From: Halobacteriales archaeon QS_3_64_16
Lineage (GTDB): Archaea; Halobacteriota; Halobacteria; Halobacteriales; Halococcaceae
Length of the DNA stretch: 64,000 bases
Assembly: GCA_003021705.1 (NCBI GenBank)
Contig: PXRJ01000001.1
Location: 62,001 to 126,000 of the forward strand
Direction: 5' to 3'
The translations under genes and the position numbers were made by a program. Of the stretch, positions 1-64,000 are shown in pieces. Positions within the stretch are counted from its first letter, which is position 1; every line of letters begins with the position of its first letter. The notes beneath the pieces were generated by a model. It was not told where the DNA came from and searched no databases. It saw only the letters and a program-made list of their open reading frames with translations.

Positions 1-767
1 TTGGCCCTACTCGGCATAACTAGCACACTTGTCCGCAAGGGGGCCGCGAACGAGCGTTTCTGCCTTCTCGGTAGTTTCGGTGACGAGGGTTTCCCGGAGC
101 GAGCCGACCTCGCCCGGGTTCTGGCCCCGTTTCGCGCGCTCGCCCCGGGAGTCGGCGATCTGGCGTTTCGCGAGGTCGAAGGGGACGCGTGCGCCGACGA
201 AGCCATCCGCAATCCGAGCCCCTCGGCGGACGCTCGGTTCGTTGCTCGCGCCGACCCAGATCGGCGGGCGCGGTTCTCGTACCGGCTGGGGCCTGATCGA
301 GAGGCCCTCGAAGGCGAAGAACTCGCCGTCGTAGGTGAGCGAGCCTCGCGCCAGAGCCGTTTTACCATCTCGACGCCCTCGCGAAGCCGGCCGGGGGCCT
401 CGGCGCGTGTCACCCCGAAGGCGTCGTACTCCGCCTCACGATAGCCCGGCCCGGCCCCGAGGACGAACTGCCCGCCGATGAGTACGTCCATCGTCGCGCC
501 GAGCTCCGCGATCCGCACTGGACCGTGCAGGGGCAGCAACGAGAGCAGCGCCGCGAGGTCCACGTCGCCGACGTGCTCGGCGAGGTGGGCGAGAACCGCC
601 TCGTCGAGCAGGTACTGGTGGCCGTCGGTCGCGTAGTGTTCGCCGACCGCGAGCAGGTCGAAGCCGGTCTCCCGAGCTAATTCGGTGTGTCCGATCGACT
701 CCTCGCTGGTGTCCCGTAGATCGCGCTCCAGGTCGTATTGGGTGACGAGAAAGAGTCCGAAATTCAT
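1..767 (-). pseudogene. Broken luciferase-like (F420-dependent type) oxidoreductase, runs off the window edge
   Basis: The reverse strand reads MNFGLFLVTQYDLERDL from an ATG at 767, then family-typical blocks (VGEHYATDG, GGQFVLGAGPGYR, RPPIWVGASNEPSVRRGA). Such proteins are TIM-barrel oxidoreductases that usually bind F420 or flavin. The first frame holds until about position 345. There a single missing base moves the homology (LTYDGEFFAFEGLSI) into another frame. That frame ends at TAG (positions 9-7), followed directly by Gly-Gln, where homologues usually have Trp-Gly-Gln. So one frameshift and one probable Trp-to-stop change are visible. The C-terminal part lies outside the window. The family is clear; the substrate is not. 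Confidence 0.8.
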
Positions 768-881
768 GCGGGGGCTATCGAAATCTCGGCGCTTGTAGCT
801 TTGGGGCGCGCTTCCGGTCTGACCGTCCGAGACGGGAGCGTCGCTGGAAAGAGCTAATGCCCTCGGCGAGCAGGGGCCGGC

Positions 882-2582
882 ATGCTCCACTGGCCCGCGG
901 CGACGATTTACGAGGCGCTCTCGGGGATCGCCGCGGCGCGACCGAACGCCGACGCACTGCGCTTCGAGGGCGAGCGGATCACCTACGGCGAGCTGCTGGC
1001 CGAGAGCCGGGCGCTCGCCAGTGGATTGGCCGAGTTGGGCGTCGGTCCGGGCGATACGATCGCGGTCTGGCTGGCGAATCGCCCCGAGTGGATCACGACT
1101 CAGCTAGCGAGTTCCTATCTCGGCGCGGCGGTCGTCGCAGTCAACACTCGGTATCGGACCCACGAACTCGAGTACCTGCTTCGCGACGCCGAGTGCTCCG
1201 CTCTCGTGACCGAGCGATCGTTTCTCGATACCGACTTCCTCGCGACCCTCGCCGAGGTGGTGCCAGAGATTCGCAAGGGGGGTCCTACGGAGTTCGTGCC
1301 CGAATCGATCCCATCGCTCGACGCGGTCGTCGCGCTGGAGAGTACGGGGGAGTTCCCGGCGGTCCGTGCCTACGAGGATGTGATCGCGGGCGGCGAAACG
1401 ACGACCGACGAGAACGCCAGGGGACCGGAGCCCGCTACCGACCCGACGGCTCCGGCCTGTATCTTCTATACGAGCGGGACGACGAGCGACCCGAAGGGCT
1501 GCCCGCAGACGAACCGCTCGCTACTCAATCACTCCCACCAGGTCGGCGTCCACCTCGGCGTCGAGAGGGGAGACGTCGCGCTCGGCGTGCTCCCCTTCCC
1601 CGGCGTCTGGGGGCACAACGCCCTCCTGAGTGCCCTCGCGCATGGCATCCCGCTCGTGATCCGGACGCACTTCGAGGCCGGGAAGACCCTCCGGCTCATA
1701 GAAGAACGGGCGGTGACGTACTACTCGGCGCTCGCGACGATGCACCGCCGGTTGATCGACCACGCGGACTTCACACCCGAGCGCGTCGCCTCACTCGAGC
1801 GCGGGGCCGTCGGCTTCCTGTCGATGGGCTACGACGAGGCAGTCTTCGATCGCATCGAGGCGGCATTGGGCTTCCCACTAGTCCAACCCTACGGTCTCTC
1901 GGAAGCCAATAGCCAGGTGTTCGTCGGCGATCCTGAAGACCCGATCGAACGGCGAAAGCGGGTCGGCGGGCCGTTGATCCACCCCGAAGAGGAGAGCGCC
2001 AAAATCGTCGATCCCGAGACCGGCGCGGAGCAACCGCCGGGAGAGGAGGGCGAACTCTGCCTGCGGGGCTACAATGTCGTCGAGAAATACTTCGGGAAAC
2101 CCGAAGCGACCACCGAAGCCTTCGAAGATGCTCCCGCGAGTGATACGAGCGGGAGTGTGGGAGAGCGAAGCTCTTCGGAAAAGTGGTTCCACACGGGCGA
2201 TCTCGTCGTCCAGGACGAGGCGGGGTATCTCTACTTCCGCTCGCGACTCGACGACGCGCTGCGGGTCAGGGGATTTCTCCTCGCGCCACGGGATATCGAG
2301 CGCGTTCTCGACGACCATCCCGCGGTCAAAGGGTCACAGGTCGTCGGCGCGCCCCATCCTCGGCACGGCCAGGTGCCCGTCGCGTTCGTCGAAGCCGCCG
2401 ACGGCTCTCCTGTCGACGAGGGGATTCTCGAGGATTTTCTCGCCGGTCGGATCGCCGATTACAAGCTACCCGCAGCCTTCGAGTTCGTCGATGCCTTCCC
2501 CCGAGCCGAGGGCCCTCACGGCGCGAAGGTCCGAAAGGACGAGCTTCGAGAGCGGGTCGCCGACCGCTTCCGCGAGGAGTGA
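882..2582 (+). CDS. AMP-dependent acyl-CoA synthetase/ligase family protein
   Basis: This 566-residue enzyme should activate a carboxylic acid to its acyl-AMP and then acyl-CoA. Visible motifs are the P-loop (YTSGTTSDPKGC, near residue 202), YGLSEANS (A5), WFHTGDL (A7), the hinge RVRGFLLAPRDIE (A8) and a C-terminal GAKVRKDELRE with the likely catalytic Lys. The A10 region is looser than usual. About 18 residues (DAPASDTSGSVGERSSSEK, nt 2130-2183) are inserted just before WFHTGDL, where homologues have only a few residues; this DNA is palindrome-rich. The ATG follows a short gap after the divergent luciferase-like pseudogene. Nearby CoA-transferase, acyl-CoA dehydrogenase and MaoC genes point to acid catabolism. 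The substrate cannot be told. Confidence 0.9.
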   Translation: MLHWPAATIYEALSGIAAARPNADALRFEGERITYGELLAESRALASGLAELGVGPGDTIAVWLANRPEWITTQLASSYLGAAVVAVNTRYRTHELEYLLRDAECSALVTERSFLDTDFLATLAEVVPEIRKGGPTEFVPESIPSLDAVVALESTGEFPAVRAYEDVIAGGETTTDENARGPEPATDPTAPACIFYTSGTTSDPKGCPQTNRSLLNHSHQVGVHLGVERGDVALGVLPFPGVWGHNALLSALAHGIPLVIRTHFEAGKTLRLIEERAVTYYSALATMHRRLIDHADFTPERVASLERGAVGFLSMGYDEAVFDRIEAALGFPLVQPYGLSEANSQVFVGDPEDPIERRKRVGGPLIHPEEESAKIVDPETGAEQPPGEEGELCLRGYNVVEKYFGKPEATTEAFEDAPASDTSGSVGERSSSEKWFHTGDLVVQDEAGYLYFRSRLDDALRVRGFLLAPRDIERVLDDHPAVKGSQVVGAPHPRHGQVPVAFVEAADGSPVDEGILEDFLAGRIADYKLPAAFEFVDAFPRAEGPHGAKVRKDELRERVADRFREE

Positions 2583-2654
2583 GAAGCGACCGGAGGAAGG
2601 GATCGATACTTCGGGATAGGAAGTAACGAGCCGAATCGATCCGCCGAACTCCGA

Positions 2655-3209
2655 TCACTCCTCGGGCTGCCAGCCGACGAACGGGCCTTCGAGGGGCACC
2701 GCGAGGGCGTCTAACGCGCGGGCGGTCGCTACGTAGTGGCTACAGAGCATCGCGACGCCGGTCAGGGTACTCGTCTCACAGAACTCCGCGAGACCGTCGT
2801 GGATCGTATCGGTGACCTCGCCACGGGCGAAGGCGTCGGCGTAGGCGAGCAGTGCCCGATCCCGATCGTCGAACCCATCGCAGTTCTCGAAGTTCTCGTC
2901 CGCACCGCGGCCGATAGCGGCGATCTCCTCGTCCGTGAGGCCGGCCTCGCGGCCGATGTCGACGTGTTGGTGCCACTCGTACTCGGAGTCCAGTGCGCGG
3001 GCGACCGCGAGGATCAGGAGTTCGCGCTCGCGGGTCGTGAGTTCGCCGGCCTCCCAGAGGGTCGTGCCGTAGCGCATATAGGACTGCAGAACAGGGGGAG
3101 CGTTCCCGATCGCCCGGAAGACGTTGCGCTCGCCGAGGGCGTCCTCGCCGAGTAGGTACTGGTACTCTTCGGGGAAAGCCTCGCGATCGACGAGCGGGAC
3201 GCGTGCCAT
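2655..3209 (-). CDS. Carboxymuconolactone decarboxylase (CMD) family protein
   Basis: The 184-residue all-helical protein has the CMD core: the segment from ERELLILAVARALDSEYEW through QHVDIGREAGLTDEEI, then DRDRALLAYADA. There is no CxxC of the AhpD peroxidase type, so alkylhydroperoxidase activity is unlikely. I use the internal ATG giving MARVPLVDREAFP. A longer upstream extension is possible on paper but is basic, unlike haloarchaeal proteins, and overlaps the divergent CoA-transferase start. Members of this family often sit in catabolic clusters; the reaction here is unknown. The gene converges on the acyl-CoA synthetase gene. Confidence 0.85.
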   Translation of the reverse strand: MARVPLVDREAFPEEYQYLLGEDALGERNVFRAIGNAPPVLQSYMRYGTTLWEAGELTTRERELLILAVARALDSEYEWHQHVDIGREAGLTDEEIAAIGRGADENFENCDGFDDRDRALLAYADAFARGEVTDTIHDGLAEFCETSTLTGVAMLCSHYVATARALDALAVPLEGPFVGWQPEE

Positions 3210-3381
3210 ACCATCGTTGGAAGCGAGACCGACAAAAGCGTATCTCCGCTCGAACCCTTCGACTGCTTCGGTCCCGGCTCCATCCAGATCGGTCCGCGCC
3301 GCCGATCTCGGTACCCTACCTCGGCGTTCCGGGAGCGACGATCGGGGCAACTTCTTTGTCGGTGTCCGCGGACTGGGAGGT

Positions 3382-4662
3382 ATGCAACCGTTCGAAGGCG
3401 TGGACGTCCTCGATCTCACCCAGTCGATCGCCGGTCCCTTCTCTGCCCAGTGGCTCGGCGCGTTGGGCGCTACGGTGATCAAAGTCGAGCCGCCGGGCGG
3501 CGACGCCTTCCGGGATCTGCTCGACGGCGCGATGTTCGCCTCGGTGAACTTAGGCGGCAAGGAGAGCGTCTGTCTCGATTTCACCACCGAGGAGGGACTA
3601 ACCGCCGCGAGAGACCTCGCCGAGCGCGCCGACGTGATCGTCGAGAGCTTCCGGCCCGGGGTACTCGATCGCTTCGGGCTCGATTACGGGTCGGTATCGG
3701 CGACCAACGAGGACGTGATCTACTGTTCGGTCTCGGGGTTCGGGGCGGACGGCCCCCGGGCGGACTGGCCGGCGTACGACCCGGTCGTACAGGCGATGAG
3801 CGGGCTGATGTCGACCATCGGCTACCGGGATCGCCCGCCGGTCAGAGTCGGCGCGAGCGTCATCGATTACTGTACGGGGACGACCGCCGCCCTCGCGATG
3901 ACGGCTGCACTGCTTGAACGCCGACGAACGGGCGAGGGCGAACGCATCGATTGCAGCCTCTTCGAGGTGGCGGTCTCCTGGATGGGCTACTGGATCGCCC
4001 ACTACACCGGTACCGGCGAAATCCCCGAACGCTCCGGCCAGGGATTTGCCGGACTCGCCCCGAACGAAGTGTTCCACGCCGGCGGGAAGCGGAGAGAGAA
4101 GAGCGGGAGCGGCGGGAACGAAGGTGAAAGAGAGGAGGAAGGAAAGAGAGACAACGGAGGTGATGGCAGCGACGAGGACGAGGGAGAACCGTTCTACATG
4201 GCGGTAGTGAACGACCGACTGTATGCCAAGCTCTGTGAGGCGCTCGACCGCGAGGACCTCGCGACCGACGACCGGTTCGCCGACAACGCGAGTCGATGGG
4301 AGAATCGAGAGGCACTCCGGGAGGAACTCGGCGCGGAGTTCGCGACCTACGATCGCGAGGGGCTAACGACCCTGCTCGCCGAAGCGGGCGTGCCGGCCGG
4401 CCCGCTCCGGACGGTCGACGAACTCGTCGAGGACGACCCCCAGGTCGGTGCCCGGGAGTTGCTCACCGACTCGCACAACGTCGAGACCGACAGCCCAGTA
4501 CGGACTGCAAGGTTGCCCTTCCGGACGAGCGATGGCCGACCGACGCTGGGCGAGCGGCCGCCGACCCGCGGCGAGCACACCCGCCGCGTACTACGGGAGT
4601 TGGGCTACGACGACGACCGGATCGACCGGATGCTCGCTGCAGGTGCCGCCGGAGAGGGGTGA
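3382..4662 (+). CDS. CaiB/BaiF (family III) CoA-transferase with a purine-rich insert
   Basis: The 426-residue protein starts MQPFEGVDVLDLTQSIAGPF, typical of family III CoA-transferases that move CoA between carboxylic acids. Asp162 in VIDYCTGTTA matches the catalytic Asp of formyl-CoA transferase. ALLERRRTGEGERIDCSLFE and the C-terminal TRGEHTRRVLRELGYDD are also family-typical. Residues about 235-268 (nt 4084-4185) are a Lys/Glu/Gly/Asp-rich insert encoded by almost pure purine DNA, placed between NEVFHAGG and EPFYMAVVNDRL, which are normally close together. The frame stays open. The ATG at 3382 fits the family start; an upstream extension in the same frame is not homologous. Confidence 0.9.
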   Translation: MQPFEGVDVLDLTQSIAGPFSAQWLGALGATVIKVEPPGGDAFRDLLDGAMFASVNLGGKESVCLDFTTEEGLTAARDLAERADVIVESFRPGVLDRFGLDYGSVSATNEDVIYCSVSGFGADGPRADWPAYDPVVQAMSGLMSTIGYRDRPPVRVGASVIDYCTGTTAALAMTAALLERRRTGEGERIDCSLFEVAVSWMGYWIAHYTGTGEIPERSGQGFAGLAPNEVFHAGGKRREKSGSGGNEGEREEEGKRDNGGDGSDEDEGEPFYMAVVNDRLYAKLCEALDREDLATDDRFADNASRWENREALREELGAEFATYDREGLTTLLAEAGVPAGPLRTVDELVEDDPQVGARELLTDSHNVETDSPVRTARLPFRTSDGRPTLGERPPTRGEHTRRVLRELGYDDDRIDRMLAAGAAGEG

Positions 4663-4720
4663 TTTCTCGTTCGGGCTCCGGTCGAGCCAACGCCGATGCC
4701 GGCTCGTCGCTTCGAGCGTC

Positions 4721-5828
4721 TCAGCGACCGTCGAAGGCGGGCTCGCGCCCGTCGAGAAAGGTGCTCATCGCCTCGGACTGATCGGCGGTGTCGAAGCAGG
4801 CGGCGATGTCGGTGCGAGCCCCCTCGATACCGGTTTCGACGCCGAGCGAGCGCCAGGCGCGAAACACCTCCTTCTGCCGACGGAGTATCAGCGGGCTCTT
4901 GGCCGCGAGCCGATCGGCGCGTCGAACACCACGCGTTCGCTCGCGTACTCGCTCGCTATCTCGATCGCGGCCTGGCCCAGTCCGACCGCGTTGGCCGCGA
5001 GAGAGATGCGTTCGGCGTTCGCGAAGGCCATCAGATACCGAAAGCCCGCACCCTCCTTGCCGATCCGGTCCGCGTCGGGAATCGAAAAGTCTCGAACCAA
5101 ACCTCGTTCGAGTCGGCGGCCCCTCGTCCGGCCTTCGGGGTCTCGCTGACCTCAATGCCATCCCGGTCGGCGTCGAAGGCGGTGGAAAAACAGCGAGAGG
5201 CCATCGAAGCGACTGCTCCCGCTCTCGCCTCCTTCCCCGCGCGGGCCGGTCCGAGCGAGTAGCATGATTACGTCGGCCTCTTGTGCCTTCGAGGTCCTGA
5301 TCTTCTGACCGTTCACGACGTACTCTCCGTCGTCTTCGCCGTTCTCGTCCTCGCCGTCTTCGTCGGCCTTTCCCCTCCCTCCACCAGCACCCGACACGCG
5401 CTCGGCCGTCGGCTCGGTGCGGGAGGTATCGAGCCCGAAGTTGGGTTCGGTGACACCAGTACAGACCATCACCTCGCCGCTCGCGATATTAGAGAGATAT
5501 CATTCCTTGTGGGCTTCGGAACCGAACTCGACGAGCGGCGCAGCGCTGAAGACGTGATGGGAAGTGATCGACGTCCCCGCCATCGCCGCGCCGGAACAGG
5601 CGATCTCCTGCTGGACGATCGAGGTCTCCTGGACGCCGTAGCCCTCGCCGCCGAACTCCTGGGGTTTGTCACACCACACCACCTGCCATCGGCGAAAGCC
5701 TCGAAAAGCTCCCAGTCGAACTCGTGATTCCGGTCCTTCTCGCGCCAGTACGCGTCGCCGAAATCGTTACAGAGGTCGCGGGGCCGCCGGCGGATGAGAC
5801 GCTGTTCTTCCATGAGCGCCAAGTCCAT
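4721..5828 (-). pseudogene. Acyl-CoA dehydrogenase remnant fused to the tail of an enoyl-CoA hydratase
   Basis: Reading the reverse strand, MDLALMEEQRLIRR is followed in shifting frames by acyl-CoA dehydrogenase blocks: CDKPQEFGGEGYG, GTSITSHHVFSAAPL, MVCTGVTEPNFG, YVVNGQKIRTSKAQEADV and FRYLMAFANAERISLAANAVG. Frameshifts lie near 5680, 5180 and 5095, and a TGA at 5502-5500 replaces a probable CGA (Arg). At about 4910 the homology changes: after FDAPIG comes LAAKSPLILRRQKEVF, then AACFDTADQSEAMSTFLDG, which is the C-terminal end of a crotonase-family protein. The dehydrogenase C-terminal domain is absent. A deletion joining two neighbouring genes, followed by further decay, explains this best. 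Confidence 0.85.
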
Positions 5829-5986
5829 GTCGGAGACTGTCACGGGAGCGAGCAAAGTCGTTTCGCCGACAGAGGGTCGTCGATCGACTCGCTCGGAATC
5901 ACACTACACGCGATCGCTTTGACCTCGGTCGCCCGCGGGCGCTTCGGGGTCAACGGTTATGACTCGGGCGCGTGTCCTCCGCGTCG

Positions 5987-6928
5987 ATGGCACTGACGAG
6001 CACGCCCGAAGAGCGCTTCGCGGACCTGCCGGAGTACGACTACGAACCGCAGTACGTCGACGTCGGCGAACCCGAAATGGCCTACGTCGACGTCGGCGAT
6101 CCGGACGCCGAGGAGACCTTCCTCTGTCTGCACGGCGAGCCGACCTGGGGGTATCTCTACCGGAAGACCATCCCGACCCTCCGAGAGGAAGGCCGCGTGG
6201 TCGTTCCCGATTTCGTCGGGTTCGGCCGCTCCGAGAAGTACACCGAGCGCGAGAAGTACACCTACGAGATGCATTATAGCTCGCTGGTCGCTTTCGTCAA
6301 GACCCTCGACCTGGAGAACATAACCCTCGTCTGTCAGGACTGGGACGGCATTCTCGGACTACCCGTCGCGGTCAACGAGCCCGAACGCTTCGCCCGTCTC
6401 GTCCCGATGAACACGGGCGTTCCGAGCGGAACTCAGGAAATGCCCGAGGCCTGGGAGGAGTTCCGAGCGTTCGTCGAGCGCGCCGACGAACTGCCGATCG
6501 GCATGCTGATCCAGAACGCCACGGCGACCGAACTGAGCGAGGAGACGCTCGCGGCCTACGAAGCGCCGTTCCCGAGCGAGGAACACAAAGCCGGTGCCCG
6601 GGTCGCGAGGCGGTTTCACCGCCTCGAATGTCGCAGTGCGTAGCGCCGCGCTTGGCCCGACATGGTGCCCCGGGAGGGCGGCGGCGACGGCGCGGCGGTA
6701 ACGCGAGCGGCTGCCGAACGCCTCGCCGAGTGGGAGAAACCGGCGTTCGTTCTCTTCGCCGACGCCGATCCGATCACGAGCCCTAATCGCGACCCGCTGC
6801 GCGAACTGATTCCCACGGCGAGCGAGCAACCCGACACCTGGATCGAGGGCGCGATGCACTTCCTCCAGGAGGACGCCGGCGAGGAGATCGCCCAGCAAAT
6901 CGTCGAGTTCGTTCGCCGGACGCGCTAA
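5987..6928 (+). pseudogene. Haloalkane dehalogenase (DhlA-like) interrupted by a 48-nt insertion
   Basis: The alpha/beta-hydrolase sequence closely follows DhlA-type haloalkane dehalogenases: LCLHGEPTWGYLYRK with the oxyanion region, nucleophile Asp in VCQDWDG, cap-domain residues, and the catalytic-His block EGAMHFLQEDAGEE at the end. After HKAGAR, 48 nt (6602-6649) are inserted in frame, and they include a TAG stop (6641-6643). Without them the protein would read AGAR-AWPDMVPREGG and continue in frame to the stop at 6926-6928, about 298 residues. Every catalytic residue is otherwise present, so the insertion may be recent. The start is taken at MALTSTPEER; a GTG five codons upstream is possible. 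Confidence 0.85.
6602..6649. repeat. 48-nt palindromic in-frame insertion in the dehalogenase gene
   Basis: The insert carries a perfect hairpin, CGAGGCGG - TTTCA - CCGCCTCG (about 6606-6626), plus about 23 nt ending near TAGCGCCGC. Its borders are inferred because deleting exactly 48 nt restores an uninterrupted dehalogenase reading frame. The length is a multiple of three, but the insert contains an in-frame TAG. No transposase is nearby. It could be a small palindromic (REP- or MITE-like) element; only this one copy was noticed in the window. Confidence 0.65.
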
Positions 6929-6976
6929 CCGAGCGGTGGGTCCCGAACCCTGATGCACCGCGAGTGTGAGCGTAAC

Positions 6977-7435
6977 TCACTCCGACTCGGCCTCGGGCCG
7001 GCGGGCGACCATGCCCAGCCCGACCCAGGAGATGACCGGCTCGCCATCGACGAGGCCGGTGAGCTGACTATCGACGTAGCCCCGATCGGGGGCGCTCTCG
7101 GAGGGGCGTTTGTCCAGAACTTCGGTGTGGATCGAGAGGGTATCGCCCGGCCGCACTGGCTGGTGCCAGCGCAGCTCGTCGACCCCGCGAGCGCCCATGC
7201 CCGCCTGATCGTCGAGCGGCCCCTCGACGAGCAGACGCATGCAGATCGAGGCTGTGTGCCAGCCGCTCGCGATCAGCTCTCCGAAGGGCGAGTCCTCGGC
7301 GGCTTCCTCGTCGACGTGGAAGGGTTGAGGGTCGTACTGCTCGGCGAATTCGAGCATCTCCTCAGCCGTCACCGTATACTCGCCGAACTCCTCGGTGTCG
7401 CCGACCTCGATGTCCTCGTAGTACACTGTCGTCAT
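6977..7435 (-). CDS. MaoC family dehydratase (hot-dog fold)
   Basis: This 152-residue protein has the (R)-specific enoyl-CoA hydratase signature: YDPQPFHVDEEAAEDSPFGEL followed by IASGWHTASI, with the Asp/His pair of the hydratase motif, and later HQPVRPGDTLSIHTEV. It should hydrate a trans-2-enoyl-CoA or a related CoA ester. The start MTTVYYEDIEVGD is chosen over an ATG ten codons upstream because the conserved part begins there. It is divergent from the SDR gene and fits the CoA-ester catabolism of the surrounding genes. Confidence 0.88.
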   Translation of the reverse strand: MTTVYYEDIEVGDTEEFGEYTVTAEEMLEFAEQYDPQPFHVDEEAAEDSPFGELIASGWHTASICMRLLVEGPLDDQAGMGARGVDELRWHQPVRPGDTLSIHTEVLDKRPSESAPDRGYVDSQLTGLVDGEPVISWVGLGMVARRPEAESE

Positions 7436-7564
7436 CACCCGCGATTCCAGTGGAGAGAGCAAATAGGTTGGTGCCGGGGACCATCGCAGTCAGTGAGAGC
7501 GAACGCCGAGGGCGATGACCGCGACGCGAACAGTTAACAGGCCGCGCAGGGAAAGCTCTCGGGT

Positions 7565-8341
7565 ATGGATCTCGGACTCGAGGACCGGACCGCGCTCGTG
7601 ACGGGCGGGGGCGGTCGGATCGGTAGCGAGGACTGTCGCGTGTTCGCCGAAGAAGGCGCGGCGGTCGTGGTACTTGACGTCGATCGGGAGGCCGCCGAGA
7701 GCGTCGCCAAGGGGATCGAGGGCGACGGCGGGAGCGCACGGGCGGTCGAATGTGACCTGACCGATCGGGAGGACGTCGGCGCGACGATCGAAGCACTGCG
7801 CGAAGAGACGGGCGGCATCGACGTCTTGGTGAACAACGCGGCGATGGTCGACGCCCGTGCACGCCTGCAGGACTACAGTGATGAGATCTGGGATCGGGAC
7901 ATCGCGATCAACCTGACTGGCACGTACAATATCACCAGAGAGGTGTTCCCCGCGATGTGCGATCGGGGCTGGGGTCGGGTGATCTCGATGAGTTCGATGG
8001 CCGGCTGGCAGGGCGGGTTCGGTCAGGCGTCCTACGCCGCGACGAAGGCGGCGCTGATCGGGTTCGGGAAGACCCTCGCGCTCGAAGGCGCTCAACAGGG
8101 CGTGACCTCGAATATCATCACGCCGAACATCGTCGTCGAGCAGTTCGCCGATATGTCGATCGAGGAACTCGAAGAAGTCGATTCGTACTTCGCTCGAATC
8201 GCGAAGGCCACGCCGATGCGCCAGTTGGGTCGGGAGGTAGACGTAGCGAACACCGTCGCCTTTCTCGCGAGCGAGCAGGCGAGCTACGTCACCGGCCAGG
8301 TACTCGGTGTCACCGGCGGCGTGGACCTGTTCAGCTTCTGA
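7565..8341 (+). CDS. SDR family NAD(P)-dependent oxidoreductase
   Basis: The 258-residue classical short-chain dehydrogenase has a Gly-rich nucleotide loop (TGGGGRIGS, residues about 13-21), an acidic residue after beta-2 (VLDVDREAA) that favours NAD, the NNAAM motif, catalytic Ser in ISMSSMAG and the YxxxK pair in SYAATKAAL. It probably oxidises or reduces a hydroxy- or ketoacyl substrate, perhaps in the same CoA-ester pathway as MaoC. The C-terminus GVTGGVDLFSF is normal. No lesion is seen. Confidence 0.9.
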   Translation: MDLGLEDRTALVTGGGGRIGSEDCRVFAEEGAAVVVLDVDREAAESVAKGIEGDGGSARAVECDLTDREDVGATIEALREETGGIDVLVNNAAMVDARARLQDYSDEIWDRDIAINLTGTYNITREVFPAMCDRGWGRVISMSSMAGWQGGFGQASYAATKAALIGFGKTLALEGAQQGVTSNIITPNIVVEQFADMSIEELEEVDSYFARIAKATPMRQLGREVDVANTVAFLASEQASYVTGQVLGVTGGVDLFSF

Positions 8342-8459
8342 TCGCTCCGCCAGCCTGAAGCGGGGCTCCGATACCGCCTTCGACAGAGGAGAAGGGCTCG
8401 ATCTAATAAAGTCAAACCTGCTTCGGAGCGCCTTTAGGCTGGGGCGACGAGCGGCTGGT

Positions 8460-9479
8460 ATGGATGACACCAACCGAACGATCGTCCTGGCGAAACGCCC
8501 CGATGGGGTACCTGAGAAGGACACCTTCGAGATCGAAGAGAGCGACGTGCCGAGTCCGGAAGCGGGTGAGGTGCTCGTTCGCACCCTCTATCTCTCGGTC
8601 GACCCTTACATGCGCGGGCGGATGCGCGACGCCGAATCCTACGCTGAGCCCTGGGCGGTCGGCGAGCCGATGGAAGCCGGCGTCGTCGGCGAGGTACTCG
8701 AGTCGAACCACGACCGCTGGGACGCCGGCGACGTCGTACTCGGGGATCTCCACTGGGCGGACTACACGGCAGCCAGTGGCCACAGTCTCACGCCGGTCGA
8801 CACCGACCTCGCCTCGCCATCGGCGTACCTGGGTGTGCTCGGGATGCCCGGCCGCACGGCGTATTTCGGGCTGCTCGACGCCGGGGACCCCTCGCCAGGC
8901 GAGACGGTCGTCGTGAGCGGGGCGGCGGGCGCGGTCGGTTCGACGGTCGTCCAGATCGCGAAACGGGCCGGCTGTCGAGTCGTCGGGTTCGCCGGTAGCG
9001 AGGGGAAAATCGAATATCTCGAAGGAGAGCTGGGGGCGGACGTCGGGATCGATTATACTGAGACCGACGACTACCGCGAGGCGCTCGACGACGCCGCGCC
9101 TGATGGGGTCGACGTCTACTTCGACAACGTCGGCGGCCCGATCACCGACGCGGCCTTCAGCCGACTCAATGTCGACGGCCGGGTCGTCGTCTGCGGGCAG
9201 ATCTCCCAGTACAACGACGAGACAGTCGCGAGCGGCCCGCGGAAACTCGGTGGACTCATCGCCACTCGTGGGACGGTCCAAGGCATCCTCATCTGGGACT
9301 ACGCGCCGCGCTTCGAGCAGGCAACGGAGCAACTCGCGGAGTGGGTCGCGAACGGCGAGCTTACCTACCGCGAGACGGTCACCGAGGGACTGGAGAACGC
9401 ACCCGACGCCTTTCTCGGCCTGTTCGAGGGTGAGAACGTCGGCAAGCAGGTCGTGAAAGTCGCCGACTTCGAGGGGTAA
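8460..9479 (+). CDS. NADP-dependent MDR oxidoreductase (CurA/prostaglandin-reductase type)
   Basis: The 339-residue protein belongs to the zinc-free medium-chain reductases: MDDTNRTIVLAKRPDGVPEK, LYLSVDPYMRGRM, LGMPGRTAYFGLLD, the nucleotide site VSGAAGAVGSTVVQIAKRAG and YFDNVGGPITDAAFSRLN. These enzymes reduce the double bond of alpha,beta-unsaturated carbonyls with NADPH. There are no zinc-ligand cysteines. The ATG at 8460 matches the family start; an in-frame upstream extension lacks homology. It lies downstream of the SDR gene on the same strand, about 120 nt away. Confidence 0.9.
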   Translation: MDDTNRTIVLAKRPDGVPEKDTFEIEESDVPSPEAGEVLVRTLYLSVDPYMRGRMRDAESYAEPWAVGEPMEAGVVGEVLESNHDRWDAGDVVLGDLHWADYTAASGHSLTPVDTDLASPSAYLGVLGMPGRTAYFGLLDAGDPSPGETVVVSGAAGAVGSTVVQIAKRAGCRVVGFAGSEGKIEYLEGELGADVGIDYTETDDYREALDDAAPDGVDVYFDNVGGPITDAAFSRLNVDGRVVVCGQISQYNDETVASGPRKLGGLIATRGTVQGILIWDYAPRFEQATEQLAEWVANGELTYRETVTEGLENAPDAFLGLFEGENVGKQVVKVADFEG

Positions 9480-9616
9480 GGTCGAAAGCGTAGCGTTCGA
9501 TCGGATAGAACGGATGATTCCTCACAGAGACCGAAGCAGCAGCCGATCGAGTCGAACGAGCGAGTAGCCTCCGTCGACAACTAGCCGAGACATCCGTCCG
9601 ATGGTACTGAACAATA

Positions 9617-9624
9617 CTTATATT
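9617..9624 (+). promoter_or_regulatory. TATA element of the IclR-family gene
   Basis: CTTATATT sits 23-30 nt before the ATG at 9647, the spacing expected for leaderless haloarchaeal transcription. The 10-mer GTACTGAACA at 9604-9613 overlaps the BRE-side flank and occurs again at 10503-10512 behind the gene, so it may be an operator. Confidence 0.55.
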
Positions 9625-9646
9625 GCGAGAGTGTGACCGGCCAGTC

Positions 9647-10414
9647 ATGACACCCCAGGCGAACGATCGACATACGCTCGCATCGGTTACGAAGTCCCTG
9701 GACGTTGTCGAAGCGCTGTGGGCGCTCGACGGGGCGGGCGTGACCGAGTTGGCGAACCGTCTCGAGATGTCCAAGAGCACGGTCCATAACCATCTGACGA
9801 CTTTAGAGCGGAAGGGCTACGTCGTCGCCGAGGCGGGAACCTATCGCCTCGGGCTTCGGTTCCTACACTTCGGGGAGTACGTGAGGCGGGCCCAACCGCT
9901 GTACGAGGCCAGCGAGTCGGCCGTCGAGGAACTGGCCGCGGAGACCGGCGAAAAGGTGTTCTGTATGGTCGAACAAAACGGGCTCGCGACCGCGATCCGC
10001 ACCGGCGAGGGAGAACGATCGGTCGAGACGGACATCAGGGTCGGGACGCAGTCGTACATGCACTGTTCGGCGGCCGGGAAGGCGATCCTCGCGTACCTAC
10101 CGGACGAGCGGGTCAAGGCGATCCTCGATCGGTGGGGACTGAAGCGCTTCACCGAGGGGACAATCACCGACCGTAATGAGCTCTACGAAGACCTGCGAGC
10201 GGGTCGCGAACAGGGCTTCTTTCTCAACCGAGAGGAGTATCAACGGGGCGTCACAGCGATCGGAGCGCCGGTGCTCGGCGAAGAGGGGGTTCACGGGGCG
10301 ATCGTCGTCATCGGGCCGGCGATGCGGCTGCGAGGGGACTGGAGCGAGCGGGAACTCCCGAACCGACTGCTCGCAGCCGCGAATATGGCCGAGATCAGTA
10401 TGTCGTTCTCATGA
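9647..10414 (+). CDS. IclR family transcriptional regulator
   Basis: The 255-residue regulator has an N-terminal winged helix (VTELANRLEMSKSTVHNHLT, then LERKGYVV) and an IclR effector domain (SYMHCSAAGKAILAYLPDERV, EYQRGVTAIGAPVLG). Such proteins sense small organic acids and control neighbouring catabolic genes. The ATG at 9647 is preferred because it lies the right distance from a TATA element, and an in-frame GTG further upstream overlaps that element. It follows the SDR and MDR genes and may regulate the 1-10 kb catabolic region. The effector is unknown. Confidence 0.9.
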   Translation: MTPQANDRHTLASVTKSLDVVEALWALDGAGVTELANRLEMSKSTVHNHLTTLERKGYVVAEAGTYRLGLRFLHFGEYVRRAQPLYEASESAVEELAAETGEKVFCMVEQNGLATAIRTGEGERSVETDIRVGTQSYMHCSAAGKAILAYLPDERVKAILDRWGLKRFTEGTITDRNELYEDLRAGREQGFFLNREEYQRGVTAIGAPVLGEEGVHGAIVVIGPAMRLRGDWSERELPNRLLAAANMAEISMSFS

Positions 10415-10548
10415 GTGACCGAAGGGAACGAACGAAAGCAGGGAGCAGCTTCGCTGCGACCCGGTTCTCGCGAACACAGTGAGTGAGCGCTACCGTTCGG
10501 CAGTACTGAACAGAACACGCCGACGAACGACGGTCGGTCGTTCGGCAG

Positions 10549-12579
10549 TCAGATCTCGGTTACACGTTGGTAGTCGCCGCTGAGCGCGGCGGCGTCCTCC
10601 GGTAGGAGCGCGACCACCACGTACTCGGCGTATTCGCCGAAGTGCTCGACGAGCGCGGCGATGCGTTCGGCGTCGATGGTTTCGAGCGAGTCCAAGAGCA
10701 CGAACGGCATCGACTCGTGGAGCTCGTGGGCGAGATAGCCCGCGAGCGCGAAGACCAGCCCCGTGACCTCGCGTTCGGACTCGCTGAGGTGGGCGATCGT
10801 GTCCTCGTAGGTCGCCCCCGAGTCGGTGCTGCGGATCACGTGCAGGTCGAAGACGCTCTCCGTGACCTTCCGGCGGCCCTCGCGGACCTCGCGCTCGCGG
10901 CGTTCGAGCCAGATGCGTTCGATGTTCGCGTAATCGAGCAACTCGAGTACCGTCTCCATGTGTTCGTTGAACTCGGTGATGGCTCCCTTTTCGAGCCGTT
11001 CGATCCGCCCGCGGAGATCGGTCAACTCCTCCTGGATCTCCGCGCGTCGTGCTTCGAGGGCCTCGCGCTCGGCCAGACACGTCTCGATGCGCTCGATCTC
11101 CGCTTCGGTGTCATCGCGCTCGCGCTGGAGGCGGCCGAGTTCGAACTCGAGCTGGTTGGCCTGCTTGTGGAGATCGAGTAACTCGCTGTACTCCTCGCCC
11201 TGAAGCGTCTCGACCTCGCTTTCGAGCGCTTCGACGTCCGCTTCGAGGTCCTCGCGTTCGCCCTGAAGGTCCTCGAGGCGTGCTTGTCGATCGTCGATCT
11301 CCGCCTCGATGGTTCGGAGCTCGCGCTCGTGGCGCTCGCGCTCGCGCCGCCGGGATTCGATCTCACTTTTCCGCGTTTCGAGGTCGTCGATCTCCTCCCG
11401 GAGCGACCGGCGCTGCTCGAATTGGTCGGCACGGACCTCTCGCAGCCGATCGAGCGTCGCTTCGATCCGCTCTTGCTCGACCTCTGAGCCACAGGTCCAA
11501 CAGACGGTCTCGCTGTCGGCCACTAGTTGGTCGGTGAGCCCGCCCGCTCGGTCGCCGTCGGTCCCCGTTTCCTCACCACCATCTCGGAGGGCGTCGAGCA
11601 CGGCGCTGCTGGCGCTCTCGCCCTCCGCCATGTCCTCGTTGAACCCGATGATCGTCTGGAGTTCGTTGATCGTCGTCTCGAGAGCCTGGACCCGGTCGCG
11701 ACGCTCCGCGAGTTCCGTTTCGATCTCGTCGATATCGGCGGCTGGCGATGACAATTCCTCTTCCTCTTCCTCGTCTTTGTCCTCGGATGTGTTCAGATCG
11801 CCCTCGAGATCGTCTCTCTCCTCGCGGAGGGCCGCGATGCTCTTGCGTTCGCTCTCGATATCCAGACGCGTCTCCTCGACGGCACTGCGGGCACTACCGA
11901 GGTCGTCGAGTTCGTCTTCGAGTTCGGCCTTTTCCTCGCGGGTCTCCTTGACGTCCCGGTCGGCGTCCTCGAGATCGGCTTCGGTCGCGTCGAGCGTCTC
12001 GCGTTGCTCGGCGATCCGGTCGTCGAGATCGGTACGTTTTCCTTCGAGTTCGGGGAGACGGTCGGTGAGGGAGTCGAGCTGATCGATCTCACCGTCGAGG
12101 TCGCGTTTCTCGCTTTCGAGCCGGTCGATTTCGGCTTGGAGGGCGTCGGTATCGACCGGGCGCATGATCAGCTCGCGGAGGTTCTCGCTCCGGGCGACGG
12201 CCCGTCGGGCCTCGTTGGTCTCTAAGAGAAAGGCGAACAGATCGGCGAGTTCGGCGTCCTCGGCGTAGGGCTCGCCGCCGGTACTGATCGACGCCGGGCC
12301 GCTCGATGCCGTCTCGGTCGTCCGATCGAGCGTGCGCGTGTACGTATCGTCGCCGATTTCGAGTTCGACCCGCCCGTCCTCGGCGTCGCCCTTGAGCGAG
12401 ACGTGTTCGCTGCCCAGCGCGGCCATGAGCGCCTGCAGGAGGGACGTCCGGTTCGTGGCGTTCCGGCCGGCGAGAACGGTGACGCCAGGGGAAAACGCGA
12501 GGTCGGTGTGATCGATTCCACCAATGTTCTCGACGGTGAGTCGGACGTTCCCCTCGATCTCGGACTTTGTGGAACTCAT
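10549..12579 (-). CDS. Archaea-specific SMC-related protein (Rad50/SMC-like ATPase)
   Basis: The 676-residue protein has an N-terminal ATPase half with Walker A GRNATNRTSLLQALM (residues about 38-52). A long coiled coil is broken by a zinc-hook-like C360-W-T-C363, as in Rad50. The C-terminal half holds a signature-like LSESEREVTGLVF and Walker B FVLLDSLE. It should dimerise through the hook and act on DNA or chromosome organisation. It ends convergent to the IclR gene. Its usual partner type, RdfA, is encoded about 9 kb away on the same strand. The single CxxC and lack of a full hinge domain separate it from canonical SMC. Confidence 0.88.
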   Translation of the reverse strand: MSSTKSEIEGNVRLTVENIGGIDHTDLAFSPGVTVLAGRNATNRTSLLQALMAALGSEHVSLKGDAEDGRVELEIGDDTYTRTLDRTTETASSGPASISTGGEPYAEDAELADLFAFLLETNEARRAVARSENLRELIMRPVDTDALQAEIDRLESEKRDLDGEIDQLDSLTDRLPELEGKRTDLDDRIAEQRETLDATEADLEDADRDVKETREEKAELEDELDDLGSARSAVEETRLDIESERKSIAALREERDDLEGDLNTSEDKDEEEEEELSSPAADIDEIETELAERRDRVQALETTINELQTIIGFNEDMAEGESASSAVLDALRDGGEETGTDGDRAGGLTDQLVADSETVCWTCGSEVEQERIEATLDRLREVRADQFEQRRSLREEIDDLETRKSEIESRRRERERHERELRTIEAEIDDRQARLEDLQGEREDLEADVEALESEVETLQGEEYSELLDLHKQANQLEFELGRLQRERDDTEAEIERIETCLAEREALEARRAEIQEELTDLRGRIERLEKGAITEFNEHMETVLELLDYANIERIWLERREREVREGRRKVTESVFDLHVIRSTDSGATYEDTIAHLSESEREVTGLVFALAGYLAHELHESMPFVLLDSLETIDAERIAALVEHFGEYAEYVVVALLPEDAAALSGDYQRVTEI

Positions 12580-12706
12580 AGGGAGTGATAGTGGCCAAGC
12601 CGACTAAGCTGTTGTCATATCGAACCGCTTTCATTACATACATACGATCGTAATAGCCAGCTGGCTCGATGGCATGATGGGCGCACGTCCGTACCAATAG
12701 GTGCGA

Positions 12707-12937
12707 CTACGTGCCTACTTCCGTGGCTCCGTGCGATTCGAGTTCCGCTTCCTCCCTGACGACGGGTCGAAGCAGTTCGGCCAGTTCCTCGTCGGATGGG
12801 AGCCGGTAGGGTGGTCCGGAGATGTCGAGCGAGCCGAACACGCTCTCATCCGGGTTCCGTACTGGGACGGCGACCGCCCGCAACCCTTCCAGTGCCTTCT
12901 GTTCGCTCACGGCGTAGTCCCGTTCTCGGATGCGTTG
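12707..12937 (-). pseudogene. IclR-family regulator, C-terminal fragment only
   Basis: The reverse strand reads RIRERDYAVSEQKALEGLRA and then a SLDISGPPYRLPSDEELAEL segment, the end of an IclR effector domain. It stops at 12707. Just upstream of RIRER the frame hits TGA (12940-12938), and the homology ends where the opposite-strand FAD-oxidoreductase remnant begins. The DNA-binding domain and most of the effector domain are gone, so the fragment is not functional. Confidence 0.75.
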
Positions 12938-14765
12938 TCACGAGCGACCCGGTGTACGAGAACCACAAGGCCGCCTCCGGCGATAAGACCGACGTCTTGC
13001 TGCAGAATCGCGACCGGCCGATCCTGCAGGACCAGGACAAGGCGATGTACTTCCGGACCCACGGGGATCGCTACGGCCTCGGGTCGTACAACCACGAGTC
13101 GATCGTTCCCGATCCGGTCGAGTTGGGCGGCAACGAGGACGGCGACGATCAGGCCTCGGTGCACGATTTCACCGAGTACCACATGAACAACGCGACCCAC
13201 CCCGACCGGCAGGAGAAAGCGCCTCGGACCGCGAGCAACGAGCTGTTGCCCATGACGGCAGGCAAGGAACTTGAGCACAAATATGATGGCATGTACTCCG
13301 CCTCGCCCAACGGGCTCCCGGTACTGGGGCCGGTCCAGGGCTGTGATAGGCTCTGGACGGCCGCGGCGATCTGGATCACCCACGCCGGCGGCGCGGGCAA
13401 GGCACTCGCCGAATGGATGGAAGAGGGCGTCCCGCGGCTGCCCGAGGGCCCGATCGATCTCTCTCATTGTAACGTCAACCGCTTCGCGCCACACGCGGGT
13501 AGCTGGGACTTCACGCGGGATCTCGCCGACGAGGAGTACCGGAATCTCCACAGCATCGTCCACTCGAAGTGGGTTCGGACCGAATACCAGCGCGACATCC
13601 GGCGCAGCCCGCTCTATCACACCCACAAGGACTCAGACGCCGAACTCTGGGCCGTAGCCGGCTGGGAGGAACCACAGTGGTTCGAATCCAACACGGACCT
13701 GCTCGCACGCTACGGCGAGGGGATCCCCGACCGAGGGGGCTGGGAGAGCAAGTACTGGTCGCCTCTCGAGGGCGCGGAATCGCTGAACGTTCGCAATGGC
13801 GTCGGCTTGCACGACATGACCTCGTTCAACGAGATGGAGGTCGTCGACGCCAATGCTGGAGCATTCCTCCAGTACCTCTGTACGAACGACATGGACATCG
13901 ACGTCGGCCAGATCCGCTACACACTGCTTTGTAACGAGGGCGGCGGCGTTCGCGCGGACGTCACCGTCACGCGGATCGCGGAGGAGCGCTATCGCATCCT
14001 GACGACGGGACGGGAGGTCGGCCAGAACCACGTCGCGTGGGTCTGCGGGCAGGCTCCCGAGGACGTCGTGGTCGAGGACGTCACCTCCGATCTCGCGGCG
14101 ATGGTCTGTACCGGGCCGGATGCTCGGAAAGTGCTCTCGGGGATCGTCGACGCCGACCTCTCGGACGAGGAATTTCCCTTTTACACGAGCCAGCGGACCT
14201 TCGTCAAGAACGTCCCGGTCACGGCGATACGGCTCTCTTATGCCGGCGAACTCGGCTGGGAGCTCTACACGCCCTCAGAGTACGGCGAAGTGCTCTGGGA
14301 ACACGTCATGGACGCCGGCGAGGAATGCGACATCCGGCCCTACGGCGATGATGCGCTCGACTCGCTGCGCATCGAAAAGGGCCTTCGGCTCTGGGGCGAG
14401 GACCTGCATACCGAGCACAACCCCTGCGAGGCGGGACTGGGCTGGGCGGTCGATCTCGAGACCGACTTCATCGACAAGGAAGCGCTCGAAGCGGCCGCGA
14501 ACGGCGAGGAGCTCGATCAGAAGGTAACCCTGTCTCACGATCGACGACGAGGAGGCGGTCGTCCTCACCCACCGGCCGGTGCTCTCACCGAAGGAAGAGG
14601 AAGCGATCGGGTTACGTCCACGTTGCCGAGTACGGCTATGCCATCGGAGCCTGTGTGGTCTACACGTACCTCCCGCCGGAGTACGCCGAACCGGGAACCG
14701 ACGTCGAGATCGGCTACGAGGGCGAGCGCTACGCGGCGACGGTGCGCGAGGAACCACTGTTGTAA
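12938..14765 (+). pseudogene. Dimethylglycine/sarcosine dehydrogenase-like FAD + GcvT protein, truncated and frameshifted
   Basis: Homology begins abruptly with PVYENHKAASGDKTDVLLQN and covers the second part of the FAD oxidoreductase domain (MYFRTHGDRYGLGSYNHES, SASPNGLPVLGPVQG, IWITHAGGAGKALAEWM) and an aminomethyltransferase-like domain (GLHDMTSFNEMEV, LSYAGELGWELYTPSEY). The N-terminal FAD-binding Rossmann region, roughly 200 residues, is missing. Near 14525-14532 an extra base shifts the frame (expected VTCLTIDDEEAVV), and near 14610 a second shift precedes VHVAEYGYAIGACVVYTYLP. The homology ends at TAA 14763-14765. The intact protein would oxidise N-methylated glycine derivatives with transfer of C1 units to folate. 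Confidence 0.85.
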
Positions 14766-14819
14766 CCACCCGAGGAGCGCAGCGGGTCACCACCCGGCGT
14801 TCCGATCGTACATAGAACA

Positions 14820-15265
14820 ATGACTCCAAGCGAGATAGCAACCGTCGAATTCGAGGACATCGAGCGCGCTAGCGAACGGATCGACGACAAGTCGGTCGTG
14901 AAACGGACGCCGGTCGAACGAAGCAGATCCCTGAGCGAGATGGCCGGCGGCGAGGGGGTCCTCAAGGCTGAACACCTCCAGTGGACCGGCTCGTTCAAGA
15001 CGCGTAGCGCGTACAACAAGACCGCACAGCTCGTCGACGGGCATGGAACAGGTCGTCGCCGCCAGCGCCGGCAATCACGCTCAAGGGGTGGCGCTCGCGG
15101 CGACGACGCTCGGTACGGACGCGGCAATCGTCATGCCGAAGGCCGCCCCACAGGCGAAAGTCGACGCGACCTGGGACTACGGCGCGACGGTCGAATTCGT
15201 CGGCCAGGACTTCCAAGAGGCGATGAGCTACGCCAAAGGATTGGTCGAGGACGACGAGTTTGGAA
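14820..15265 (+). pseudogene. Threonine dehydratase-like PLP enzyme, 5' part, frameshifted and truncated
   Basis: The frame from ATG 14820 gives a threonine ammonia-lyase N-terminus with the PLP-lysine motif GSFKTRSAYNK (usually GSFKxRGA). Near 15040 one extra base shifts the homology into the next frame: MEQVVAASAGNHAQGVALAA, then AIVMPKAAPQAKVDATWDYG. Homology stops after LVEDDEF at about 15262, where family members continue for another 170-250 residues including the glycine-rich PLP phosphate loop. The fragment cannot be active. It follows the dimethylglycine-dehydrogenase-like pseudogene by 54 nt on the same strand. Confidence 0.8.
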
Positions 15266-15564
15266 CGCATGAAAGAGTCCATTCGTGATACGCGAACAGT
15301 GTCGCGCTATCGTCCGTTCGGTTGCCGAAGCGACCGAGCTACCGCCGTGTCGAGTGGTTTCCATTACAGTACCATGCCTGTAATGGCTTCAGGCGGCGGA
15401 CTACGATGGTCACGCTCCGAGAGAAGAACACGACCGGTCCTCACGGCTACGGCCGCCGTAATCGACCGGAGTCACAGCGTGTGCACATATCGTGCGGCGG
15501 ATGGCACGGAAAGCGACGAGAATGCCACGCTCGGAAGTCATCACCCACGAGGCTCCTGGAGCTA
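15266..15564. other. Non-coding junction region with a perfect 9-bp inverted repeat
   Basis: About 300 nt between the truncated threonine dehydratase and the truncated NCS1 permease. No homologous reading frame is recognised on either strand. It contains the perfect inverted repeat CCATTACAG (15361-15369) and CTGTAATGG (15378-15386) with an 8-nt spacer. It could be an old operator, a terminator-like hairpin or an element end; nothing decides between these. Confidence 0.4.
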
Positions 15565-16262
15565 GGAGTTCGTCGCGGTCATCTCGGTCATGGCCGGCCA
15601 AATCGTCACCGGCGCGCTGAACGCCTCGGGTCTCACACACTGCCTGGAGGTCAGCGGCGATAGCAGTGCCAGAAACCAGGTGCTCGGCCACGTTTTCGGT
15701 ATCGTTCCTCCCTATCTGTTCATGATGCTCATCGGGATTCTCTTCGGCGTCTCGACGGGGAACCCCGACCCCATCGAGGCGGTCATAGAAGTCGCCCCGA
15801 ATCCGATTCTCGGGTCACTGATATTGCTGTTCGTGATCCTCGCCCAGATCTCGACGAACCTCACCATCAACATCCTGCCGCCGACGAACGCCTTTCAGGA
15901 CTCGCTTGGCATCTCCTGGGGCCAGGGCGTGTTGCTCACCGGCGTGCTCTCGATGGCGACCCTCCCCTGGCTGCTCTCTACGAACGATCTATTCTACACG
16001 TTCATCAGCTTCTATGCGGCCTTCCTCGGCCCCATCATCGGCATTCTACTTGCGGACTACTGGGTCATCAGGAAACGCGACACCGACGTCCCGGAACTCT
16101 ACGAGAAAAGCGATGATTCGAAGTTCTGGTTCATCAGGGACTTTTCGATGACCAGGGTCGTGAGCATGCTCGTCGGCACGGCACTCAGCCTCCCGTTCCT
16201 CAATGTCGGGTGGATGATCGGACTGCCCGTCGGCTTCGCATCCTATCTCCTTCTGACGAGGG
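15565..16262 (+). pseudogene. NCS1-family nucleobase/allantoin permease, C-terminal half only
   Basis: After a stop at about 15562 the frame reads EFVAVISVMAGQIVTGALNA, then LILLFVILAQISTNLTINIL, LPWLLSTNDLFYTFISFYAA and ILLADYWVIRKRDTDVPELY. These are late transmembrane helices and the DYWxIRKR motif of NCS1 cation:nucleobase/allantoin/hydantoin symporters. The first half of the transporter, with the substrate- and sodium-binding helices, is missing. After LLLTRATP the sequence loses homology and runs into an IclR fragment. With a purine- or hydantoin-type substrate it would fit a nitrogen/glyoxylate-yielding catabolic block. Confidence 0.78.
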
Positions 16263-16364
16263 CTACGCCCGATAGGCGGGTAACAACGTATCTGTCGGCC
16301 GATCGGGAACCGACATCGGCTTCGGAGGCGGACCAGCATCGAAGCTATATCGGTAATCGATCGA

Positions 16365-16847
16365 CGGAGTCCTACCGGCGAGACGGCGAACCTGCTGGTC
16401 GAGGAACACAGTCGGGGAATCTTCCTCTACAGGGTCGACAGTAGCCGAGCCGTTAATCTCGATACGCACGCCGGCCGGGAGGTCTACCTCCACACGACGG
16501 CGATGGGTAAGGCGATCCTCGCTGGCCTCCCCGACGAGCGGGTACGCGAGATCATCGACCGTCACGGCCTCCCGCGGATGACCGAGCGCACGCTCACTGA
16601 TGAAGAGGAGTTGTTTGCGGCCCTTGAAGCGATCAGGGATCGAGGGCGGGCCTACGATGAAGAGGAGCGGATGCGAGGGCTGTGTTGCGTCGCGGCGGCG
16701 ATCAGGGATCCCACCGGGGCCGTCCTCGGGGCCATCAGCGTCTCCGGCCCGCGGAACCGGTTGGCGGGCAGACCTCTCGAAACGGACCCCCCGAAGTCGA
16801 TCCCAGACGCACAGAACGTCATCGAACTCAACATAGCCTACGAGTGA
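16365..16847 (+). pseudogene. IclR-family regulator, effector-domain fragment
   Basis: A frame beginning around TGETANLLVEEHSRGIFLYR continues through YLHTTAMGKAILAGLPDERV, RMRGLCCVAAAIRDPTGAVL and a normal C-terminus ending NVIELNIAYE. This is an IclR effector domain with its N-terminal winged helix missing; the preceding sequence is the degraded tail of the NCS1 remnant. The open part could be translated from ATG 16503, but it has no DNA-binding domain. It is different in sequence from the IclR fragment at 12.7 kb. Confidence 0.75.
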
Positions 16848-17142
16848 AGATTCCTCGAATCGTCGAACCGACTTCGCCTGAGGAAACGATCGTTCGAACT
16901 GGCGAAGCAGTGCTTTCGTTTCCCTACAGCCAGTTGCCGACGCAGCGAGGAACCACTCGAAGTGAGTACCGAGGCGATTCTCGATAAAAAACCGAGTGTT
17001 TTTCCAGAGCGAAACGAGAGGTACGCTATCGTGTAGACCCTGCTCGTAGGACGGGAAACTTCGAATGGTGCATCTCGGGAAAAGTGCCGGTCGGAGGGCG
17101 ACAGGGAGGGCGTTCGGATAGCACAATCGATAGGTCAGGGTC

Positions 17143-18477
17143 TTACTCGGCGCTGTTACCGACTACCAGCACGCGCAGGTCGTTAACGTTGGTACCTGTC
17201 GGCCCCGTCCCGATCACCGCGTTCCGACCTGCGAGATAGGAGTACGCGTCGTTCTCGGCGAGCGCAGTTCTGGCCTGTCCGTCGGCGTCGGTCGTCTCTC
17301 GGTCGGCGATCGCACCCGCAGCGTCGCTCGCCCCGTCGCTGCCGTCCGTATCGACACTGGCAAGAACGATCCTCTCCGAGTCGATCGTCAGCGCCCCGGA
17401 GAGAACGAACTCCTGGTTCGGACCACCGAGACCGTCGCCACACATCTCCACCGTTGTCTCCCCGCCGGACAGAAAGACGACCGGCGGGGCGGCGGGATTG
17501 CCGGTCGCACGGGCCTCCTCGGCGACCGCGGCGTGGGTTTTGGCCGCCTCGCGTGCCTCGCCCTCCACGCGCGAGGAGAGGATAACTGGGGTGTAGCCGC
17601 GTTCTTCCGCTGTGGACCGTGCCGCTTCGAGCGCGGTGAACCCGTCGGCCAGCACGTGAATCCAGGTCCGTTCGAACGCCGGGTGGCTTTTCCCAGGGGT
17701 TTCGGGTTCCTCGCCCGCCGCGCCGCCGTCGAGATGCTCGCGGATCGCCGGGGCTGGGTCGATGGCGTAGCGTTCGAGGACGGTGAGTGCGTCGTCGTAG
17801 GTCGACTCGTCGGGGACGATCGGGCCGCTGGCGATCGTCCCCAAATCGTTCCCGACGACGTCACTGACCAGCAGGCCGATCACGGTCGCCGGGGCCGCTG
17901 CCGTCGCAAGCCGGCCACCCTTGAGCACCGAGAGGTGTTTCCGCACGGCGTTGATTTCCTCGATCCTCGCCCCGCTCGCAAGCAGGGCCTCGGTCAACGA
18001 CTGTAGCTCCCCGAGACCGACCCCCTCGACGGGAGCGGGGAGCAGAGCACTGCCGCCGCCCGAGAGCGGACAGAGCACGAGCGTCTCCTCGGTCGCGCGC
18101 TCGGCGAGCGCGAGCACGTCCTGCGCGCCTTCCATCCCGCCCTCGTCCGGGGTAGGATGGGAGCCTTCGATAACCTGCACTCGCTCCGTCTCCGCCGGGT
18201 CGTTTGTGACGACGACGCCCTCGTCGAGTCGGTCCCCGAGTACCTCTTCTACCGCCCTCGCCATCCCCGCAGCCGCCTTGCCGCCGCCGAGGACGACGAT
18301 CTCGGTGTAGGCGTCGAGATCGAGCGTGGTGTCGTCGATCCGCAGTTCCGACCCACTTCTATCGAGTGCCGCCCGCATCGCGCGGGCCGGCCGTGCCGCT
18401 TCGATGCCGGCTTCGATACACGCGAGGGCGGCCTCGTGAGCAGCCGTTCTCGAGAGTCGATCCCGGTCGTGGATCAT
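17143..18477 (-). CDS. Glycerate 2-kinase, MOFRL family
   Basis: The 444-residue protein shows the GckA/MOFRL pattern: VVLGGGKAAAGMARAVEEVL, EGSHPTPDEGG, LCPLSGGGSALLPAPVEG, INAVRKHLSVLKGGRLA, FLSGGETTVEMCGDGLGGPN and the C-terminal TDGSDGASDAAGA with GTGPTGTNVNDLRVL. It should phosphorylate D-glycerate to 2-phosphoglycerate, feeding lower glycolysis. The start MIHDRDRLSRTAAHEA is preferred; an ATG 13 codons upstream adds a non-conserved stretch. Nearby genes for hydroxyacid and tartrate-type dehydrogenases give it a likely supply of glycerate. No lesion is seen. Confidence 0.9.
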   Translation of the reverse strand: MIHDRDRLSRTAAHEAALACIEAGIEAARPARAMRAALDRSGSELRIDDTTLDLDAYTEIVVLGGGKAAAGMARAVEEVLGDRLDEGVVVTNDPAETERVQVIEGSHPTPDEGGMEGAQDVLALAERATEETLVLCPLSGGGSALLPAPVEGVGLGELQSLTEALLASGARIEEINAVRKHLSVLKGGRLATAAAPATVIGLLVSDVVGNDLGTIASGPIVPDESTYDDALTVLERYAIDPAPAIREHLDGGAAGEEPETPGKSHPAFERTWIHVLADGFTALEAARSTAEERGYTPVILSSRVEGEAREAAKTHAAVAEEARATGNPAAPPVVFLSGGETTVEMCGDGLGGPNQEFVLSGALTIDSERIVLASVDTDGSDGASDAAGAIADRETTDADGQARTALAENDAYSYLAGRNAVIGTGPTGTNVNDLRVLVVGNSAE

Positions 18478-18672
18478 CGGCGGCTCACCGGTAAGAAGCG
18501 AGTCGCGTGTAGGCAACTGTCCGCACCGCTCACGACGCAGCTCCCCGTGACCGAAGCCGACTGATTGGTTCTCGCCATACCACCCTGTTTCGACTCGGTT
18601 CGTAAAACTGTAGAGGTCGATTCGATGTGTTTTCGCCTGGTCGCCGAAGGGAAAGAGAACGAAAGTCGCCGA

Positions 18673-19137
18673 TCAGAAGATCGATTTGTCGGTCTCTTTG
18701 GCGGTGAGGAACTCAAGCAGCACTGGCATCGTCTCGTCGGTCGCCTCGGGGTCAGTGAGCTGTTCACAGGACTTGCTGACCGGCTGGTAGTTGAGAAAGG
18801 AGTTGGATTTCGGGTCGACGTCGGTCTTCAGCCGGTCGTACCCCGCGGGAATCGCGACGAGCGGGGCCGATTCCTCATATGCTTGTGCGACACCGCCGAG
18901 CGAGTTCTCCGTGCCGGGGCCGTGCTGACAGGCGAATGCGGCGATCTCATCGCCGGAGGTAACCCGACCGATGCCATTGGCCATATGCAGGGCGGTGCGC
19001 TCCTGGCGAGTGATGATCGTGCGAACCCCCACGTCTTCGGCCGCGCCGATATCGAACAGCGGGTTGCTCGGGAACCCGAACAAATACTCTACCCCTTCCG
19101 CGTCCAGAACTTCAGCCATCGCTTCGGTAACGTTCAT
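18673..19137 (-). pseudogene. Thiamine-diphosphate-dependent enzyme with a large internal deletion
   Basis: The 154-residue frame begins as the N-terminal pyrimidine-binding domain of an acetolactate synthase/glyoxylate carboligase-like enzyme (MNVTEAMAEVLDAEGVEYLF, with the conserved Glu in TRQERTALHMANGIGRV, then CQHGPGTENSLGGVAQAYEE). After DPEATDET it jumps to MPVLLEFLTAKETDKSIF, which looks like the extreme C-terminus of the same kind of protein. About 380-400 residues, including the ThDP pyrophosphate-binding domain, are missing, and the frame is kept across the join. The product cannot bind ThDP normally. Confidence 0.75.
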
Positions 19138-19287
19138 GCTAATACACTGTCTTCGGGTTGACAATTACCTGCTCTCGATGGACGATATTAAATCTATCTC
19201 GTAGCTACACATTCTACGAACGGCTCGTCGTCGAAATATTCCGACAGAGCCGAACTATCCGCCATTGTCCCGGCGAACGATACCGCG

Positions 19288-20225
<938 letters not shown>

Positions 20226-20259
20226 TAATGTAACCGTTCCTCGTCGCCGTGGTCGAGGG

Positions 20260-21318
20260 TTACAGCCTGTCCGCGAGGTCGGCGATCACGTCTTCGGTTC
20301 CGGCTTCGCCGCCGAGATCGGGCGTCTTCGGCGCGTCGTTGTCAGCCAGTTGCGCTTCGATGGCGTCCCGTAGGTCCGCCCCAGCGTTGTCCTCCCCGAG
20401 GTGATCGAACAGCAACGCGCCCGTCAGGACCGAGGCGAGCGGGTTGGCGACGCCCTCGCCGACGATATCCATCGCGCTGCCGTGTACCGGTTCGAACATC
20501 GAGGGGTACTCACCCTCCGGATTGATGTTCCCCGAGGGCGCGAGACCCAGACTTCCCGTGACGATCGCGGCGATGTCGGTGGTAATGTCCCCGAAGAGGT
20601 TCGACGCGACGATCACGTCGAACTCCTCGGGGCGGCGGATGAGGTCCATCGAGGCGCGATCGACGAGCAGACGTTCGACCGCGACCTCGGGGAACTCCTC
20701 GCTCACCTCGTCGACGATATCGTCCCAGAACACCATCGAGTGAGCCTGGGCGTTGGACTTCGTTACCGAGGTCAGATGCCCCTCGCGTTCCGCGGCGGCC
20801 TCGAACGCCCGACGGACGATGCGTTCGGTCCCCCGGCGAGTGAACAGGGCCGATTGGACGGCGACCTCGTGGGCGAAGCCGCCGTGTTCGCGCCCGCCGA
20901 CATCGGCGTACTCGCCCTCGGTGTTCTCGCGGTAGACGACGAAGTCGATGTCGCCGCCCCCGTAGCCTCGAAGGGGGCTCTCGATCCCCTCGAAGAGGGT
21001 GTTGGGCCGCTTGCAGACGTATTGGTCGAAGTTCTTCCTGATCGGTAATAGTAGCCCGTTGAGCGTGACGTGATCGGGGACCTCGGGGTGGCCGACCGCA
21101 CCGAGGAAGATCGTATCGGCCGCTTCGAGGCGATCGAGTGCCTCGGCGGGCATCATCGCGTCCGTCTCGAGATAGCGTTCGGTGCCCCAGTCGTAGACCG
21201 TTCGTTCCAGCGCGAAGCCGTGCCGTTCGGCGACGAGATCGAGCACCTCGAGGGCGGCCTCGGTGACTTCGGGACCGATGCCGTCGCCGGGAATCACAGC
21301 CAGATCGCACGTATCCAT
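20260..21318 (-). CDS. Isocitrate/isopropylmalate dehydrogenase family; tartrate/D-malate dehydrogenase type
   Basis: The 352-residue beta-decarboxylating dehydrogenase has IPGDGIGPEVTEAALEVLD, LGAVGHPEVPDHVTLNGLLL, FDQYVCKRPNTLF, FVVYRENTEGEYADVGGR, VTKSNAQAHSMVFWDD, ASNLFGDITTDIAAIVTGS and EPVHGSAMDIVGEGVANPL. The VGHPxVPDHVTLxGLLLPIR region is that of tartrate dehydrogenase/D-malate dehydrogenase rather than LeuB or Icd. It should oxidise and decarboxylate tartrate or D-malate with NAD. It converges on the hydroxyacid dehydrogenase pseudogene. No lesion is seen. Substrate assignment is by similarity of this region only. Confidence 0.85.
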   Translation of the reverse strand: MDTCDLAVIPGDGIGPEVTEAALEVLDLVAERHGFALERTVYDWGTERYLETDAMMPAEALDRLEAADTIFLGAVGHPEVPDHVTLNGLLLPIRKNFDQYVCKRPNTLFEGIESPLRGYGGGDIDFVVYRENTEGEYADVGGREHGGFAHEVAVQSALFTRRGTERIVRRAFEAAAEREGHLTSVTKSNAQAHSMVFWDDIVDEVSEEFPEVAVERLLVDRASMDLIRRPEEFDVIVASNLFGDITTDIAAIVTGSLGLAPSGNINPEGEYPSMFEPVHGSAMDIVGEGVANPLASVLTGALLFDHLGEDNAGADLRDAIEAQLADNDAPKTPDLGGEAGTEDVIADLADRL

Positions 21319-21428
21319 AGCCCGTCTCCTCCGCTCGCCTGTAAATAACTGGCGGTGAACAAGTAACGAGAGTAATGGTAATGGGCCGGAAGTGTGTTAT
21401 CACCGGATCTTCTCGACGACCGGCTTCC

Positions 21429-22034
21429 TCACGACCGAGCGTCGCTATCACACTCACAGCCCCTCTCCTCCAGCAGGGTGTGCACGTCAGTGTGAGTGCC
21501 ACAGTCCTCACAGACCACCCGGACGTCGACGAGCACGCTTACGGTACCGAGCGTGATCGTCCCGGCGTCCCGCAGTGATCGCAGGCGCTTCTCGGCGACG
21601 GCGACGAGCCGACTGGTGAGACGCCGGATCGTACTCTCGGCTCGCTCGACACGATCGTGGGTCGCCGGTTCGGCGGGGCGCTCGACGCCGCGATCCTTGG
21701 TGAGATAGGTGTGGATGGCCTGATGGGAGACGAAATCGCCCCGGAGTGCCTCGGGGTCGATCCCGTCGCGCTCGAGAGAGCTCTCGGCCTGAGTCCGCAC
21801 GCCGGTGCTCACGTCCTCGGCGGTGAGCAGGCGATAGGTGTTCGCGACCTCTCCGTCCAGGCTACTCGTCCCAGCCGCGGCCATCGCGGCCCGAAGGAGT
21901 TCCCGATTGAACTGATCGGCCAGTTCGCGCAGACTGTGGCGCTCCTCGTTCTTGCCCGTCCAGGAGTCGATCAGCCGCCCGTCCATGTCTGAGAGGTCGT
22001 ACTCCTCGATGAGTCGACCGACTTTGCTGTTCAT
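21429..22034 (-). CDS. rdfA: RdfA family protein (rod-determining factor-like)
   Basis: The 201-residue protein matches my memory of the haloarchaeal RdfA family: GRLIEEYDLSDMDGRLIDSW, SLRELADQFNRELLRAAM, LDGEVANTYRLLTAEDVSTG, VSHQAIHTYLTKDRGVE and a C-terminal zinc-like VCEDCGTHTDVH with a second Cys pair (CEC). A family member in Haloferax is needed for rod shape, and the family is often encoded near SMC-like genes. Here the SMC-related gene is about 9 kb away on the same strand. I infer a role in cell-shape control. Whether this copy has that role is unproven, since haloarchaea can have several paralogues. Confidence 0.75.
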   Translation of the reverse strand: MNSKVGRLIEEYDLSDMDGRLIDSWTGKNEERHSLRELADQFNRELLRAAMAAAGTSSLDGEVANTYRLLTAEDVSTGVRTQAESSLERDGIDPEALRGDFVSHQAIHTYLTKDRGVERPAEPATHDRVERAESTIRRLTSRLVAVAEKRLRSLRDAGTITLGTVSVLVDVRVVCEDCGTHTDVHTLLEERGCECDSDARS

Positions 22035-23077
22035 CTTTTCTTAGCTTACGTATGCCGATCGTCCTGATATACCACTCGATCGGGGGTGCAGTACCGAAGC
22101 ACGAGTCTTTGTCGGTCGGAAACCGAACGAGTACGAATCACTAGCCGATTAGCCAGGACCGATACCATACGTGGAGTGTTATTTATGTCAGTGGAGTAGT
22201 CGATGATCCACGATTCGATCGAGTTGTTCTTCGGGGCATGCCAAGATTCTCAATTAAACTCTATAGTAATATATCTGATTATTCGTATGTAACTCGAGGT
22301 CGGAACCGAGGTCCCTGAACCTGATCTCTCGTTAGAGGCTCGGAGACGACTTTTCTTACAGATATCGTCTTTGATGGGAACTCAAGTATTGCAACGACGA
22401 TAACAGCATAGCAAAGCGACTGGGTAGTCTTTTATGCGGTGTAATCAAGACTACTCAGCAGATTTTCGTCGATGTATGCTATCGGCACCCTGATAGCCCC
22501 GATAATGCCGTTAATCCCATCAGAAAGATCATATCGACCGTACGAACGTGATCGCTGGAAGAGAACGGCCCGCGACCCGGAAGACGAACAAGCGAAACGA
22601 ACGAGGGCACTCGCCGTCAACGCGGTAGCACGAATTCGCCGATAGAACGATATTATTTCATATACGAACCAAAATATACTAGATTGTTTACTATTTGGAC
22701 GGGTGTCTCCGGAACAGTGTGAGCACGAACCTCAAGGTCGGAGGGTAGGCCCAGAGAGACGGCCGAAGTTCATGGAATTTGATATTTCGCACCGAAGATT
22801 CCGGGATCGGCGTGTTCGGAACTTACCGTAGCGTTTCTCAAGCGACGAAGACCGATCCTGTCGTATTATATGGAGTAACTACGGTTCCCGAGGACATCTA
22901 CGGTGGTTAGCGACGGTGAATTCCCCGACTCCGCCTGTCCGCAGTTGATGCCGTTCGGTTCTCGAACTGAGGGCGTAGCGCACGAGCGGATTGGGGTCCC
23001 ACCGCCGCGAGCTCCTGCTCATGGCGACGTGTTCTCCCGGCAGTGTACTTTTATACTACTGTGTGCATGTGACTACC
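22035..23077. other. 1-kb AT-rich intergenic region
   Basis: This is the longest gene-poor stretch. It is far richer in A+T than its surroundings (patches near 22250-22290 and 22650-22700). No origin-like repeat series or Cdc6 gene was seen. A tiny basic frame (46 residues, 22505-22645, MPLIPSERSYRPYERDRWKR and on) is present but resembles nothing I know, and its basic composition argues against a haloarchaeal protein. The region may hold upstream regulatory DNA for nhaC and rdfA, or foreign DNA. Confidence 0.5.
23050..23057 (+). promoter_or_regulatory. TATA element of the NhaC-family gene
   Basis: TTTATACT lies 21-28 nt before the chosen ATG at 23078, suggesting a leaderless transcript and supporting that start over the in-frame upstream codon. 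Confidence 0.55.
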
Positions 23078-24682
23078 ATGCCTTCGGATTTCGGAGCACT
23101 GTCGCTGGTACCACCGCTATTGGCCATCGCGCTGGCTATCGTCACGCGTCGAGCGATGCTGTCGCTATTTCTCGGCATCTGGGTCGGCGGGATCGTCTTC
23201 ACCGGTAGCGTCGGCGTTGCTCGGATGTTCGAGTGGATCGTCTCCTCGATCGGCGAGAGCACGTTCAATGCCAAGATCCTCGTCTTCACCTTGCTTCTGG
23301 GGGCGGGTATCGCGCTCATCTGGCGGTTGGGCGGGGCGCTCGCGATCGCGCGCTTCGCCACCCGGCGGGTCGACTCCCATCGCCGGATCGGGGTCACGAC
23401 GTGGCTGCTCGGGCTGCTCTGGAACTTCGACGATTACGCGAACAACGCGATCGTCGGTAGCTCGACCAAGGACATCGCCGACGAGATGCGCATGTCCCGC
23501 GAAAAACTGGCCTACATCCTCGATTCGACCGCCGCGCCCGTCGCGACGATCGGGATCTCCAGTTGGGTCGCCTTCGAGATCGGCCTCATCGCCAACCAGT
23601 ACCAGGAACTGGGCATCGCCGAACAGACCCCCTCAGCGGCCGCGACCTTCGTACAAAGCATCCCTTTCAATATGTACTCGCTGCTTGCGATCGCGATGGT
23701 CGGGATCATCGTTCTCAGCCAGCGGGACTTCGGCGAGATGTTAGACGCTGAGAACCGCGCCCAGCGCACCGGAAAGGTCGTCCGCGATGGTGCACAGCCC
23801 CTGCAGAGTATCAAGCAGGACCTCGGCGAGCCGAAGACCGACGAAGCACCGCTACGGACCTTCCTGCTCCCAGTGCTCGCACTCGTCGCGGTCGTCGTCG
23901 GCGGAGCGGCGGCGATGGGGTACGCGCCCGGCCGAACCCCAGTCGAGATGATCAACAACACCAATATCGCGACCGCGCTCGTCTGGGGATCGTTCACTAT
24001 GGTCGCGACGGCGATCGTACTGGGGCTACTGGAAGGGATCATGAGCCTTGAGGAGGCGATGGACACCGTCATCGACGGGTTCGGAACCATGCTCACCGCC
24101 GTCAGTATCCTCGTCCTGGCGTGGTCGCTCGGCTCGGTCGCGACGGCACTCGGTACTGGGGCCTACGTGACGAACTTCGCGACGGGTATCGTCTCGCCCG
24201 CATTGCTTCCAGTCGTGATCTTCTTTACCTCGGGGTTCATCGCCTTCGCGATCGGCACCTCCTGGGGCACGATGTCGATCATGACGCCGATCGTGATCCC
24301 GCTGGCCTGGAATATCGGGGGTAGTTCGCCCCAACTCGTCGCGGTCGCCGTCGGAGCGATGTTCAGCGGGGCGATCTTCGGTGACAATTGCTCGCCGATC
24401 TCCGACACGACCGTTCTCGCCTCGACGTTCGCGGGCTCGGATCACATCGATCACGTCCGCACCCAAATATACTACGCCGTCACCGTTTTGCTGGCGACGG
24501 GCGTCATGTATCTGCTCTACGGTCTCACCGGCCTCAGTCCACTGCTATTGCTTCCGGCCGGCGTTCTCGTACTGGCCGGCCTGGTGTATACCTTCTCGGA
24601 GTGGGACGCGAGACGGAAGGACCTCCTCGCGAAGCCCGCGACCGGCGTGCGGTCGGGCCCGGAACCGACCAGCGACGACTGA
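23078..24682 (+). CDS. nhaC: NhaC family Na+/H+ antiporter
   Basis: The 534-residue membrane protein has about 11-12 hydrophobic segments and NhaC-family blocks: LLWNFDDYANNAIVGSSTKD, DSTAAPVATIGISSWVAFE, FAIGTSWGTMSIMTPIVIP and GAIFGDNCSPISDTTVLAST. These proteins exchange cytoplasmic Na+ for H+ or, in some subgroups, move organic acids with cations. A soluble loop at about residues 215-270 (ENRAQRTGKVVRDGAQPLQS) divides the two halves. The C-terminus is a short polar tail. It converges on the formamidase gene. Family is clear; the transported organic partner, if any, is not. Confidence 0.9.
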   Translation: MPSDFGALSLVPPLLAIALAIVTRRAMLSLFLGIWVGGIVFTGSVGVARMFEWIVSSIGESTFNAKILVFTLLLGAGIALIWRLGGALAIARFATRRVDSHRRIGVTTWLLGLLWNFDDYANNAIVGSSTKDIADEMRMSREKLAYILDSTAAPVATIGISSWVAFEIGLIANQYQELGIAEQTPSAAATFVQSIPFNMYSLLAIAMVGIIVLSQRDFGEMLDAENRAQRTGKVVRDGAQPLQSIKQDLGEPKTDEAPLRTFLLPVLALVAVVVGGAAAMGYAPGRTPVEMINNTNIATALVWGSFTMVATAIVLGLLEGIMSLEEAMDTVIDGFGTMLTAVSILVLAWSLGSVATALGTGAYVTNFATGIVSPALLPVVIFFTSGFIAFAIGTSWGTMSIMTPIVIPLAWNIGGSSPQLVAVAVGAMFSGAIFGDNCSPISDTTVLASTFAGSDHIDHVRTQIYYAVTVLLATGVMYLLYGLTGLSPLLLLPAGVLVLAGLVYTFSEWDARRKDLLAKPATGVRSGPEPTSDD

Positions 24683-24764
24683 ACGAGCCTCGATTTTGAT
24701 CTCCGATTCGCAGTTCTCGTCTCTCGATTTTCGGCCTTCGGTTTTGACCGCCGGTGACGCGGCG

Positions 24765-26036
24765 TTAGCCGAGCGGATCGTCGGTGACGAGGAGGTCGCC
24801 GCGATCGCTGCTCTCGTCGAGATTCCCGGGCGAGATATCGAACTCGAAGATGCCCTTCGGCAGGGCGAGCGTCGAACAGGCGTTCGGGACGTCGACGACG
24901 CCGCTCTGTCGGCCCTCGATCGGCGCGGTCCCCAGGATGTGCAGGGCCTGCTGGCCGGTGTAGCCGAACTTTTTCAGGTACTCGATCGCTTGCAGCGACG
25001 CTCGGCGGTAGGCGACGTGGGAATCGATGTAGTGCTGTTCGCCCTCCTCGGTCACCGAATAGCCACAGAAGGTAACGAAGTTCTCGAAGGTCGGCCCCCG
25101 GTTGCCCGGCTCGAAGATCGGGTGATCGACGCCATGTTTCTCCATCCCGTCTTTGACCAGGTCGAATTCGAGGTCGATGTAGGCGGCCATCTCGATCGCG
25201 CCACAGAAGGTGATCTCGCCGTCGCCCTGTGAAGCGTGGAAATCCCCGACACCGAACTTCGCACCGTCGACGTACACTGGGAAATAGACCGTCGACCCGA
25301 TCGAGAGGTCCTTGATGTCGTGGTTGCCGCCGTGTTCGCGCGGCGGGACGGTTCGAGCCGCCTCCTCGGCGGCCGCTTCGGCGTCTTCCGGGTCCATCTC
25401 GCCCATGAGTGCGCCCTCGGTCGTCGGGGGGTTCGCGACTGGCGGGTTCGACTCTCCGGTGGGATGGTTGTGGATCGACTCGGGATCTTCTTCGTGTTTG
25501 TCGATCAACTCCTGTTCGCGTTCGTTCCACTCCTCTAGGAGTTCCTGGCTCGGCGCACAGCCAGCGAGCCCGGGATGAATTTTTCCCTGATAGCGAACAT
25601 CCGGGACGTGTCGCGAGGAGACGGTATACCCATCCAGATCCCAGATCGACTTCGCGGCGTTCGGAAAGTGATCGGTCAGAAAGCCCCCGCCGTTCTGCTG
25701 GGAGAAGGTCCCCGTGAACCCGAACTCCGAGCGGTCGTTGAGCGGCCCCATGTCGAGGAAGTCGACTTTGAGTAGGTCGCCGGGTTCGGCACCCTCGACG
25801 CGGACCGGTCCAGCTAAGTAGTGGACCTGGGTGAGATCGACATCCCGAACCTCGTTGGCGTTATCGTTGTCCCCGATCTGGCCGCCGGTCCAATCGAGTG
25901 CTTCGAGGCGCATCGGTTCGCCGGTATCGGCTTCGACGACCGCCGGGATGTCCGGATGCCAGCGATTGAAAGGGTTCGGGCCGGGCTGTTCGTCGGGCGG
26001 GCTGTCGACGTCGACTTCGAACTGTACTTCAGGCAT
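24765..26036 (-). CDS. Formamidase/acetamidase family protein
   Basis: The 423-residue enzyme follows FmdA/AmdA: MPEVQFEVDVDSPPDEQPGP, NPFNRWHPDIPAVVEADTGE, PGDLLKVDFLDMGPL, GKIHPGLAGCAPSQELLEEW, GDFHASQGDGEITFCGAIEM and HVAYRRASLQAIEYLKKFGY. It should hydrolyse formamide or short amides to ammonia and the acid. The ATG chosen gives the family N-terminus; upstream in-frame ATGs give a basic extension without homology. The disrupted TetR-family gene lies divergently upstream and may once have regulated it. Confidence 0.9.
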   Translation of the reverse strand: MPEVQFEVDVDSPPDEQPGPNPFNRWHPDIPAVVEADTGEPMRLEALDWTGGQIGDNDNANEVRDVDLTQVHYLAGPVRVEGAEPGDLLKVDFLDMGPLNDRSEFGFTGTFSQQNGGGFLTDHFPNAAKSIWDLDGYTVSSRHVPDVRYQGKIHPGLAGCAPSQELLEEWNEREQELIDKHEEDPESIHNHPTGESNPPVANPPTTEGALMGEMDPEDAEAAAEEAARTVPPREHGGNHDIKDLSIGSTVYFPVYVDGAKFGVGDFHASQGDGEITFCGAIEMAAYIDLEFDLVKDGMEKHGVDHPIFEPGNRGPTFENFVTFCGYSVTEEGEQHYIDSHVAYRRASLQAIEYLKKFGYTGQQALHILGTAPIEGRQSGVVDVPNACSTLALPKGIFEFDISPGNLDESSDRGDLLVTDDPLG

Positions 26037-26238
26037 TGGTGTCACGAACCGGAACGGTCCGAAGGAGGCTACCGAGCGCTCCGTCTTAGTAGTTCGGAGG
26101 GGATCGACGCTTTCCGAGAGTTGGTGCCTTCCAGTGCTCGCTCGTCCTCGGCCCATTTTGCTCGAGCTAGGAACCGCCGATCGACGAAGATGCTGCGTGA
26201 CACTATACCGCACGACACAGCAATAGATCACACCACGC

Positions 26239-26873
26239 ATGAAAGGATTCAGCGACGAACGACGGGCACACATCGGGTAGGAACTGCTCGAGGAGAGCCG
26301 GGCGCTTCGCGCGCTACGGGCTCAGAAAGACGACGATGGCCGACCTCACGGGGCCGGTCGATATCGCGCCGAGCACCTTCTATCAGTTCTTCGATTCGAA
26401 AGAGGAGTTATACATCGAGATCCTCGAAGCGGAGAGCGAGCGGTTCTTCGAGCGCGCGCTCGGGCCCCTGGAGGAGCATAGCGATCCCGAGCGGGCGATC
26501 GAGGAGTACCTCGCTATCGTCTTCGAGGAGATGGAGACGAACCCGCTCGTCGAAGGGCTGCTCGCCGACGGGGAGCGGGAACGACTGCGCCGCGCGTACT
26601 CCGAGGAGAAACTGATCGAACAGCGCGACCGGGAGATCGGCCACCTGCTGTCCTACATCGAGGCCTGGCAGGAAAGCGGGCGATCCGAGACGGTGACCCG
26701 GAGGCTATCGCGCTCACGATCGACTCGGTGGCCATCTCGCGCTCCACTGGGAGGAGATCGGTAAAGACCTCTATCCCGCCGTCCGAGATACGATGATCGA
26801 GAGCGTCGCCGCCGGACTCACGACGGTCGATCGCGAGAAGTCGGACTCGAGAGAATCAGGAGCGAGGCGATGA
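26239..26873 (+). pseudogene. TetR family regulator, multiply disrupted
   Basis: From ATG 26239 the frame reads MKGFSDERRAHIG and meets TAG, where a TetR N-terminus would continue REELLEESR. A further shift near 26310 precedes the DNA-binding helix RKTTMADLTGPVDIAPSTFY, then QFFDSKEELYIEILEAESER. After SYIEAWQESG two more shifts (near 26685 and 26735) lead to DGDPEAIALTIDSVA and then LHWEEIGKDLYPAVRDTMIE, ending at TGA 26871-26873. At least one stop and three frameshifts are seen. The gene is clearly inactive. Confidence 0.85.
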
Positions 26874-27031
26874 CCTTTCTGAGTCAGTCGAATGGGAACG
26901 GGTGAATACTTTGCCGGAAACAGCCGTAGTCTGTCGATTCTACGATTCAGTCGGATGGTATCGGTCAATGGTCCGATCATATGTTTGCTCTATGACCGGA
27001 AGAAAACCGACAGAGGGAAGCAGGATTGGCA

Positions 27032-27116
27032 TGCGAGGGATGCGATTCGAACGCATGAACACCTACGTGAGCGGGTCTTAAGCCCGCCGCCTTTGACCTG
27101 GCTCGGCCACCCTCGC
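27032..27116 (-). tRNA. tRNA-Leu (anticodon TAA)
   Basis: The reverse strand folds as a class II tRNA: acceptor GCGAGGG/CCCTCGC, D arm GGCCGAGCCAGGTC, anticodon stem GCGGG with loop CTTAAGA and stem CCCGC, a long variable arm, and T arm GCGTTCGAATCGC. The anticodon TAA reads UUA leucine codons. There is no intron. The discriminator base is A, as expected for leucine. CCA is not encoded. Confidence 0.95.
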
Positions 27117-27199
27117 GCAAATAGGACTGTGACCCTGAGCGAAAAGTTCGTTTCGGTCGGCCGGTCTCCCTCGTCGTTCGTTGAGCCCGAACCGCTCGC

Positions 27200-27709
27200 T
27201 CAGTCCTCGATCGTAACCGATTCGAGCCGGACTTCCTCTTGGGGCTGGTCGTTGCTGTCGGTCTCGACCGCGCCGATTTCCTCCACGACGTCCATGCCAT
27301 CGGTCACTTCGCCGAAAACGGCGTGGCGGTCGTCGAGGTGGGGTTGGGCGTCGAGCGTGATGAAGAACTGCGAGCCATTCGTATCGGGCCCGCGATTGGC
27401 CATCGAGAGCGTACCCGGACTGTCGTGGCGCAGCTCCTCGTCGAACTCGTCCTCGAAGGTATAGCCCGGACCGCCCCGGCCGGTGCCCGTCGGGTCCCCG
27501 GTCTGGAGCATGAACTCGGCGATAACTCGGTGGAAGGGTACGTCGTCGTAGAGCGGCTCGGTCATCTCCTCGCCGGTCTCGGGGTGCTCCCAGGTCTGTT
27601 CGCCGGTCGCCAGCCCGACGAAATTCGAGACCGTCTCCGGAACGCGCTCCTCGTAGAGTTCGACCTCGATGTCGCCGTGGCTCGTGTGCAGCGTCGCCGC
27701 TTTGCTCAT
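27200..27709 (-). CDS. Peptidyl-prolyl cis-trans isomerase, cyclophilin type
   Basis: The 169-residue cyclophilin has the active-site blocks PFHRVIAEFMLQTGDPTGTG, FEDEFDEELRHDSPGTLSMA, NRGPDTNGSQFFITLD and HLDDRHAVFGEVTDGMDVV. It catalyses proline isomerisation during protein folding in the cytoplasm; there is no signal peptide. The start MSKAATLHTSHGDIEVEL fits the short prokaryotic form, with an insertion HPETGEEMTEP common in archaeal versions. It lies close to tRNA-Leu on the same strand. Confidence 0.95.
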   Translation of the reverse strand: MSKAATLHTSHGDIEVELYEERVPETVSNFVGLATGEQTWEHPETGEEMTEPLYDDVPFHRVIAEFMLQTGDPTGTGRGGPGYTFEDEFDEELRHDSPGTLSMANRGPDTNGSQFFITLDAQPHLDDRHAVFGEVTDGMDVVEEIGAVETDSNDQPQEEVRLESVTIED

Positions 27710-27820
27710 ACCCCCTACCCGCCCGGCGAACGGAAAACCCCACCGAAACCTCCGAATCCGGTCGCCACTCCTCGCCGCCGGTACCCCTCGATCGCCGCAT
27801 CGATCGAACCCCTCTACCCA

Positions 27821-28231
27821 TCAGCGCGGCTCGACGCCGAAGGGACTGGGCTGTGCGGTCCAGGGCCAACCGGGAAGTCGGGTCTGAAAGCCCGCCGCGA
27901 GCGCGGCGTCGAGATCGTCCGCACCCGCGGTGCCCTCGGTGTGAGTCGTGACGTCGGCGTAATGAAAGGTCGCCTCCCCCAGCAAGCGGAGGGGTTGGTC
28001 GCCCGCCAGACAGCCCGCGAGTTCCCGGCCCAGGAATTCGTCCACGACGAACCCCGGATAGTCGGCCGCGACATCGAGGTCGCGGAGCAACCGGGTGAGC
28101 GCGGCGACGTTCACCGCCAGATCGCCGTCGGCGAAAACGGCGTCAACCGCTGCCTCGTAGTCGGCGGTCTCGATCCCGATGGGCCGGCCGAGCCGCACCG
28201 GGCGGCCGGCGTAGTCCGGCGTGAGTTCCAT
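27821..28231 (-). CDS. Conserved haloarchaeal-type hypothetical protein
   Basis: The 136-residue acidic protein starts MELTPDYAGRPVRLGRPIGI and has no signal peptide, membrane segment or known motif. A central stretch AVNVAALTRLLRDLDVAADY followed by PGFVVDEFLGRELAGCLAGD is helical and well formed. Its composition and codon usage match its neighbours, so it is a genuine gene. It lies upstream of cyclophilin on the same strand with a 111-nt gap. I cannot assign a function. Confidence 0.7.
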   Translation of the reverse strand: MELTPDYAGRPVRLGRPIGIETADYEAAVDAVFADGDLAVNVAALTRLLRDLDVAADYPGFVVDEFLGRELAGCLAGDQPLRLLGEATFHYADVTTHTEGTAGADDLDAALAAGFQTRLPGWPWTAQPSPFGVEPR

Positions 28232-28633
28232 ACTCCTAGAATCACCTCCGGGAACTACAGGTTTGCGAAGGTTTTTATAATCCCTGGGGTTTACGTGGCC
28301 TCATGCGTGGGTTCTCCGGGTTCTCCGTGCGGTAGTCGGCGTTCCTGGATCGCGATTCGATATCGTAGCTCAGCGGCGAGACCTCCGCAGTAGACGCCTT
28401 ATGTCCCTCAGTTTCCGTTCCAATGGACGCGGCCGAACGCTTCCGCCGTGCCCGGTCACCGCTCGTGGCCGGATCGAACACCGCGTCGTCCCGGAAATCA
28501 TCGGCCGGCGGGGACTACGCTGCGAACCGAGGAGACGACCCAAGCGACTCGAACGGTCCGAACGACCCGAACGGTTCGGACGACCCGGAGCCCACCGACG
28601 ACAACGAACGATGGTTACCTACTCCTTCGAGCT
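28232..28633. other. 402-nt intergenic region upstream of fttA
   Basis: This region separates two divergent genes. The A+T-rich stretch TTTTTATAATCC around 28273-28284 could act as a TATA element in either direction. A short open frame from ATG 28423 overlaps the fttA start, but its only feature is an Asn/Asp/Pro-rich run (DSNGPNDPNGSDDPEPTDD); I doubt that it is translated. The DNA at 28545-28590 repeats GAACGG and GGACGACCC units. Confidence 0.45.
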
Positions 28634-30550
28634 ATGAGCACGGTAGAACAGCAACTCGAGACGCTACAAGCAGAGATCACGAGCGAACTCCCGAGCGAGA
28701 TTTCGGTCTCGGACGTGCGGTACGAGGGTCCCGAACTCGTCGTCTATACCCGGGATCCTAAGGAGTTCGCACAGGACGGCGATCTAGTTCGGGATCTGGC
28801 CGGTAAGCTCAGGAAACGGATTACCGTCCGGCCCGACCCCGACGTGCTGACCGATCCACGAGGCGCGCGCGAGGAGGTCCTCGACGCCATTCCCGACGAC
28901 GCCGGCGTGAGCGATGTCGATTTCCACTCCGATACCGGCGAGGTGATGATCGAGGCCGCGAAGCCAGGCATGGTCATCGGCCGTCGGGGCTCGACGCTTC
29001 GGGAGATCACCAAACGCACCGGCTGGACGCCGGAAGTGGTTCGTACGCCACCGATCGAGTCCTCGACGGTTTCGAACGTCAGAAATTTCCTCAAACAGGA
29101 ACGGGAGGAGCGTCGTGACTCCCTCGAACGGATCGGCCGGCAGATCCACCGCGAGACGTTCAGTGACGAACAGTGGGTCCGGGTCACTACGCTTGGTTGC
29201 TGTCGGGAGGTCGGCCGGGCATCGTTCATCCTCTCGACGCCCGAGACCCGGATCCTCATCGACTGTGGCGATAAGCCCGGCTCCGAGGAGGTACCCCACC
29301 TCCAAGTACCGGAAGCCCTCGGCTCGGGAGCGAACTCGATCGACGCGGTCGTGTTGACCCACGCCCACCTCGATCACTCCGCGCTCCTGCCCTTGCTATT
29401 CAAATACGGCTACAACGGGCCGATCTACACCACCGAACCCACCCGCGACCTAATGGGACTCCTGACGCTCGATTACCTGGACGTCGCCGCCAAGGAGGGT
29501 CGCTCCCCTCCCTACGAGAGCGCGATGGTCCGGGAGGCGATCAAACACACCATCCCCATCGAGTTCGGCAACGTCACCGATATCGCGCCCGACATCAAGC
29601 TCACCCTCCATAACGCCGGGCACATCCTCGGCAGCGCCGTTGCCCACTTCCACGTCGGCGAGGGCCTGTACAACGTCGCGTTCTCGGGCGACATTCACTA
29701 CGACGATACCCGTCTATTCAACGGTGCGGTCAACGACTTTCCCCGTGTCGAGACCCTGGTCATGGAATCGACTTATGGTGGTCGGAACGACTACCAGACC
29801 GACCGGGCGGACTCCGAACAGGATCTCACGGAGGTCATCAACCGGACTTACAAGCGCAACGGCAAGGTGGTGATCCCGGCCTTTGCGGTCGGGCGCTCCC
29901 AGGAGATCATGCTCGTCCTGGAGGAAGCGATGCGTACGGGCGAGATCCCCGAGATGCCGATCCACCTCGATGGCATGATCTGGGAGGCGACCGCGATCCA
30001 CACCGCCTACCCCGAGTACCTCCGGGACGACCTGCGGGATACGATCTTCCACGACGACGAGAACCCCTTCCTCGCCCCGCAGTTCAACCACATCGACGAG
30101 GGCGAGGACGAGCGCCAGGACGTCGCCGACGGCGAGCCCTCTATTATCCTCTCGACCTCGGGAATGGTCACCGGCGGCCCGATCATGTCCTGGCTCGAAC
30201 ACTTAGGGCCCGATCCCGACTCGACGATGGTCTTCGTCGGCTACCAGGCCCAGGGGACGATGGGGCGGCGCATCCAGGGCGGCTGGGACGAGATCCCGAT
30301 GGGCAACGGCCAGGGCCGCTCGAACACCCTCTCGCTCGATCTCGACGTCGAGACCGTCGATGGCTTCTCGGGGCACGCCGACCGCCAGGGCTTGGAGAAC
30401 TTCGTGAAGACGATGAATCCCCGTCCCGAGAAGATCCTGTGTGTCCACGGTGACGAATCGAGCGTACAGGACCTCTCATCGGCGCTCTATCACAACTACG
30501 ATATGCGAACCTTCTCGCCGAAGAACCTCGAAACCTTTCGCTTCAAGTAA
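28634..30550 (+). CDS. fttA: Beta-CASP ribonuclease aCPSF1 (transcription termination factor FttA)
   Basis: The 638-residue protein has N-terminal KH domains (second KH loop GMVIGRRGS at residues 112-120), a metallo-beta-lactamase domain with zinc-site H243AHLDH and later HNAGHILGSA, FSGDIHYDD, and a beta-CASP domain (PAFAVGRSQEIMLVLEEAM, ILSTSGMVTGGPIMSWLEHL, VDGFSGHADRQGL, CVHGD). Archaeal aCPSF1 cleaves nascent RNA after U-rich sites and drives 3'-end formation and transcription termination. Length matches the family. The ATG at 28634 is favoured since the upstream extension is basic and repetitive. The protein is essential in studied archaea. Confidence 0.96.
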   Translation: MSTVEQQLETLQAEITSELPSEISVSDVRYEGPELVVYTRDPKEFAQDGDLVRDLAGKLRKRITVRPDPDVLTDPRGAREEVLDAIPDDAGVSDVDFHSDTGEVMIEAAKPGMVIGRRGSTLREITKRTGWTPEVVRTPPIESSTVSNVRNFLKQEREERRDSLERIGRQIHRETFSDEQWVRVTTLGCCREVGRASFILSTPETRILIDCGDKPGSEEVPHLQVPEALGSGANSIDAVVLTHAHLDHSALLPLLFKYGYNGPIYTTEPTRDLMGLLTLDYLDVAAKEGRSPPYESAMVREAIKHTIPIEFGNVTDIAPDIKLTLHNAGHILGSAVAHFHVGEGLYNVAFSGDIHYDDTRLFNGAVNDFPRVETLVMESTYGGRNDYQTDRADSEQDLTEVINRTYKRNGKVVIPAFAVGRSQEIMLVLEEAMRTGEIPEMPIHLDGMIWEATAIHTAYPEYLRDDLRDTIFHDDENPFLAPQFNHIDEGEDERQDVADGEPSIILSTSGMVTGGPIMSWLEHLGPDPDSTMVFVGYQAQGTMGRRIQGGWDEIPMGNGQGRSNTLSLDLDVETVDGFSGHADRQGLENFVKTMNPRPEKILCVHGDESSVQDLSSALYHNYDMRTFSPKNLETFRFK

Positions 30551-30787
30551 ACGCACCTTTTTCTCGTCGGGTGTCCTCGCGCGCCGTAGGCGCGCTGCGG
30601 GCACCGCTCCTCCAAAAATCTGCACCAAAAAACCGCTCCCTCGCTCCTTCCAGTCGCTCGGTCACGGCGAACCGCTCGCTCACGTTGTTCGCTCGCGGAT
30701 ACATGCCTCTCAGCACTCGGCTACTCGACTATCGCCTCGGCCACCGCACGAGCATAGCTTGAAGTCGGCAGCCACCAGAGAGTTCGC

Positions 30788-31153
30788 ATGCGCATCGCGC
30801 TTATCGCTCACGACGATATGAAAGACGATCTCGTCGAGTTCGCTCAACGACACGCCGACCGGCTGGGAAACGCCGACCTCATCGCGACCGGCACCACCGG
30901 TGGGCGACTCAACGAGGAGACCGACTTAGAGGTCGAACGGATGGCATCCGGTCCCTACGGCGGGGATATGATGATCGGCGCGGAGGTCGCCAAGGACGAC
31001 TGTGATGTGGTCTTTTTCCTGCGTGACCCACTGGAAGCTCAGCCACACGAACCGGACGTTATGGCGCTGCTCCGCATCTGTGACGTCCACGACATCCCGC
31101 TCGCAACGAACCTCACGAGCGCACACGCGATTCTCGATAGCCTAGCCGAGTGA
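30788..31153 (+). CDS. mgsA: Methylglyoxal synthase
   Basis: The 121-residue protein is colinear with MgsA: MRIALIAHDDMKDDLVEFAQ, LIATGTTGGRL with the phosphate-binding loop, MASGPYGGDMMIGAEVAKDD, VVFFLRDPLEAQPHEPDVMA, LLRICDVHDIPLATNLTSA. It converts dihydroxyacetone phosphate to methylglyoxal and phosphate. The catalytic Asp lies in the GGDMMIG segment. The 237-nt gap before it holds only GC-rich haloarchaeal repeat-like sequence. It converges on the DNA-glycosylase gene. Confidence 0.95.
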   Translation: MRIALIAHDDMKDDLVEFAQRHADRLGNADLIATGTTGGRLNEETDLEVERMASGPYGGDMMIGAEVAKDDCDVVFFLRDPLEAQPHEPDVMALLRICDVHDIPLATNLTSAHAILDSLAE

Positions 31154-31194
31154 CCCCACCAACCGACGAGAACGCTCGGCAACCATCGCGACGT

Positions 31195-32022
31195 TCACTC
31201 CGCTTCGGGCGCTTCCGCCGGATCAATCACCTCCCCTGATTCGGGGTAGACGCCCACCTGCTCGCAGATATCGCCGAGCGGGCAGGCATCGGGATCGTCT
31301 AGACAAACCGGCCTCCGGGCCTTGCAGTACTCACGGCCGAACTGGATACTCGCGGTATGCCCGAACCCGCACTTCTCGGCGGGCACCCGCTCCTCTAAGA
31401 CGTCTCTCACTTCCTCGTGATCGGCCTCGGCGGGCGCGATGCCCAGCCGACGGTAGATCCGGTGGACGTGGGTATCGACCGGGAAGACCCCGCTGCGCCC
31501 GCCGGAAAACAGTAGCACGCAGTCCGCGGTCTTCGGGCCGACGCCCTTCATGTCGAGCAACGCATTACGCACGTCATCATGATCGGCTTCGCGAACGAAG
31601 GCGTCGAACTCCTCCGCACCGCCGTACTCCGAAACGATGCGTTCGGCCAGCGCGATGATCGTCTCGGACTTCTGGTTGTACAGCCCCGCGTTCGAGATGG
31701 TCTCGGCCAGTTCCGGCTGGTCGGCCGCTGCGAGGGCATCCGCGAGATCAATCTGGCCTTCGTCGCTCTCGGAGCCCCCGTATCGCCCCATGAGATCGTC
31801 GTGGGCGGGTTGGCTCGCCTTGTCGCTCGTGTTCTGGCTCAAAACCGTGCGAACGAGACATGTAAAGGCGTCCTGGCCGCCGTAGCTCTTCTGCCAGTAG
31901 CGTTCGCCCAAGCGGTCGATAACGCTCTCGGCGCGAGTCGCCGCGTCCTCGGGTTCGAACTCGATTCCCTCCCCACTGCCCGCCGCCCCGCCGCTGATGT
32001 TCGCCGTCGGTTCCTCGCTCAT
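31195..32022 (-). CDS. Endonuclease III family DNA glycosylase/AP lyase
   Basis: The 275-residue protein has the HhH-GPD fold: LVRTVLSQNTSDKA, hairpin MKGVGPKTADCVLLFSGG with the Lys expected of bifunctional lyases, and VDTHVHRIYRRLGI with the catalytic Asp. A C-terminal iron-sulfur motif has four Cys in CKARRPVCLDDPDACPLGDI and the next residue. It should remove oxidised bases and cut the abasic site. The acidic Gly-rich N-terminal 30 residues are a haloarchaeal extension. MSEEPTANISGG is chosen as the start; an ATG eight codons further upstream is less likely. Confidence 0.92.
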   Translation of the reverse strand: MSEEPTANISGGAAGSGEGIEFEPEDAATRAESVIDRLGERYWQKSYGGQDAFTCLVRTVLSQNTSDKASQPAHDDLMGRYGGSESDEGQIDLADALAAADQPELAETISNAGLYNQKSETIIALAERIVSEYGGAEEFDAFVREADHDDVRNALLDMKGVGPKTADCVLLFSGGRSGVFPVDTHVHRIYRRLGIAPAEADHEEVRDVLEERVPAEKCGFGHTASIQFGREYCKARRPVCLDDPDACPLGDICEQVGVYPESGEVIDPAEAPEAE

Positions 32023-32052
32023 ACCCGAGCCAGGAGCGTCGGCCACAAAACG

Positions 32053-32505
32053 CTATTCGACGCGGAGAGACAGGGACAGATCCCCACCCGCCGCGAGCGC
32101 CTCGACCAGGTCCCGACTGATGTCCGCTGCGGCCTTCCCGGCGTCTACCATCACCGTCCGGTCGTCGACGTACCCGCTCGTGCGAACCACCAGGCTGGTA
32201 TCACTCTCGAAGGTCAGATCGGGATGCCCCTGGCCCGAAACCGTCTCGGCGTGGCTCGTCTCGTTTCCTTCTTCTCGGGCTTCCAGCACGAGAGTAAGCT
32301 CTGCCGCCCGGGAGCGACAGGCCTCGCAGAACGACGCGTCGAAATCGGCAGGCGTCGCGTCGGCTTCGACGCCGAGAATACAATCGCCCGCGGGCGTGAG
32401 GAAGTCCTCCGAAGTCACTTCCAGAGTGCTCGCGTGAGTGGCCGAGACGTTCGCGTGTCCGCGGGCGTCGACGGTCGCTTCGATGGACTCCGTCGGTCGT
32501 GTCAT
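32053..32505 (-). CDS. DUF371 family protein
   Basis: The 150-residue protein shows the DUF371 pattern: ARGHANVSATHASTLEVTSE, DFLTPAGDCILGVEADATP, GQGHPDLTFESDTSLVVRTS and DRTVMVDAGKAAADISRDLV. The family is widespread in archaea and its function is not known. It ends 30 nt from the glycosylase start on the same strand, so the two may be co-transcribed. MTRPTESIEATVD is used as start; a longer upstream frame lacks homology. Confidence 0.9.
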   Translation of the reverse strand: MTRPTESIEATVDARGHANVSATHASTLEVTSEDFLTPAGDCILGVEADATPADFDASFCEACRSRAAELTLVLEAREEGNETSHAETVSGQGHPDLTFESDTSLVVRTSGYVDDRTVMVDAGKAAADISRDLVEALAAGGDLSLSLRVE

Positions 32506-32856
32506 GGACTCGCTTCGATAGCCAGCCCGATAGGGCCATCCGTTCGATAGTGAGTCTGCCAGAGGAGACGTTTCCTGAGGCCGGGTCGCCGGTTCGCAGT
32601 CGTGCTCCCGCGTCTGTAACCGGAAAACACCGTACTCTCCGGTTCCCTGTGGAGGGTTCATCGTTCGGAGTTCCGGAACGTTTAAACTACCTCGTATGAT
32701 ATAAGCAGTACCGAACGCCTCCGGCGTATCGGTGGCATCGCGCGTAAACTACGAACAGGATGACAAGGCAACTTCCTTATCGGCCGATCGCCACACGACG
32801 ACAGCGACGGCACCGACCGACACGCCGGAGCGCAGACGGCCTACGACTTTTCGACC

Positions 32857-33753
32857 ATGTCAGCGACAGAAACCATCGACACCACCAAGAACGTCGAGTT
32901 GACCGACAACCACCTCGAGAGCGACTCGAAGGGCAAGCTCATCAAGCTCGCGGGGAAGCTCAGAGATCGGCGCAACGATCTCAACCAGATGGCCTCCGAG
33001 CGCGCCGGCAAGCGCGACGAGCTCAACGCAAAAACCCGCGAGAAAGTAGACCAAGCCCAAGAACACCGCGAGAAACGCGACGAACTCAACGAGAAAGTTC
33101 AAGAACACAAGCAGAACCGTAACGAGCTCAACGCCGAGGCAAACGAACTCTTCGACGAGGTCGACGAGATGAAATCCGACCTCGAACTCGACGAGGGCAA
33201 GAGCCTAGACGAACTCAAAGAGGAAGTCGAACGCCTCGAGTTCCGCCAGCAAACCGAGGTCCTCTCCGCGGAAGCCGAACGCGAGCTCATCGAGAAGATC
33301 GAGGACAAACGCGAGCAGTATCAGGAGCGAAAGAACGCCCTGGAGGACAGCGAAGGCCTAGAGGATCTCGTCGAGGAAGCCGAATCGGTACGGGCGGAGG
33401 CCTCCGAGCACCACCAGCAGGTCACCGAACTCGCCGACAAGGCCCAGGAACACCACAACGAGATGATCGAGGCCTACCGTGAGGCCGACGACGTCCGGGA
33501 CGAGGCCGACGAGACCCATGAGAAGTTCGTCGAGGCCCAGGAAGCCGCCGACCGTCACCACGAGGACTTCGTGAAGGTCCAAAAGCGGCTGCGCGAACTC
33601 GACAAGGAGGAGGAGGAAGAACGAAAGAGCGAACGCGACAAGCAACGCGAGGAAGCCGAGCAGGAAGCCGAGGAGATCTACCAGCGCTTCAAGGAAGGCG
33701 AGACCTTAGACACCGAGGACCTGATGAAACTCCAGAAGACCGGGATGCTCTGA
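32857..33753 (+). CDS. COG1340-type archaeal coiled-coil protein
   Basis: The 298-residue protein is almost entirely charged coiled coil from residue 25 to 270, rich in Glu, Lys, Arg and Gln, with a short hinge around EDSEGLEDLVEEAESVRA. The C-terminus EIYQRFKEGETLDTEDLMKL, then QKTGML, is a conserved ending of the COG1340 family of archaeal coiled-coil proteins. Function is not established; a structural or scaffold role is a guess. A TATA-like GTATGATATAAG near 32693-32704 lies about 150 nt before the ATG, so a leader is possible. Confidence 0.85.
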   Translation: MSATETIDTTKNVELTDNHLESDSKGKLIKLAGKLRDRRNDLNQMASERAGKRDELNAKTREKVDQAQEHREKRDELNEKVQEHKQNRNELNAEANELFDEVDEMKSDLELDEGKSLDELKEEVERLEFRQQTEVLSAEAERELIEKIEDKREQYQERKNALEDSEGLEDLVEEAESVRAEASEHHQQVTELADKAQEHHNEMIEAYREADDVRDEADETHEKFVEAQEAADRHHEDFVKVQKRLRELDKEEEEERKSERDKQREEAEQEAEEIYQRFKEGETLDTEDLMKLQKTGML

Positions 33754-34076
33754 GACAGCAGCTAGCGACCGGACCGTAGGCCGTCGGCGACGCCGCGAGG
33801 TCCGTAGCAGTCCTTCGGATCGATCGAGACTGCCCCGGATCCGCTTTTCGAAGCCCTCATGTTATGATGTAACGAGTGACAACCAACGCCTTGCCGGATC
33901 ACCGCCGCTTGCTACTGCTGCTCGTCCTGACTCCCTCGAACGGCAGCGATGGTTCGCTCACTTGTCCGATCGGAAGTTCGGGGGCCTGGGTTCGGGGCGG
34001 GTCGAGATCGGTTAGGATCGGAGCCGATATCGGCCGGGAGGACAGCGCTTAATCGGGGTCGGGACCGAACCCCGGT
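33754..34076. other. Intergenic region before sppA
   Basis: About 320 nt with no convincing reading frame. A TATA-like stretch ATGTTATGATGTAAC lies at about 33858-33872; otherwise I see nothing. Confidence 0.4.
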
Positions 34077-35096
34077 ATGTCAGCAGGGATCGAAGGACGG
34101 GATGGACGCCGCCGGCTCGCGATCGTGATCGGTGGGGCAGCACTCGCCCTCGTGGCCGGCTGGGTACTGTTCGTCGTCGTGCCGGCGGGCAACGGGGCGC
34201 GGTTGCTCGGCGTTGTCCTGGCGATTACACTCGGCGCGCTCGGCGCTCGGATCGGGAGCCGGATCGCGGCCTCGCGATACCCGGGGTACAATGTCGCGGC
34301 GGTCTCGGTCGAAGGCCCGATCACGAGGGATGGCGGTGGTGGCCGGTTGCCAACGGGATCGCAGGGCACGTCTGCCGATGACGTCGTCGAGGCGATCGAG
34401 AGTGCCGACGCGGACGAGAGCATCGAAGGACTGCTCGTCGAACTCGACACCCCGGGCGGGCAAGTCGTCCCGAGCGAGGACATCCGACTGGCGACCGATC
34501 GCTTCGAGGGACCGACGGTGGCCTATGCGACCGACACCTGTGCGAGCGGCGGCTACTGGATCGCGAGCGGCTGTGGGGCGTTTTTCGCCCGCGAGGGAAG
34601 CGTGATCGGCTCGATCGGGGTGCTCGGCTCGCGGCCGAACGCGAGTGACTTGCTCGAGCGGGTGGGGATCGATTACGAGCAGTTCACCGCTGGGGAGTAC
34701 AAGGATGCCGGCGCTCCCTTCAAGCAGATCGGCGAGGACGAGCGCGCCTATCTCCAGGGGCTGGTCGATGACTTCTACGAGCAGTTCGTCGAGCGAGTCG
34801 CGGCCGGCCGCGACATGGATTCGGCGACGATACGCGAGACCGAAGCACGGGTCTATCTCGGGACCGATGCCCTCGATCGCGGGCTTATCGACGCGATCGG
34901 CACTCGAGAGGAAGTGAAAGAACACCTCGCCGAGGAACTCGGTCGTGACTCGGTCACCGTCGAGCCCTTCGAACCCGATCGGGGCGTCGCCGAGCGACTA
35001 CAGGGCGGCGCTCGGGCCACGGCTTTTGCCTTCGGTGCCGGCGTCGCGAGCGTCCTCAGCAGGGAGGAAGAGAGTGACCTGCGGTTCCGGGTCTGA
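34077..35096 (+). CDS. sppA: Signal peptide peptidase SppA (S49 serine protease)
   Basis: The 339-residue protein has two N-terminal hydrophobic segments (residues about 15-35 and 40-60) and a cytoplasm-exterior S49 domain. Catalytic Ser157 lies in TCASGGYWIASG, and the general-base Lys209 lies in GEYKDAGAPFKQIGED. The block LLVELDTPGGQVVPSEDIRL is also typical. It should degrade cleaved signal peptides in the membrane. The short single-domain form is usual for archaea. The following DUF373 membrane protein is on the same strand, 138 nt downstream. Confidence 0.93.
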   Translation: MSAGIEGRDGRRRLAIVIGGAALALVAGWVLFVVVPAGNGARLLGVVLAITLGALGARIGSRIAASRYPGYNVAAVSVEGPITRDGGGGRLPTGSQGTSADDVVEAIESADADESIEGLLVELDTPGGQVVPSEDIRLATDRFEGPTVAYATDTCASGGYWIASGCGAFFAREGSVIGSIGVLGSRPNASDLLERVGIDYEQFTAGEYKDAGAPFKQIGEDERAYLQGLVDDFYEQFVERVAAGRDMDSATIRETEARVYLGTDALDRGLIDAIGTREEVKEHLAEELGRDSVTVEPFEPDRGVAERLQGGARATAFAFGAGVASVLSREEESDLRFRV

Positions 35097-35234
35097 GAAT
35101 CGAGCGGTAGCGTGGGGCCGTCGGTGCCGCCGCCATCAGCAGACCGACCCGGCCGCCGTGGTGTGCGTACCGTCCTCGGTGCCAACCGGGCCGTGTAGCG
35201 AGGCTTTTTCCTTCGGCCCTACCTCGCTTAGGCC

Positions 35235-36671
35235 GTGAGCACCCTGGTCGTGTGTGTCGATCGGGAGGGAGACATCGCGGCCGCCGCGGGGTCGGCGGGC
35301 CCGATCGTCGGTCGGGAGGCACTCGAGGATCTCGTGACCGGGGTCGGCTTAGAGGACCCCGAGGACAGCCGCGTCAACTGCCTACTAGAGACGTTGCGGG
35401 TCGAGCGCGATCTCGACGAGGAGGGAAGCGTCGTCGCGGTCCTCACCAGTGAGCACAGCGAGGGAGGGAGCGATGCCGATGACAGCGACGGCGAGGCCAG
35501 CGATCGACGAGGCGTCGACCCGACCGACCGCACCGATCGAGCTGGCAGCGACGGGAAAGGGAACGATCACGCCGATCGCGACGCTCTCACCTCATCCGAA
35601 GCGATGGCCCGACTCAACGATAGAACTCTCGACCGGCCGGACGCGGGCCGCGAACGCGCCGGAAACGGTAGGCCCTCCCAGGAGGATCGACGATCGAGCG
35701 CCTCCGAACGCTCCTCGCCTGGGAAGGCCGATCGAAGTGGGGTAGGGCCCGATCGGGAAATCGCCTGCCAGATCGATGCCCTCATCGCGCGCTACGAACC
35801 CGAGGGGGCGATCGTCGTCATCGACAGCGCAGCGGACGAGCAGCTCGTTCCGATCATCGAGAGCCGGGTGCGCGTCGACGCCGTCGATCGGGTCGTCATC
35901 CGCCAGTCCCGGGATATCGAGTCGGCGTACTACCTCCTCAAGCAGTTCCTCGCGAACGAGGACCTCCGCCAGACAGTACTCGTTCCGATCGGGCTCGTAC
36001 TACTGGTCTTTCCCCTCCTCTTGGCGCTCACCGACCGCCTCGCGACGGCGCTCGCGGCGATCGCCGGCCTTACCGGGTCAATCCTTCTGTACAAGGGACT
36101 AGGGATCGACGACCTCCTCGGGAGGCTCGCGAGCCAGGCTCGCGAGGCACTGTACTCCGGCCAGGTATCGGTCGTTACCTACGTCGTCGCCGTCGGGCTG
36201 GCGCTCGTGGGCGTCTTCGCGGGCGTGATCGCCGCCTCCTCGCTGACTGGGGCTACCGGAGCCACTGGGGCCGGCTCGGGTGGGGAAGTGTTCCTGCCAG
36301 CGATGCACTTCGCTTTCGAGGGCTTACCCTGGTTCGTGATGGCCGCGCTCGTCGCCAGCGCCGGTCGCTTGCTCGATGAGGCCCTCCGGGTCGATCAGGT
36401 GCGGCGCTCCTCGCTCAACCTGCCCTTCGGTATCGTCGCCGTCGGGCTGGTACTCCGTGGCTTTACCGCCTACTTCCTCGAGCGCTCCGGGATCATCGGC
36501 TCGCTTTCGGTGCCCTCCCTAGAGGCGGGGGTAGTGTCGGTGCAAGGTTTCGCGCTCGCGCCGGGAACACGATTAGCAGCCCTCGTGATCAGCGGCGTAC
36601 TCGTGAGTGTCTTCGGTGTCCAACTGGCAACCCGCGCCGACACCGACGATCCGGAGGGACTGCTTGACTGA
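35235..36671 (+). CDS. DUF373 family membrane protein with a 100-residue hydrophilic insert
   Basis: The 478-residue protein begins from GTG as VSTLVVCVDREGDIAAAAGS. The N-terminal soluble DUF373 domain includes GREALEDLVTGVGLEDPEDS and VVIDSAADEQLVPIIESRVR, then VIRQSRDIESAYYLLKQFLA. About six to eight membrane helices follow from residue about 250. Residues about 73-174 (nt 35451-35756) are a disordered Asp/Arg/Ser/Gly-rich insert between VVAVLTSE and EIACQIDALIARY, where relatives have a short loop. Function of the family is unknown. The frame is intact through the insert. Confidence 0.88.
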   Translation: MSTLVVCVDREGDIAAAAGSAGPIVGREALEDLVTGVGLEDPEDSRVNCLLETLRVERDLDEEGSVVAVLTSEHSEGGSDADDSDGEASDRRGVDPTDRTDRAGSDGKGNDHADRDALTSSEAMARLNDRTLDRPDAGRERAGNGRPSQEDRRSSASERSSPGKADRSGVGPDREIACQIDALIARYEPEGAIVVIDSAADEQLVPIIESRVRVDAVDRVVIRQSRDIESAYYLLKQFLANEDLRQTVLVPIGLVLLVFPLLLALTDRLATALAAIAGLTGSILLYKGLGIDDLLGRLASQAREALYSGQVSVVTYVVAVGLALVGVFAGVIAASSLTGATGATGAGSGGEVFLPAMHFAFEGLPWFVMAALVASAGRLLDEALRVDQVRRSSLNLPFGIVAVGLVLRGFTAYFLERSGIIGSLSVPSLEAGVVSVQGFALAPGTRLAALVISGVLVSVFGVQLATRADTDDPEGLLD

Positions 36672-36800
36672 CTGGTCCGGACGATTCGACCGATCGCCGA
36701 ACGATTCGACCAGTCGGTCGAGGGTCGATCACCGACGCGGCGCTCTCCACGATTCCAGTGATCCTACCGACTGCCGGTGTGCCCCGCCGATCGCAGGGGG

Positions 36801-36806
36801 TTTATT
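36801..36806 (+). promoter_or_regulatory. TATA-like element of dph6
   Basis: TTTATT lies 22-27 nt before the ATG at 36828, consistent with leaderless transcription and with this start rather than an in-frame upstream one. Confidence 0.4.
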
Positions 36807-36827
36807 CGGTGCTTCGATACCCCTTCT

Positions 36828-37574
36828 ATGACCGACGACGAATCCGGGGGATGGGTGAGTCTCTTCTCGGGCGGGAAGGACTCCTCGTGGGCGCTCTATC
36901 GCGCGCTCGAGGCTGGGCTTTCGGTCTCGCGGCTGCTGACCGTCCACCCCTCCGCCGAGTCGTATCTCTATCACGTCCCGGCGACCCGACTGGCGGGTCT
37001 CGCCGCCGAGAGCATCGGCCTCCCGCTCGTCGAGATCGAGACGGGCGATCTGGGTGCGGACAGCCCAGGGGTCGCGGCCGACGCGGGCAGACAGGGCGAT
37101 CGGGAACTCGAAACACTCGAAGCCACCCTCCGGGAAATGAACGCCGAGACGCCCATCGAAGGGGTGATCGCCGGCGCGATCGAAAGCGAGTTCCAGACCG
37201 CCCGCATCGAGGGAATGTGCGACCGATTGGGGCTCGAGCTGTTCGCTCCACTCTGGCGAGAGGAACCCCACGACCTCGCCGCCGCGATGTGTGATGCCGG
37301 CTTCGATATCAGGGTGCTCCAGGTCGCCGCCCGCGGACTCGACGAATCCTGGCTCGGCCGCACCCTCGACCGCGAGGCCTTCGAGGACCTCGAAGCGCTC
37401 AACGAGGCCTACGGCGTCCATATCTTGGGCGAGGGCGGCGAGTTCGAGACGCTCGTGACTGATGGACCTCATATGAGCCGACCCATCGAGTTGGAGTATG
37501 AAACCGAGTGGAACCGGACGCGCGGTCGACTGCGGGTCACGGACGCGTGGCTGGACAGGGAGTCGGGTGCCTGA
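36828..37574 (+). CDS. dph6: Diphthine--ammonia ligase
   Basis: The 248-residue N-type ATP pyrophosphatase has the PP-loop LFSGGKDSSWAL near the N-terminus, followed by ALEAGLSVSRLLTVHPSAES, EGVIAGAIESEFQTARIEGM and GVHILGEGGEFETLVTDGP, all Dph6 signatures. It performs the last step of diphthamide synthesis on elongation factor 2, converting diphthine to diphthamide with ATP and ammonia. Single-domain length is typical for archaea. It sits on the same strand as sppA and DUF373. Confidence 0.95.
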   Translation: MTDDESGGWVSLFSGGKDSSWALYRALEAGLSVSRLLTVHPSAESYLYHVPATRLAGLAAESIGLPLVEIETGDLGADSPGVAADAGRQGDRELETLEATLREMNAETPIEGVIAGAIESEFQTARIEGMCDRLGLELFAPLWREEPHDLAAAMCDAGFDIRVLQVAARGLDESWLGRTLDREAFEDLEALNEAYGVHILGEGGEFETLVTDGPHMSRPIELEYETEWNRTRGRLRVTDAWLDRESGA

Positions 37575-37728
37575 ATCGCCGGCAGCCCGCGTTCGAACAG
37601 GGGCGTTTCCGGTTCCTAAACTGTCCCAAGAAGAGGGAACTGCCGATACCACGAGCGGTAGAGAAGCCTTCATAGAGGCGGTGGGCCTGCGGAACTCTGA
37701 CAAGACTGGAGTGCCAACGGTTCACGTT

Positions 37729-37959
37729 ATGGCACCTGGAATCGGTCTCGGGTTTCTGGTGGGATCGCTGTTGATCCTCGGCGTCGTCCTGTACTATACC
37801 CGCATTAGAAATCCCGTCGTGCCACGGGGGGAAACCGACGAAGCCGACCAGGAGATATCGGGCACCCAGTCCTGTGAACTCTGTGAGCGTCGGCGAGTGT
37901 GCCGTGAAGTCGGCGATCTCATGGTCTGTGCGGAGTGCAATGATGACCTCATGACCTGA
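37729..37959 (+). CDS. Small membrane protein with two CxxC motifs
   Basis: The 76-residue protein has one N-terminal transmembrane helix (GIGLGFLVGSLLILGVVLYY) followed by a polar linker and a zinc-finger-like module: CELCERRRVC and VCAECNDD. It is probably a membrane-anchored zinc-ribbon protein of unknown role. ATG 37729 is chosen; an in-frame GTG six codons upstream is an alternative. Confidence 0.7.
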   Translation: MAPGIGLGFLVGSLLILGVVLYYTRIRNPVVPRGETDEADQEISGTQSCELCERRRVCREVGDLMVCAECNDDLMT

Positions 37960-38049
37960 GATCCACAGTGACTGCTCGGCTGCCCATTGTCCAGGAAAGC
38001 GGCGATCATCGAAACGAGTGGGGCCCAGCGAATCCCACGAACCTGCTTA

Positions 38050-38123
38050 CGGGCTGGGAGGGACTTGAACCCCCGACCGACGGATTAAGAGTCCGTCGCT
38101 CTGCCTAACTGAGCTACCAGCCC
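38050..38123 (-). tRNA. tRNA-Lys (anticodon CTT)
   Basis: The reverse strand reads GGGCTGGTAGCTCAGTTAGG and folds normally: acceptor GGGCTGG/CCAGCCC, anticodon stem ACGGA with loop CTCTTAA and stem TCCGT, T arm GGGGGTTCAAGTCCCTC. Anticodon CTT reads AAG lysine codons. The discriminator base is G. There is no intron and CCA is not encoded. Confidence 0.95.
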
Positions 38124-38249
38124 TCGTGCTTACTTGCCGAGGCACGGGCAAATAGGCTTTCGTTCCGGAACCCAGTCTCTCGGCTTCTTGGCTTCCCTCG
38201 GTTCTCGAATTCGTCTCACTTTCGCCGGTATCGAAACTACGAATCCGAC

Positions 38250-38957
38250 TCAGTCGGCCTCCGCTGCGTTCGTGTATTCGTGGTAGATGTCCTTTCGGTC
38301 GACGACGTTCTGTACCGTTGCACGGCTGATGCCCGCGTTCCGGGCGGTCGAACGCTTGCTTTTGCCGTCCTCGATCCGCTCGATGACCTCTAAGGCCGTC
38401 TCGAAGTCCTCGTTCGGTACCAACTGTCCGCCCTGACTGTCGAACCCGAAGGGCGGCCGTCCGACGTGCTTGCCGCTTGCCTTCGCGGCGTCAATGCCCT
38501 CTTTCGTTCGTTCGGCACTGACCGATTCCTCCAGATCCACCGCGATGGCCAGCGCCCGAAGCATCGCCTCGTCGGAGGGCTGTGAGCCGTCCGATTCGAG
38601 TCCGGCAAGCGGGCGATTCTCGCCGAGTGCGAGCCCAGCCTCGATGACGTGGACGGCGATGTCGCTGTCCAGTAGCGTCTTCAGAAGCGTATAGAAGTCC
38701 GGCATCGTCTTCGCGATCCGCGAGGCGTCGGTGACGATCACCCGCTTGACGTCACCGGCCGCTACGAGCGAGGTGAGTCGCTGATAGCCCGAAGAGTCGT
38801 CCGCTCGCGTTTCGGTTCCCTCGTCGGCTAGGACGAGGACCTCCGCTTCGTCGAGGCCGACCGTCTCGGTAACGTATTCGAGCGCCCGCTGGCGCTGCTC
38901 GGCGATCGACGTCTCGCTCGATACGGCTCGGGTGTAGACCACCGTCGACTCCTTCAT
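38250..38957 (-). CDS. Serine-recombinase (resolvase) family protein
   Basis: The 235-residue protein has a resolvase-type N-terminal domain: VVYTRAVSSETSIAEQRQRA (nucleophile Ser expected in the VSS stretch), VIVTDASRIAKTMPDFYTLL, and SDIAVHVIEAGLALGE. It also has AIAVDLEESVSAERTKEGID, a GRPPFGFD linker and a C-terminal helix-turn-helix (KRSTARNAGISRATVQNVVD). This is the compact invertase/resolvase layout. It lies 127 nt from tRNA-Lys. No inverted sites or other mobile-element genes were seen, so it may be a stand-alone recombinase or a domesticated DNA-binding protein. Confidence 0.8.
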   Translation of the reverse strand: MKESTVVYTRAVSSETSIAEQRQRALEYVTETVGLDEAEVLVLADEGTETRADDSSGYQRLTSLVAAGDVKRVIVTDASRIAKTMPDFYTLLKTLLDSDIAVHVIEAGLALGENRPLAGLESDGSQPSDEAMLRALAIAVDLEESVSAERTKEGIDAAKASGKHVGRPPFGFDSQGGQLVPNEDFETALEVIERIEDGKSKRSTARNAGISRATVQNVVDRKDIYHEYTNAAEAD

Positions 38958-39259
38958 GTACGGCCTTGCCGAGGTACTGTGGCTTACTCCCACATGTACT
39001 TTGCGGCCCGGTATCGAACGATTTTTTCTTCGATGGATCGACCACCGACCGATCGTCGACCGATTTACCGCCGATAGACGGCCGTTGGAAAACGACGAAA
39101 AAACAACGGGCTCTTGAGCATCGAGGGGTTGCTCCCGATAGTGTCTTTGATGCCGTCGTGGGTAACCGGACGGATGCGCAGGCTACCGTCGAACAACCGT
39201 TCACTCGACCGACGACCAGCAACGGCCGGGCACTCGCGATCGAAGGGGTATCGGGACCG

Positions 39260-40525
39260 ATGAACACTGAGCCGACCGATCGGCTCCGGGATACGATGGC
39301 GGGCTTTTTCCAGGAATACGGGCTCGCGTTCGTAATGGTCGCGAGTTACTTCGGCTCGGGGTCGATCTTCATCGCGAGTTCGGCGGGCGTGCGATACGGT
39401 TACGCACTGATCTGGGCGGTCATCGGCGCTGCGCTGCTCGGCTTCATGGCCCAGGACATGAGCGCCCGGTTAGGTATCGCCGGTGACCCGCTCATGGTCT
39501 TCGTCAGGCGGAAACTGGGCGAGCGACTCGCGATGGGGCTGGCGGTACTGCTATCGATCGGCTGTCTGGCCTGGGCGCTCGAGCTCACGGCCGCCGTCGG
39601 CCGGGGCATCGAAGTACTGCTCGGCGGGGCGATCGGCTGGCAGCCACTGGCCGTACTCGTCGCCGTACTCGCGATAATCGTCGGAGTACTCAACTACGAG
39701 GGCATCGAGCGGGTCATGACGGCGATGATGCTCGGACTGCTCGTTCTCTACATGTCCGTCGCCGGCGTGAGCAGCCCCTCGCTTGCGGCCATCGGGGGCG
39801 GCGTTATCCCCTCGGTTCCGACGGGGAGTGCACTGACCCTCGCGGTTTCGATCGTCGGGACGACCGCGCTGTGGCCGAACTTCTTTCTGGAGTCCAATCT
39901 CGTCGCGGAGAAGGGCTGGACGGAGATGAGCGACCTGTCGGTGGTACGGCGTGACCTGGGGATCGGCTACACCGTCGGGGGACTCACGACCATCGCGGTG
40001 CTCGTCCTCGCCGCCGCCGTGCTCAGACCTGCGGGCTTCACCCAACTGGAGAGCTTCATCACGCCCGGCGTCGGGCTCAGACGAGTCCTCGGGAGTTGGG
40101 CACAGACCGCCTTTCTACTCGGAGCGGTCGCCGCCGCGTTCAACAGTATCATTCCGATCATGTGGACGCCGGCGTACCTCTTCGAACACGCCCGCGGGCG
40201 CGATGCGGACTCGGCCGATCGGAGTTTCAAGATCATCTACGCAGTCGGCGTCGCGATCGGCGGGCTCTCCCCGCTCATCGCGATTTTCACCAGCCTCGGC
40301 GTCATCGACATGATCATTCTCTTTCCGGCCTATAACGGGATCATCGGCCTCCCGATCACGGCCGCCTTGCTCTTCTGGGCTGTCAATGACCGGGAGACAA
40401 TGGGCGAACAGGAGAACAGCTACGCGCTCTCGGCTCTCAATGTCGTCTTGGTCGTGCTCGCGGTCGTTCTGGCTACACTCTCTCTGCCCGACTTCATCGA
40501 CGCCGTCACGTCGGGCGGACTCTGA
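39260..40525 (+). CDS. Nramp-family transporter with altered metal-site motifs
   Basis: The 421-residue membrane protein has about 11 hydrophobic helices and an Nramp-like layout: YFGSGSIFIASSAGVRYGYA in helix 1 and SIVGTTALWPNFFLESNLVA in helix 6. Canonical Nramp has DPGN in helix 1 and MPHxxxLHSxLV in helix 6. Here Asp-Pro-Gly-Asn is absent, Met is Trp and His is Asn. It may therefore carry Mg2+ or another ion rather than Mn2+/Fe2+, or an unrelated solute. ATG 39260 is chosen; the long upstream frame is not hydrophobic or homologous. Confidence 0.8.
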   Translation: MNTEPTDRLRDTMAGFFQEYGLAFVMVASYFGSGSIFIASSAGVRYGYALIWAVIGAALLGFMAQDMSARLGIAGDPLMVFVRRKLGERLAMGLAVLLSIGCLAWALELTAAVGRGIEVLLGGAIGWQPLAVLVAVLAIIVGVLNYEGIERVMTAMMLGLLVLYMSVAGVSSPSLAAIGGGVIPSVPTGSALTLAVSIVGTTALWPNFFLESNLVAEKGWTEMSDLSVVRRDLGIGYTVGGLTTIAVLVLAAAVLRPAGFTQLESFITPGVGLRRVLGSWAQTAFLLGAVAAAFNSIIPIMWTPAYLFEHARGRDADSADRSFKIIYAVGVAIGGLSPLIAIFTSLGVIDMIILFPAYNGIIGLPITAALLFWAVNDRETMGEQENSYALSALNVVLVVLAVVLATLSLPDFIDAVTSGGL

Positions 40526-40992
40526 TTATAGTATTCTAGTCGTTTCCTTCCGTTCGCGTCCGCGTTTGCCCTCCCGGTCGGGTACCGGTTCGAGCCAGGC
40601 GTCGGGAGGACCCGACCATCGGTTTTCGCACTCGCTGCTCGATCGAGGAGGGGACGATACGCCTGAGGCCCTGCCAGTCGGCGAAGCGCTTCCGTGGCGG
40701 TTTCGAATCGGCCATCGACTATCTAGCTGTGTTCCGAGTTCTTGAAGCTTGAGGCAGTAACTGGCCGGTTTTTCGGGTTGTGAGAAACAGTGGTATTGCC
40801 GTCGGTACCGACTGTCCGGAGTTAGAGAAACTGGAAGCCACTCGACGACCACCGTCCGCCCGATCATCGATCGCCGGTTCGACTTCGGTGGGCGAAGTCC
40901 GATCGAGAGCCCAGAAACGGGACGACCTCGATCCTCGTTCGATTCTCGTGGGAGCAATCGGATGGTTTGCCCCAACTGGGATAAAGGGGGGA
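40526..40992. other. Intergenic region between the Nramp-like gene and the TRAP promoter
   Basis: Around 470 nt with no convincing gene on either strand. The longer open frames are shadows with basic or low-complexity composition. Confidence 0.4.
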
Positions 40993-41030
40993 AGTTTTAA
41001 ACAGCCTGCCAGTGAAAGGCCTGCGTAGAA
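40993..41030 (+). promoter_or_regulatory. Promoter and leader motif of the TRAP operon
   Basis: AGTTTTAAACAGCCTGCCA (40993-41011) followed by GCCTGCGTAGAA (41019-41030). Both blocks recur upstream of the ABC solute-binding gene at 44654-44672 and 44699-44710. The TTTTAAA part can serve as TATA. The start codon is about 120 nt downstream, so a leader RNA is likely, which is unusual for haloarchaea. Confidence 0.5.
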
Positions 41031-41129
41031 CCGTAGGGCCACGAACTAGCATGTAGACCCCTCTTGCTTGCACCGGGTTCGACGCCGGATACCGGCAGCA
41101 GGCACTCTACGGGTTCGATCGATCAAACT

Positions 41130-42341
41130 ATGTCCCGAGATCAGCGCGACACCAGTTCGAAGGAACAGACGGAGAAACGAGCGAATCGGCGTGCCTTCCT
41201 CGGCACGTCGGCGGCGGTCGGCACGGGACTGCTAGCCGGGTGTACCGGCGGCGGTGGCGGTCTTATCGGTGGAGGCGGAGGCGGAGGCGGCGATGGTGGG
41301 GGCAGCAACGGCAGCGGTGGTAGTGGGGGGAAGACCTCAGCCAGTATGACTTACGCCACCCCCTACACGCTTGACGCCGAGAAGTACGTCCCGATCATGC
41401 AACCGGAGTTCAAGAAGAACATCGAGCAGGAGACGAACGGCCAGGTCGAGGTGAACCTCGCTCCGGGTGGAGAGTTAGGCACCGGGACGAAACTGGCACA
41501 GAAAGTCCAGCAGGGGACGATCGAATCGGCGATGGTCTCACTATCTAACTTCTCGCCCTTTGCCTCCGAAGTCGATCTGGTCAATCTACCGTATTTCGCC
41601 GGCACCAACCAGCAGTTCGTCAACCTGGCGACGAGCGATATCTGGCAGAACCGAGTCGAAAAGAGCGTCCGAGAGAACGGCTACCAGGTCGCGTACTACC
41701 TCGTCGTTGACCCGCGCTCGATCGCTACGGGACCTGACTTCCCCCCGAACAAGACCCCGCCGCTCACTCCCCAGGGCATGAGCGGCATCAAACACCGCAT
41801 TCCCGGATCGGATCTGCTACAGACGGCCTGGAACCTCGCCGGAGCGAACCCGGTACCGGTCGACTGGAGCGAGACGCCGACCTCCCTTCAGGAGGGTGTC
41901 ATCGACTCGACCCATAATGCCCACGAATTCCACGCGGCCTATGGCTTCGAGGACATTGTGAGCCACGAGGTGCTAATCAATGCCGTCGTCGACGCACAGG
42001 TCGCAGCCTACAGCCGCAAATTCTACCAGTCCCTCTCGACGGATCTGCAGAAGCAACTCGACACAGCGGCCGAAAAGACGTTCAAACAGCAACTCGATAA
42101 GGTCGCCGAGACGCGTCAGAACTCCTATGACCTACTGGCGAAAGAGAAGGGCGTGAAGTACCACGAGCTAGATGAGGGCCAGGTCCAGCAGTGGAAAGAG
42201 GCAATGGGCTACCAGCGTTCGGAGTGGGAAAAGGCCAAAAAGAACCTCGCGGGTAGCATCAGCGACTTCGAGAAGTTCAAGAGCGCGACCACCCAGGAGA
42301 GCAAATACACGGTTTCGGAACTGACCATCCCACCGAAGTAA
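41130..42341 (+). CDS. TRAP transporter solute-binding lipoprotein (DctP family)
   Basis: The 403-residue protein has a Tat signal (NRRAFLGTSAAVGTGLLAG), lipobox Cys after LLAG, and a Gly/Ser-rich linker of about 30 residues. The DctP domain follows: SMTYATPYTLDAEKY, LAPGGELGTGTKLAQKVQQG, VNLPYFAGTNQQFVNLATSD, and DSTHNAHEFHAAYGFEDIV. It should bind an organic acid or similar anion outside the membrane and hand it to the DctQM permease. The start is preceded by a 120-nt leader. DctQ starts 3 nt after its stop, so these form an operon. Confidence 0.92.
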   Translation: MSRDQRDTSSKEQTEKRANRRAFLGTSAAVGTGLLAGCTGGGGGLIGGGGGGGGDGGGSNGSGGSGGKTSASMTYATPYTLDAEKYVPIMQPEFKKNIEQETNGQVEVNLAPGGELGTGTKLAQKVQQGTIESAMVSLSNFSPFASEVDLVNLPYFAGTNQQFVNLATSDIWQNRVEKSVRENGYQVAYYLVVDPRSIATGPDFPPNKTPPLTPQGMSGIKHRIPGSDLLQTAWNLAGANPVPVDWSETPTSLQEGVIDSTHNAHEFHAAYGFEDIVSHEVLINAVVDAQVAAYSRKFYQSLSTDLQKQLDTAAEKTFKQQLDKVAETRQNSYDLLAKEKGVKYHELDEGQVQQWKEAMGYQRSEWEKAKKNLAGSISDFEKFKSATTQESKYTVSELTIPPK

Positions 42342-42343
42342 CC

Positions 42344-43009
42344 GTGTCCGACGCCACCCAATCCGCGAACGACACCACGAGCAGCGGTGCTTCGGGTCTG
42401 GCCGGTCGACTTCGGTCGCTTCTCGGCGCGATCGACCGGAACGCCGAGCGATACCTAGTCTTCCTCATCTACACGTATCTGATATTCATCATTATCGCCG
42501 AGGTACTCCGCCGGTTCGTTCTCGATTTCTCGAGCCTGTGGGGCTCACGGACGGCGGTCTATGCCTACATCTATCTCACCTATCTCGGTATGAGCTGGGC
42601 GGTTCGCGAGCGGACACACATCCGGCTCGATGCGCTGTTCGACGTGGTCTCCGATCGCACCGAGGGGCTACTGTACATCCTCGGGGACGTGATGATGCTC
42701 GTGTTCGCCCTCTATACGCTGAATTACAGCCTCCCGCTGATCCTCACCTCCATCGAGTTCGGGTCGGCGACCCAGGCCCTGCGGGTGAACCGGGCCTTTT
42801 TCCAGTTCGCGGTTCCCTTCGGTTTCCTTCTGTTCAGCGGTCGCGTCATCCAACGTATGTACTACGACATCCAGGACGTCCGGCACGGACGAGAGGTCTA
42901 TAAGGGCGAAGCGATCTTCCTCGAAGACGACGAGGAAGAAGAAGAGACGGGCAAGACCGGAAGCGACACCGAGTCCGATACGGACGCGGGCACGACGGGA
43001 GGTAGCTGA
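42344..43009 (+). CDS. TRAP transporter small permease (DctQ)
   Basis: The 221-residue protein starts at GTG and has four transmembrane helices: LVFLIYTYLIFIIIAEVLRR, TAVYAYIYLTYLGMSWAVRE, LYILGDVMMLVFALYTLNY and FFQFAVPFGFLLFSGRVIQR. The segment AVRERTHIRLDALFDVVSDR is DctQ-typical. The long acidic tail (EDDEEEEETGKTGSDTESD) is a haloarchaeal feature. It supports the DctM channel. The stop overlaps the DctM start by one base. Confidence 0.92.
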   Translation: MSDATQSANDTTSSGASGLAGRLRSLLGAIDRNAERYLVFLIYTYLIFIIIAEVLRRFVLDFSSLWGSRTAVYAYIYLTYLGMSWAVRERTHIRLDALFDVVSDRTEGLLYILGDVMMLVFALYTLNYSLPLILTSIEFGSATQALRVNRAFFQFAVPFGFLLFSGRVIQRMYYDIQDVRHGREVYKGEAIFLEDDEEEEETGKTGSDTESDTDAGTTGGS

Positions 43010-44289
43010 TGGCGGCACTGGTCGGAACCCTGATCCCGCTGTTGATCTTCGCCGGGTTGCTCGTGCTTGGCGTTCCGGTGTTCGTCGCAATGGGGCTGGG
43101 GTCGATCGCCTTTATCCAGTTGAGCAACGCGACGATGCAGATGACGCTCTTTGCCGATACCCTCTATTCGGGGCTGAGTTCCTTCGCGCTGATCGCAGTG
43201 CCCTTGTTCATCTTCACCGGGGATGCCATCTTCGAGGTCGGGGTCGCCCGCGAACTCCTCGATTTCGTCGAGTCGCTGGTCGGCGGTCTCAAGACCGGCT
43301 TCGGCTCGGCGACCATTCTGGGCTGTGGGCTCTTTGCGACGATTAGCGGTTCGAACGCTTCGGACGCCGCTGCGATCGGCCGCATCACGCTCGGACGGCT
43401 CTACGACACCGGCTACTCGCGAAACTACGCCGCGGCGATGGTCGCCAGCGGCGCGTCCACCGGAGTACTGATCCCGCCGAGTATCTCCTATATCATCGCC
43501 GGGATCATCCTCGGCGTCCCCGCTTCGACGCTCTTTCTCGCGGCGTTCATTCCAGGTGTACTCATCCTGTTCAGCATGGTCGCCGTAAACGTCGTCGTGA
43601 ACCGATCGGAAGGCTACGAGAGCGGCGGCGAGTTCCAGGGCGCGGGCGAAATCCTCCGATCGGGCTGGGAGGCGAAATTCGGACTACTGATCCCCATTAT
43701 CATCCTCGGTGGCATCTACTCGGGGGTGTTCACCCCGACGGAGGCGGCGGCGGTTGCGGTCGGCGTCACACTCCTCATCGGGTTGGGCTACAGCACGATC
43801 GCGCTGGGTGATTTCTCGGGGATGTACAAGCGCAGCGCGATCCTCAATGGCATTATTTCGCCGAACATCGCTGTCGGGATCGTCTTCAGCCAGGTCATCT
43901 CGGTGCTCGGCCTCCCCTCGGAGGTAGCAGGCGCGTTGTTCGGCACTACCCAGAACTTCTATATCGTCACGCTATTGATGATCTTTTTCTTCTTGATCGC
44001 CGGGGCGATCATCGAAATCACGCCGAACATCATCATCCTCGGGCCGCTGTTCGCACCGCTCGCGAGCGAAATCGGGATGGACCCGGTACACTACACTGTT
44101 GTACTGATCTCCGCGCTAGGTGTCGGGTTCATCACGCCGCCGATCGGCCTCAACTTGTATGTGCTCTCGGGGATCAGCGGCGAGTCGGTGCTCGATGTCG
44201 CCCGATCGGCGGTGCCCTTCATGATATCGATGCTGATCATCGTCGTTGTACTCGCGTGGTTCCCGGGTCTGTTCATGTGGCTCGTCTAG
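43009..44289 (+). CDS. TRAP transporter large permease (DctM)
   Basis: The 426-residue protein has about 12 membrane helices and DctM/SiaM blocks: FALIAVPLFIFTGDAIFEVG, ATISGSNASDAAAIGRITLG, GASTGVLIPPSISYIIAGII, GVFTPTEAAAVAVGVTLLIG, ITPNIIILGPLFAPLASEIG, VGFITPPIGLNLYVLSGISG. It is the ion-driven transport subunit. The order SBP-DctQ-DctM is complete and overlapping, so the operon is likely functional. The substrate cannot be read from the sequence. Confidence 0.94.
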   Translation: MAALVGTLIPLLIFAGLLVLGVPVFVAMGLGSIAFIQLSNATMQMTLFADTLYSGLSSFALIAVPLFIFTGDAIFEVGVARELLDFVESLVGGLKTGFGSATILGCGLFATISGSNASDAAAIGRITLGRLYDTGYSRNYAAAMVASGASTGVLIPPSISYIIAGIILGVPASTLFLAAFIPGVLILFSMVAVNVVVNRSEGYESGGEFQGAGEILRSGWEAKFGLLIPIIILGGIYSGVFTPTEAAAVAVGVTLLIGLGYSTIALGDFSGMYKRSAILNGIISPNIAVGIVFSQVISVLGLPSEVAGALFGTTQNFYIVTLLMIFFFLIAGAIIEITPNIIILGPLFAPLASEIGMDPVHYTVVLISALGVGFITPPIGLNLYVLSGISGESVLDVARSAVPFMISMLIIVVVLAWFPGLFMWLV

Positions 44290-44653
44290 TCAGCGAACGG
44301 CACTCCCGGTCGATTCCCGTCTGATCGGGAATCACGTTCTGCGGTTGCTTCGAGACTGCAAGGGACCGGGGGTCGCTTTCTTCGGCCCCTCTCGGCGAAC
44401 GCTAGTTTCCGGCAGTCATCGCGACTTCCTGCCCGGCTCGAACGCCTCCGGGACCGACGCGTCCGATCGTTATTCGTGCTCGTAGAGGGGCTCCGATCGG
44501 CCCGTCCCGTCTCCGAATCACCGTACGCTCGTCGAACCATCGAGTCGCTGATTCCTCCATAGGCCACGAGCGAACCGATCGGCCGGCGGAAAATCCGGGT
44601 ATACTGGCACTGAAGCGAACCGGACGATTTATGCCAGCTGGCAACAATAGATG
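44290..44653. other. Intergenic region between the TRAP and ABC operons
   Basis: About 360 nt, no recognisable gene. It ends at the promoter and leader motif of the ABC operon. Confidence 0.4.
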
Positions 44654-44710
44654 AGTTATAAACACCCTGCCACAGAAGGCTGAGGGCAGAAGCCGACAGC
44701 CTGTGTAGAA
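44654..44710 (+). promoter_or_regulatory. Promoter and leader motif of the NitT/TauT-type ABC operon
   Basis: AGTTATAAACACCCTGCCA (44654-44672), a possible hairpin CTGCC/GGCAG (about 44668-44687), and GCCTGTGTAGAA (44699-44710). The blocks match those before the TRAP operon. The TATA-like TTATAAA is about 145 nt before the start codon at 44803, so a leader of about 120 nt is implied. Confidence 0.5.
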
Positions 44711-44802
44711 GGGGTGAATATGGGCCAGTGGGGCATCGTCTCACGAACGCGTAGGGCTCGACGGCCGTGTCGAGTCGACCTGCGGTAGAACTCAGATAGA
44801 CT

Positions 44803-46011
44803 ATGTGTGCAAACCGACGCGACGACGCGAGCGACGTACCGAAGACCAGTACGACGACCACCAGCGCGCGGAACCGCCGGGCGTTTCTCGGCACCTCGGC
44901 GGCGACGGGGCTGGGACTATTGGCCGGCTGTATCAGCACTGGCGGCGGTGGTGGCGGTGGGGGCGGCGGTAGCGGTAACGGGAGCGGCGGCGGTGGCGGG
45001 GGTACTACGTCGCTGACGATCGGTTACCAACCGTACTACACCGAGTCCTGGTCGGCGCTGGTCATCAAACACGCCGGCTTGGCCGAGAAATCCCTCCCCG
45101 ACGGCGTCGAGGTCGGCAGCTGGCAGATCGCGCTCCAGGGGTCGGTCGTCGGCAACCGGATGATCGCCGGCAAGAACCAGGTCGGCTATACCGGGGATAT
45201 GCCGACGATCACCGCGATCGCGAACAACGATACGCCGATCTCCGCGGTCGGCATGGCGGGCTTCTCACAGGGCCAACAGTGTAACTTAGCGGCCGTCCCC
45301 ACGGACTCGAACGCCGGGAGCGCCCAGGACATCGGTGGGGGAACCTGGGGTGTGACGACGGGTGCGTGTACGCATCGCTTCATGCTCCGGATGGCCGAAC
45401 AGGAGGGCCTCGAGTTCAATATCAAGGACCAGGGTATCAACTCGATCCTCGCCGGCGTCCGTCAGGGGAACCTTGCAGTCGGGTTCGGCTGGGAGCCGAC
45501 GATGACCCGCCTCGTCCAACAGGAAGGGAAGGGAGAGTTCCTGTTGTCCGGAGCGCCCTATAACGTTCCCGACGCCGCAGGGATCATCATGCCCGACTCG
45601 ATCATCAAGGACAGCCCCGAAGTCGCGAAAGCTTGGATGAAAGCCGAACTCGAAGCCAAACACATCATGCGAACCGAACCGCAACGAGCGGTCGATCTCG
45701 TTGCTCAGGAACAGGAGATCAGCGATTTCGACAGGCAGGTGCTCGAGGACGTCATGTACACGAGCCTCGAGATCAACCCCGATGTCAAGCGCCTCGATTT
45801 CGTCACCGATTACGAGGCGGTCGGACCGGCCGGCACCCTGTTAAAGGAGAACGGCCCGCAGTATCTCAAGTCCCAGGGTTTCATCCAAGAGATCCCCGGG
45901 TCGGATCGGTACAACGTCGACCCGCTCAACTCGGCGGTCGAGGAGTTATCGGGCGAGGTGAACTGGACCCCGGCCGGCGGCATGAACAACGGCAGCAACT
46001 CGAGCGCCTGA
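44803..46011 (+). CDS. NitT/TauT-type ABC transporter solute-binding lipoprotein
   Basis: The 402-residue protein has a Tat motif (RNRRAFLGTSAATGLGLLAG), lipobox Cys, and a Gly-rich linker. The periplasmic-binding fold of the SsuA/TauA/NrtA group follows: LTIGYQPYYTESWSALVIKH, AGKNQVGYTGDMPTITAIAN, LAAVPTDSNAGSAQDIGGGT, GVTTGACTHRFMLRMAEQEG and QGNLAVGFGWEPTMTRLVQQ. It should bind a small anion such as a sulfonate, nitrate or a precursor. It begins the permease-ATPase-permease operon that follows, with a 4-nt gap to the first permease. Confidence 0.9.
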   Translation: MCANRRDDASDVPKTSTTTTSARNRRAFLGTSAATGLGLLAGCISTGGGGGGGGGGSGNGSGGGGGGTTSLTIGYQPYYTESWSALVIKHAGLAEKSLPDGVEVGSWQIALQGSVVGNRMIAGKNQVGYTGDMPTITAIANNDTPISAVGMAGFSQGQQCNLAAVPTDSNAGSAQDIGGGTWGVTTGACTHRFMLRMAEQEGLEFNIKDQGINSILAGVRQGNLAVGFGWEPTMTRLVQQEGKGEFLLSGAPYNVPDAAGIIMPDSIIKDSPEVAKAWMKAELEAKHIMRTEPQRAVDLVAQEQEISDFDRQVLEDVMYTSLEINPDVKRLDFVTDYEAVGPAGTLLKENGPQYLKSQGFIQEIPGSDRYNVDPLNSAVEELSGEVNWTPAGGMNNGSNSSA

Positions 46012-46015
46012 TACC

Positions 46016-46894
46016 ATGAGCACGCGCGAACGCGTCCTCGGGATCGATCGCCGCCAACTACTGGGTCGGGAAGTACCACTGCCCCCGCGAGCACTGCGGT
46101 GGGCGACGTCTGTCGTCGGCTTCTTCGTGCTCTGGTGGGCGGCGGTCGAGTACAGCTTTCTGAATTTCGGGCTGTTCGTCGGCCCGGTCGAGACGCTGGT
46201 AGCGATCTATGGCTACGTGCTCGGCGATCCGGTCGCCGGCGGTAGTCAGTCGATCTACATCCACGCCGCCTACTCGACCTACCGGGTCGTCGCCGGGGTC
46301 TCGATCGCAGCACTACTTGCGATCCCGCTTGGACTGCTAATCGGGACGAGCACCAGAGCCGGCGCAGGCATCGAATGGAACAACTACCTCTCGCCAGCCG
46401 TAGAGTCCCTGCGACCGATTCCGCCGGTCGCGTGGGTGCCCGCGAGCATCCTGTTGTTCCCTGTCGTCCCCGTAGTGGGCTTTTCGGTGAACACGGCCGT
46501 GCTGTTCGTCGTGTTCATCGGGGCTTTCTTCCCGATTCTGGTAAACACCATCGAGGGGGTTCGCAATCTCGACGACGAGTTCCGCCGGGCTGCCCAGAGC
46601 CTCGGGGCCAGCGACCGACAGGTGTTCAGACACGTGATCTTCCCGTCGGCACTACCCTCGATCCTCACCGGTGTCTCACTGGGAATCGGGCTCGGGTGGA
46701 TCACGGTCGTGGCCGCCGAGATCGTCGCCGGGAACTACGGGCTTGGCTACATCACCTTCCAGGCCTATCGCTTGCTCCAGACCGACATCATTGCAGTCGG
46801 GATGGTCGTCATCGGCGCGCTGGGGTATGCCTCCTCGGCGATCGTTCAGCGAATCGCGAACCGTGCAATGCCCTGGAGCGACATCGATACGTGA
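46016..46894 (+). CDS. ABC transporter permease 1 (NitT/TauT type)
   Basis: The 292-residue protein has six or so helices: LRWATSVVGFFVLWWAAVEY, VVAGVSIAALLAIPLGLLIG, PVAWVPASILLFPVVPVVGF, TAVLFVVFIGAFFPILVNTI. The EAA-loop that contacts the ATPase is AAQSLGASDRQVFRHVIFPS. The typical ending GMVVIGALGYASSAIVQRIA follows. It should form half of the channel. It is paired with the other permease at 47828, which is only partly similar, so a heterodimeric channel is likely. Confidence 0.92.
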   Translation: MSTRERVLGIDRRQLLGREVPLPPRALRWATSVVGFFVLWWAAVEYSFLNFGLFVGPVETLVAIYGYVLGDPVAGGSQSIYIHAAYSTYRVVAGVSIAALLAIPLGLLIGTSTRAGAGIEWNNYLSPAVESLRPIPPVAWVPASILLFPVVPVVGFSVNTAVLFVVFIGAFFPILVNTIEGVRNLDDEFRRAAQSLGASDRQVFRHVIFPSALPSILTGVSLGIGLGWITVVAAEIVAGNYGLGYITFQAYRLLQTDIIAVGMVVIGALGYASSAIVQRIANRAMPWSDIDT

Positions 46895-46905
46895 GACGTG
46901 ATACC

Positions 46906-47826
46906 ATGAGTAAACAGGAATCCAACCCCGAACGGCGAAGTCAGAACCGCAATCAAGATACCAATGGCTACGAGGACATGGAAAACGGCCACCGCGATCT
47001 CGACGAAGACGACGGACGGGCACGTGCAACGGGCGAGGCCCTCGTCGAGATCGACGATTTGACGAAGATCTACGATCCCGACGGCGCACACGTCACCGCC
47101 GTCGAGAACATGGATCTCGAGATCGGGGACAACGAGTTCGTCTGTGTGCTCGGGCCCTCCGGCTGTGGGAAAAGCACCGTCATGGAATGTATCGCGGGCT
47201 ACCTCGAACCCACCGAGGGTGAAGTGCTCATCAACGGCGATCCGGTCGACGGCCCCGATCCCTCTCGGGGTGTCGTCTTTCAGTCCAATCGCCTCTTCCC
47301 CTGGAAGACGATCGGGCAAAACGCCCGCTTCGGGCCCCAGATGCGAAACGCGGTCGACGACGATCGCATCCGGGAGCTACTCGAGGAGACGGGTCTGAGC
47401 GGCTTCGAGGACTCCTATCCCCACGAGCTCTCGGGCGGGATGCAACAGCGTGCCGAGCTCGTCCGGTTGTTGGCGAACGATCCCGACATCATGCTGATGG
47501 ACGAACCCTTCAGCGGGCTGGATGCGATGACCAAAGAGCTCATGCAGGAGATGCTCTTGGACATCTGGGAGGAGGAGGATCGCACGGTGCTGTTTATCAC
47601 TCACGACGTCGCGGAGGCGATCTTCCTCGCCGATCGCGTCGTGGTGATGACCGCCCGCCCCGGCCAGATCAAAGACGTCATCGACGTCGACATCGACCGG
47701 CCGCGTGACTCCTCGGTGCTCACGAGCGAGGCGTTCAACGAGTACCAGAAGCGGGCGAACGAACTCATCCACGACGAGGCAGAACGGGCAATGGAACAGA
47801 AACAGCAGGAAACACAGGAGGCCTAA
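46906..47826 (+). CDS. ABC transporter ATP-binding protein (NitT/TauT type)
   Basis: The 306-residue ATPase has Walker A LGPSGCGKSTVMECIAGYL, Q-loop VVFQSNRLFPWKTIGQNARF, signature LSGGMQQRAELVRLL, Walker B IMLMDEPFSGLDAM and switch His in VLFITHDVAEAIFLADRVV. The N-terminal 45 residues (ESNPERRSQNRNQDTNGYED and on) are a hydrophilic haloarchaeal extension. The C-terminal tail is acidic. It powers the importer encoded by the two flanking permeases and the lipoprotein upstream. Confidence 0.95.
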   Translation: MSKQESNPERRSQNRNQDTNGYEDMENGHRDLDEDDGRARATGEALVEIDDLTKIYDPDGAHVTAVENMDLEIGDNEFVCVLGPSGCGKSTVMECIAGYLEPTEGEVLINGDPVDGPDPSRGVVFQSNRLFPWKTIGQNARFGPQMRNAVDDDRIRELLEETGLSGFEDSYPHELSGGMQQRAELVRLLANDPDIMLMDEPFSGLDAMTKELMQEMLLDIWEEEDRTVLFITHDVAEAIFLADRVVVMTARPGQIKDVIDVDIDRPRDSSVLTSEAFNEYQKRANELIHDEAERAMEQKQQETQEA

Positions 47827-47827
47827 C

Positions 47828-48610
47828 ATGGACACGGCCAAGTGGGCGAAACGGAGCGCCTCGATCCTCGGTCTCTTAGGCGTGTGGTTCGTCGTCGGCG
47901 CGCTCGGTCCACAGACCTTACCCGGGCCGGCAGCGGTGGCTGGGGCCTTCGTCGGGTACGTCGGGAGCCCCGTCTACTGGAACGCGATCACCCTGAGCAC
48001 GCTTCGGGTACTCGGAGCCTTCACGATCGCGGCGCTGATCGGGGTGCCCCTCGGACTGCTCATCGGGTGGAGCGTCGTCTTCGGCGATTTCACCTACCCC
48101 GCACTGGAACTCGTTCGGCCGATTCCGCCGATCGCCTGGATTCCATTCACGATCCTGGTGCTTCCTTCGCTCGCCTTCTCGCTGGGCATCGCCAGCTTCG
48201 AGATCGACACCGGGATCGTCTTCATCACGTTCTTAGGCGCTTTCTTCCCGATCTTGCTCAACGCCATCGCGGGCGTTCGGAGCATCGACGACGAGTACTC
48301 CCGGGCCGCCCAGTCACTCGGCGCTGCGGACTGGCAGACTTTCCGACACGTCATCTATCCCGGCGCGCTGCCCTCCGTGCACACGGGGATGGTCGTCGGG
48401 ATGGGCCTGGCATGGGTGAACCTCGTCGCCGCGGAGATGATCTCCGGCGGGGGTCTTGGCTTCATGACGTGGTCGGCGTACACCGGTGGCTCCTATCCGG
48501 TGATCTTCGTCGGGATGATTACCATCGGAATTCTCGGGTACGTCTCCTCGACGATCGTCCGGTATATCGGTGCGTCCCAACTCCCCTGGATGGAAGGCTC
48601 GACGGCCTGA
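47828..48610 (+). CDS. ABC transporter permease 2 (NitT/TauT type)
   Basis: The 260-residue protein overlaps no neighbour and begins one nt after the ATPase stop. It has a permease helix set with VRPIPPIAWIPFTILVLPSL, EAA-loop AAQSLGAADWQTFRHVIYPG, and GMGLAWVNLVAAEMISGGGL. The wording of the EAA-loop is close to permease 1, but the rest differs, so this is a duplicated and diverged partner. It should form the second half of the channel. Confidence 0.92.
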   Translation: MDTAKWAKRSASILGLLGVWFVVGALGPQTLPGPAAVAGAFVGYVGSPVYWNAITLSTLRVLGAFTIAALIGVPLGLLIGWSVVFGDFTYPALELVRPIPPIAWIPFTILVLPSLAFSLGIASFEIDTGIVFITFLGAFFPILLNAIAGVRSIDDEYSRAAQSLGAADWQTFRHVIYPGALPSVHTGMVVGMGLAWVNLVAAEMISGGGLGFMTWSAYTGGSYPVIFVGMITIGILGYVSSTIVRYIGASQLPWMEGSTA

Positions 48611-48675
48611 ACATGAGTGACGATCGAAGAAGTATTTCGACGTTTCTAACTGACTGAGACGACAGTATCTCTCCA

Positions 48676-49548
48676 GTGCATTCGGCTCTCCTTCTGTCGC
48701 TGTCGACGTGGATCGTCGAGAGCGCTCCGTCAGTGCCCCCTGCCGCTCCGGTCGCAGTGCCAGCCCTCGCGTTCGGTGGAGTCGCCCTCGATACGGCGAC
48801 GCTGCTCGCACTCGTCCTCGTCGCCTTCCTCGCGGGAATCGGTATCACCGCCATCGGCCCCGGGGGGGTGTTCGTGACGATCGCGCTCAGCTTCGTGCTC
48901 GCCCGACCGGGACTGATCGCCGGGACGGCCGGGGCGACGAACATCGCCACCGGGATCATCGGTAGCGCCGTCTATGCTCACTCGGGGGAGCTCCGAACGG
49001 AACAAGGCAAATGGATGATGGTCGTACTCAGTCTCACGGGGCTTGCTGGCGCGCTCTTAGGAGCGGGGATCAATGCCTTCGTCTCGGCGGAGCTCTTCGA
49101 GGTGCTGCTCGGGGGGTTCGTCGCACTCGCGGGCGTCCTCACCTGGTATCGGGAGCGCTACGGGAGTGGCGGTGGAGAGTTCGACGCCCGGACGCGACGC
49201 GGAACAGTACTGGTTGGGGCCGTTGGCTTCGCCGTCGGCGTGCCGGCGGGCCTGCTCGGCGTCGGCGGGCCGGTGCTCGCCGTGCCACTACTGGTCGCAC
49301 TCGGCGCGCCGATGGTGCCGGCGGTCGCCGTCGCCCAGGTACAGTCGATCTTTATCGCCGGCTTCGCGACTGCCGGCTACCTCTTCCGAGACGCCGTCTC
49401 GCTGTGGCTCGTTGCGCTCATCGGCGTCCCGGAGCTGATCGGCGTCGTGGTCGGCTGGCAGGTCGCCCATCGAGTCAGCGCACGCCGACTGAAGCTGGCA
49501 CTCGCGGTCGTACTAGTCACGCTCGGGCCCTATATCGCGCTCGGCTAG
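48676..49548 (+). CDS. TauE/SafE family sulfite/anion exporter-like permease
   Basis: The 290-residue protein starts from GTG and has about eight hydrophobic helices in two repeats. Blocks include ALVLVAFLAGIGITAIGPGG, AGTAGATNIATGIIGSAVYA, VGVPAGLLGVGGPVLAVPLL and VALGAPMVPAVAVAQVQSIF. The pattern GVGGPVLAVPLL is typical for TauE/SafE, a family that includes sulfite and sulfoacetate exporters. Lying 65 nt after an ABC importer of the sulfonate/nitrate type, it may export sulfite formed from an imported sulfonate; no desulfonating enzyme is seen here. Confidence 0.85.
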   Translation: MHSALLLSLSTWIVESAPSVPPAAPVAVPALAFGGVALDTATLLALVLVAFLAGIGITAIGPGGVFVTIALSFVLARPGLIAGTAGATNIATGIIGSAVYAHSGELRTEQGKWMMVVLSLTGLAGALLGAGINAFVSAELFEVLLGGFVALAGVLTWYRERYGSGGGEFDARTRRGTVLVGAVGFAVGVPAGLLGVGGPVLAVPLLVALGAPMVPAVAVAQVQSIFIAGFATAGYLFRDAVSLWLVALIGVPELIGVVVGWQVAHRVSARRLKLALAVVLVTLGPYIALG

Positions 49549-49693
49549 GGACATCGCCAGAGACCGGACCGTCTACACTATTGCTCACGAACACGATTCG
49601 GGGACTTGGCTCTCCTGCCACACTGCTCCTGGCAGACGACTCAGATGCCGCCAAGACAGCGCTTTTGGGTGGTGACGCCGTAGCCGGCAGCGC

Positions 49694-50698
49694 ATGAAAG
49701 CCGTTCAGGTTCCGGAGGCAGGCGAGGAGTTCGAAGTAATCGAGAAGGACGTGCCCGAACCGGAAGGTGAGGAAGTACGAGTCGCCGTCGAGGCCTGTGG
49801 GATCTGCCACTCCGACGTCTTCGTCAAGGAGGGACAGTTCCCCGGCATCGACTATCCCCGCACTCCGGGTCACGAGGTCGTCGGCCGGGTCGATGCGGTC
49901 GGCGAAAGCGTCGACGCTTGGGAAGAGGGCCAGCGCGTCGGCGTCGGCTGGCACGGCGGACACTGCTTCGAGTGCGAACCCTGTCGGCGGGGCGATTTCA
50001 TCGCCTGTGAGAACAGCGAGGTCACCGGCATCGCCTACGACGGGGGCTACGCCGAGTACATGACCGCTCCCCAGGAAGCGATCGCGGCGGTCCCCGACGA
50101 CCTCGATGCGAGCGCGGCCGCGCCGCTCATGTGTGCGGGGATCACCACCTACAACGCGCTTCGTAATAGCGACGCGAAGCCGGGCGATCTCGTCGCAGTC
50201 CAAGGCGTCGGTGGCCTCGGTCACTTAGGAATTCAGTACGCGCATGCCGCCGGCTTCGAGACCGTCGCCGTCTCCCGCGGGACCGAAAAGCGCGATCTGG
50301 CCCTCGATCTCGGCGCGGATCACTACGTCGACAGCGAGGCCGAAAACCCGGGCGAGGCACTCCAGGAACTGGGTGGCGCGCGGGTGGTCCTCGCCACCGC
50401 GCCGAACGCCGGGGCCATCGAGAGCGTCGTCTCGGGGCTGGGCGTGAGCGGCGAAGTGCTTGCCGTAGGCATTCCGGGCGAGCCAGTCGGCGTCTCGATC
50501 CAGGAACTCGTCATGGGTCGCCGGTCGGTCGGGGGCTGGCCCTCCGGGGACGCGCGGGACTCACAGGACACCTTGGAGTTCAGCGCGCTGCGGGAGATCG
50601 AACCGATGATCGAGACCTACCCGCTGGAGGACGCGGGCGAGGCCTACGAGCGAATGCTCGCGAACGACGCTCGCTTCCGGGTCGTCCTCGAACCGTAG
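49694..50698 (+). CDS. Zinc-dependent alcohol dehydrogenase
   Basis: The 334-residue MDR enzyme has the catalytic-zinc block VEACGICHSDVFVKEGQFPG, GHEVVGRVDAVGES with the zinc His-Glu, a structural-zinc Cys cluster (GGHCFECEPCRRGDFIACEN) and the NAD loop VQGVGGLGHLGIQYAHAAG. It should oxidise primary alcohols with NAD. Both zinc sets are intact. The gene is free-standing, with 145 nt before it and no partner visible. Confidence 0.92.
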   Translation: MKAVQVPEAGEEFEVIEKDVPEPEGEEVRVAVEACGICHSDVFVKEGQFPGIDYPRTPGHEVVGRVDAVGESVDAWEEGQRVGVGWHGGHCFECEPCRRGDFIACENSEVTGIAYDGGYAEYMTAPQEAIAAVPDDLDASAAAPLMCAGITTYNALRNSDAKPGDLVAVQGVGGLGHLGIQYAHAAGFETVAVSRGTEKRDLALDLGADHYVDSEAENPGEALQELGGARVVLATAPNAGAIESVVSGLGVSGEVLAVGIPGEPVGVSIQELVMGRRSVGGWPSGDARDSQDTLEFSALREIEPMIETYPLEDAGEAYERMLANDARFRVVLEP

Positions 50699-50847
50699 AC
50701 CGACTCTCCGTTCGCTATCGATAAGGCCCCCGACGATCGTCTACTCGGTGCGGAAGTGATCGGCCGGCCAGCGACTCACGGCTGATAGACACTGATCGGA
50801 GTTCACACCACCACAAGACCCTTTTTATACGCACGGAGCCTCCACCC

Positions 50848-51764
50848 ATGGACGACCGAATCGCGTCGGTGCTCGAAGACACTTTCCCCGACCGCGAGGC
50901 CACGGACCTACTGCCGATAGGACCGTCCTGGAACGAGAAGAACCGGACCGTCGGCATCGAGTTCGCCGACGGAACACGGATCTACCTGAAGGTCGCTACC
51001 GACGGGGACGGCTCCCGGATCGCCCGCGAACGGGCAGTGCTCGCCTACGCGGCGGCGAACACCGACGTCCCCGTCCCCGAAGTGGTAGCGAGCGATCCGG
51101 AGTGGTCGATACCGCATCTCGTCACCGTGCCGGTAGCCGGACCGAACCTGATCGAACTCTGGGCGGAGGCGGACACGAGCGAACAGCGGGACTCGCTTAT
51201 CAGGTCGGCAGTGCCCTCGCGCGCCTTCACACCCGCCGCTTCGAGCGCCACGGTCGGGTCCTCGGTGGCGGCGCGGAGGGCCTCGAACTCGATACCGGCT
51301 CCCGGACGACCGTCCTCACGGGTACGATCGCCGAAACCCGAGCCCTTGCTCCCTCCGATCGTTTCGAGGAGCACTTCGAACGGGTGATCGACGCCGTCGA
51401 AGCGAACCACGATCTACTGGACGAAGCGCCGGCTGTACTCTGTCACGGCGATCCGGCCGCGCCGAACTGCTTTCGCGAGAACGAACAGGTCGGCTTCCTC
51501 GACTGGGAGATCGCCCACGTCGGCGACCCAGCACGCGAACTCCATCGCGCGCAGGACCAGCTGATCGACCCGCCTCGCGCGGAGGGCCCCGAGAAAGTAG
51601 TAGCCGGGCTCTTCGATAGCTATCGCGAGCGATCCGGCGGGCTCTCGGCCGACTTCGAGGAGCGAGAGGGAATCTACGAGGCCGTCCGCTTCCTCGGCGT
51701 GTCGGGCTTTTTCGAGCGGTGGACAGCCATCCGCGAGGAATCGGACGAGGTCCTCGCGGAGTGA
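50848..51764 (+). pseudogene. APH-family phosphotransferase with a frameshift
   Basis: From ATG 50848 the N-lobe reads LLPIGPSWNEKNRTVGIEFA, with likely ATP Lys in RIYLKVATDGDG, then VLAYAAANTDVPVPEVVASD. At about 51203, after RDSLIR, the homology moves to another frame: QVGSALARLHTRRFERHG, then the catalytic loop VLCHGDPAAPNCF with the active-site Asp, VGFLDWEIAHVGDPARELHR and a normal C-terminus at 51762-51764. There is one lesion, so recent inactivation or a sequence error is possible. The substrate (aminoglycoside, sugar or other) is unknown. Confidence 0.8.
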
Positions 51765-51840
51765 GTCGATAGGGAGATGAACCGACGTCTCGCGGAGATA
51801 CGGTGAGCGGACGGGGTGGCGGGAGAAAGGAGAACGGCAC

Positions 51841-52198
51841 CTACCGGTAGGTCCGAAGTAGCAGCTCCGGAGCGCGCTCGATCGCGTCGAGCACCCCTTC
51901 GAGAAACGCCCGCACGTCGGCGTCGCCGACCGCCCACCGGTCGTAGGAAAGCGAGCACGGGAGCTATCGTTCGAGCAAGACCCCTTCGCCTGCCTCCACA
52001 GGGGAACTGTTCGTCGTCGCGAGACAGCGACCGCGAGCCCGGCGACCGTCGGCGCTTCGAGAACTCCCTCCGGATCGTCCTCGGTCGCGAGCGCTAGAGC
52101 CACCGGCGCTCCGTCGTTCCAGCTCTCACCGCTCGCACTATCCTCGCCGTCGTCGGCTCGGTTCCGACGCGCTGGTAGCCCTGGAGATGGTGAGTCAT
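51841..52198 (-). pseudogene. Decayed unidentified gene
   Basis: The reverse strand begins MTHHLQGYQRVGTEPT and soon loses the frame (TAG at about 52098). In other frames, SGESWNDGAPVALALATEDD continues with PEGVLEAPTVAGLAVAVS, and the end reads YDRWAVGDADVRAFLEGVLD, then AIERAPELLLRTYR before a stop at 51841-51843. The codon bias and acidic character show real coding segments broken by at least two shifts and a stop. I do not recognise the family. Confidence 0.5.
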
Positions 52199-52384
52199 TC
52201 CTTCTCTCTCCAACCCTAACTCCAGCAGCTTCACCACGCAAGCCATGCTACTACAGCACACGTCACGGGTGCTACGTACTACTCACGGCCAGCCAGCGCC
52301 CCTCGGAGCAAAACGGTGGAGAAGACGACATCGTGTGTTCCTCGGCGAATAACCGGATTGTACGATTCGATCATAGGGCCAAGT

Positions 52385-52419
52385 CCTATATACCACCTGC
52401 TACTATTTGGTGGTGGTAT
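52385..52419 (+). promoter_or_regulatory. TATA element and overlapping inverted repeat at the thi4 start
   Basis: CCTATATA (52385-52392) lies about 26-33 nt before the ATG at 52418. A perfect 8-bp inverted repeat, ATACCACC (52390-52397) and GGTGGTAT (52412-52419), spans the probable transcription start and the first base pair of the start codon. A repressor bound there would block transcription. The ThiR-like gene at 62 kb is a candidate. A hairpin masking the start is an alternative. Confidence 0.5.
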
Positions 52420-53383
52420 GAGCGAAACCGATACTACAGAGAGCGAGACCACAGACAGCGAGTTCGAACAGTTCAGCGACGTCGGCGAGGCCGACGTCAC
52501 CCGGGCGATCGGCCAGGAGTGGACCGAGGACTTCATGAACTTCTCCGACAGCGACGTGATCATCGTCGGAGGCGGTCCCTCGGGACTGATGGCCGCAACC
52601 GAACTCGCCGAGCGGGGCGTCCAGACGATGGTCGTCGAGAAGAACAACTACCTGGGCGGGGGCTTCTGGCTCGGGGGCTTTCTGATGAACAAGATCACCG
52701 TACGCTCGCCCGCCGAGTTGGTTCTGGAGGATCTCGACGTCGAGTACAAGCAGGCCCAGGACACCGAGGGGCTGTACGTCGCGAACGGGCCACACGCCTG
52801 CTCGGCACTGATCAAAGCCGCCTGTGACGCAGGCGCGAAGATCCAGAACATGACTGAGTTCACCGACATCGTGATCCGCGAGGACCACCGGGTGGGTGGG
52901 ATCGTCATGAACTGGACGCCAGTCCACTCCTTGCCTCGGGAGATCACCTGCGTCGATCCGGTCGCCATCGAGGGTAATCTCGTGATCGACGCGACCGGCC
53001 ACGACGCGATGGCCGTCTCGAAACTGCAGGAACGCGGCGTGCTCGATGCGCCGGGACTCGGAAGTGCCGCCGAGAGCGCGACCGGCATGGACGAGACCGA
53101 CGCGGACTCCTATGGTGCACCGGGACACGACTCGCCGGGGCATGACTCGATGTGGGTCGGTCAGAGCGAGGACGCGGTCGTCGAACATACCGGGCTCGTC
53201 CACCCGGGTCTGATCGCCACGGGGATGGCCGTCGCGACGACCTATGGCCTCCCGCGGATGGGCCCGACCTTCGGCGCGATGCTCCTCTCGGGGAAGCGGG
53301 CCGCCCAGGCCGCCATCGACGAACTCGGTATCGAGGCCGACCCCGTCGAGATGAGCACCCAGGCGACGCCCGCCGACGACTGA
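52418..53383 (+). CDS. thi4: Thiazole synthase Thi4 (adenosine diphosphate thiazole synthase)
   Basis: The 321-residue protein has the dinucleotide loop [40 protein letters not shown], the [17 protein letters not shown] block, [20 protein letters not shown], and the C-terminal [20 protein letters not shown]. It makes the thiazole moiety of thiamine from NAD, glycine and a sulfur source. Cys178 in TCVDP is at the place where yeast and haloarchaeal Thi4 have a conserved active-site Cys and sulfide-dependent methanogen enzymes have His. The start [20 protein letters not shown] fits the acidic N-terminal extension of haloarchaea. It stands alone between a decayed gene and the liv operon. Confidence 0.93.
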
Positions 53384-53510
53384 AGCGGCCTTGTCTTACT
53401 GCTAATCGTACTTGCCATACTCGTCTGTGTTCATAGACGACTCCTGGTGGGGGACTAAGTAGCAGTCCCGCTCTGGGATCTGCTCGTTATTGATCGTATA
53501 ATCGAGTACC

Positions 53511-53517
53511 TTTATTA
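53511..53517 (+). promoter_or_regulatory. TATA-like element of the liv-type operon
   Basis: TTTATTA is 23-29 nt before the ATG at 53540, as expected for leaderless transcription, and supports this start for the solute-binding gene. Confidence 0.45.
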
Positions 53518-53539
53518 GGGTCGCTAAATATGCCATGAC

Positions 53540-54910
53540 ATGGCACGTACATCGGGTCCGGGTGGAGGGGCGCAGAACAGCGGATCGCCGAACGTCGATC
53601 ACGATATGGGAAGGCGACGATTCATGAGGGGGGCCGGAGCGGCGACCGCCGCGGCTTCGATGGGACTTGCCGGTTGTAGCAACCCGGCGAGCCAGAGCGA
53701 TAGCGGCGGCGATGGTGGGGGTGGCGGTGAGATTCCCGGCGAACCGCTTCGTATGGCGTGTATCGGGTTCACTTCAGGGGCTGCCTCCGTGTTCGGCGTG
53801 CCGATGATGCAGGCTGCGGAGATGACCGTCGACAGGATCAACGAGAACGGCGGTATCCTGGGCGAACGCGAGATCGAGATGGAGCAGTTCGACGAGAACG
53901 TCGATCAGGTCATACAACAGTACCGGCGACTAGCCACACAGGAGGACTTCGATATCATCATCGGCTACATCTCGAGTGCAGATGCGCTATCAGTCGCGCC
54001 CGTCGCCGAAGAACTCGCTCAGCCAACGATCATCTGGGATACGGGGACAACGGAGCTGTTCGATACTGCGGTTACCGATCCCCAATACGTCTTCCGGACG
54101 TGTGCGAGCAGTTCGACCGATACAGTCGGTGCAGCACGCCTCCTGGAGAACGCTTTTTCAGACGTACAGACTGTCGCAGGTGCCAACCAGGACTACGCGT
54201 TCGGCCGGAACAACTGGAACCTCTTCACGCAGGCGATCGAGAGCATCGGTATCGACGTCGAGGTAGTAGCAGCACGTTTCACCCCTTTTCCGACCGAAGA
54301 TTACAGCGCAACGATCAGTGCGCTCAGCAACGTCGACCCCGATTTCATCTTTTCGAGTTACTGGGGCGGCGACGCGGTAAACTTCATCACCCAAGCGAAC
54401 AACCAGGGCCTGTTCGAAGACACTATTCCGTGTTTCAGCGCGGCGAGTCACATATTAGGTGACGTTCCGAACCAGATCAGAGACGGGTTCGTCTTCGGTG
54501 CGCGCGGTCCACACGCCCCCTTCGGTGCTCTGGAGTGGAGCCAACTACACCAGCAGTTCGTTCGGAACTACCAGAACGAGTTCAACGAAGCACCCTACGC
54601 CCACGGGGCATTCCACGCGTGGCAGGCGATCTGGGCGTACGTCTACTCGATCGAGCGTGCCTACAACCTTACGGGTACATATCCTGGAAAGGACCAATGG
54701 ATCAGTTCAATGGAGGGTATTGGCTTTGACTCCCCGAGTGGGTTCGTCGATATGCCACGAGGAAGTCACAACGTGGTCGAACCGTCGCTCTATGGCCTTG
54801 CGGACACGAGCGGTGATCGGTTATCGCTTCGTGACACTTCCTGGACCGCTCCCGAGCTGGTCAACCCGCCACCGACGATGACCACGAGCGAGTGGCTCGA
54901 TAGCTTATAG
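53540..54910 (+). CDS. Branched-chain amino acid/urea-type ABC solute-binding lipoprotein
   Basis: The 456-residue protein has a Tat motif (MGRRRFMRGAGAATAAASMG), lipobox LAGC and a short Gly/Asp linker. The LivJ/LivK-like receptor follows: CIGFTSGAASVFGVPMMQAA, NENGGILGEREIEMEQFDEN, IIIGYISSADALSVAPVAEE, WDTGTTELFDTAV, and ALSNVDPDFIFSSYWGGDAV. It should bind an amino acid, an amide or urea. It starts a five-gene operon with two permeases and two ATPases, the standard liv order. The TGA/ATG overlaps downstream support co-translation. Confidence 0.9.
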   Translation: MARTSGPGGGAQNSGSPNVDHDMGRRRFMRGAGAATAAASMGLAGCSNPASQSDSGGDGGGGGEIPGEPLRMACIGFTSGAASVFGVPMMQAAEMTVDRINENGGILGEREIEMEQFDENVDQVIQQYRRLATQEDFDIIIGYISSADALSVAPVAEELAQPTIIWDTGTTELFDTAVTDPQYVFRTCASSSTDTVGAARLLENAFSDVQTVAGANQDYAFGRNNWNLFTQAIESIGIDVEVVAARFTPFPTEDYSATISALSNVDPDFIFSSYWGGDAVNFITQANNQGLFEDTIPCFSAASHILGDVPNQIRDGFVFGARGPHAPFGALEWSQLHQQFVRNYQNEFNEAPYAHGAFHAWQAIWAYVYSIERAYNLTGTYPGKDQWISSMEGIGFDSPSGFVDMPRGSHNVVEPSLYGLADTSGDRLSLRDTSWTAPELVNPPPTMTTSEWLDSL

Positions 54911-54923
54911 ATCGAGTGATACA

Positions 54924-55853
54924 ATGTATGTGCTCCAACAGTTCCTCATCGATCAGCTGATAATCGTTCTCAATGGTCTCTCCAGAGCCTCTACGCTGTT
55001 CTTGCTCGGGACCGGGCTGTCACTGGTGTACGGAATGCTCAACTTCATGAACCTCGCTCACGCCGCGTTCCTCCCGCTCGGGGCGTATCTCTCCGCGAGC
55101 CTCATCCGCCGGACTACCGGAGTAGTCGGCGATAGCCTCGGGTTCGTCGGGCTGTTCGTCGTCTTTCTGGTGGTGTTGTTACTGGTCGTCCCGGCCATTG
55201 CCTCGATGGTCGGTCTAGTGATGGAACAAGCCCTCTTCGAGCCGCTGTACGATCTCGAGGACGACTACCATCTACTAGCGACGTTCGGTATCATCCTGAT
55301 GATGGAAGACTCGATGAAGTTCGTCTGGGGTGGCCAGCCGGTGAGCGCAACAGCACCGGCAGACCTACTCGGTACCTTCTCGATCCCGGGTGGGACCTAT
55401 CCCTGGTGGTCGATCCTAACGATCCTCATCACGGCTGCGATCGCCGGTACGCTCTATTACTTCCTCGAGGCAACGCGGTTGGGGAGGATCACGCTCGCGA
55501 TGGCCGAGGACAAGGAGATCGTCAGCGTCAGCGGGATCGATACGCGATCGATCCATCTCAAGATCTTCGTCATTAGTGTCGGACTGGCTGCACTCGGCGG
55601 GGCGCTTTACCTGCCGGGTGCGTCGATCACTACCGGGCTGTCCCTCGAGTTCGTCATCCTCGCCTTTGCGGTGCTGGTCATCGGCGGGCTCGGAAGCCTC
55701 AAGGGAGCTATCGTCGCCTCGTTGATCATCGGGCTGGTACAGGCCTACGGGACCTATTATATCCCGCAACTGGCACTCGCTGCGGTGTTCTTGTTGATGG
55801 CCGCCGTGATACTGGTGAAACCGACCGGTCTGTTTGGGGAGATCGACGCATGA
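54924..55853 (+). CDS. livH: Branched-chain amino acid-type ABC permease LivH
   Basis: The 309-residue protein has eight or so helices: STLFLLGTGLSLVYGMLNFM, NLAHAAFLPLGAYLSASLIR, LEFVILAFAVLVIGGLGSLK and GAIVASLIIGLVQAYGTYYI. The LGSLKGAIVASLIIGL block is typical of LivH. It overlaps LivM by 4 nt. It forms the channel with LivM. Confidence 0.94.
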   Translation: MYVLQQFLIDQLIIVLNGLSRASTLFLLGTGLSLVYGMLNFMNLAHAAFLPLGAYLSASLIRRTTGVVGDSLGFVGLFVVFLVVLLLVVPAIASMVGLVMEQALFEPLYDLEDDYHLLATFGIILMMEDSMKFVWGGQPVSATAPADLLGTFSIPGGTYPWWSILTILITAAIAGTLYYFLEATRLGRITLAMAEDKEIVSVSGIDTRSIHLKIFVISVGLAALGGALYLPGASITTGLSLEFVILAFAVLVIGGLGSLKGAIVASLIIGLVQAYGTYYIPQLALAAVFLLMAAVILVKPTGLFGEIDA

Positions 55854-56890
55854 GCCAGGACACGCGAACTGGACTCGTTTCCGAGATCAAAGGGAGTGTC
55901 ACCTCCTCCTGGGGGATCGGTGCTGCCCTGCTCGCTATCGGCGCGTTCGCCCTGCCGTACCTGCCGGGGACGTCCCAGTTCGAGGTCTTTCTCGTTGCCC
56001 AGATACTCACCTTCGCCATAGCAGGCCTCGCGTACAACGTGCTCTTGGGATACACGGGGCTGCTCTCCTTCGGCCACGCGGCGTTTTTCGGCGGGTCGGC
56101 GTACGCTATTGGACTTTTCGCCCAGTACGCGGGCGTTTCCGAGCTACTCGTACTGTTACCTGTCGGCGTTCTCGCCGCGGGCACGGTCGCAGCGATCGTC
56201 GGGTACGTCTCCGTTCGCCACACGAAGGTGTACTACGCACTGTTGATGCTGGCGCTCGCCCAGTTGCTCTACGTTCTCACAGTGAAACTCTATACGGTCA
56301 CCGGTGGGACCGATGGGGTTCCCATCACGGCCCCGACGATCGCCGGGGTCGATTACCTCGCGATGTGGGGGTATGGGGGCTATCTTCAGGGTGTTCTCTA
56401 CTACGTTATCCTGCTGGCGTTCGTCGTGACTGCGGTACTGCTCTGGACGTTCATGCACTCGCCGTTCGGGCTCACACTCAAGACGATCCGCGATAGCCCG
56501 GAGCGAGCACGGGCCATCGGCATCCCGGTCTACCAGTATCGGTGGTACGCGAGCATCGTCTCCGGGGCGTTTACCGGACTCGCCGGCGCGATGTACGCGT
56601 TTCTCAACGGACACGTCACTCCGGGAACAGTACTACACTGGTCACGTTCAGGTGAGCTGGCCTTCATGACTGTTCTCGGGGGAACGGGGTCGTTCCTGGG
56701 TCCGGTTGCCGGAGCGGGAGCGTTCATTCTGATCCGTAGCCAAGCCCAGCAACTGACCGAGTACTGGCACTTCGTGATGGGACTCGTGTTGTTCCTCGTG
56801 ATCGTCTTCGAACCCGAAGGTATCGCGGGCATTGTCTCGCGAATCCGTCGTCGCGTCCGTCGGTGGCGTAAGGATAGGGGCGATCGCTGA
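55850..56890 (+). CDS. livM: Branched-chain amino acid-type ABC permease LivM
   Basis: The 346-residue protein has LivM landmarks: AGLAYNVLLGYTGLLSFGHA, AFFGGSAYAIGLFAQYAGVS, YYALLMLALAQLLYVLTVKL, TLKTIRDSPERARAIGIPVY and SGELAFMTVLGGTGSFLGPV. Around nine membrane helices are seen, and the C-terminus is basic (RIRRRVRRWRKD), likely cytoplasmic. Its stop overlaps the LivG start by 1 nt. Confidence 0.94.
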   Translation: MSQDTRTGLVSEIKGSVTSSWGIGAALLAIGAFALPYLPGTSQFEVFLVAQILTFAIAGLAYNVLLGYTGLLSFGHAAFFGGSAYAIGLFAQYAGVSELLVLLPVGVLAAGTVAAIVGYVSVRHTKVYYALLMLALAQLLYVLTVKLYTVTGGTDGVPITAPTIAGVDYLAMWGYGGYLQGVLYYVILLAFVVTAVLLWTFMHSPFGLTLKTIRDSPERARAIGIPVYQYRWYASIVSGAFTGLAGAMYAFLNGHVTPGTVLHWSRSGELAFMTVLGGTGSFLGPVAGAGAFILIRSQAQQLTEYWHFVMGLVLFLVIVFEPEGIAGIVSRIRRRVRRWRKDRGDR

Positions 56891-57636
56891 TGGCCGTACT
56901 CCAGACCCGAGAACTAACGAAGACGTTCGGCGAACTCACGGCAGTCGATAGCGTAGACTTCGCGATCGATAGCGGGGAGATCGTCGGGATCATCGGTCCC
57001 AACGGGGCCGGTAAGACTACGCTCGTGAATCTGTTGACGGGCGTCTTCGAGTCGACATCGGGCGAGATCGTCTTCGACGGACGGACGCTCGGGGACTCTC
57101 CGGTGTATTCCCGTGCGCAGTCGGGACTCGTGCGGTCCTTTCAGATCCCACAGATCTGTGATGATCTCACTCCGGTCGAGAACGTTCGATCCGCGATCCT
57201 CACCCGGGAGGGATACAACAAGTCGCTGTTTACCGTACTCGACTGGGAGGACGATACCCGCCTCGAAGCGAGCGATCTGCTCGAGGAGTTCGGTATCGTC
57301 GACCAGCAGGAAACCCGGGCCAAGGCGATCCCGCATGGCGATAAGAAAATTCTCGACGTGTGTATGAGCATCGCCATGCGCCCGAAGCTACTCGTTCTCG
57401 ACGAACCGACGAGCGGGGTCGCCACCGAGAACAAGTACACAATCATGGAACGGCTACGGAGCTACTTCGAGACGTCGGAGGTGGCAGTGCTGTTCATCGA
57501 ACACGACATGGAACTCATTGCCGAGTACGCCGAGCGTGTCGTCGCGATGGATCGAGGGCGGAAGATCATCGATGGCACGCCGGAGGAGGTCCTCGAGGAC
57601 GAGACCGTAAAACGCCGTATCCGAGGCGAGGAGTGA
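56890..57636 (+). CDS. livG: Branched-chain amino acid-type ABC ATPase LivG
   Basis: The 248-residue ATPase has Walker A IIGPNGAGKTTLVNLLTGVF, Q-loop LVRSFQIPQICDDLTPVENV, Walker B LLVLDEPTSGVATENKY and switch His in VLFIEHDMELIAEYAERVVA. The ABC signature reads IPHGDKKILDVCMSIAMRPK, with PHGDKK in place of LSGGQ, which is the usual form of many LivG proteins (SYGxQR-like). It ends RIRGEE. The first base of LivF overlaps its stop codon. Confidence 0.94.
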   Translation: MAVLQTRELTKTFGELTAVDSVDFAIDSGEIVGIIGPNGAGKTTLVNLLTGVFESTSGEIVFDGRTLGDSPVYSRAQSGLVRSFQIPQICDDLTPVENVRSAILTREGYNKSLFTVLDWEDDTRLEASDLLEEFGIVDQQETRAKAIPHGDKKILDVCMSIAMRPKLLVLDEPTSGVATENKYTIMERLRSYFETSEVAVLFIEHDMELIAEYAERVVAMDRGRKIIDGTPEEVLEDETVKRRIRGEE

Positions 57637-58352
57637 TGCTGCTCGAACTCGCCGGACTCAGTGCGTCGATCGAAGGCGTCACCGTGTTGCGCGACATCGA
57701 CCTCTCGGTAGCGGAGTCCGAAATCGTCGGTATCGTCGGTCGGAACGGTGCCGGTAAGACCTCGACGTTCCGTTCGGTGATGGGATTACAGACCATACAG
57801 GGCGGATCGATATCCTTCGACGGTGAGGACATCACTGAACGCGAGACTCACGAGCGAAAGCGCCTCGGAATCGGCTTCGCTCCCGAGGATCGGCGGTTGA
57901 TCTCGAACCTCACGGCCCGAGAGAACATCGAAATGGCACTTTGGGGCACCGACGACGGGACGACCAGTGTCGACGATCGCCTCGCAGTCGTACTCGAGGT
58001 GTTTCCCGACATGGACGCCTTCCTCGATCAACCCGCCGGGAAACTCTCCGGCGGGCAACAACAGATGGTGACTGTCTCCCGCGCGCTGGTCGCCGATCCG
58101 AACTTAGTCATGCTGGACGAACCCTTCGAAGGGCTCGCACCTAGCATCAAACGGGATCTGAGCGAGAGCATGTCGACTGTTCGTGAGGACCTCGGAACCT
58201 CTGTACTCATCGCGGAGTCCCAGATCAGTCAGATCAGTGATTTCGTCGACCGACTATACGTTATCGAGCGTGGGAACATCATCGCCGAGACGGACGACCC
58301 CGCTACAGTCAGCGACGACGAGGAGCTAATGGAGGTCATCAGTGGCGGCTGA
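57636..58352 (+). CDS. livF: Branched-chain amino acid-type ABC ATPase LivF
   Basis: The 238-residue ATPase has Walker A IVGRNGAGKTSTFRSVMGLQ, then GIGFAPEDRRLISNLTAREN, signature LSGGQQQMVTVSRALVADP, Walker B VMLDEPFEGLAPSIKRDL, and VLIAESQISQISDFVDRLYV, where the usual switch His is replaced by Ser/Gln residues, as in many LivF proteins (VEQN). It completes the liv-type operon. No further transporter gene follows. Confidence 0.94.
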   Translation: MLLELAGLSASIEGVTVLRDIDLSVAESEIVGIVGRNGAGKTSTFRSVMGLQTIQGGSISFDGEDITERETHERKRLGIGFAPEDRRLISNLTARENIEMALWGTDDGTTSVDDRLAVVLEVFPDMDAFLDQPAGKLSGGQQQMVTVSRALVADPNLVMLDEPFEGLAPSIKRDLSESMSTVREDLGTSVLIAESQISQISDFVDRLYVIERGNIIAETDDPATVSDDEELMEVISGG

Positions 58353-58419
58353 GCTGTGGGTTCGTACGATCGTATCGTCGATCTGCCCGCCCGGTCATCT
58401 ATAGAGTATACCAGGATCG

Positions 58420-58956
58420 CTATCGGTCGCGCCACTCCTGCGCTAAGAGCCCGTAGAGATGGGAATCCTGATATTCGCCGTCGAGAAAGCGCTGTTCACG
58501 CTGGACGCCCTCCTCGACGAAGCCGACCCTCTCTAAGAGCCGCTGTGAGACTTTGTTCGATTCGTGAACCCGGGCGGTCAGTTTGTGCAGATTGACTTCC
58601 TCGAACCCGTAGTCAGTAATGAGCCGTACTGCTGCCGTCCCGTAGCCCTTACCTTGCTCGTCGGGGACGATCCAGTAGCCGAGTTCGCTGGTCCCACGGC
58701 GATGGTCGATCGCGAAGAGGTGGGCGTAGCCAACCGGTTCTTCGTTGGCACAGACCAGCAGGTCGATCGAATCGTCGCTACCGACGAACTGTTCTTCGTA
58801 CTCGGTCCGTTGCTGCGAGCGACTGATCGGCCGATAACGCGCGACGTACGGGCCGATTCGCCGGTCGGTGAATCCGCGCTGAAGGAACCCGATGTCCTCT
58901 TCCTCGACCGTCCTGAGCGCGACGTCACCGCCGCCGAGGAAAACTGGACCGGGCAT
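58420..58956 (-). CDS. GNAT family N-acetyltransferase (RimJ/RimL type)
   Basis: The 178-residue protein has the acetyl-CoA-binding pattern: SELGYWIVPDEQGKGYGTAA with the Q/RxxGxG/A loop, VRLITDYGFEEVNLHKLTAR and NKVSQRLLERVGFVEEGVQR, the RimL-like C-terminal motif. It should acetylate a protein N-terminus or small amine. The ATG at 58956 is preferred. It converges on livF with a 67-nt gap. Confidence 0.9.
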   Translation of the reverse strand: MPGPVFLGGGDVALRTVEEEDIGFLQRGFTDRRIGPYVARYRPISRSQQRTEYEEQFVGSDDSIDLLVCANEEPVGYAHLFAIDHRRGTSELGYWIVPDEQGKGYGTAAVRLITDYGFEEVNLHKLTARVHESNKVSQRLLERVGFVEEGVQREQRFLDGEYQDSHLYGLLAQEWRDR

Positions 58957-59045
58957 ACCGACCGGTTGCGATGAAGCTCAGTAATCAGTTCCGATCGCCC
59001 ATTCGATAGTTGCTCGATGCGACGGCAGGAGGACGGTACGCCGAA

Positions 59046-59681
59046 CTACGTGGTTCGAGTACAGTCCGACACGACCAGCATCTCGGTCGCGCCGGGCTGG
59101 AACTCGTAGGGAACGTCCCGAAATTCGACCGTGAGACCGTCCGCACGGAGCCGATCGACCACCGGATCGACGTATGCTGACCGTTCCCTATCGAGTGAGG
59201 CGAGAGTAAATACGCGTACTTCTTCCCTCGCGACGCGGGCGAGCTCTCGCAATGCGGCGACGTGAGAGTCCCGATCGAGTCGGTCGTCGTATAGGAAGAG
59301 GAAGTTCGCCGAGAGCACGAGCGCGAAGCTATCCGATGCGAAGGGTAGGTCGGGCAGCGCGGCTGCGACGTATCGGCCGGGGTGACGCGCGTAGTCGGCG
59401 AGAAAGCGCTCGTAGGCCGCCCGGAGGTATCGGCCGCAGGTCTCGACGTCCTCGTAGAGGTCCCAGACGAACAAACCGGGGTTCTCGGTGAGCTGTGCCA
59501 CGGTCCGATCGACGGCTGCGGCACACTCGGCATCCAGCGCCGATACCGATCGGGTATAAAACGGATCGACGGCGGTGACCGACCCGCCCCAGGCCGAGGC
59601 GATAGCGGCGAAGGAACTCGGTCCACCCGGACAGTCGAGTACCGACCTGCGAGTCACATCCTGCACTTCGAGCGCGAACAT
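59046..59681 (-). CDS. Class I SAM-dependent methyltransferase, possibly shortened at the N-terminus
   Basis: From ATG 59681 the 211-residue protein has the SAM motif VLDCPGGPSSFAAIASAWGG, TAVDPFYTRSVSALD, YVAAALPDLPFASDSFALVL and SANFLFLYDDRLD. The first base of the fold follows very soon after the start. Upstream in frame, GTG 59732 would begin SEEYRFIGRTFAEY, which looks like a natural N-terminus for this group, but a TGA (59687-59685) separates it from RMFALEV. Either translation starts at the inner ATG, or the gene is inactivated by a nonsense change. Substrate unknown. Confidence 0.75.
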   Translation of the reverse strand: MFALEVQDVTRRSVLDCPGGPSSFAAIASAWGGSVTAVDPFYTRSVSALDAECAAAVDRTVAQLTENPGLFVWDLYEDVETCGRYLRAAYERFLADYARHPGRYVAAALPDLPFASDSFALVLSANFLFLYDDRLDRDSHVAALRELARVAREEVRVFTLASLDRERSAYVDPVVDRLRADGLTVEFRDVPYEFQPGATEMLVVSDCTRTT

Positions 59682-59936
59682 CCGTCAATACTCCGCGAAC
59701 GTCCGGCCGATGAACCGGTACTCCTCGCTCACTTCGAACCAACCAGAACTGTCCACTATTGTTTTACATTGTACGCCACTGCATAACTCTGTTCATCGAC
59801 TTGTGGTACTCGCGTGCGTCGACCATACGGCGACCTCGGGCGACGCCCGGGAAAAGCGGTGTCTCGTCAACGAACCCGTTCGAGCGGACGACTTTGGTAT
59901 CCGAAGGGATTTTTGCGTGTAGTAACACCCGCCGAT

Positions 59937-60698
59937 ATGCTCGAGCGTATCGTGCTCTACCGCGCGTCGACAACCCTCGTCGACAGCGGAGAAATCGCAG
60001 CCTGGCTCCGCGAGCGGGTTGAACCCGAGGTCGTCGTCCGGGATCGATTCCTCGATCTCCACAGCGACGAGGACCTTCCCGCAGCCTTCGCCAGGGCGCG
60101 CGTGCTCGATCCCTACGATCGGGAGACCGGCAACGAGATGCTCGGGATCGTTCGCTACGAACAGCGCGCGCTCGCAGACCCCGATCGGGCGGGCGGGGTG
60201 CTCTACGACGGGCTGGCGATTCAGCGCGCGCTCAACGCCTGTTTTCCCGCGGAGGAAGCCCGCGAGGAGTTGCATATCGCCCTGCTGGATCGGGCACTGG
60301 GAACCTGGGGCGATCACGACGGGCGGTGGCACAAGCGGGTGAATATTCTCGGGCAGCCCGCGCTTCTCTCGATACCCGGTCTGTTCGAAGCACCCGCCAA
60401 GCCCCAAGAATACTACCAGGCCCAACAGCACCACGCCATGCTCTCGGGCGGAGCGCCACCCCGGGAGGTCCTAGAGAGCGAGATCGAGGGCGACTTCCTC
60501 GTCGAAGGCGACCCCCGGACGACCGAGGCGCTGAAGGGCTACGTCCTGCAGGCGATCCACTTCTGGGCAACCGGTGAGGCCTTCTGCGCGGAGGAGGGCT
60601 GTCGACTCTACAACGCCCACCGCCAGCCGGAACTCGTCACGGCACAGCTTCGTGACCCCGAGTTTTGCGAAGGACATGCCGAGGCATACGAGGCATAG
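59937..60698 (+). CDS. DUF6775-like putative metallopeptidase
   Basis: The 253-residue protein reads MLERIVLYRASTTLVDSGEI, AAWLRERVEPEVVVRDRFLD, LHIALLDRALGTWGDHDGRW, HKRVNILGQPALLSIPGLFE, APAKPQEYYQAQQHHAMLSG, and a C-terminal segment with Cys and His residues (EEGCRLYNAHRQPELVTAQL, FCEGHAEAYEA). I recall this as the haloarchaeal DUF6775 family of putative metallopeptidases; I see no plain HExxH motif. Zinc ligands may be the late Cys/His residues. The function is not known. Confidence 0.7.
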   Translation: MLERIVLYRASTTLVDSGEIAAWLRERVEPEVVVRDRFLDLHSDEDLPAAFARARVLDPYDRETGNEMLGIVRYEQRALADPDRAGGVLYDGLAIQRALNACFPAEEAREELHIALLDRALGTWGDHDGRWHKRVNILGQPALLSIPGLFEAPAKPQEYYQAQQHHAMLSGGAPPREVLESEIEGDFLVEGDPRTTEALKGYVLQAIHFWATGEAFCAEEGCRLYNAHRQPELVTAQLRDPEFCEGHAEAYEA

Positions 60699-60831
60699 AT
60701 TTCACAGAGCAGACGACAGCTGTGCTGGCGGTGCGTTCTGTAACGCCCACGCCGAGGTGTATAGCCTGAATCCTATGGAGCGGACGCAGACGCGTTATCG
60801 GTGTGTCTCGTGAAGCGCACGATCGTCGTGT

Positions 60832-61272
60832 TCAGGTTTCGATGAGTTCGACGAGATTGCCCTCCGGATCGCGGACGAACAGGATCGTCGACCCGCTCTC
60901 GGTCGTCTGGGGTTCGCTCAGCGTCTCGACGGCCTCCGGCAGCGACTCGTAGAAGCCCTCGACGTCCACGACCGACAGGCCGAGGTGGGTCGCACCGGGT
61001 TGGTTGACCGCCTCGGTAGCTGTCGCCTCACCCTCGGGCTCGTATTCGATCAGTTCGACGCGTACGCCGTCAGCATCGAGGTGGGTAAACGTTCCAGTAG
61101 CTCCTTCGACGCCGACTGCTGAAGCGAACGCCGAGCCCGAGACCGTGAAGCGGTCGAGTTCCTCGAGACCGAGGATCTCGCGATAGAACTCGACGGCGCG
61201 ATCGAGATCGCAAACGGTGATTCCGACGTGGTGAGCAGTGAGGTCCGGACCCTGCTTTCCAGTATCGCTCAT
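60832..61272 (-). CDS. VOC family protein (glyoxalase-like)
   Basis: The 146-residue protein has the paired beta-alpha-beta-beta-beta units of the vicinal oxygen chelate fold: HHVGITVCDLDRAVEFYREI, LGLEELDRF, THLGLSVVDVEGFYESLPEA, STILFVRDPEGNLVELIET. The metal-binding His and Glu positions fit a VOC enzyme. The reaction (glyoxalase, dioxygenase or isomerase) is unknown. MSDTGKQGPDLTAHHVG is chosen as start. It lies 56 nt downstream of the methyltransferase on the same strand. Confidence 0.88.
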   Translation of the reverse strand: MSDTGKQGPDLTAHHVGITVCDLDRAVEFYREILGLEELDRFTVSGSAFASAVGVEGATGTFTHLDADGVRVELIEYEPEGEATATEAVNQPGATHLGLSVVDVEGFYESLPEAVETLSEPQTTESGSTILFVRDPEGNLVELIET

Positions 61273-61328
61273 AGAACTGGTACCCCGGCGAGTGCCGAAA
61301 GCGGTTCGATCGCACTGACTCGCTCGAT

Positions 61329-62036
61329 TCACTCGACGACGCCGTACGTGAGGCGGACGAACCCCAGTGCGAACCGGTCGGCACCGTAGGTGCCACAGCA
61401 CCGTCTCACGGCGTCGTGAGCACTCTCGACGCGTGCTTCGAGCGCTCTCCAGGGCGGGTCATCGTAGCGTAGCTGCCAGGTCGGGGGCGTCGAGGCGACG
61501 ACGAAGGCACGAAAGGTCATATCGAGGGGCAACGCTCGTCGGTCGGCGCTTCGCGTCGCGTCGAGCAGACAGATTCGACCACCGGGACCGAGCAGCGAGC
61601 ACCACTCTTCGATCACCGGCGCGGGGTCGGCAAACATCCCGCTGAGGAAGCTCGCGAGCACGGCGTCGATACCTTTTCCATTAGTCCCTTCGCCGATAGC
61701 GTGATCGACCGCGGACGCAGCGATCGGCGGGCGGGAAGCGTCGGCCCGGATTAGCGAGACGTTCTTCCACCCGCGTCGTTCGACGCGCTCGCGGGCGACA
61801 TCGAGCATCCCGGCAGTGAGATCGATGCCGATCACCTGCCCTTCGGGCCCGACCCGCTCGCGAAGGTAGGGGAGGTTCGCGCCGGTCCCACAACCCATCT
61901 CCAGTACTGTATCGCCGGGCTCGAGCGCTAGCGCGTCGGCGGCGGCCGCTCGCCAGGCACCGACGCCGGGAAAGCGCGCGATTCGGTCGTAGAGTCGCGC
62001 CCACCGCCCGTAGAACGCCTGGAGGTCGTCGGTCAT
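61329..62036 (-). CDS. Class I SAM-dependent methyltransferase (UbiE-like)
   Basis: The 235-residue protein has LQAFYGRWARLYDRIARFPG, SAM motif I VLEMGCGTGANLPYLRERVG, IGIDLTAGMLDVARERVERR, IRADASRPPIAASAVDHAI and post motif LLGPGGRICLLDATRSAD. It resembles small UbiE/Coq5-like or type-11 methyltransferases. It is just downstream of thiR (8 nt) on the same strand, so the two genes may be co-transcribed with dcd. Substrate unknown. Confidence 0.88.
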   Translation of the reverse strand: MTDDLQAFYGRWARLYDRIARFPGVGAWRAAAADALALEPGDTVLEMGCGTGANLPYLRERVGPEGQVIGIDLTAGMLDVARERVERRGWKNVSLIRADASRPPIAASAVDHAIGEGTNGKGIDAVLASFLSGMFADPAPVIEEWCSLLGPGGRICLLDATRSADRRALPLDMTFRAFVVASTPPTWQLRYDDPPWRALEARVESAHDAVRRCCGTYGADRFALGFVRLTYGVVE

Positions 62037-62043
62037 CGCGAAC

Positions 62044-62949
62044 TCAGACCAGTTTGCGAACGAGGCGAGCGGCACCCGGAGCGTCGGGAGCGAGCAGGTA
62101 CATGATCGGCTCGATTCCGAACCCACCGGTTTGGTACAACACGCAGCCCTCGGCGGTATCGTCCGGGGCTGTGTCGGCCAATGCCTCGGCGATAGCGGCT
62201 CGGAGATCGTCGTCGGCGTCGAACTCGATCGTCTCGCACTCGGATTCCAGGCGCGCGAGCAACTCGGGCTCGTAGCGCACGTCGAGCGCCCCACGAGCGT
62301 CCAGGCCGCCCCGCCGTGCAGCGAGCAGGACGGTTGCGACGTGTTCGGAGACGCCGAACTCCGGTTCTCCGGGGATCGTTGCTCGGCCCTTCACGTCGAA
62401 GATCCGGCCGGGGACGCCAGCCACGTCGTCGATGCCCCTCGCCTCGGGGAGACATTCGACGAGATTGGCACCGACGTTCGGGATGAGTCCTGCAAACCCG
62501 CTCGTGTTCTCTACGGTCCGGAGCCCGCGGCGAACCGAGGCGCGCACCTGCTCGGCCGACCGGAGATCGCCCTCGGGATCGTGGATCGCGAAGCCGCCGT
62601 TCGCCGCGAGGGCGGGCATCGCCTCCTGGTGGATGTCGGCGAGCAGATCGCCGCGTTCGAGCCGGCGGATCAGTACCTCACACTCGATCAGCGCACCGAC
62701 CGGTTGCATGTCGCCGCTCGCCAGGCCCTCAGCGAGATCCGAAACTAGTTCCTCTACCCGCTCGTCGCCGAGCACGCGTTCGTCGCGAGCGACCTCGCCG
62801 TGGGCGTACTTCGAGACCGCCGACTGGCTGATGCCTAAGATCCCCGCGACCTCGCTCTGTGTGAGCCCTCGTTCGCGAAGCTCCTCGACGAGCATCGATC
62901 GAAACGTGGGTAAAAACTGCTCGACGACGATCTCCTCGACGAACTTCAT
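62044..62949 (-). CDS. thiR: HTH + ThiN domain regulator (ThiR-like)
   Basis: The 301-residue protein has an N-terminal helix-turn-helix ([20 protein letters not shown], residues about 29-48) and a C-terminal ThiN domain ([60 protein letters not shown]). ThiN alone makes thiamine phosphate when fused to ThiD; with an HTH it serves as ThiR, a thiamine-phosphate-sensing repressor of archaeal thiamine genes. It overlaps dcd by 4 nt. The thi4 operator-like repeat at 52390-52419 is a possible target. Confidence 0.85.
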
Positions 62950-63689
62950 CGGTCGTCCTCGCTGCTTCCATCGGTTCGGTCGCCCTCGTCGGTCCCAGTA
63001 GTTCCGGCTTCGTCGTTGTCGGCGGTCCCCTCTCCGGCTTCGTTCGTGGAGTCTCCATTGTCTCTATCGACCTCGCCGAGCCGACCCTGCCGTCCTCGCC
63101 GTCCTCCCTGCCCGCCGAACTCCGAGTCGCCCTGGATGCGGGAGGCCTGTGGGCCGCTCTGCCCTTGATATTTAGAACCTCGGTCGGGACCATACGGTCG
63201 GTCGGCCGGCGAGGAGAGTTCGGTGAAGGTGAGCTGGGAGACCCGCATTCCCGGCGTGAGGGCGACGGGGGCGGTCCCCAAGTTCGAGAGCTCGAGCGTT
63301 ATTTTTCCCTCGAAACCGGGGTCGCATAATCCTGCAGTGGCATGCACCACGATAGCAAGCCGCCCCAAAGAAGAACGGCCTTCGACGTGAGCGATGAGAT
63401 CCTCAGGGATTGAAACGCGTTCTACCGTCGTCCCGAGGACGAAATCGCCGGGGTGGAGGATGAACTCCTCGCCTTCCTCGACCTGTGTCTCGGTGACGTA
63501 CTCTTCGACTTCTTGCTCGCTATTCGGGTGGATACAGGGGATGTTCGTGCGCTGGAACTCGAGGAACTCCGTACCCAGTCTGAGGTCGACGCTCGCGGGC
63601 TGGACCTGGAGGCCGGCGTCCGCGAGAGGCGAGACGCGGAGGTCACCCCGCTCCAAGCGCCGGAGGATGTCCGCGTCCGAGAGGATCAT
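62946..63689 (-). CDS. dcd: dCTP deaminase with a long disordered C-terminal tail
   Basis: The 247-residue protein has a Dcd core: [80 protein letters not shown] and [20 protein letters not shown]. It deaminates dCTP to dUTP for dTTP synthesis. Haloarchaeal Dcd usually ends near SRIxxDxEFGG at about 195 residues; here about 50 extra acidic, Gly/Asp/Thr-rich residues follow ([20 protein letters not shown] and on). The tail is unlikely to be catalytic. The gene is divergent from pth2. Confidence 0.92.
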
Positions 63690-63838
63690 ACGGTATAGCC
63701 GACGGGACGGGGCCTAAATTCCTCGATTGCGGTGTACCGTTTCGTTCGACTCGGGGTGATCGAGGGTCAGCTCCGGACTCACCACCTATCAAGCGAGAAG
63801 TCATCAGAGCTTTACTCGCTCTCGACCGATCCGCTGTA

Positions 63839-64000
63839 TGAAACAGGCGATCGTCGCCCGCACGGACATCGGTATGGGGACGGGCAAACTCGCCGCCCAG
63901 GTCGCCCACGCTGCCCTCTCCGCGTACGAGGACTGTGAGGAGCGAACCAGAAGCGAGTGGAAGGGAAGCGGTCAGAAGAAGGTCGTCCTCAAGGGTGAAA
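63839..64000 (+). CDS. pth2: Peptidyl-tRNA hydrolase Pth2, partial at the window edge
   Basis: The first 54 residues read [54 protein letters not shown], the N-terminus of archaeal Pth2 with the conserved [10 protein letters not shown] motif. The enzyme releases peptides from tRNA. The rest, about 60 residues, lies past the window end. It is divergent from dcd across a 149-nt gap. Confidence 0.9.

Follow-up and report, generated by a model that had tools for sequence, protein, structure and literature searches.

Short palindromic repeats lying inside genes have been known since the RPEs. REPs are imperfect palindromes of 20-40 nt that occur in many intergenic copies, assemble into mosaic clusters and sometimes lie within genes; those of the CGTC class have no dedicated transposase (PMC3733652). 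Intragenic palindromic repeats have been described in Rickettsia (RPE) and in an archaeon, Methanocaldococcus jannaschii (PMC2229807). The PATEs and SMRs of Haloquadratum are free of a transposase; PATEs include a 52-bp form, and SMR-A elements insert into the palindromes of other elements (PMC3119063). Mitochondrial double-hairpin elements and GC clusters are short GC-rich hairpins that are scattered, merge and are sometimes intragenic (PMC2800124, PMC4478555).

The case described here comes from Halobacteriales archaeon QS_3_64_16 (GCA_003021705.1; labelled G000), a haloarchaeon whose draft genome spans 2.83 Mb on 70 contigs and is 79% complete. The window, that is, the whole stretch of DNA analysed, comprises 64,000 nt (PXRJ01000001.1:62001-126000, or C1:62001-126000 in our labels). 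On its plus strand a haloalkane dehalogenase gene (5987-6928) is split by a segment of 48 nt:

5987..6643, plus strand: 5' portion of the split haloalkane dehalogenase gene, up to a TAG (6641-6643) supplied by the insert; from the open reading frame and its translation
6602..6649, plus strand: inserted 48-nt two-hairpin cassette, missing in 17 of 17 readable homologues, with joined flanks that give an open dehalogenase frame
6650..6928, plus strand: 3' part of the dehalogenase in unchanged frame, with two presumed catalytic residues, the acid Asp (6767-6769) and His (6857-6859)
6599..6602, plus strand: left arm CGGG of a short palindrome around the insertion site, already present in orthologues, e.g., G011 GCGCGGGAGTGGCCCGACATGG
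6656..6659, plus strand: right arm CCCG of the same palindrome, pre-existing in orthologue DNA

The first part of the gene matches the haloalkane dehalogenase family NF002043 of NCBIfam (E 5e-77) and also Abhydrolase_1 of Pfam. The insert reads GTCGCGAGGCGGTTTCACCGCCTCGAATGTCGCAGTGCGTAGCGCCGC, and its border slides by one base, so that 6602-6649 is equivalent to 6603-6650. As a multiple of three it leaves the frame unshifted, and when it is omitted ...EEHKAGAR joins AWPDMVP... in a frame that is open from 5987 to 6928, exactly as the original prediction had stated for a removal of 48 nt; the in-frame TAG that it placed within the insert was likewise found. The catalytic roles are presumed from knowledge of the family, with the nucleophile Asp at codon 6338-6340, the acid Asp at 6767-6769 and the His at 6857-6859. 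All three residues are there, in keeping with the claim of a complete catalytic set, but the nucleophile motif is QDWDG where close haloarchaeal orthologues have QDWGG, a change that may matter for this enzyme. Judged from the reading frame, the insert is predicted to truncate the dehalogenase before the presumed catalytic acid and histidine.

Among 99 related genomes, 19 (own included) have a dehalogenase orthologue, and seven more distant homologues were added. At the DNA level, the site is uninterrupted in every one of the 17 homologues that can be read there (10 haloarchaeal and 7 others), and the 48-nt segment was therefore gained in the lineage of the window. Identity to the window gene among the haloarchaeal homologues is 82% (same family) and 80% (same genus). 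In uninterrupted homologues KAGAR continues directly, for example KAGAREWPDMVP; the closest empty sites are GCGCGGGAGTGGCCCGACATGG in G011 and GCGCGCGAGTGGCCCGATATGG in G002, and the window has GCCCGGG-(insert)-CTTGGCCCGACATGG. The in-frame insertion at 6602-6649 and the empty orthologous sites, both put forward in the original prediction, are thereby established. Comparison with orthologue DNA reveals no target-site duplication around the insert; the GCCCG words beside it were considered as one and rejected, as they are already part of the orthologue coding sequence.

Relaxed selection prior to the insertion was also rejected. On its own branch the gene accumulated 16 synonymous and 7 non-synonymous changes before the site and 10 and 6 after it, which resembles the sister branches of G002 (26/12 before, 11/3 after) and G011 (27/13 before, 11/5 after). 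The dehalogenase was thus under normal constraint until recently, in agreement with the earlier view that it was not lost by point decay. The neighbouring acyl-CoA dehydrogenase gene (4700-5855, minus strand) is disrupted by several frame changes and stops, which points to a pseudogene or to sequence errors in this part of the draft. Low-complexity acidic, glycine-rich inserts are present in a CaiB-like gene (3124-4662) and in the acyl-CoA dehydrogenase remnant (about 5310-5370, minus strand).

The insert had been described as containing one perfect hairpin of 8 bp. The hairpin is real, with a stem of 9 bp if a T-A pair is counted, but a second hairpin and an outer stem are conserved in the alignment of the copies, and the single-hairpin reading was rejected:

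6606..6626, no strand assigned: hairpin 1, CGAGGCGG-TTTCA-CCGCCTCG; three exact copies in the genome, present with up to two mismatches in 46 of 196 relatives, and folds
6632..6650, no strand assigned: hairpin 2, degenerate CGCGGCGC-nnn-GCGCCGCG with left arm CGCAGTGC; from an alignment with 11 other copies and the structure-model alignment
6591..6665, plus strand: region found by structure model R1 with 48.4 bits (window E 1.1e-8, whole-genome E 4.8e-7)

The conserved unit runs from an outer arm through hairpin 1, an AA spacer and hairpin 2 (CGCGGCGC..GCGCCGCG) to the second outer arm. In the window copy the left arm of hairpin 2 is mutated, with several positions off the consensus. Model R1, which comprises the outer stem and both hairpins, was built from eight other copies with the window copy excluded, and 12 of 21 relatives also contain matches to it. 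Five of the nine pairs of the outer stem have changed on both sides, none of 500 shuffles reached the covariation score for the structure as a whole (slid controls score much lower), and in copy L054 two adjacent pairs are swapped with compensation. A three-way junction of -33.9 kcal/mol (z -4.3 as DNA) is the fold of a typical unit. A known structured RNA family was rejected, since Rfam searches at four loci gave no match above the gathering score.

The cassette is not confined to the dehalogenase. The 21-mer CGAGGCGGTTTCACCGCCTCG has three exact matches in the 2.83-Mb genome, against none for a reversed-pattern control, and the three copies are alike over about 56 nt at 82-86%, so that chance likeness does not account for the insert. 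Exact identity of the window insert to other copies spans only about 25 nt, and a donor identical over the full 48 nt was not found in these comparisons. The 48-nt segment is very probably an inserted dispersed repeat, and further copies turned up both in the genome and in its relatives, where the original prediction had suggested looking for them. The two copies examined in context (L009, L010) are intergenic, and the cassette belongs to a dispersed haloarchaeal repeat family whose normal place is between genes, inside the apex of a palindrome.

The surroundings of these copies are composite. L009, L010, L099 and L142 (on contigs C20, C66 and C42 of the same genome) are arrays between genes in which several different hairpin modules form a mosaic, and in sister species single modules of about 60-120 bp turn up again at dozens of sites. 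A companion motif similar to TTTTTAGTCCAGATTTTTGCGAG adjoins hairpin arrays in many genomes (L068, L076, L098 and other array flanks).

The palindrome around the cassette was searched as TGCTCRCGGGC-N-GCCCGYTCGCA in 21 genomes, with loops of up to 30 nt and then of 31-61 nt. The shorter loops gave 131 matches, of which 130 are 'empty' at 24-31 nt in total and one measures 44 nt; the longer loops gave 10, all 73-75 nt and all 'filled' with the two-hairpin cassette. No other lengths up to 83 nt occur among the 21 genomes. The empty form reaches 56 copies in a single genome. This sharp bimodality indicates that the host palindrome is a REP-like repeat and the cassette an optional insert in its apex, a nesting that the earlier single-hairpin view had missed. 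The genome of the window itself carries one empty and several filled palindromes in the same array context: at C66:41672 the outer stem is closed by a GGA loop, in surroundings shared with filled copies. For 30 cassettes, the bases outside show a mean complementarity of 5.6 bp, with at least 4 bp in 26 of the 30, compared with 2.7 bp for distant flanks. The sequence of these arms varies (ACGGGC, GCGGGC, ACGGCGC, ACGGCGGC).

Throughout the genomes searched, a tandem TC/TC mismatch (GA/GA on the opposite strand) is retained in the outer stem, placed between TGC/GCA and RCGGGC/GCCCGY. It was part of the search pattern and is seen in a free alignment of copies as well; its conservation suggests a recognised structural feature. 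At L172 (G012 C144), an apparent orthologue of the short-chain dehydrogenase of the window (7565-8341) adjoins an array of empty palindromes.

Presence/absence differences also occur between relatives. Between the near relatives G143 and G085 there are two clean two-hairpin indels, of 58 bp and 65 bp; no others of this type were seen in a bulk comparison in which most indels are unstructured, and gaining or losing hairpins is thus not the most frequent kind of change. A unit of about 105 bp, which contains a filled palindrome and one more hairpin, is present in G009 and missing at the same locus of G012, where the upstream flank is about 93% identical. The direction of change is polarised as a gain for the dehalogenase insert; the G143/G085 and G009/G012 differences are presence/absence only.

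The site within the gene bears a likeness to the usual target, as the CGGG..CCCG found there in relatives resembles the apex of the host palindrome. A palindrome apex as such is a weak candidate for a special target, because any 4-bp palindrome apex takes in 13% of window positions; only the CGGG..GCCCG resemblance is informative, apices of the form CGGG N0-6 GCCCG making up 0.09% of the window, and the preference is read from one intragenic site at which the likeness was spotted post hoc. Templated copying from an array donor is favoured because the CGGG..GCCCG arms are shared and no duplication is present. The cassette would have been copied from an intergenic donor rather than cut and pasted, while the DNA was single-stranded: the gene arms CGGG..GGCCCG would pair with the CGGGC..GCCCG stem around the donor cassette, and the polymerase would then switch template across it. 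Taken as a whole, a recent insertion of the dispersed cassette into an otherwise normal gene is the probable explanation; templated copying from an intergenic donor, by arm pairing followed by a template switch, is offered more tentatively as the particular route. The other remaining choice is an unrecognised structure-specific enzyme, and a single intragenic event does not separate the two. A dedicated enzyme of this kind, which would act on extruded palindromes and place the cassette in their apex, fits the strict division into empty and filled host palindromes, the complementary arms of variable sequence that nearly always flank the cassettes and the clean borders free of duplication. We regard it as rather unlikely, since no candidate protein was identified, ordinary conversion between arrays could have spread most filled palindromes and only one target outside the arrays is known. 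Some unrelated, unrecognised enzyme could also move the cassette. A more general scheme, in which a parasitic or recombinogenic two-hairpin cassette of haloarchaea enters the apices of extruded palindromes by shape and a few arm bases and not by target sequence, spreads with no known transposase and now and then disrupts genes that carry a CGGG..CCCG apex, is speculative and somewhat unlikely as formulated.

The subterminal hairpins, tiny size and lack of a target duplication also recall PATEs and REPs, and would suit a non-autonomous transposon moved in trans by a Y1 transposase of the IS200/IS605 or RAYT type. A 52-bp PATE consisting only of the termini seems mobile in Haloquadratum (PMC3119063), and four cassette-bearing genomes (G009, G011, G019, G020) do contain Y1 genes. 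Against this, PF01797 has no match in G000-G004 or G007, all of which carry cassettes, and a Y1 (IS200/RAYT) transposase was not found in the four genomes of the genus itself. All four are incomplete drafts, and at 79% completeness the draft that holds the window could have missed the gene, although the three sister-species drafts are also without one. Conversely, a single weak cassette match was obtained in Y1-rich G012 (eight Y1 matches), and none in G022 and G025, which are also rich in Y1 genes. Around 29 TnpB loci (PF07282; about 1.5 kb around each, 92 kb in total), detected in six of the seven genomes searched, there was no host stem, no two-hairpin unit and no hairpin 2, and a single locus had one match resembling hairpin 1, a variant with two mismatches. 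The PF01797 and PF07282 locus tests lend support neither to the RAYT model nor to an IS605/PATE origin, and mobilisation in trans is distinctly unlikely. With no IS200/RAYT-type transposase alongside the cassette, templated copying is at least as likely as enzymatic mobilisation. The original prediction, that a palindromic element of very small size had been mobilised and had left clean borders, is upheld by the repeat copies and the empty orthologues; the mobilisation need not have involved an enzyme. A repeat-induced misjoin in the assembly might be suspected in a draft of 70 contigs, the more so as the frame changes in the adjacent acyl-CoA dehydrogenase could mean local sequence errors; it is very improbable, given that the same gene continues in the same frame on both sides of the insert, that the array neighbours of the cassette are absent where a donor flank would be expected, and that exact identity to other copies is so short and the dehalogenase free of frameshifts. 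Hairpins can also be created by local template switching, as described in PMC8794818, so that the structure might have formed in place by quasipalindrome template switching or duplication and owe its likeness to GC-rich convergence. This is hardly credible, because hairpin 1, the AA spacer and hairpin 2 match dozens of copies in order and spacing, and the zero count of the reversed-pattern control and the structure-model match contradict it.

The dehalogenase insertion bears on how tiny palindromic units can spread without a transposase. The case combines an empty site that is clean, a donor family that can be recognised, a host palindrome that is both empty and filled in the same genomes, and a genus where the usual candidate enzyme did not turn up. 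These features make template switching and structure-specific insertion distinguishable by test in cultivable haloarchaea. Searches of the open-access literature by exact sequence and by topic found no description of this cassette family; for haloarchaeal REP-like repeats they returned only the Haloquadratum PATE/SMR work and a general REP survey. Intragenic palindromic repeats are already known, and the haloarchaeal two-hairpin form is new with respect to the open-access literature.

Bacterial REPs and BIMEs (GTAG, CGTC) are similar in being short imperfect palindromes that are dispersed, clustered and occasionally intragenic. The host palindrome is such a dispersed palindrome of 20-40 nt, whereas the cassette itself is not. 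The present system differs in being archaeal, in having a separate two-hairpin cassette nested in the apex and in that no RAYT was found in its own genus; the ends of the consensus TCTGCTCRCGGGC..GCCCGYTCGCANG carry neither a GTAG nor a CGTC tag. RPEs and the M. jannaschii repeats are likewise palindromic repeats inserted within protein genes. RPEs, however, measure 105-146 bp and are tolerated in an open frame, whereas this unit of about 48 nt does not keep the frame of its host open and adds a stop codon (TAG 6641-6643).

The mitochondrial double-hairpin elements, compared by build and not by sequence, resemble the cassette in having two consecutive GC-rich hairpins; for the cassette, presence/absence differences between relatives were seen. 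The mitochondrial elements are organellar, and in yeast the GC clusters are accompanied by short putative target duplications. The insert does not combine terminal inverted repeats with a target-site duplication, as a MITE would. In having neither, it agrees with PATEs, and PATEs and SMRs are also haloarchaeal, transposase-free and without target duplication. SMR-A elements differ in their length of about 110 bp and their terminal inverted repeats, and PATE palindromes match IS605 ends, whereas the palindromes of the cassette do not match the TnpB loci.
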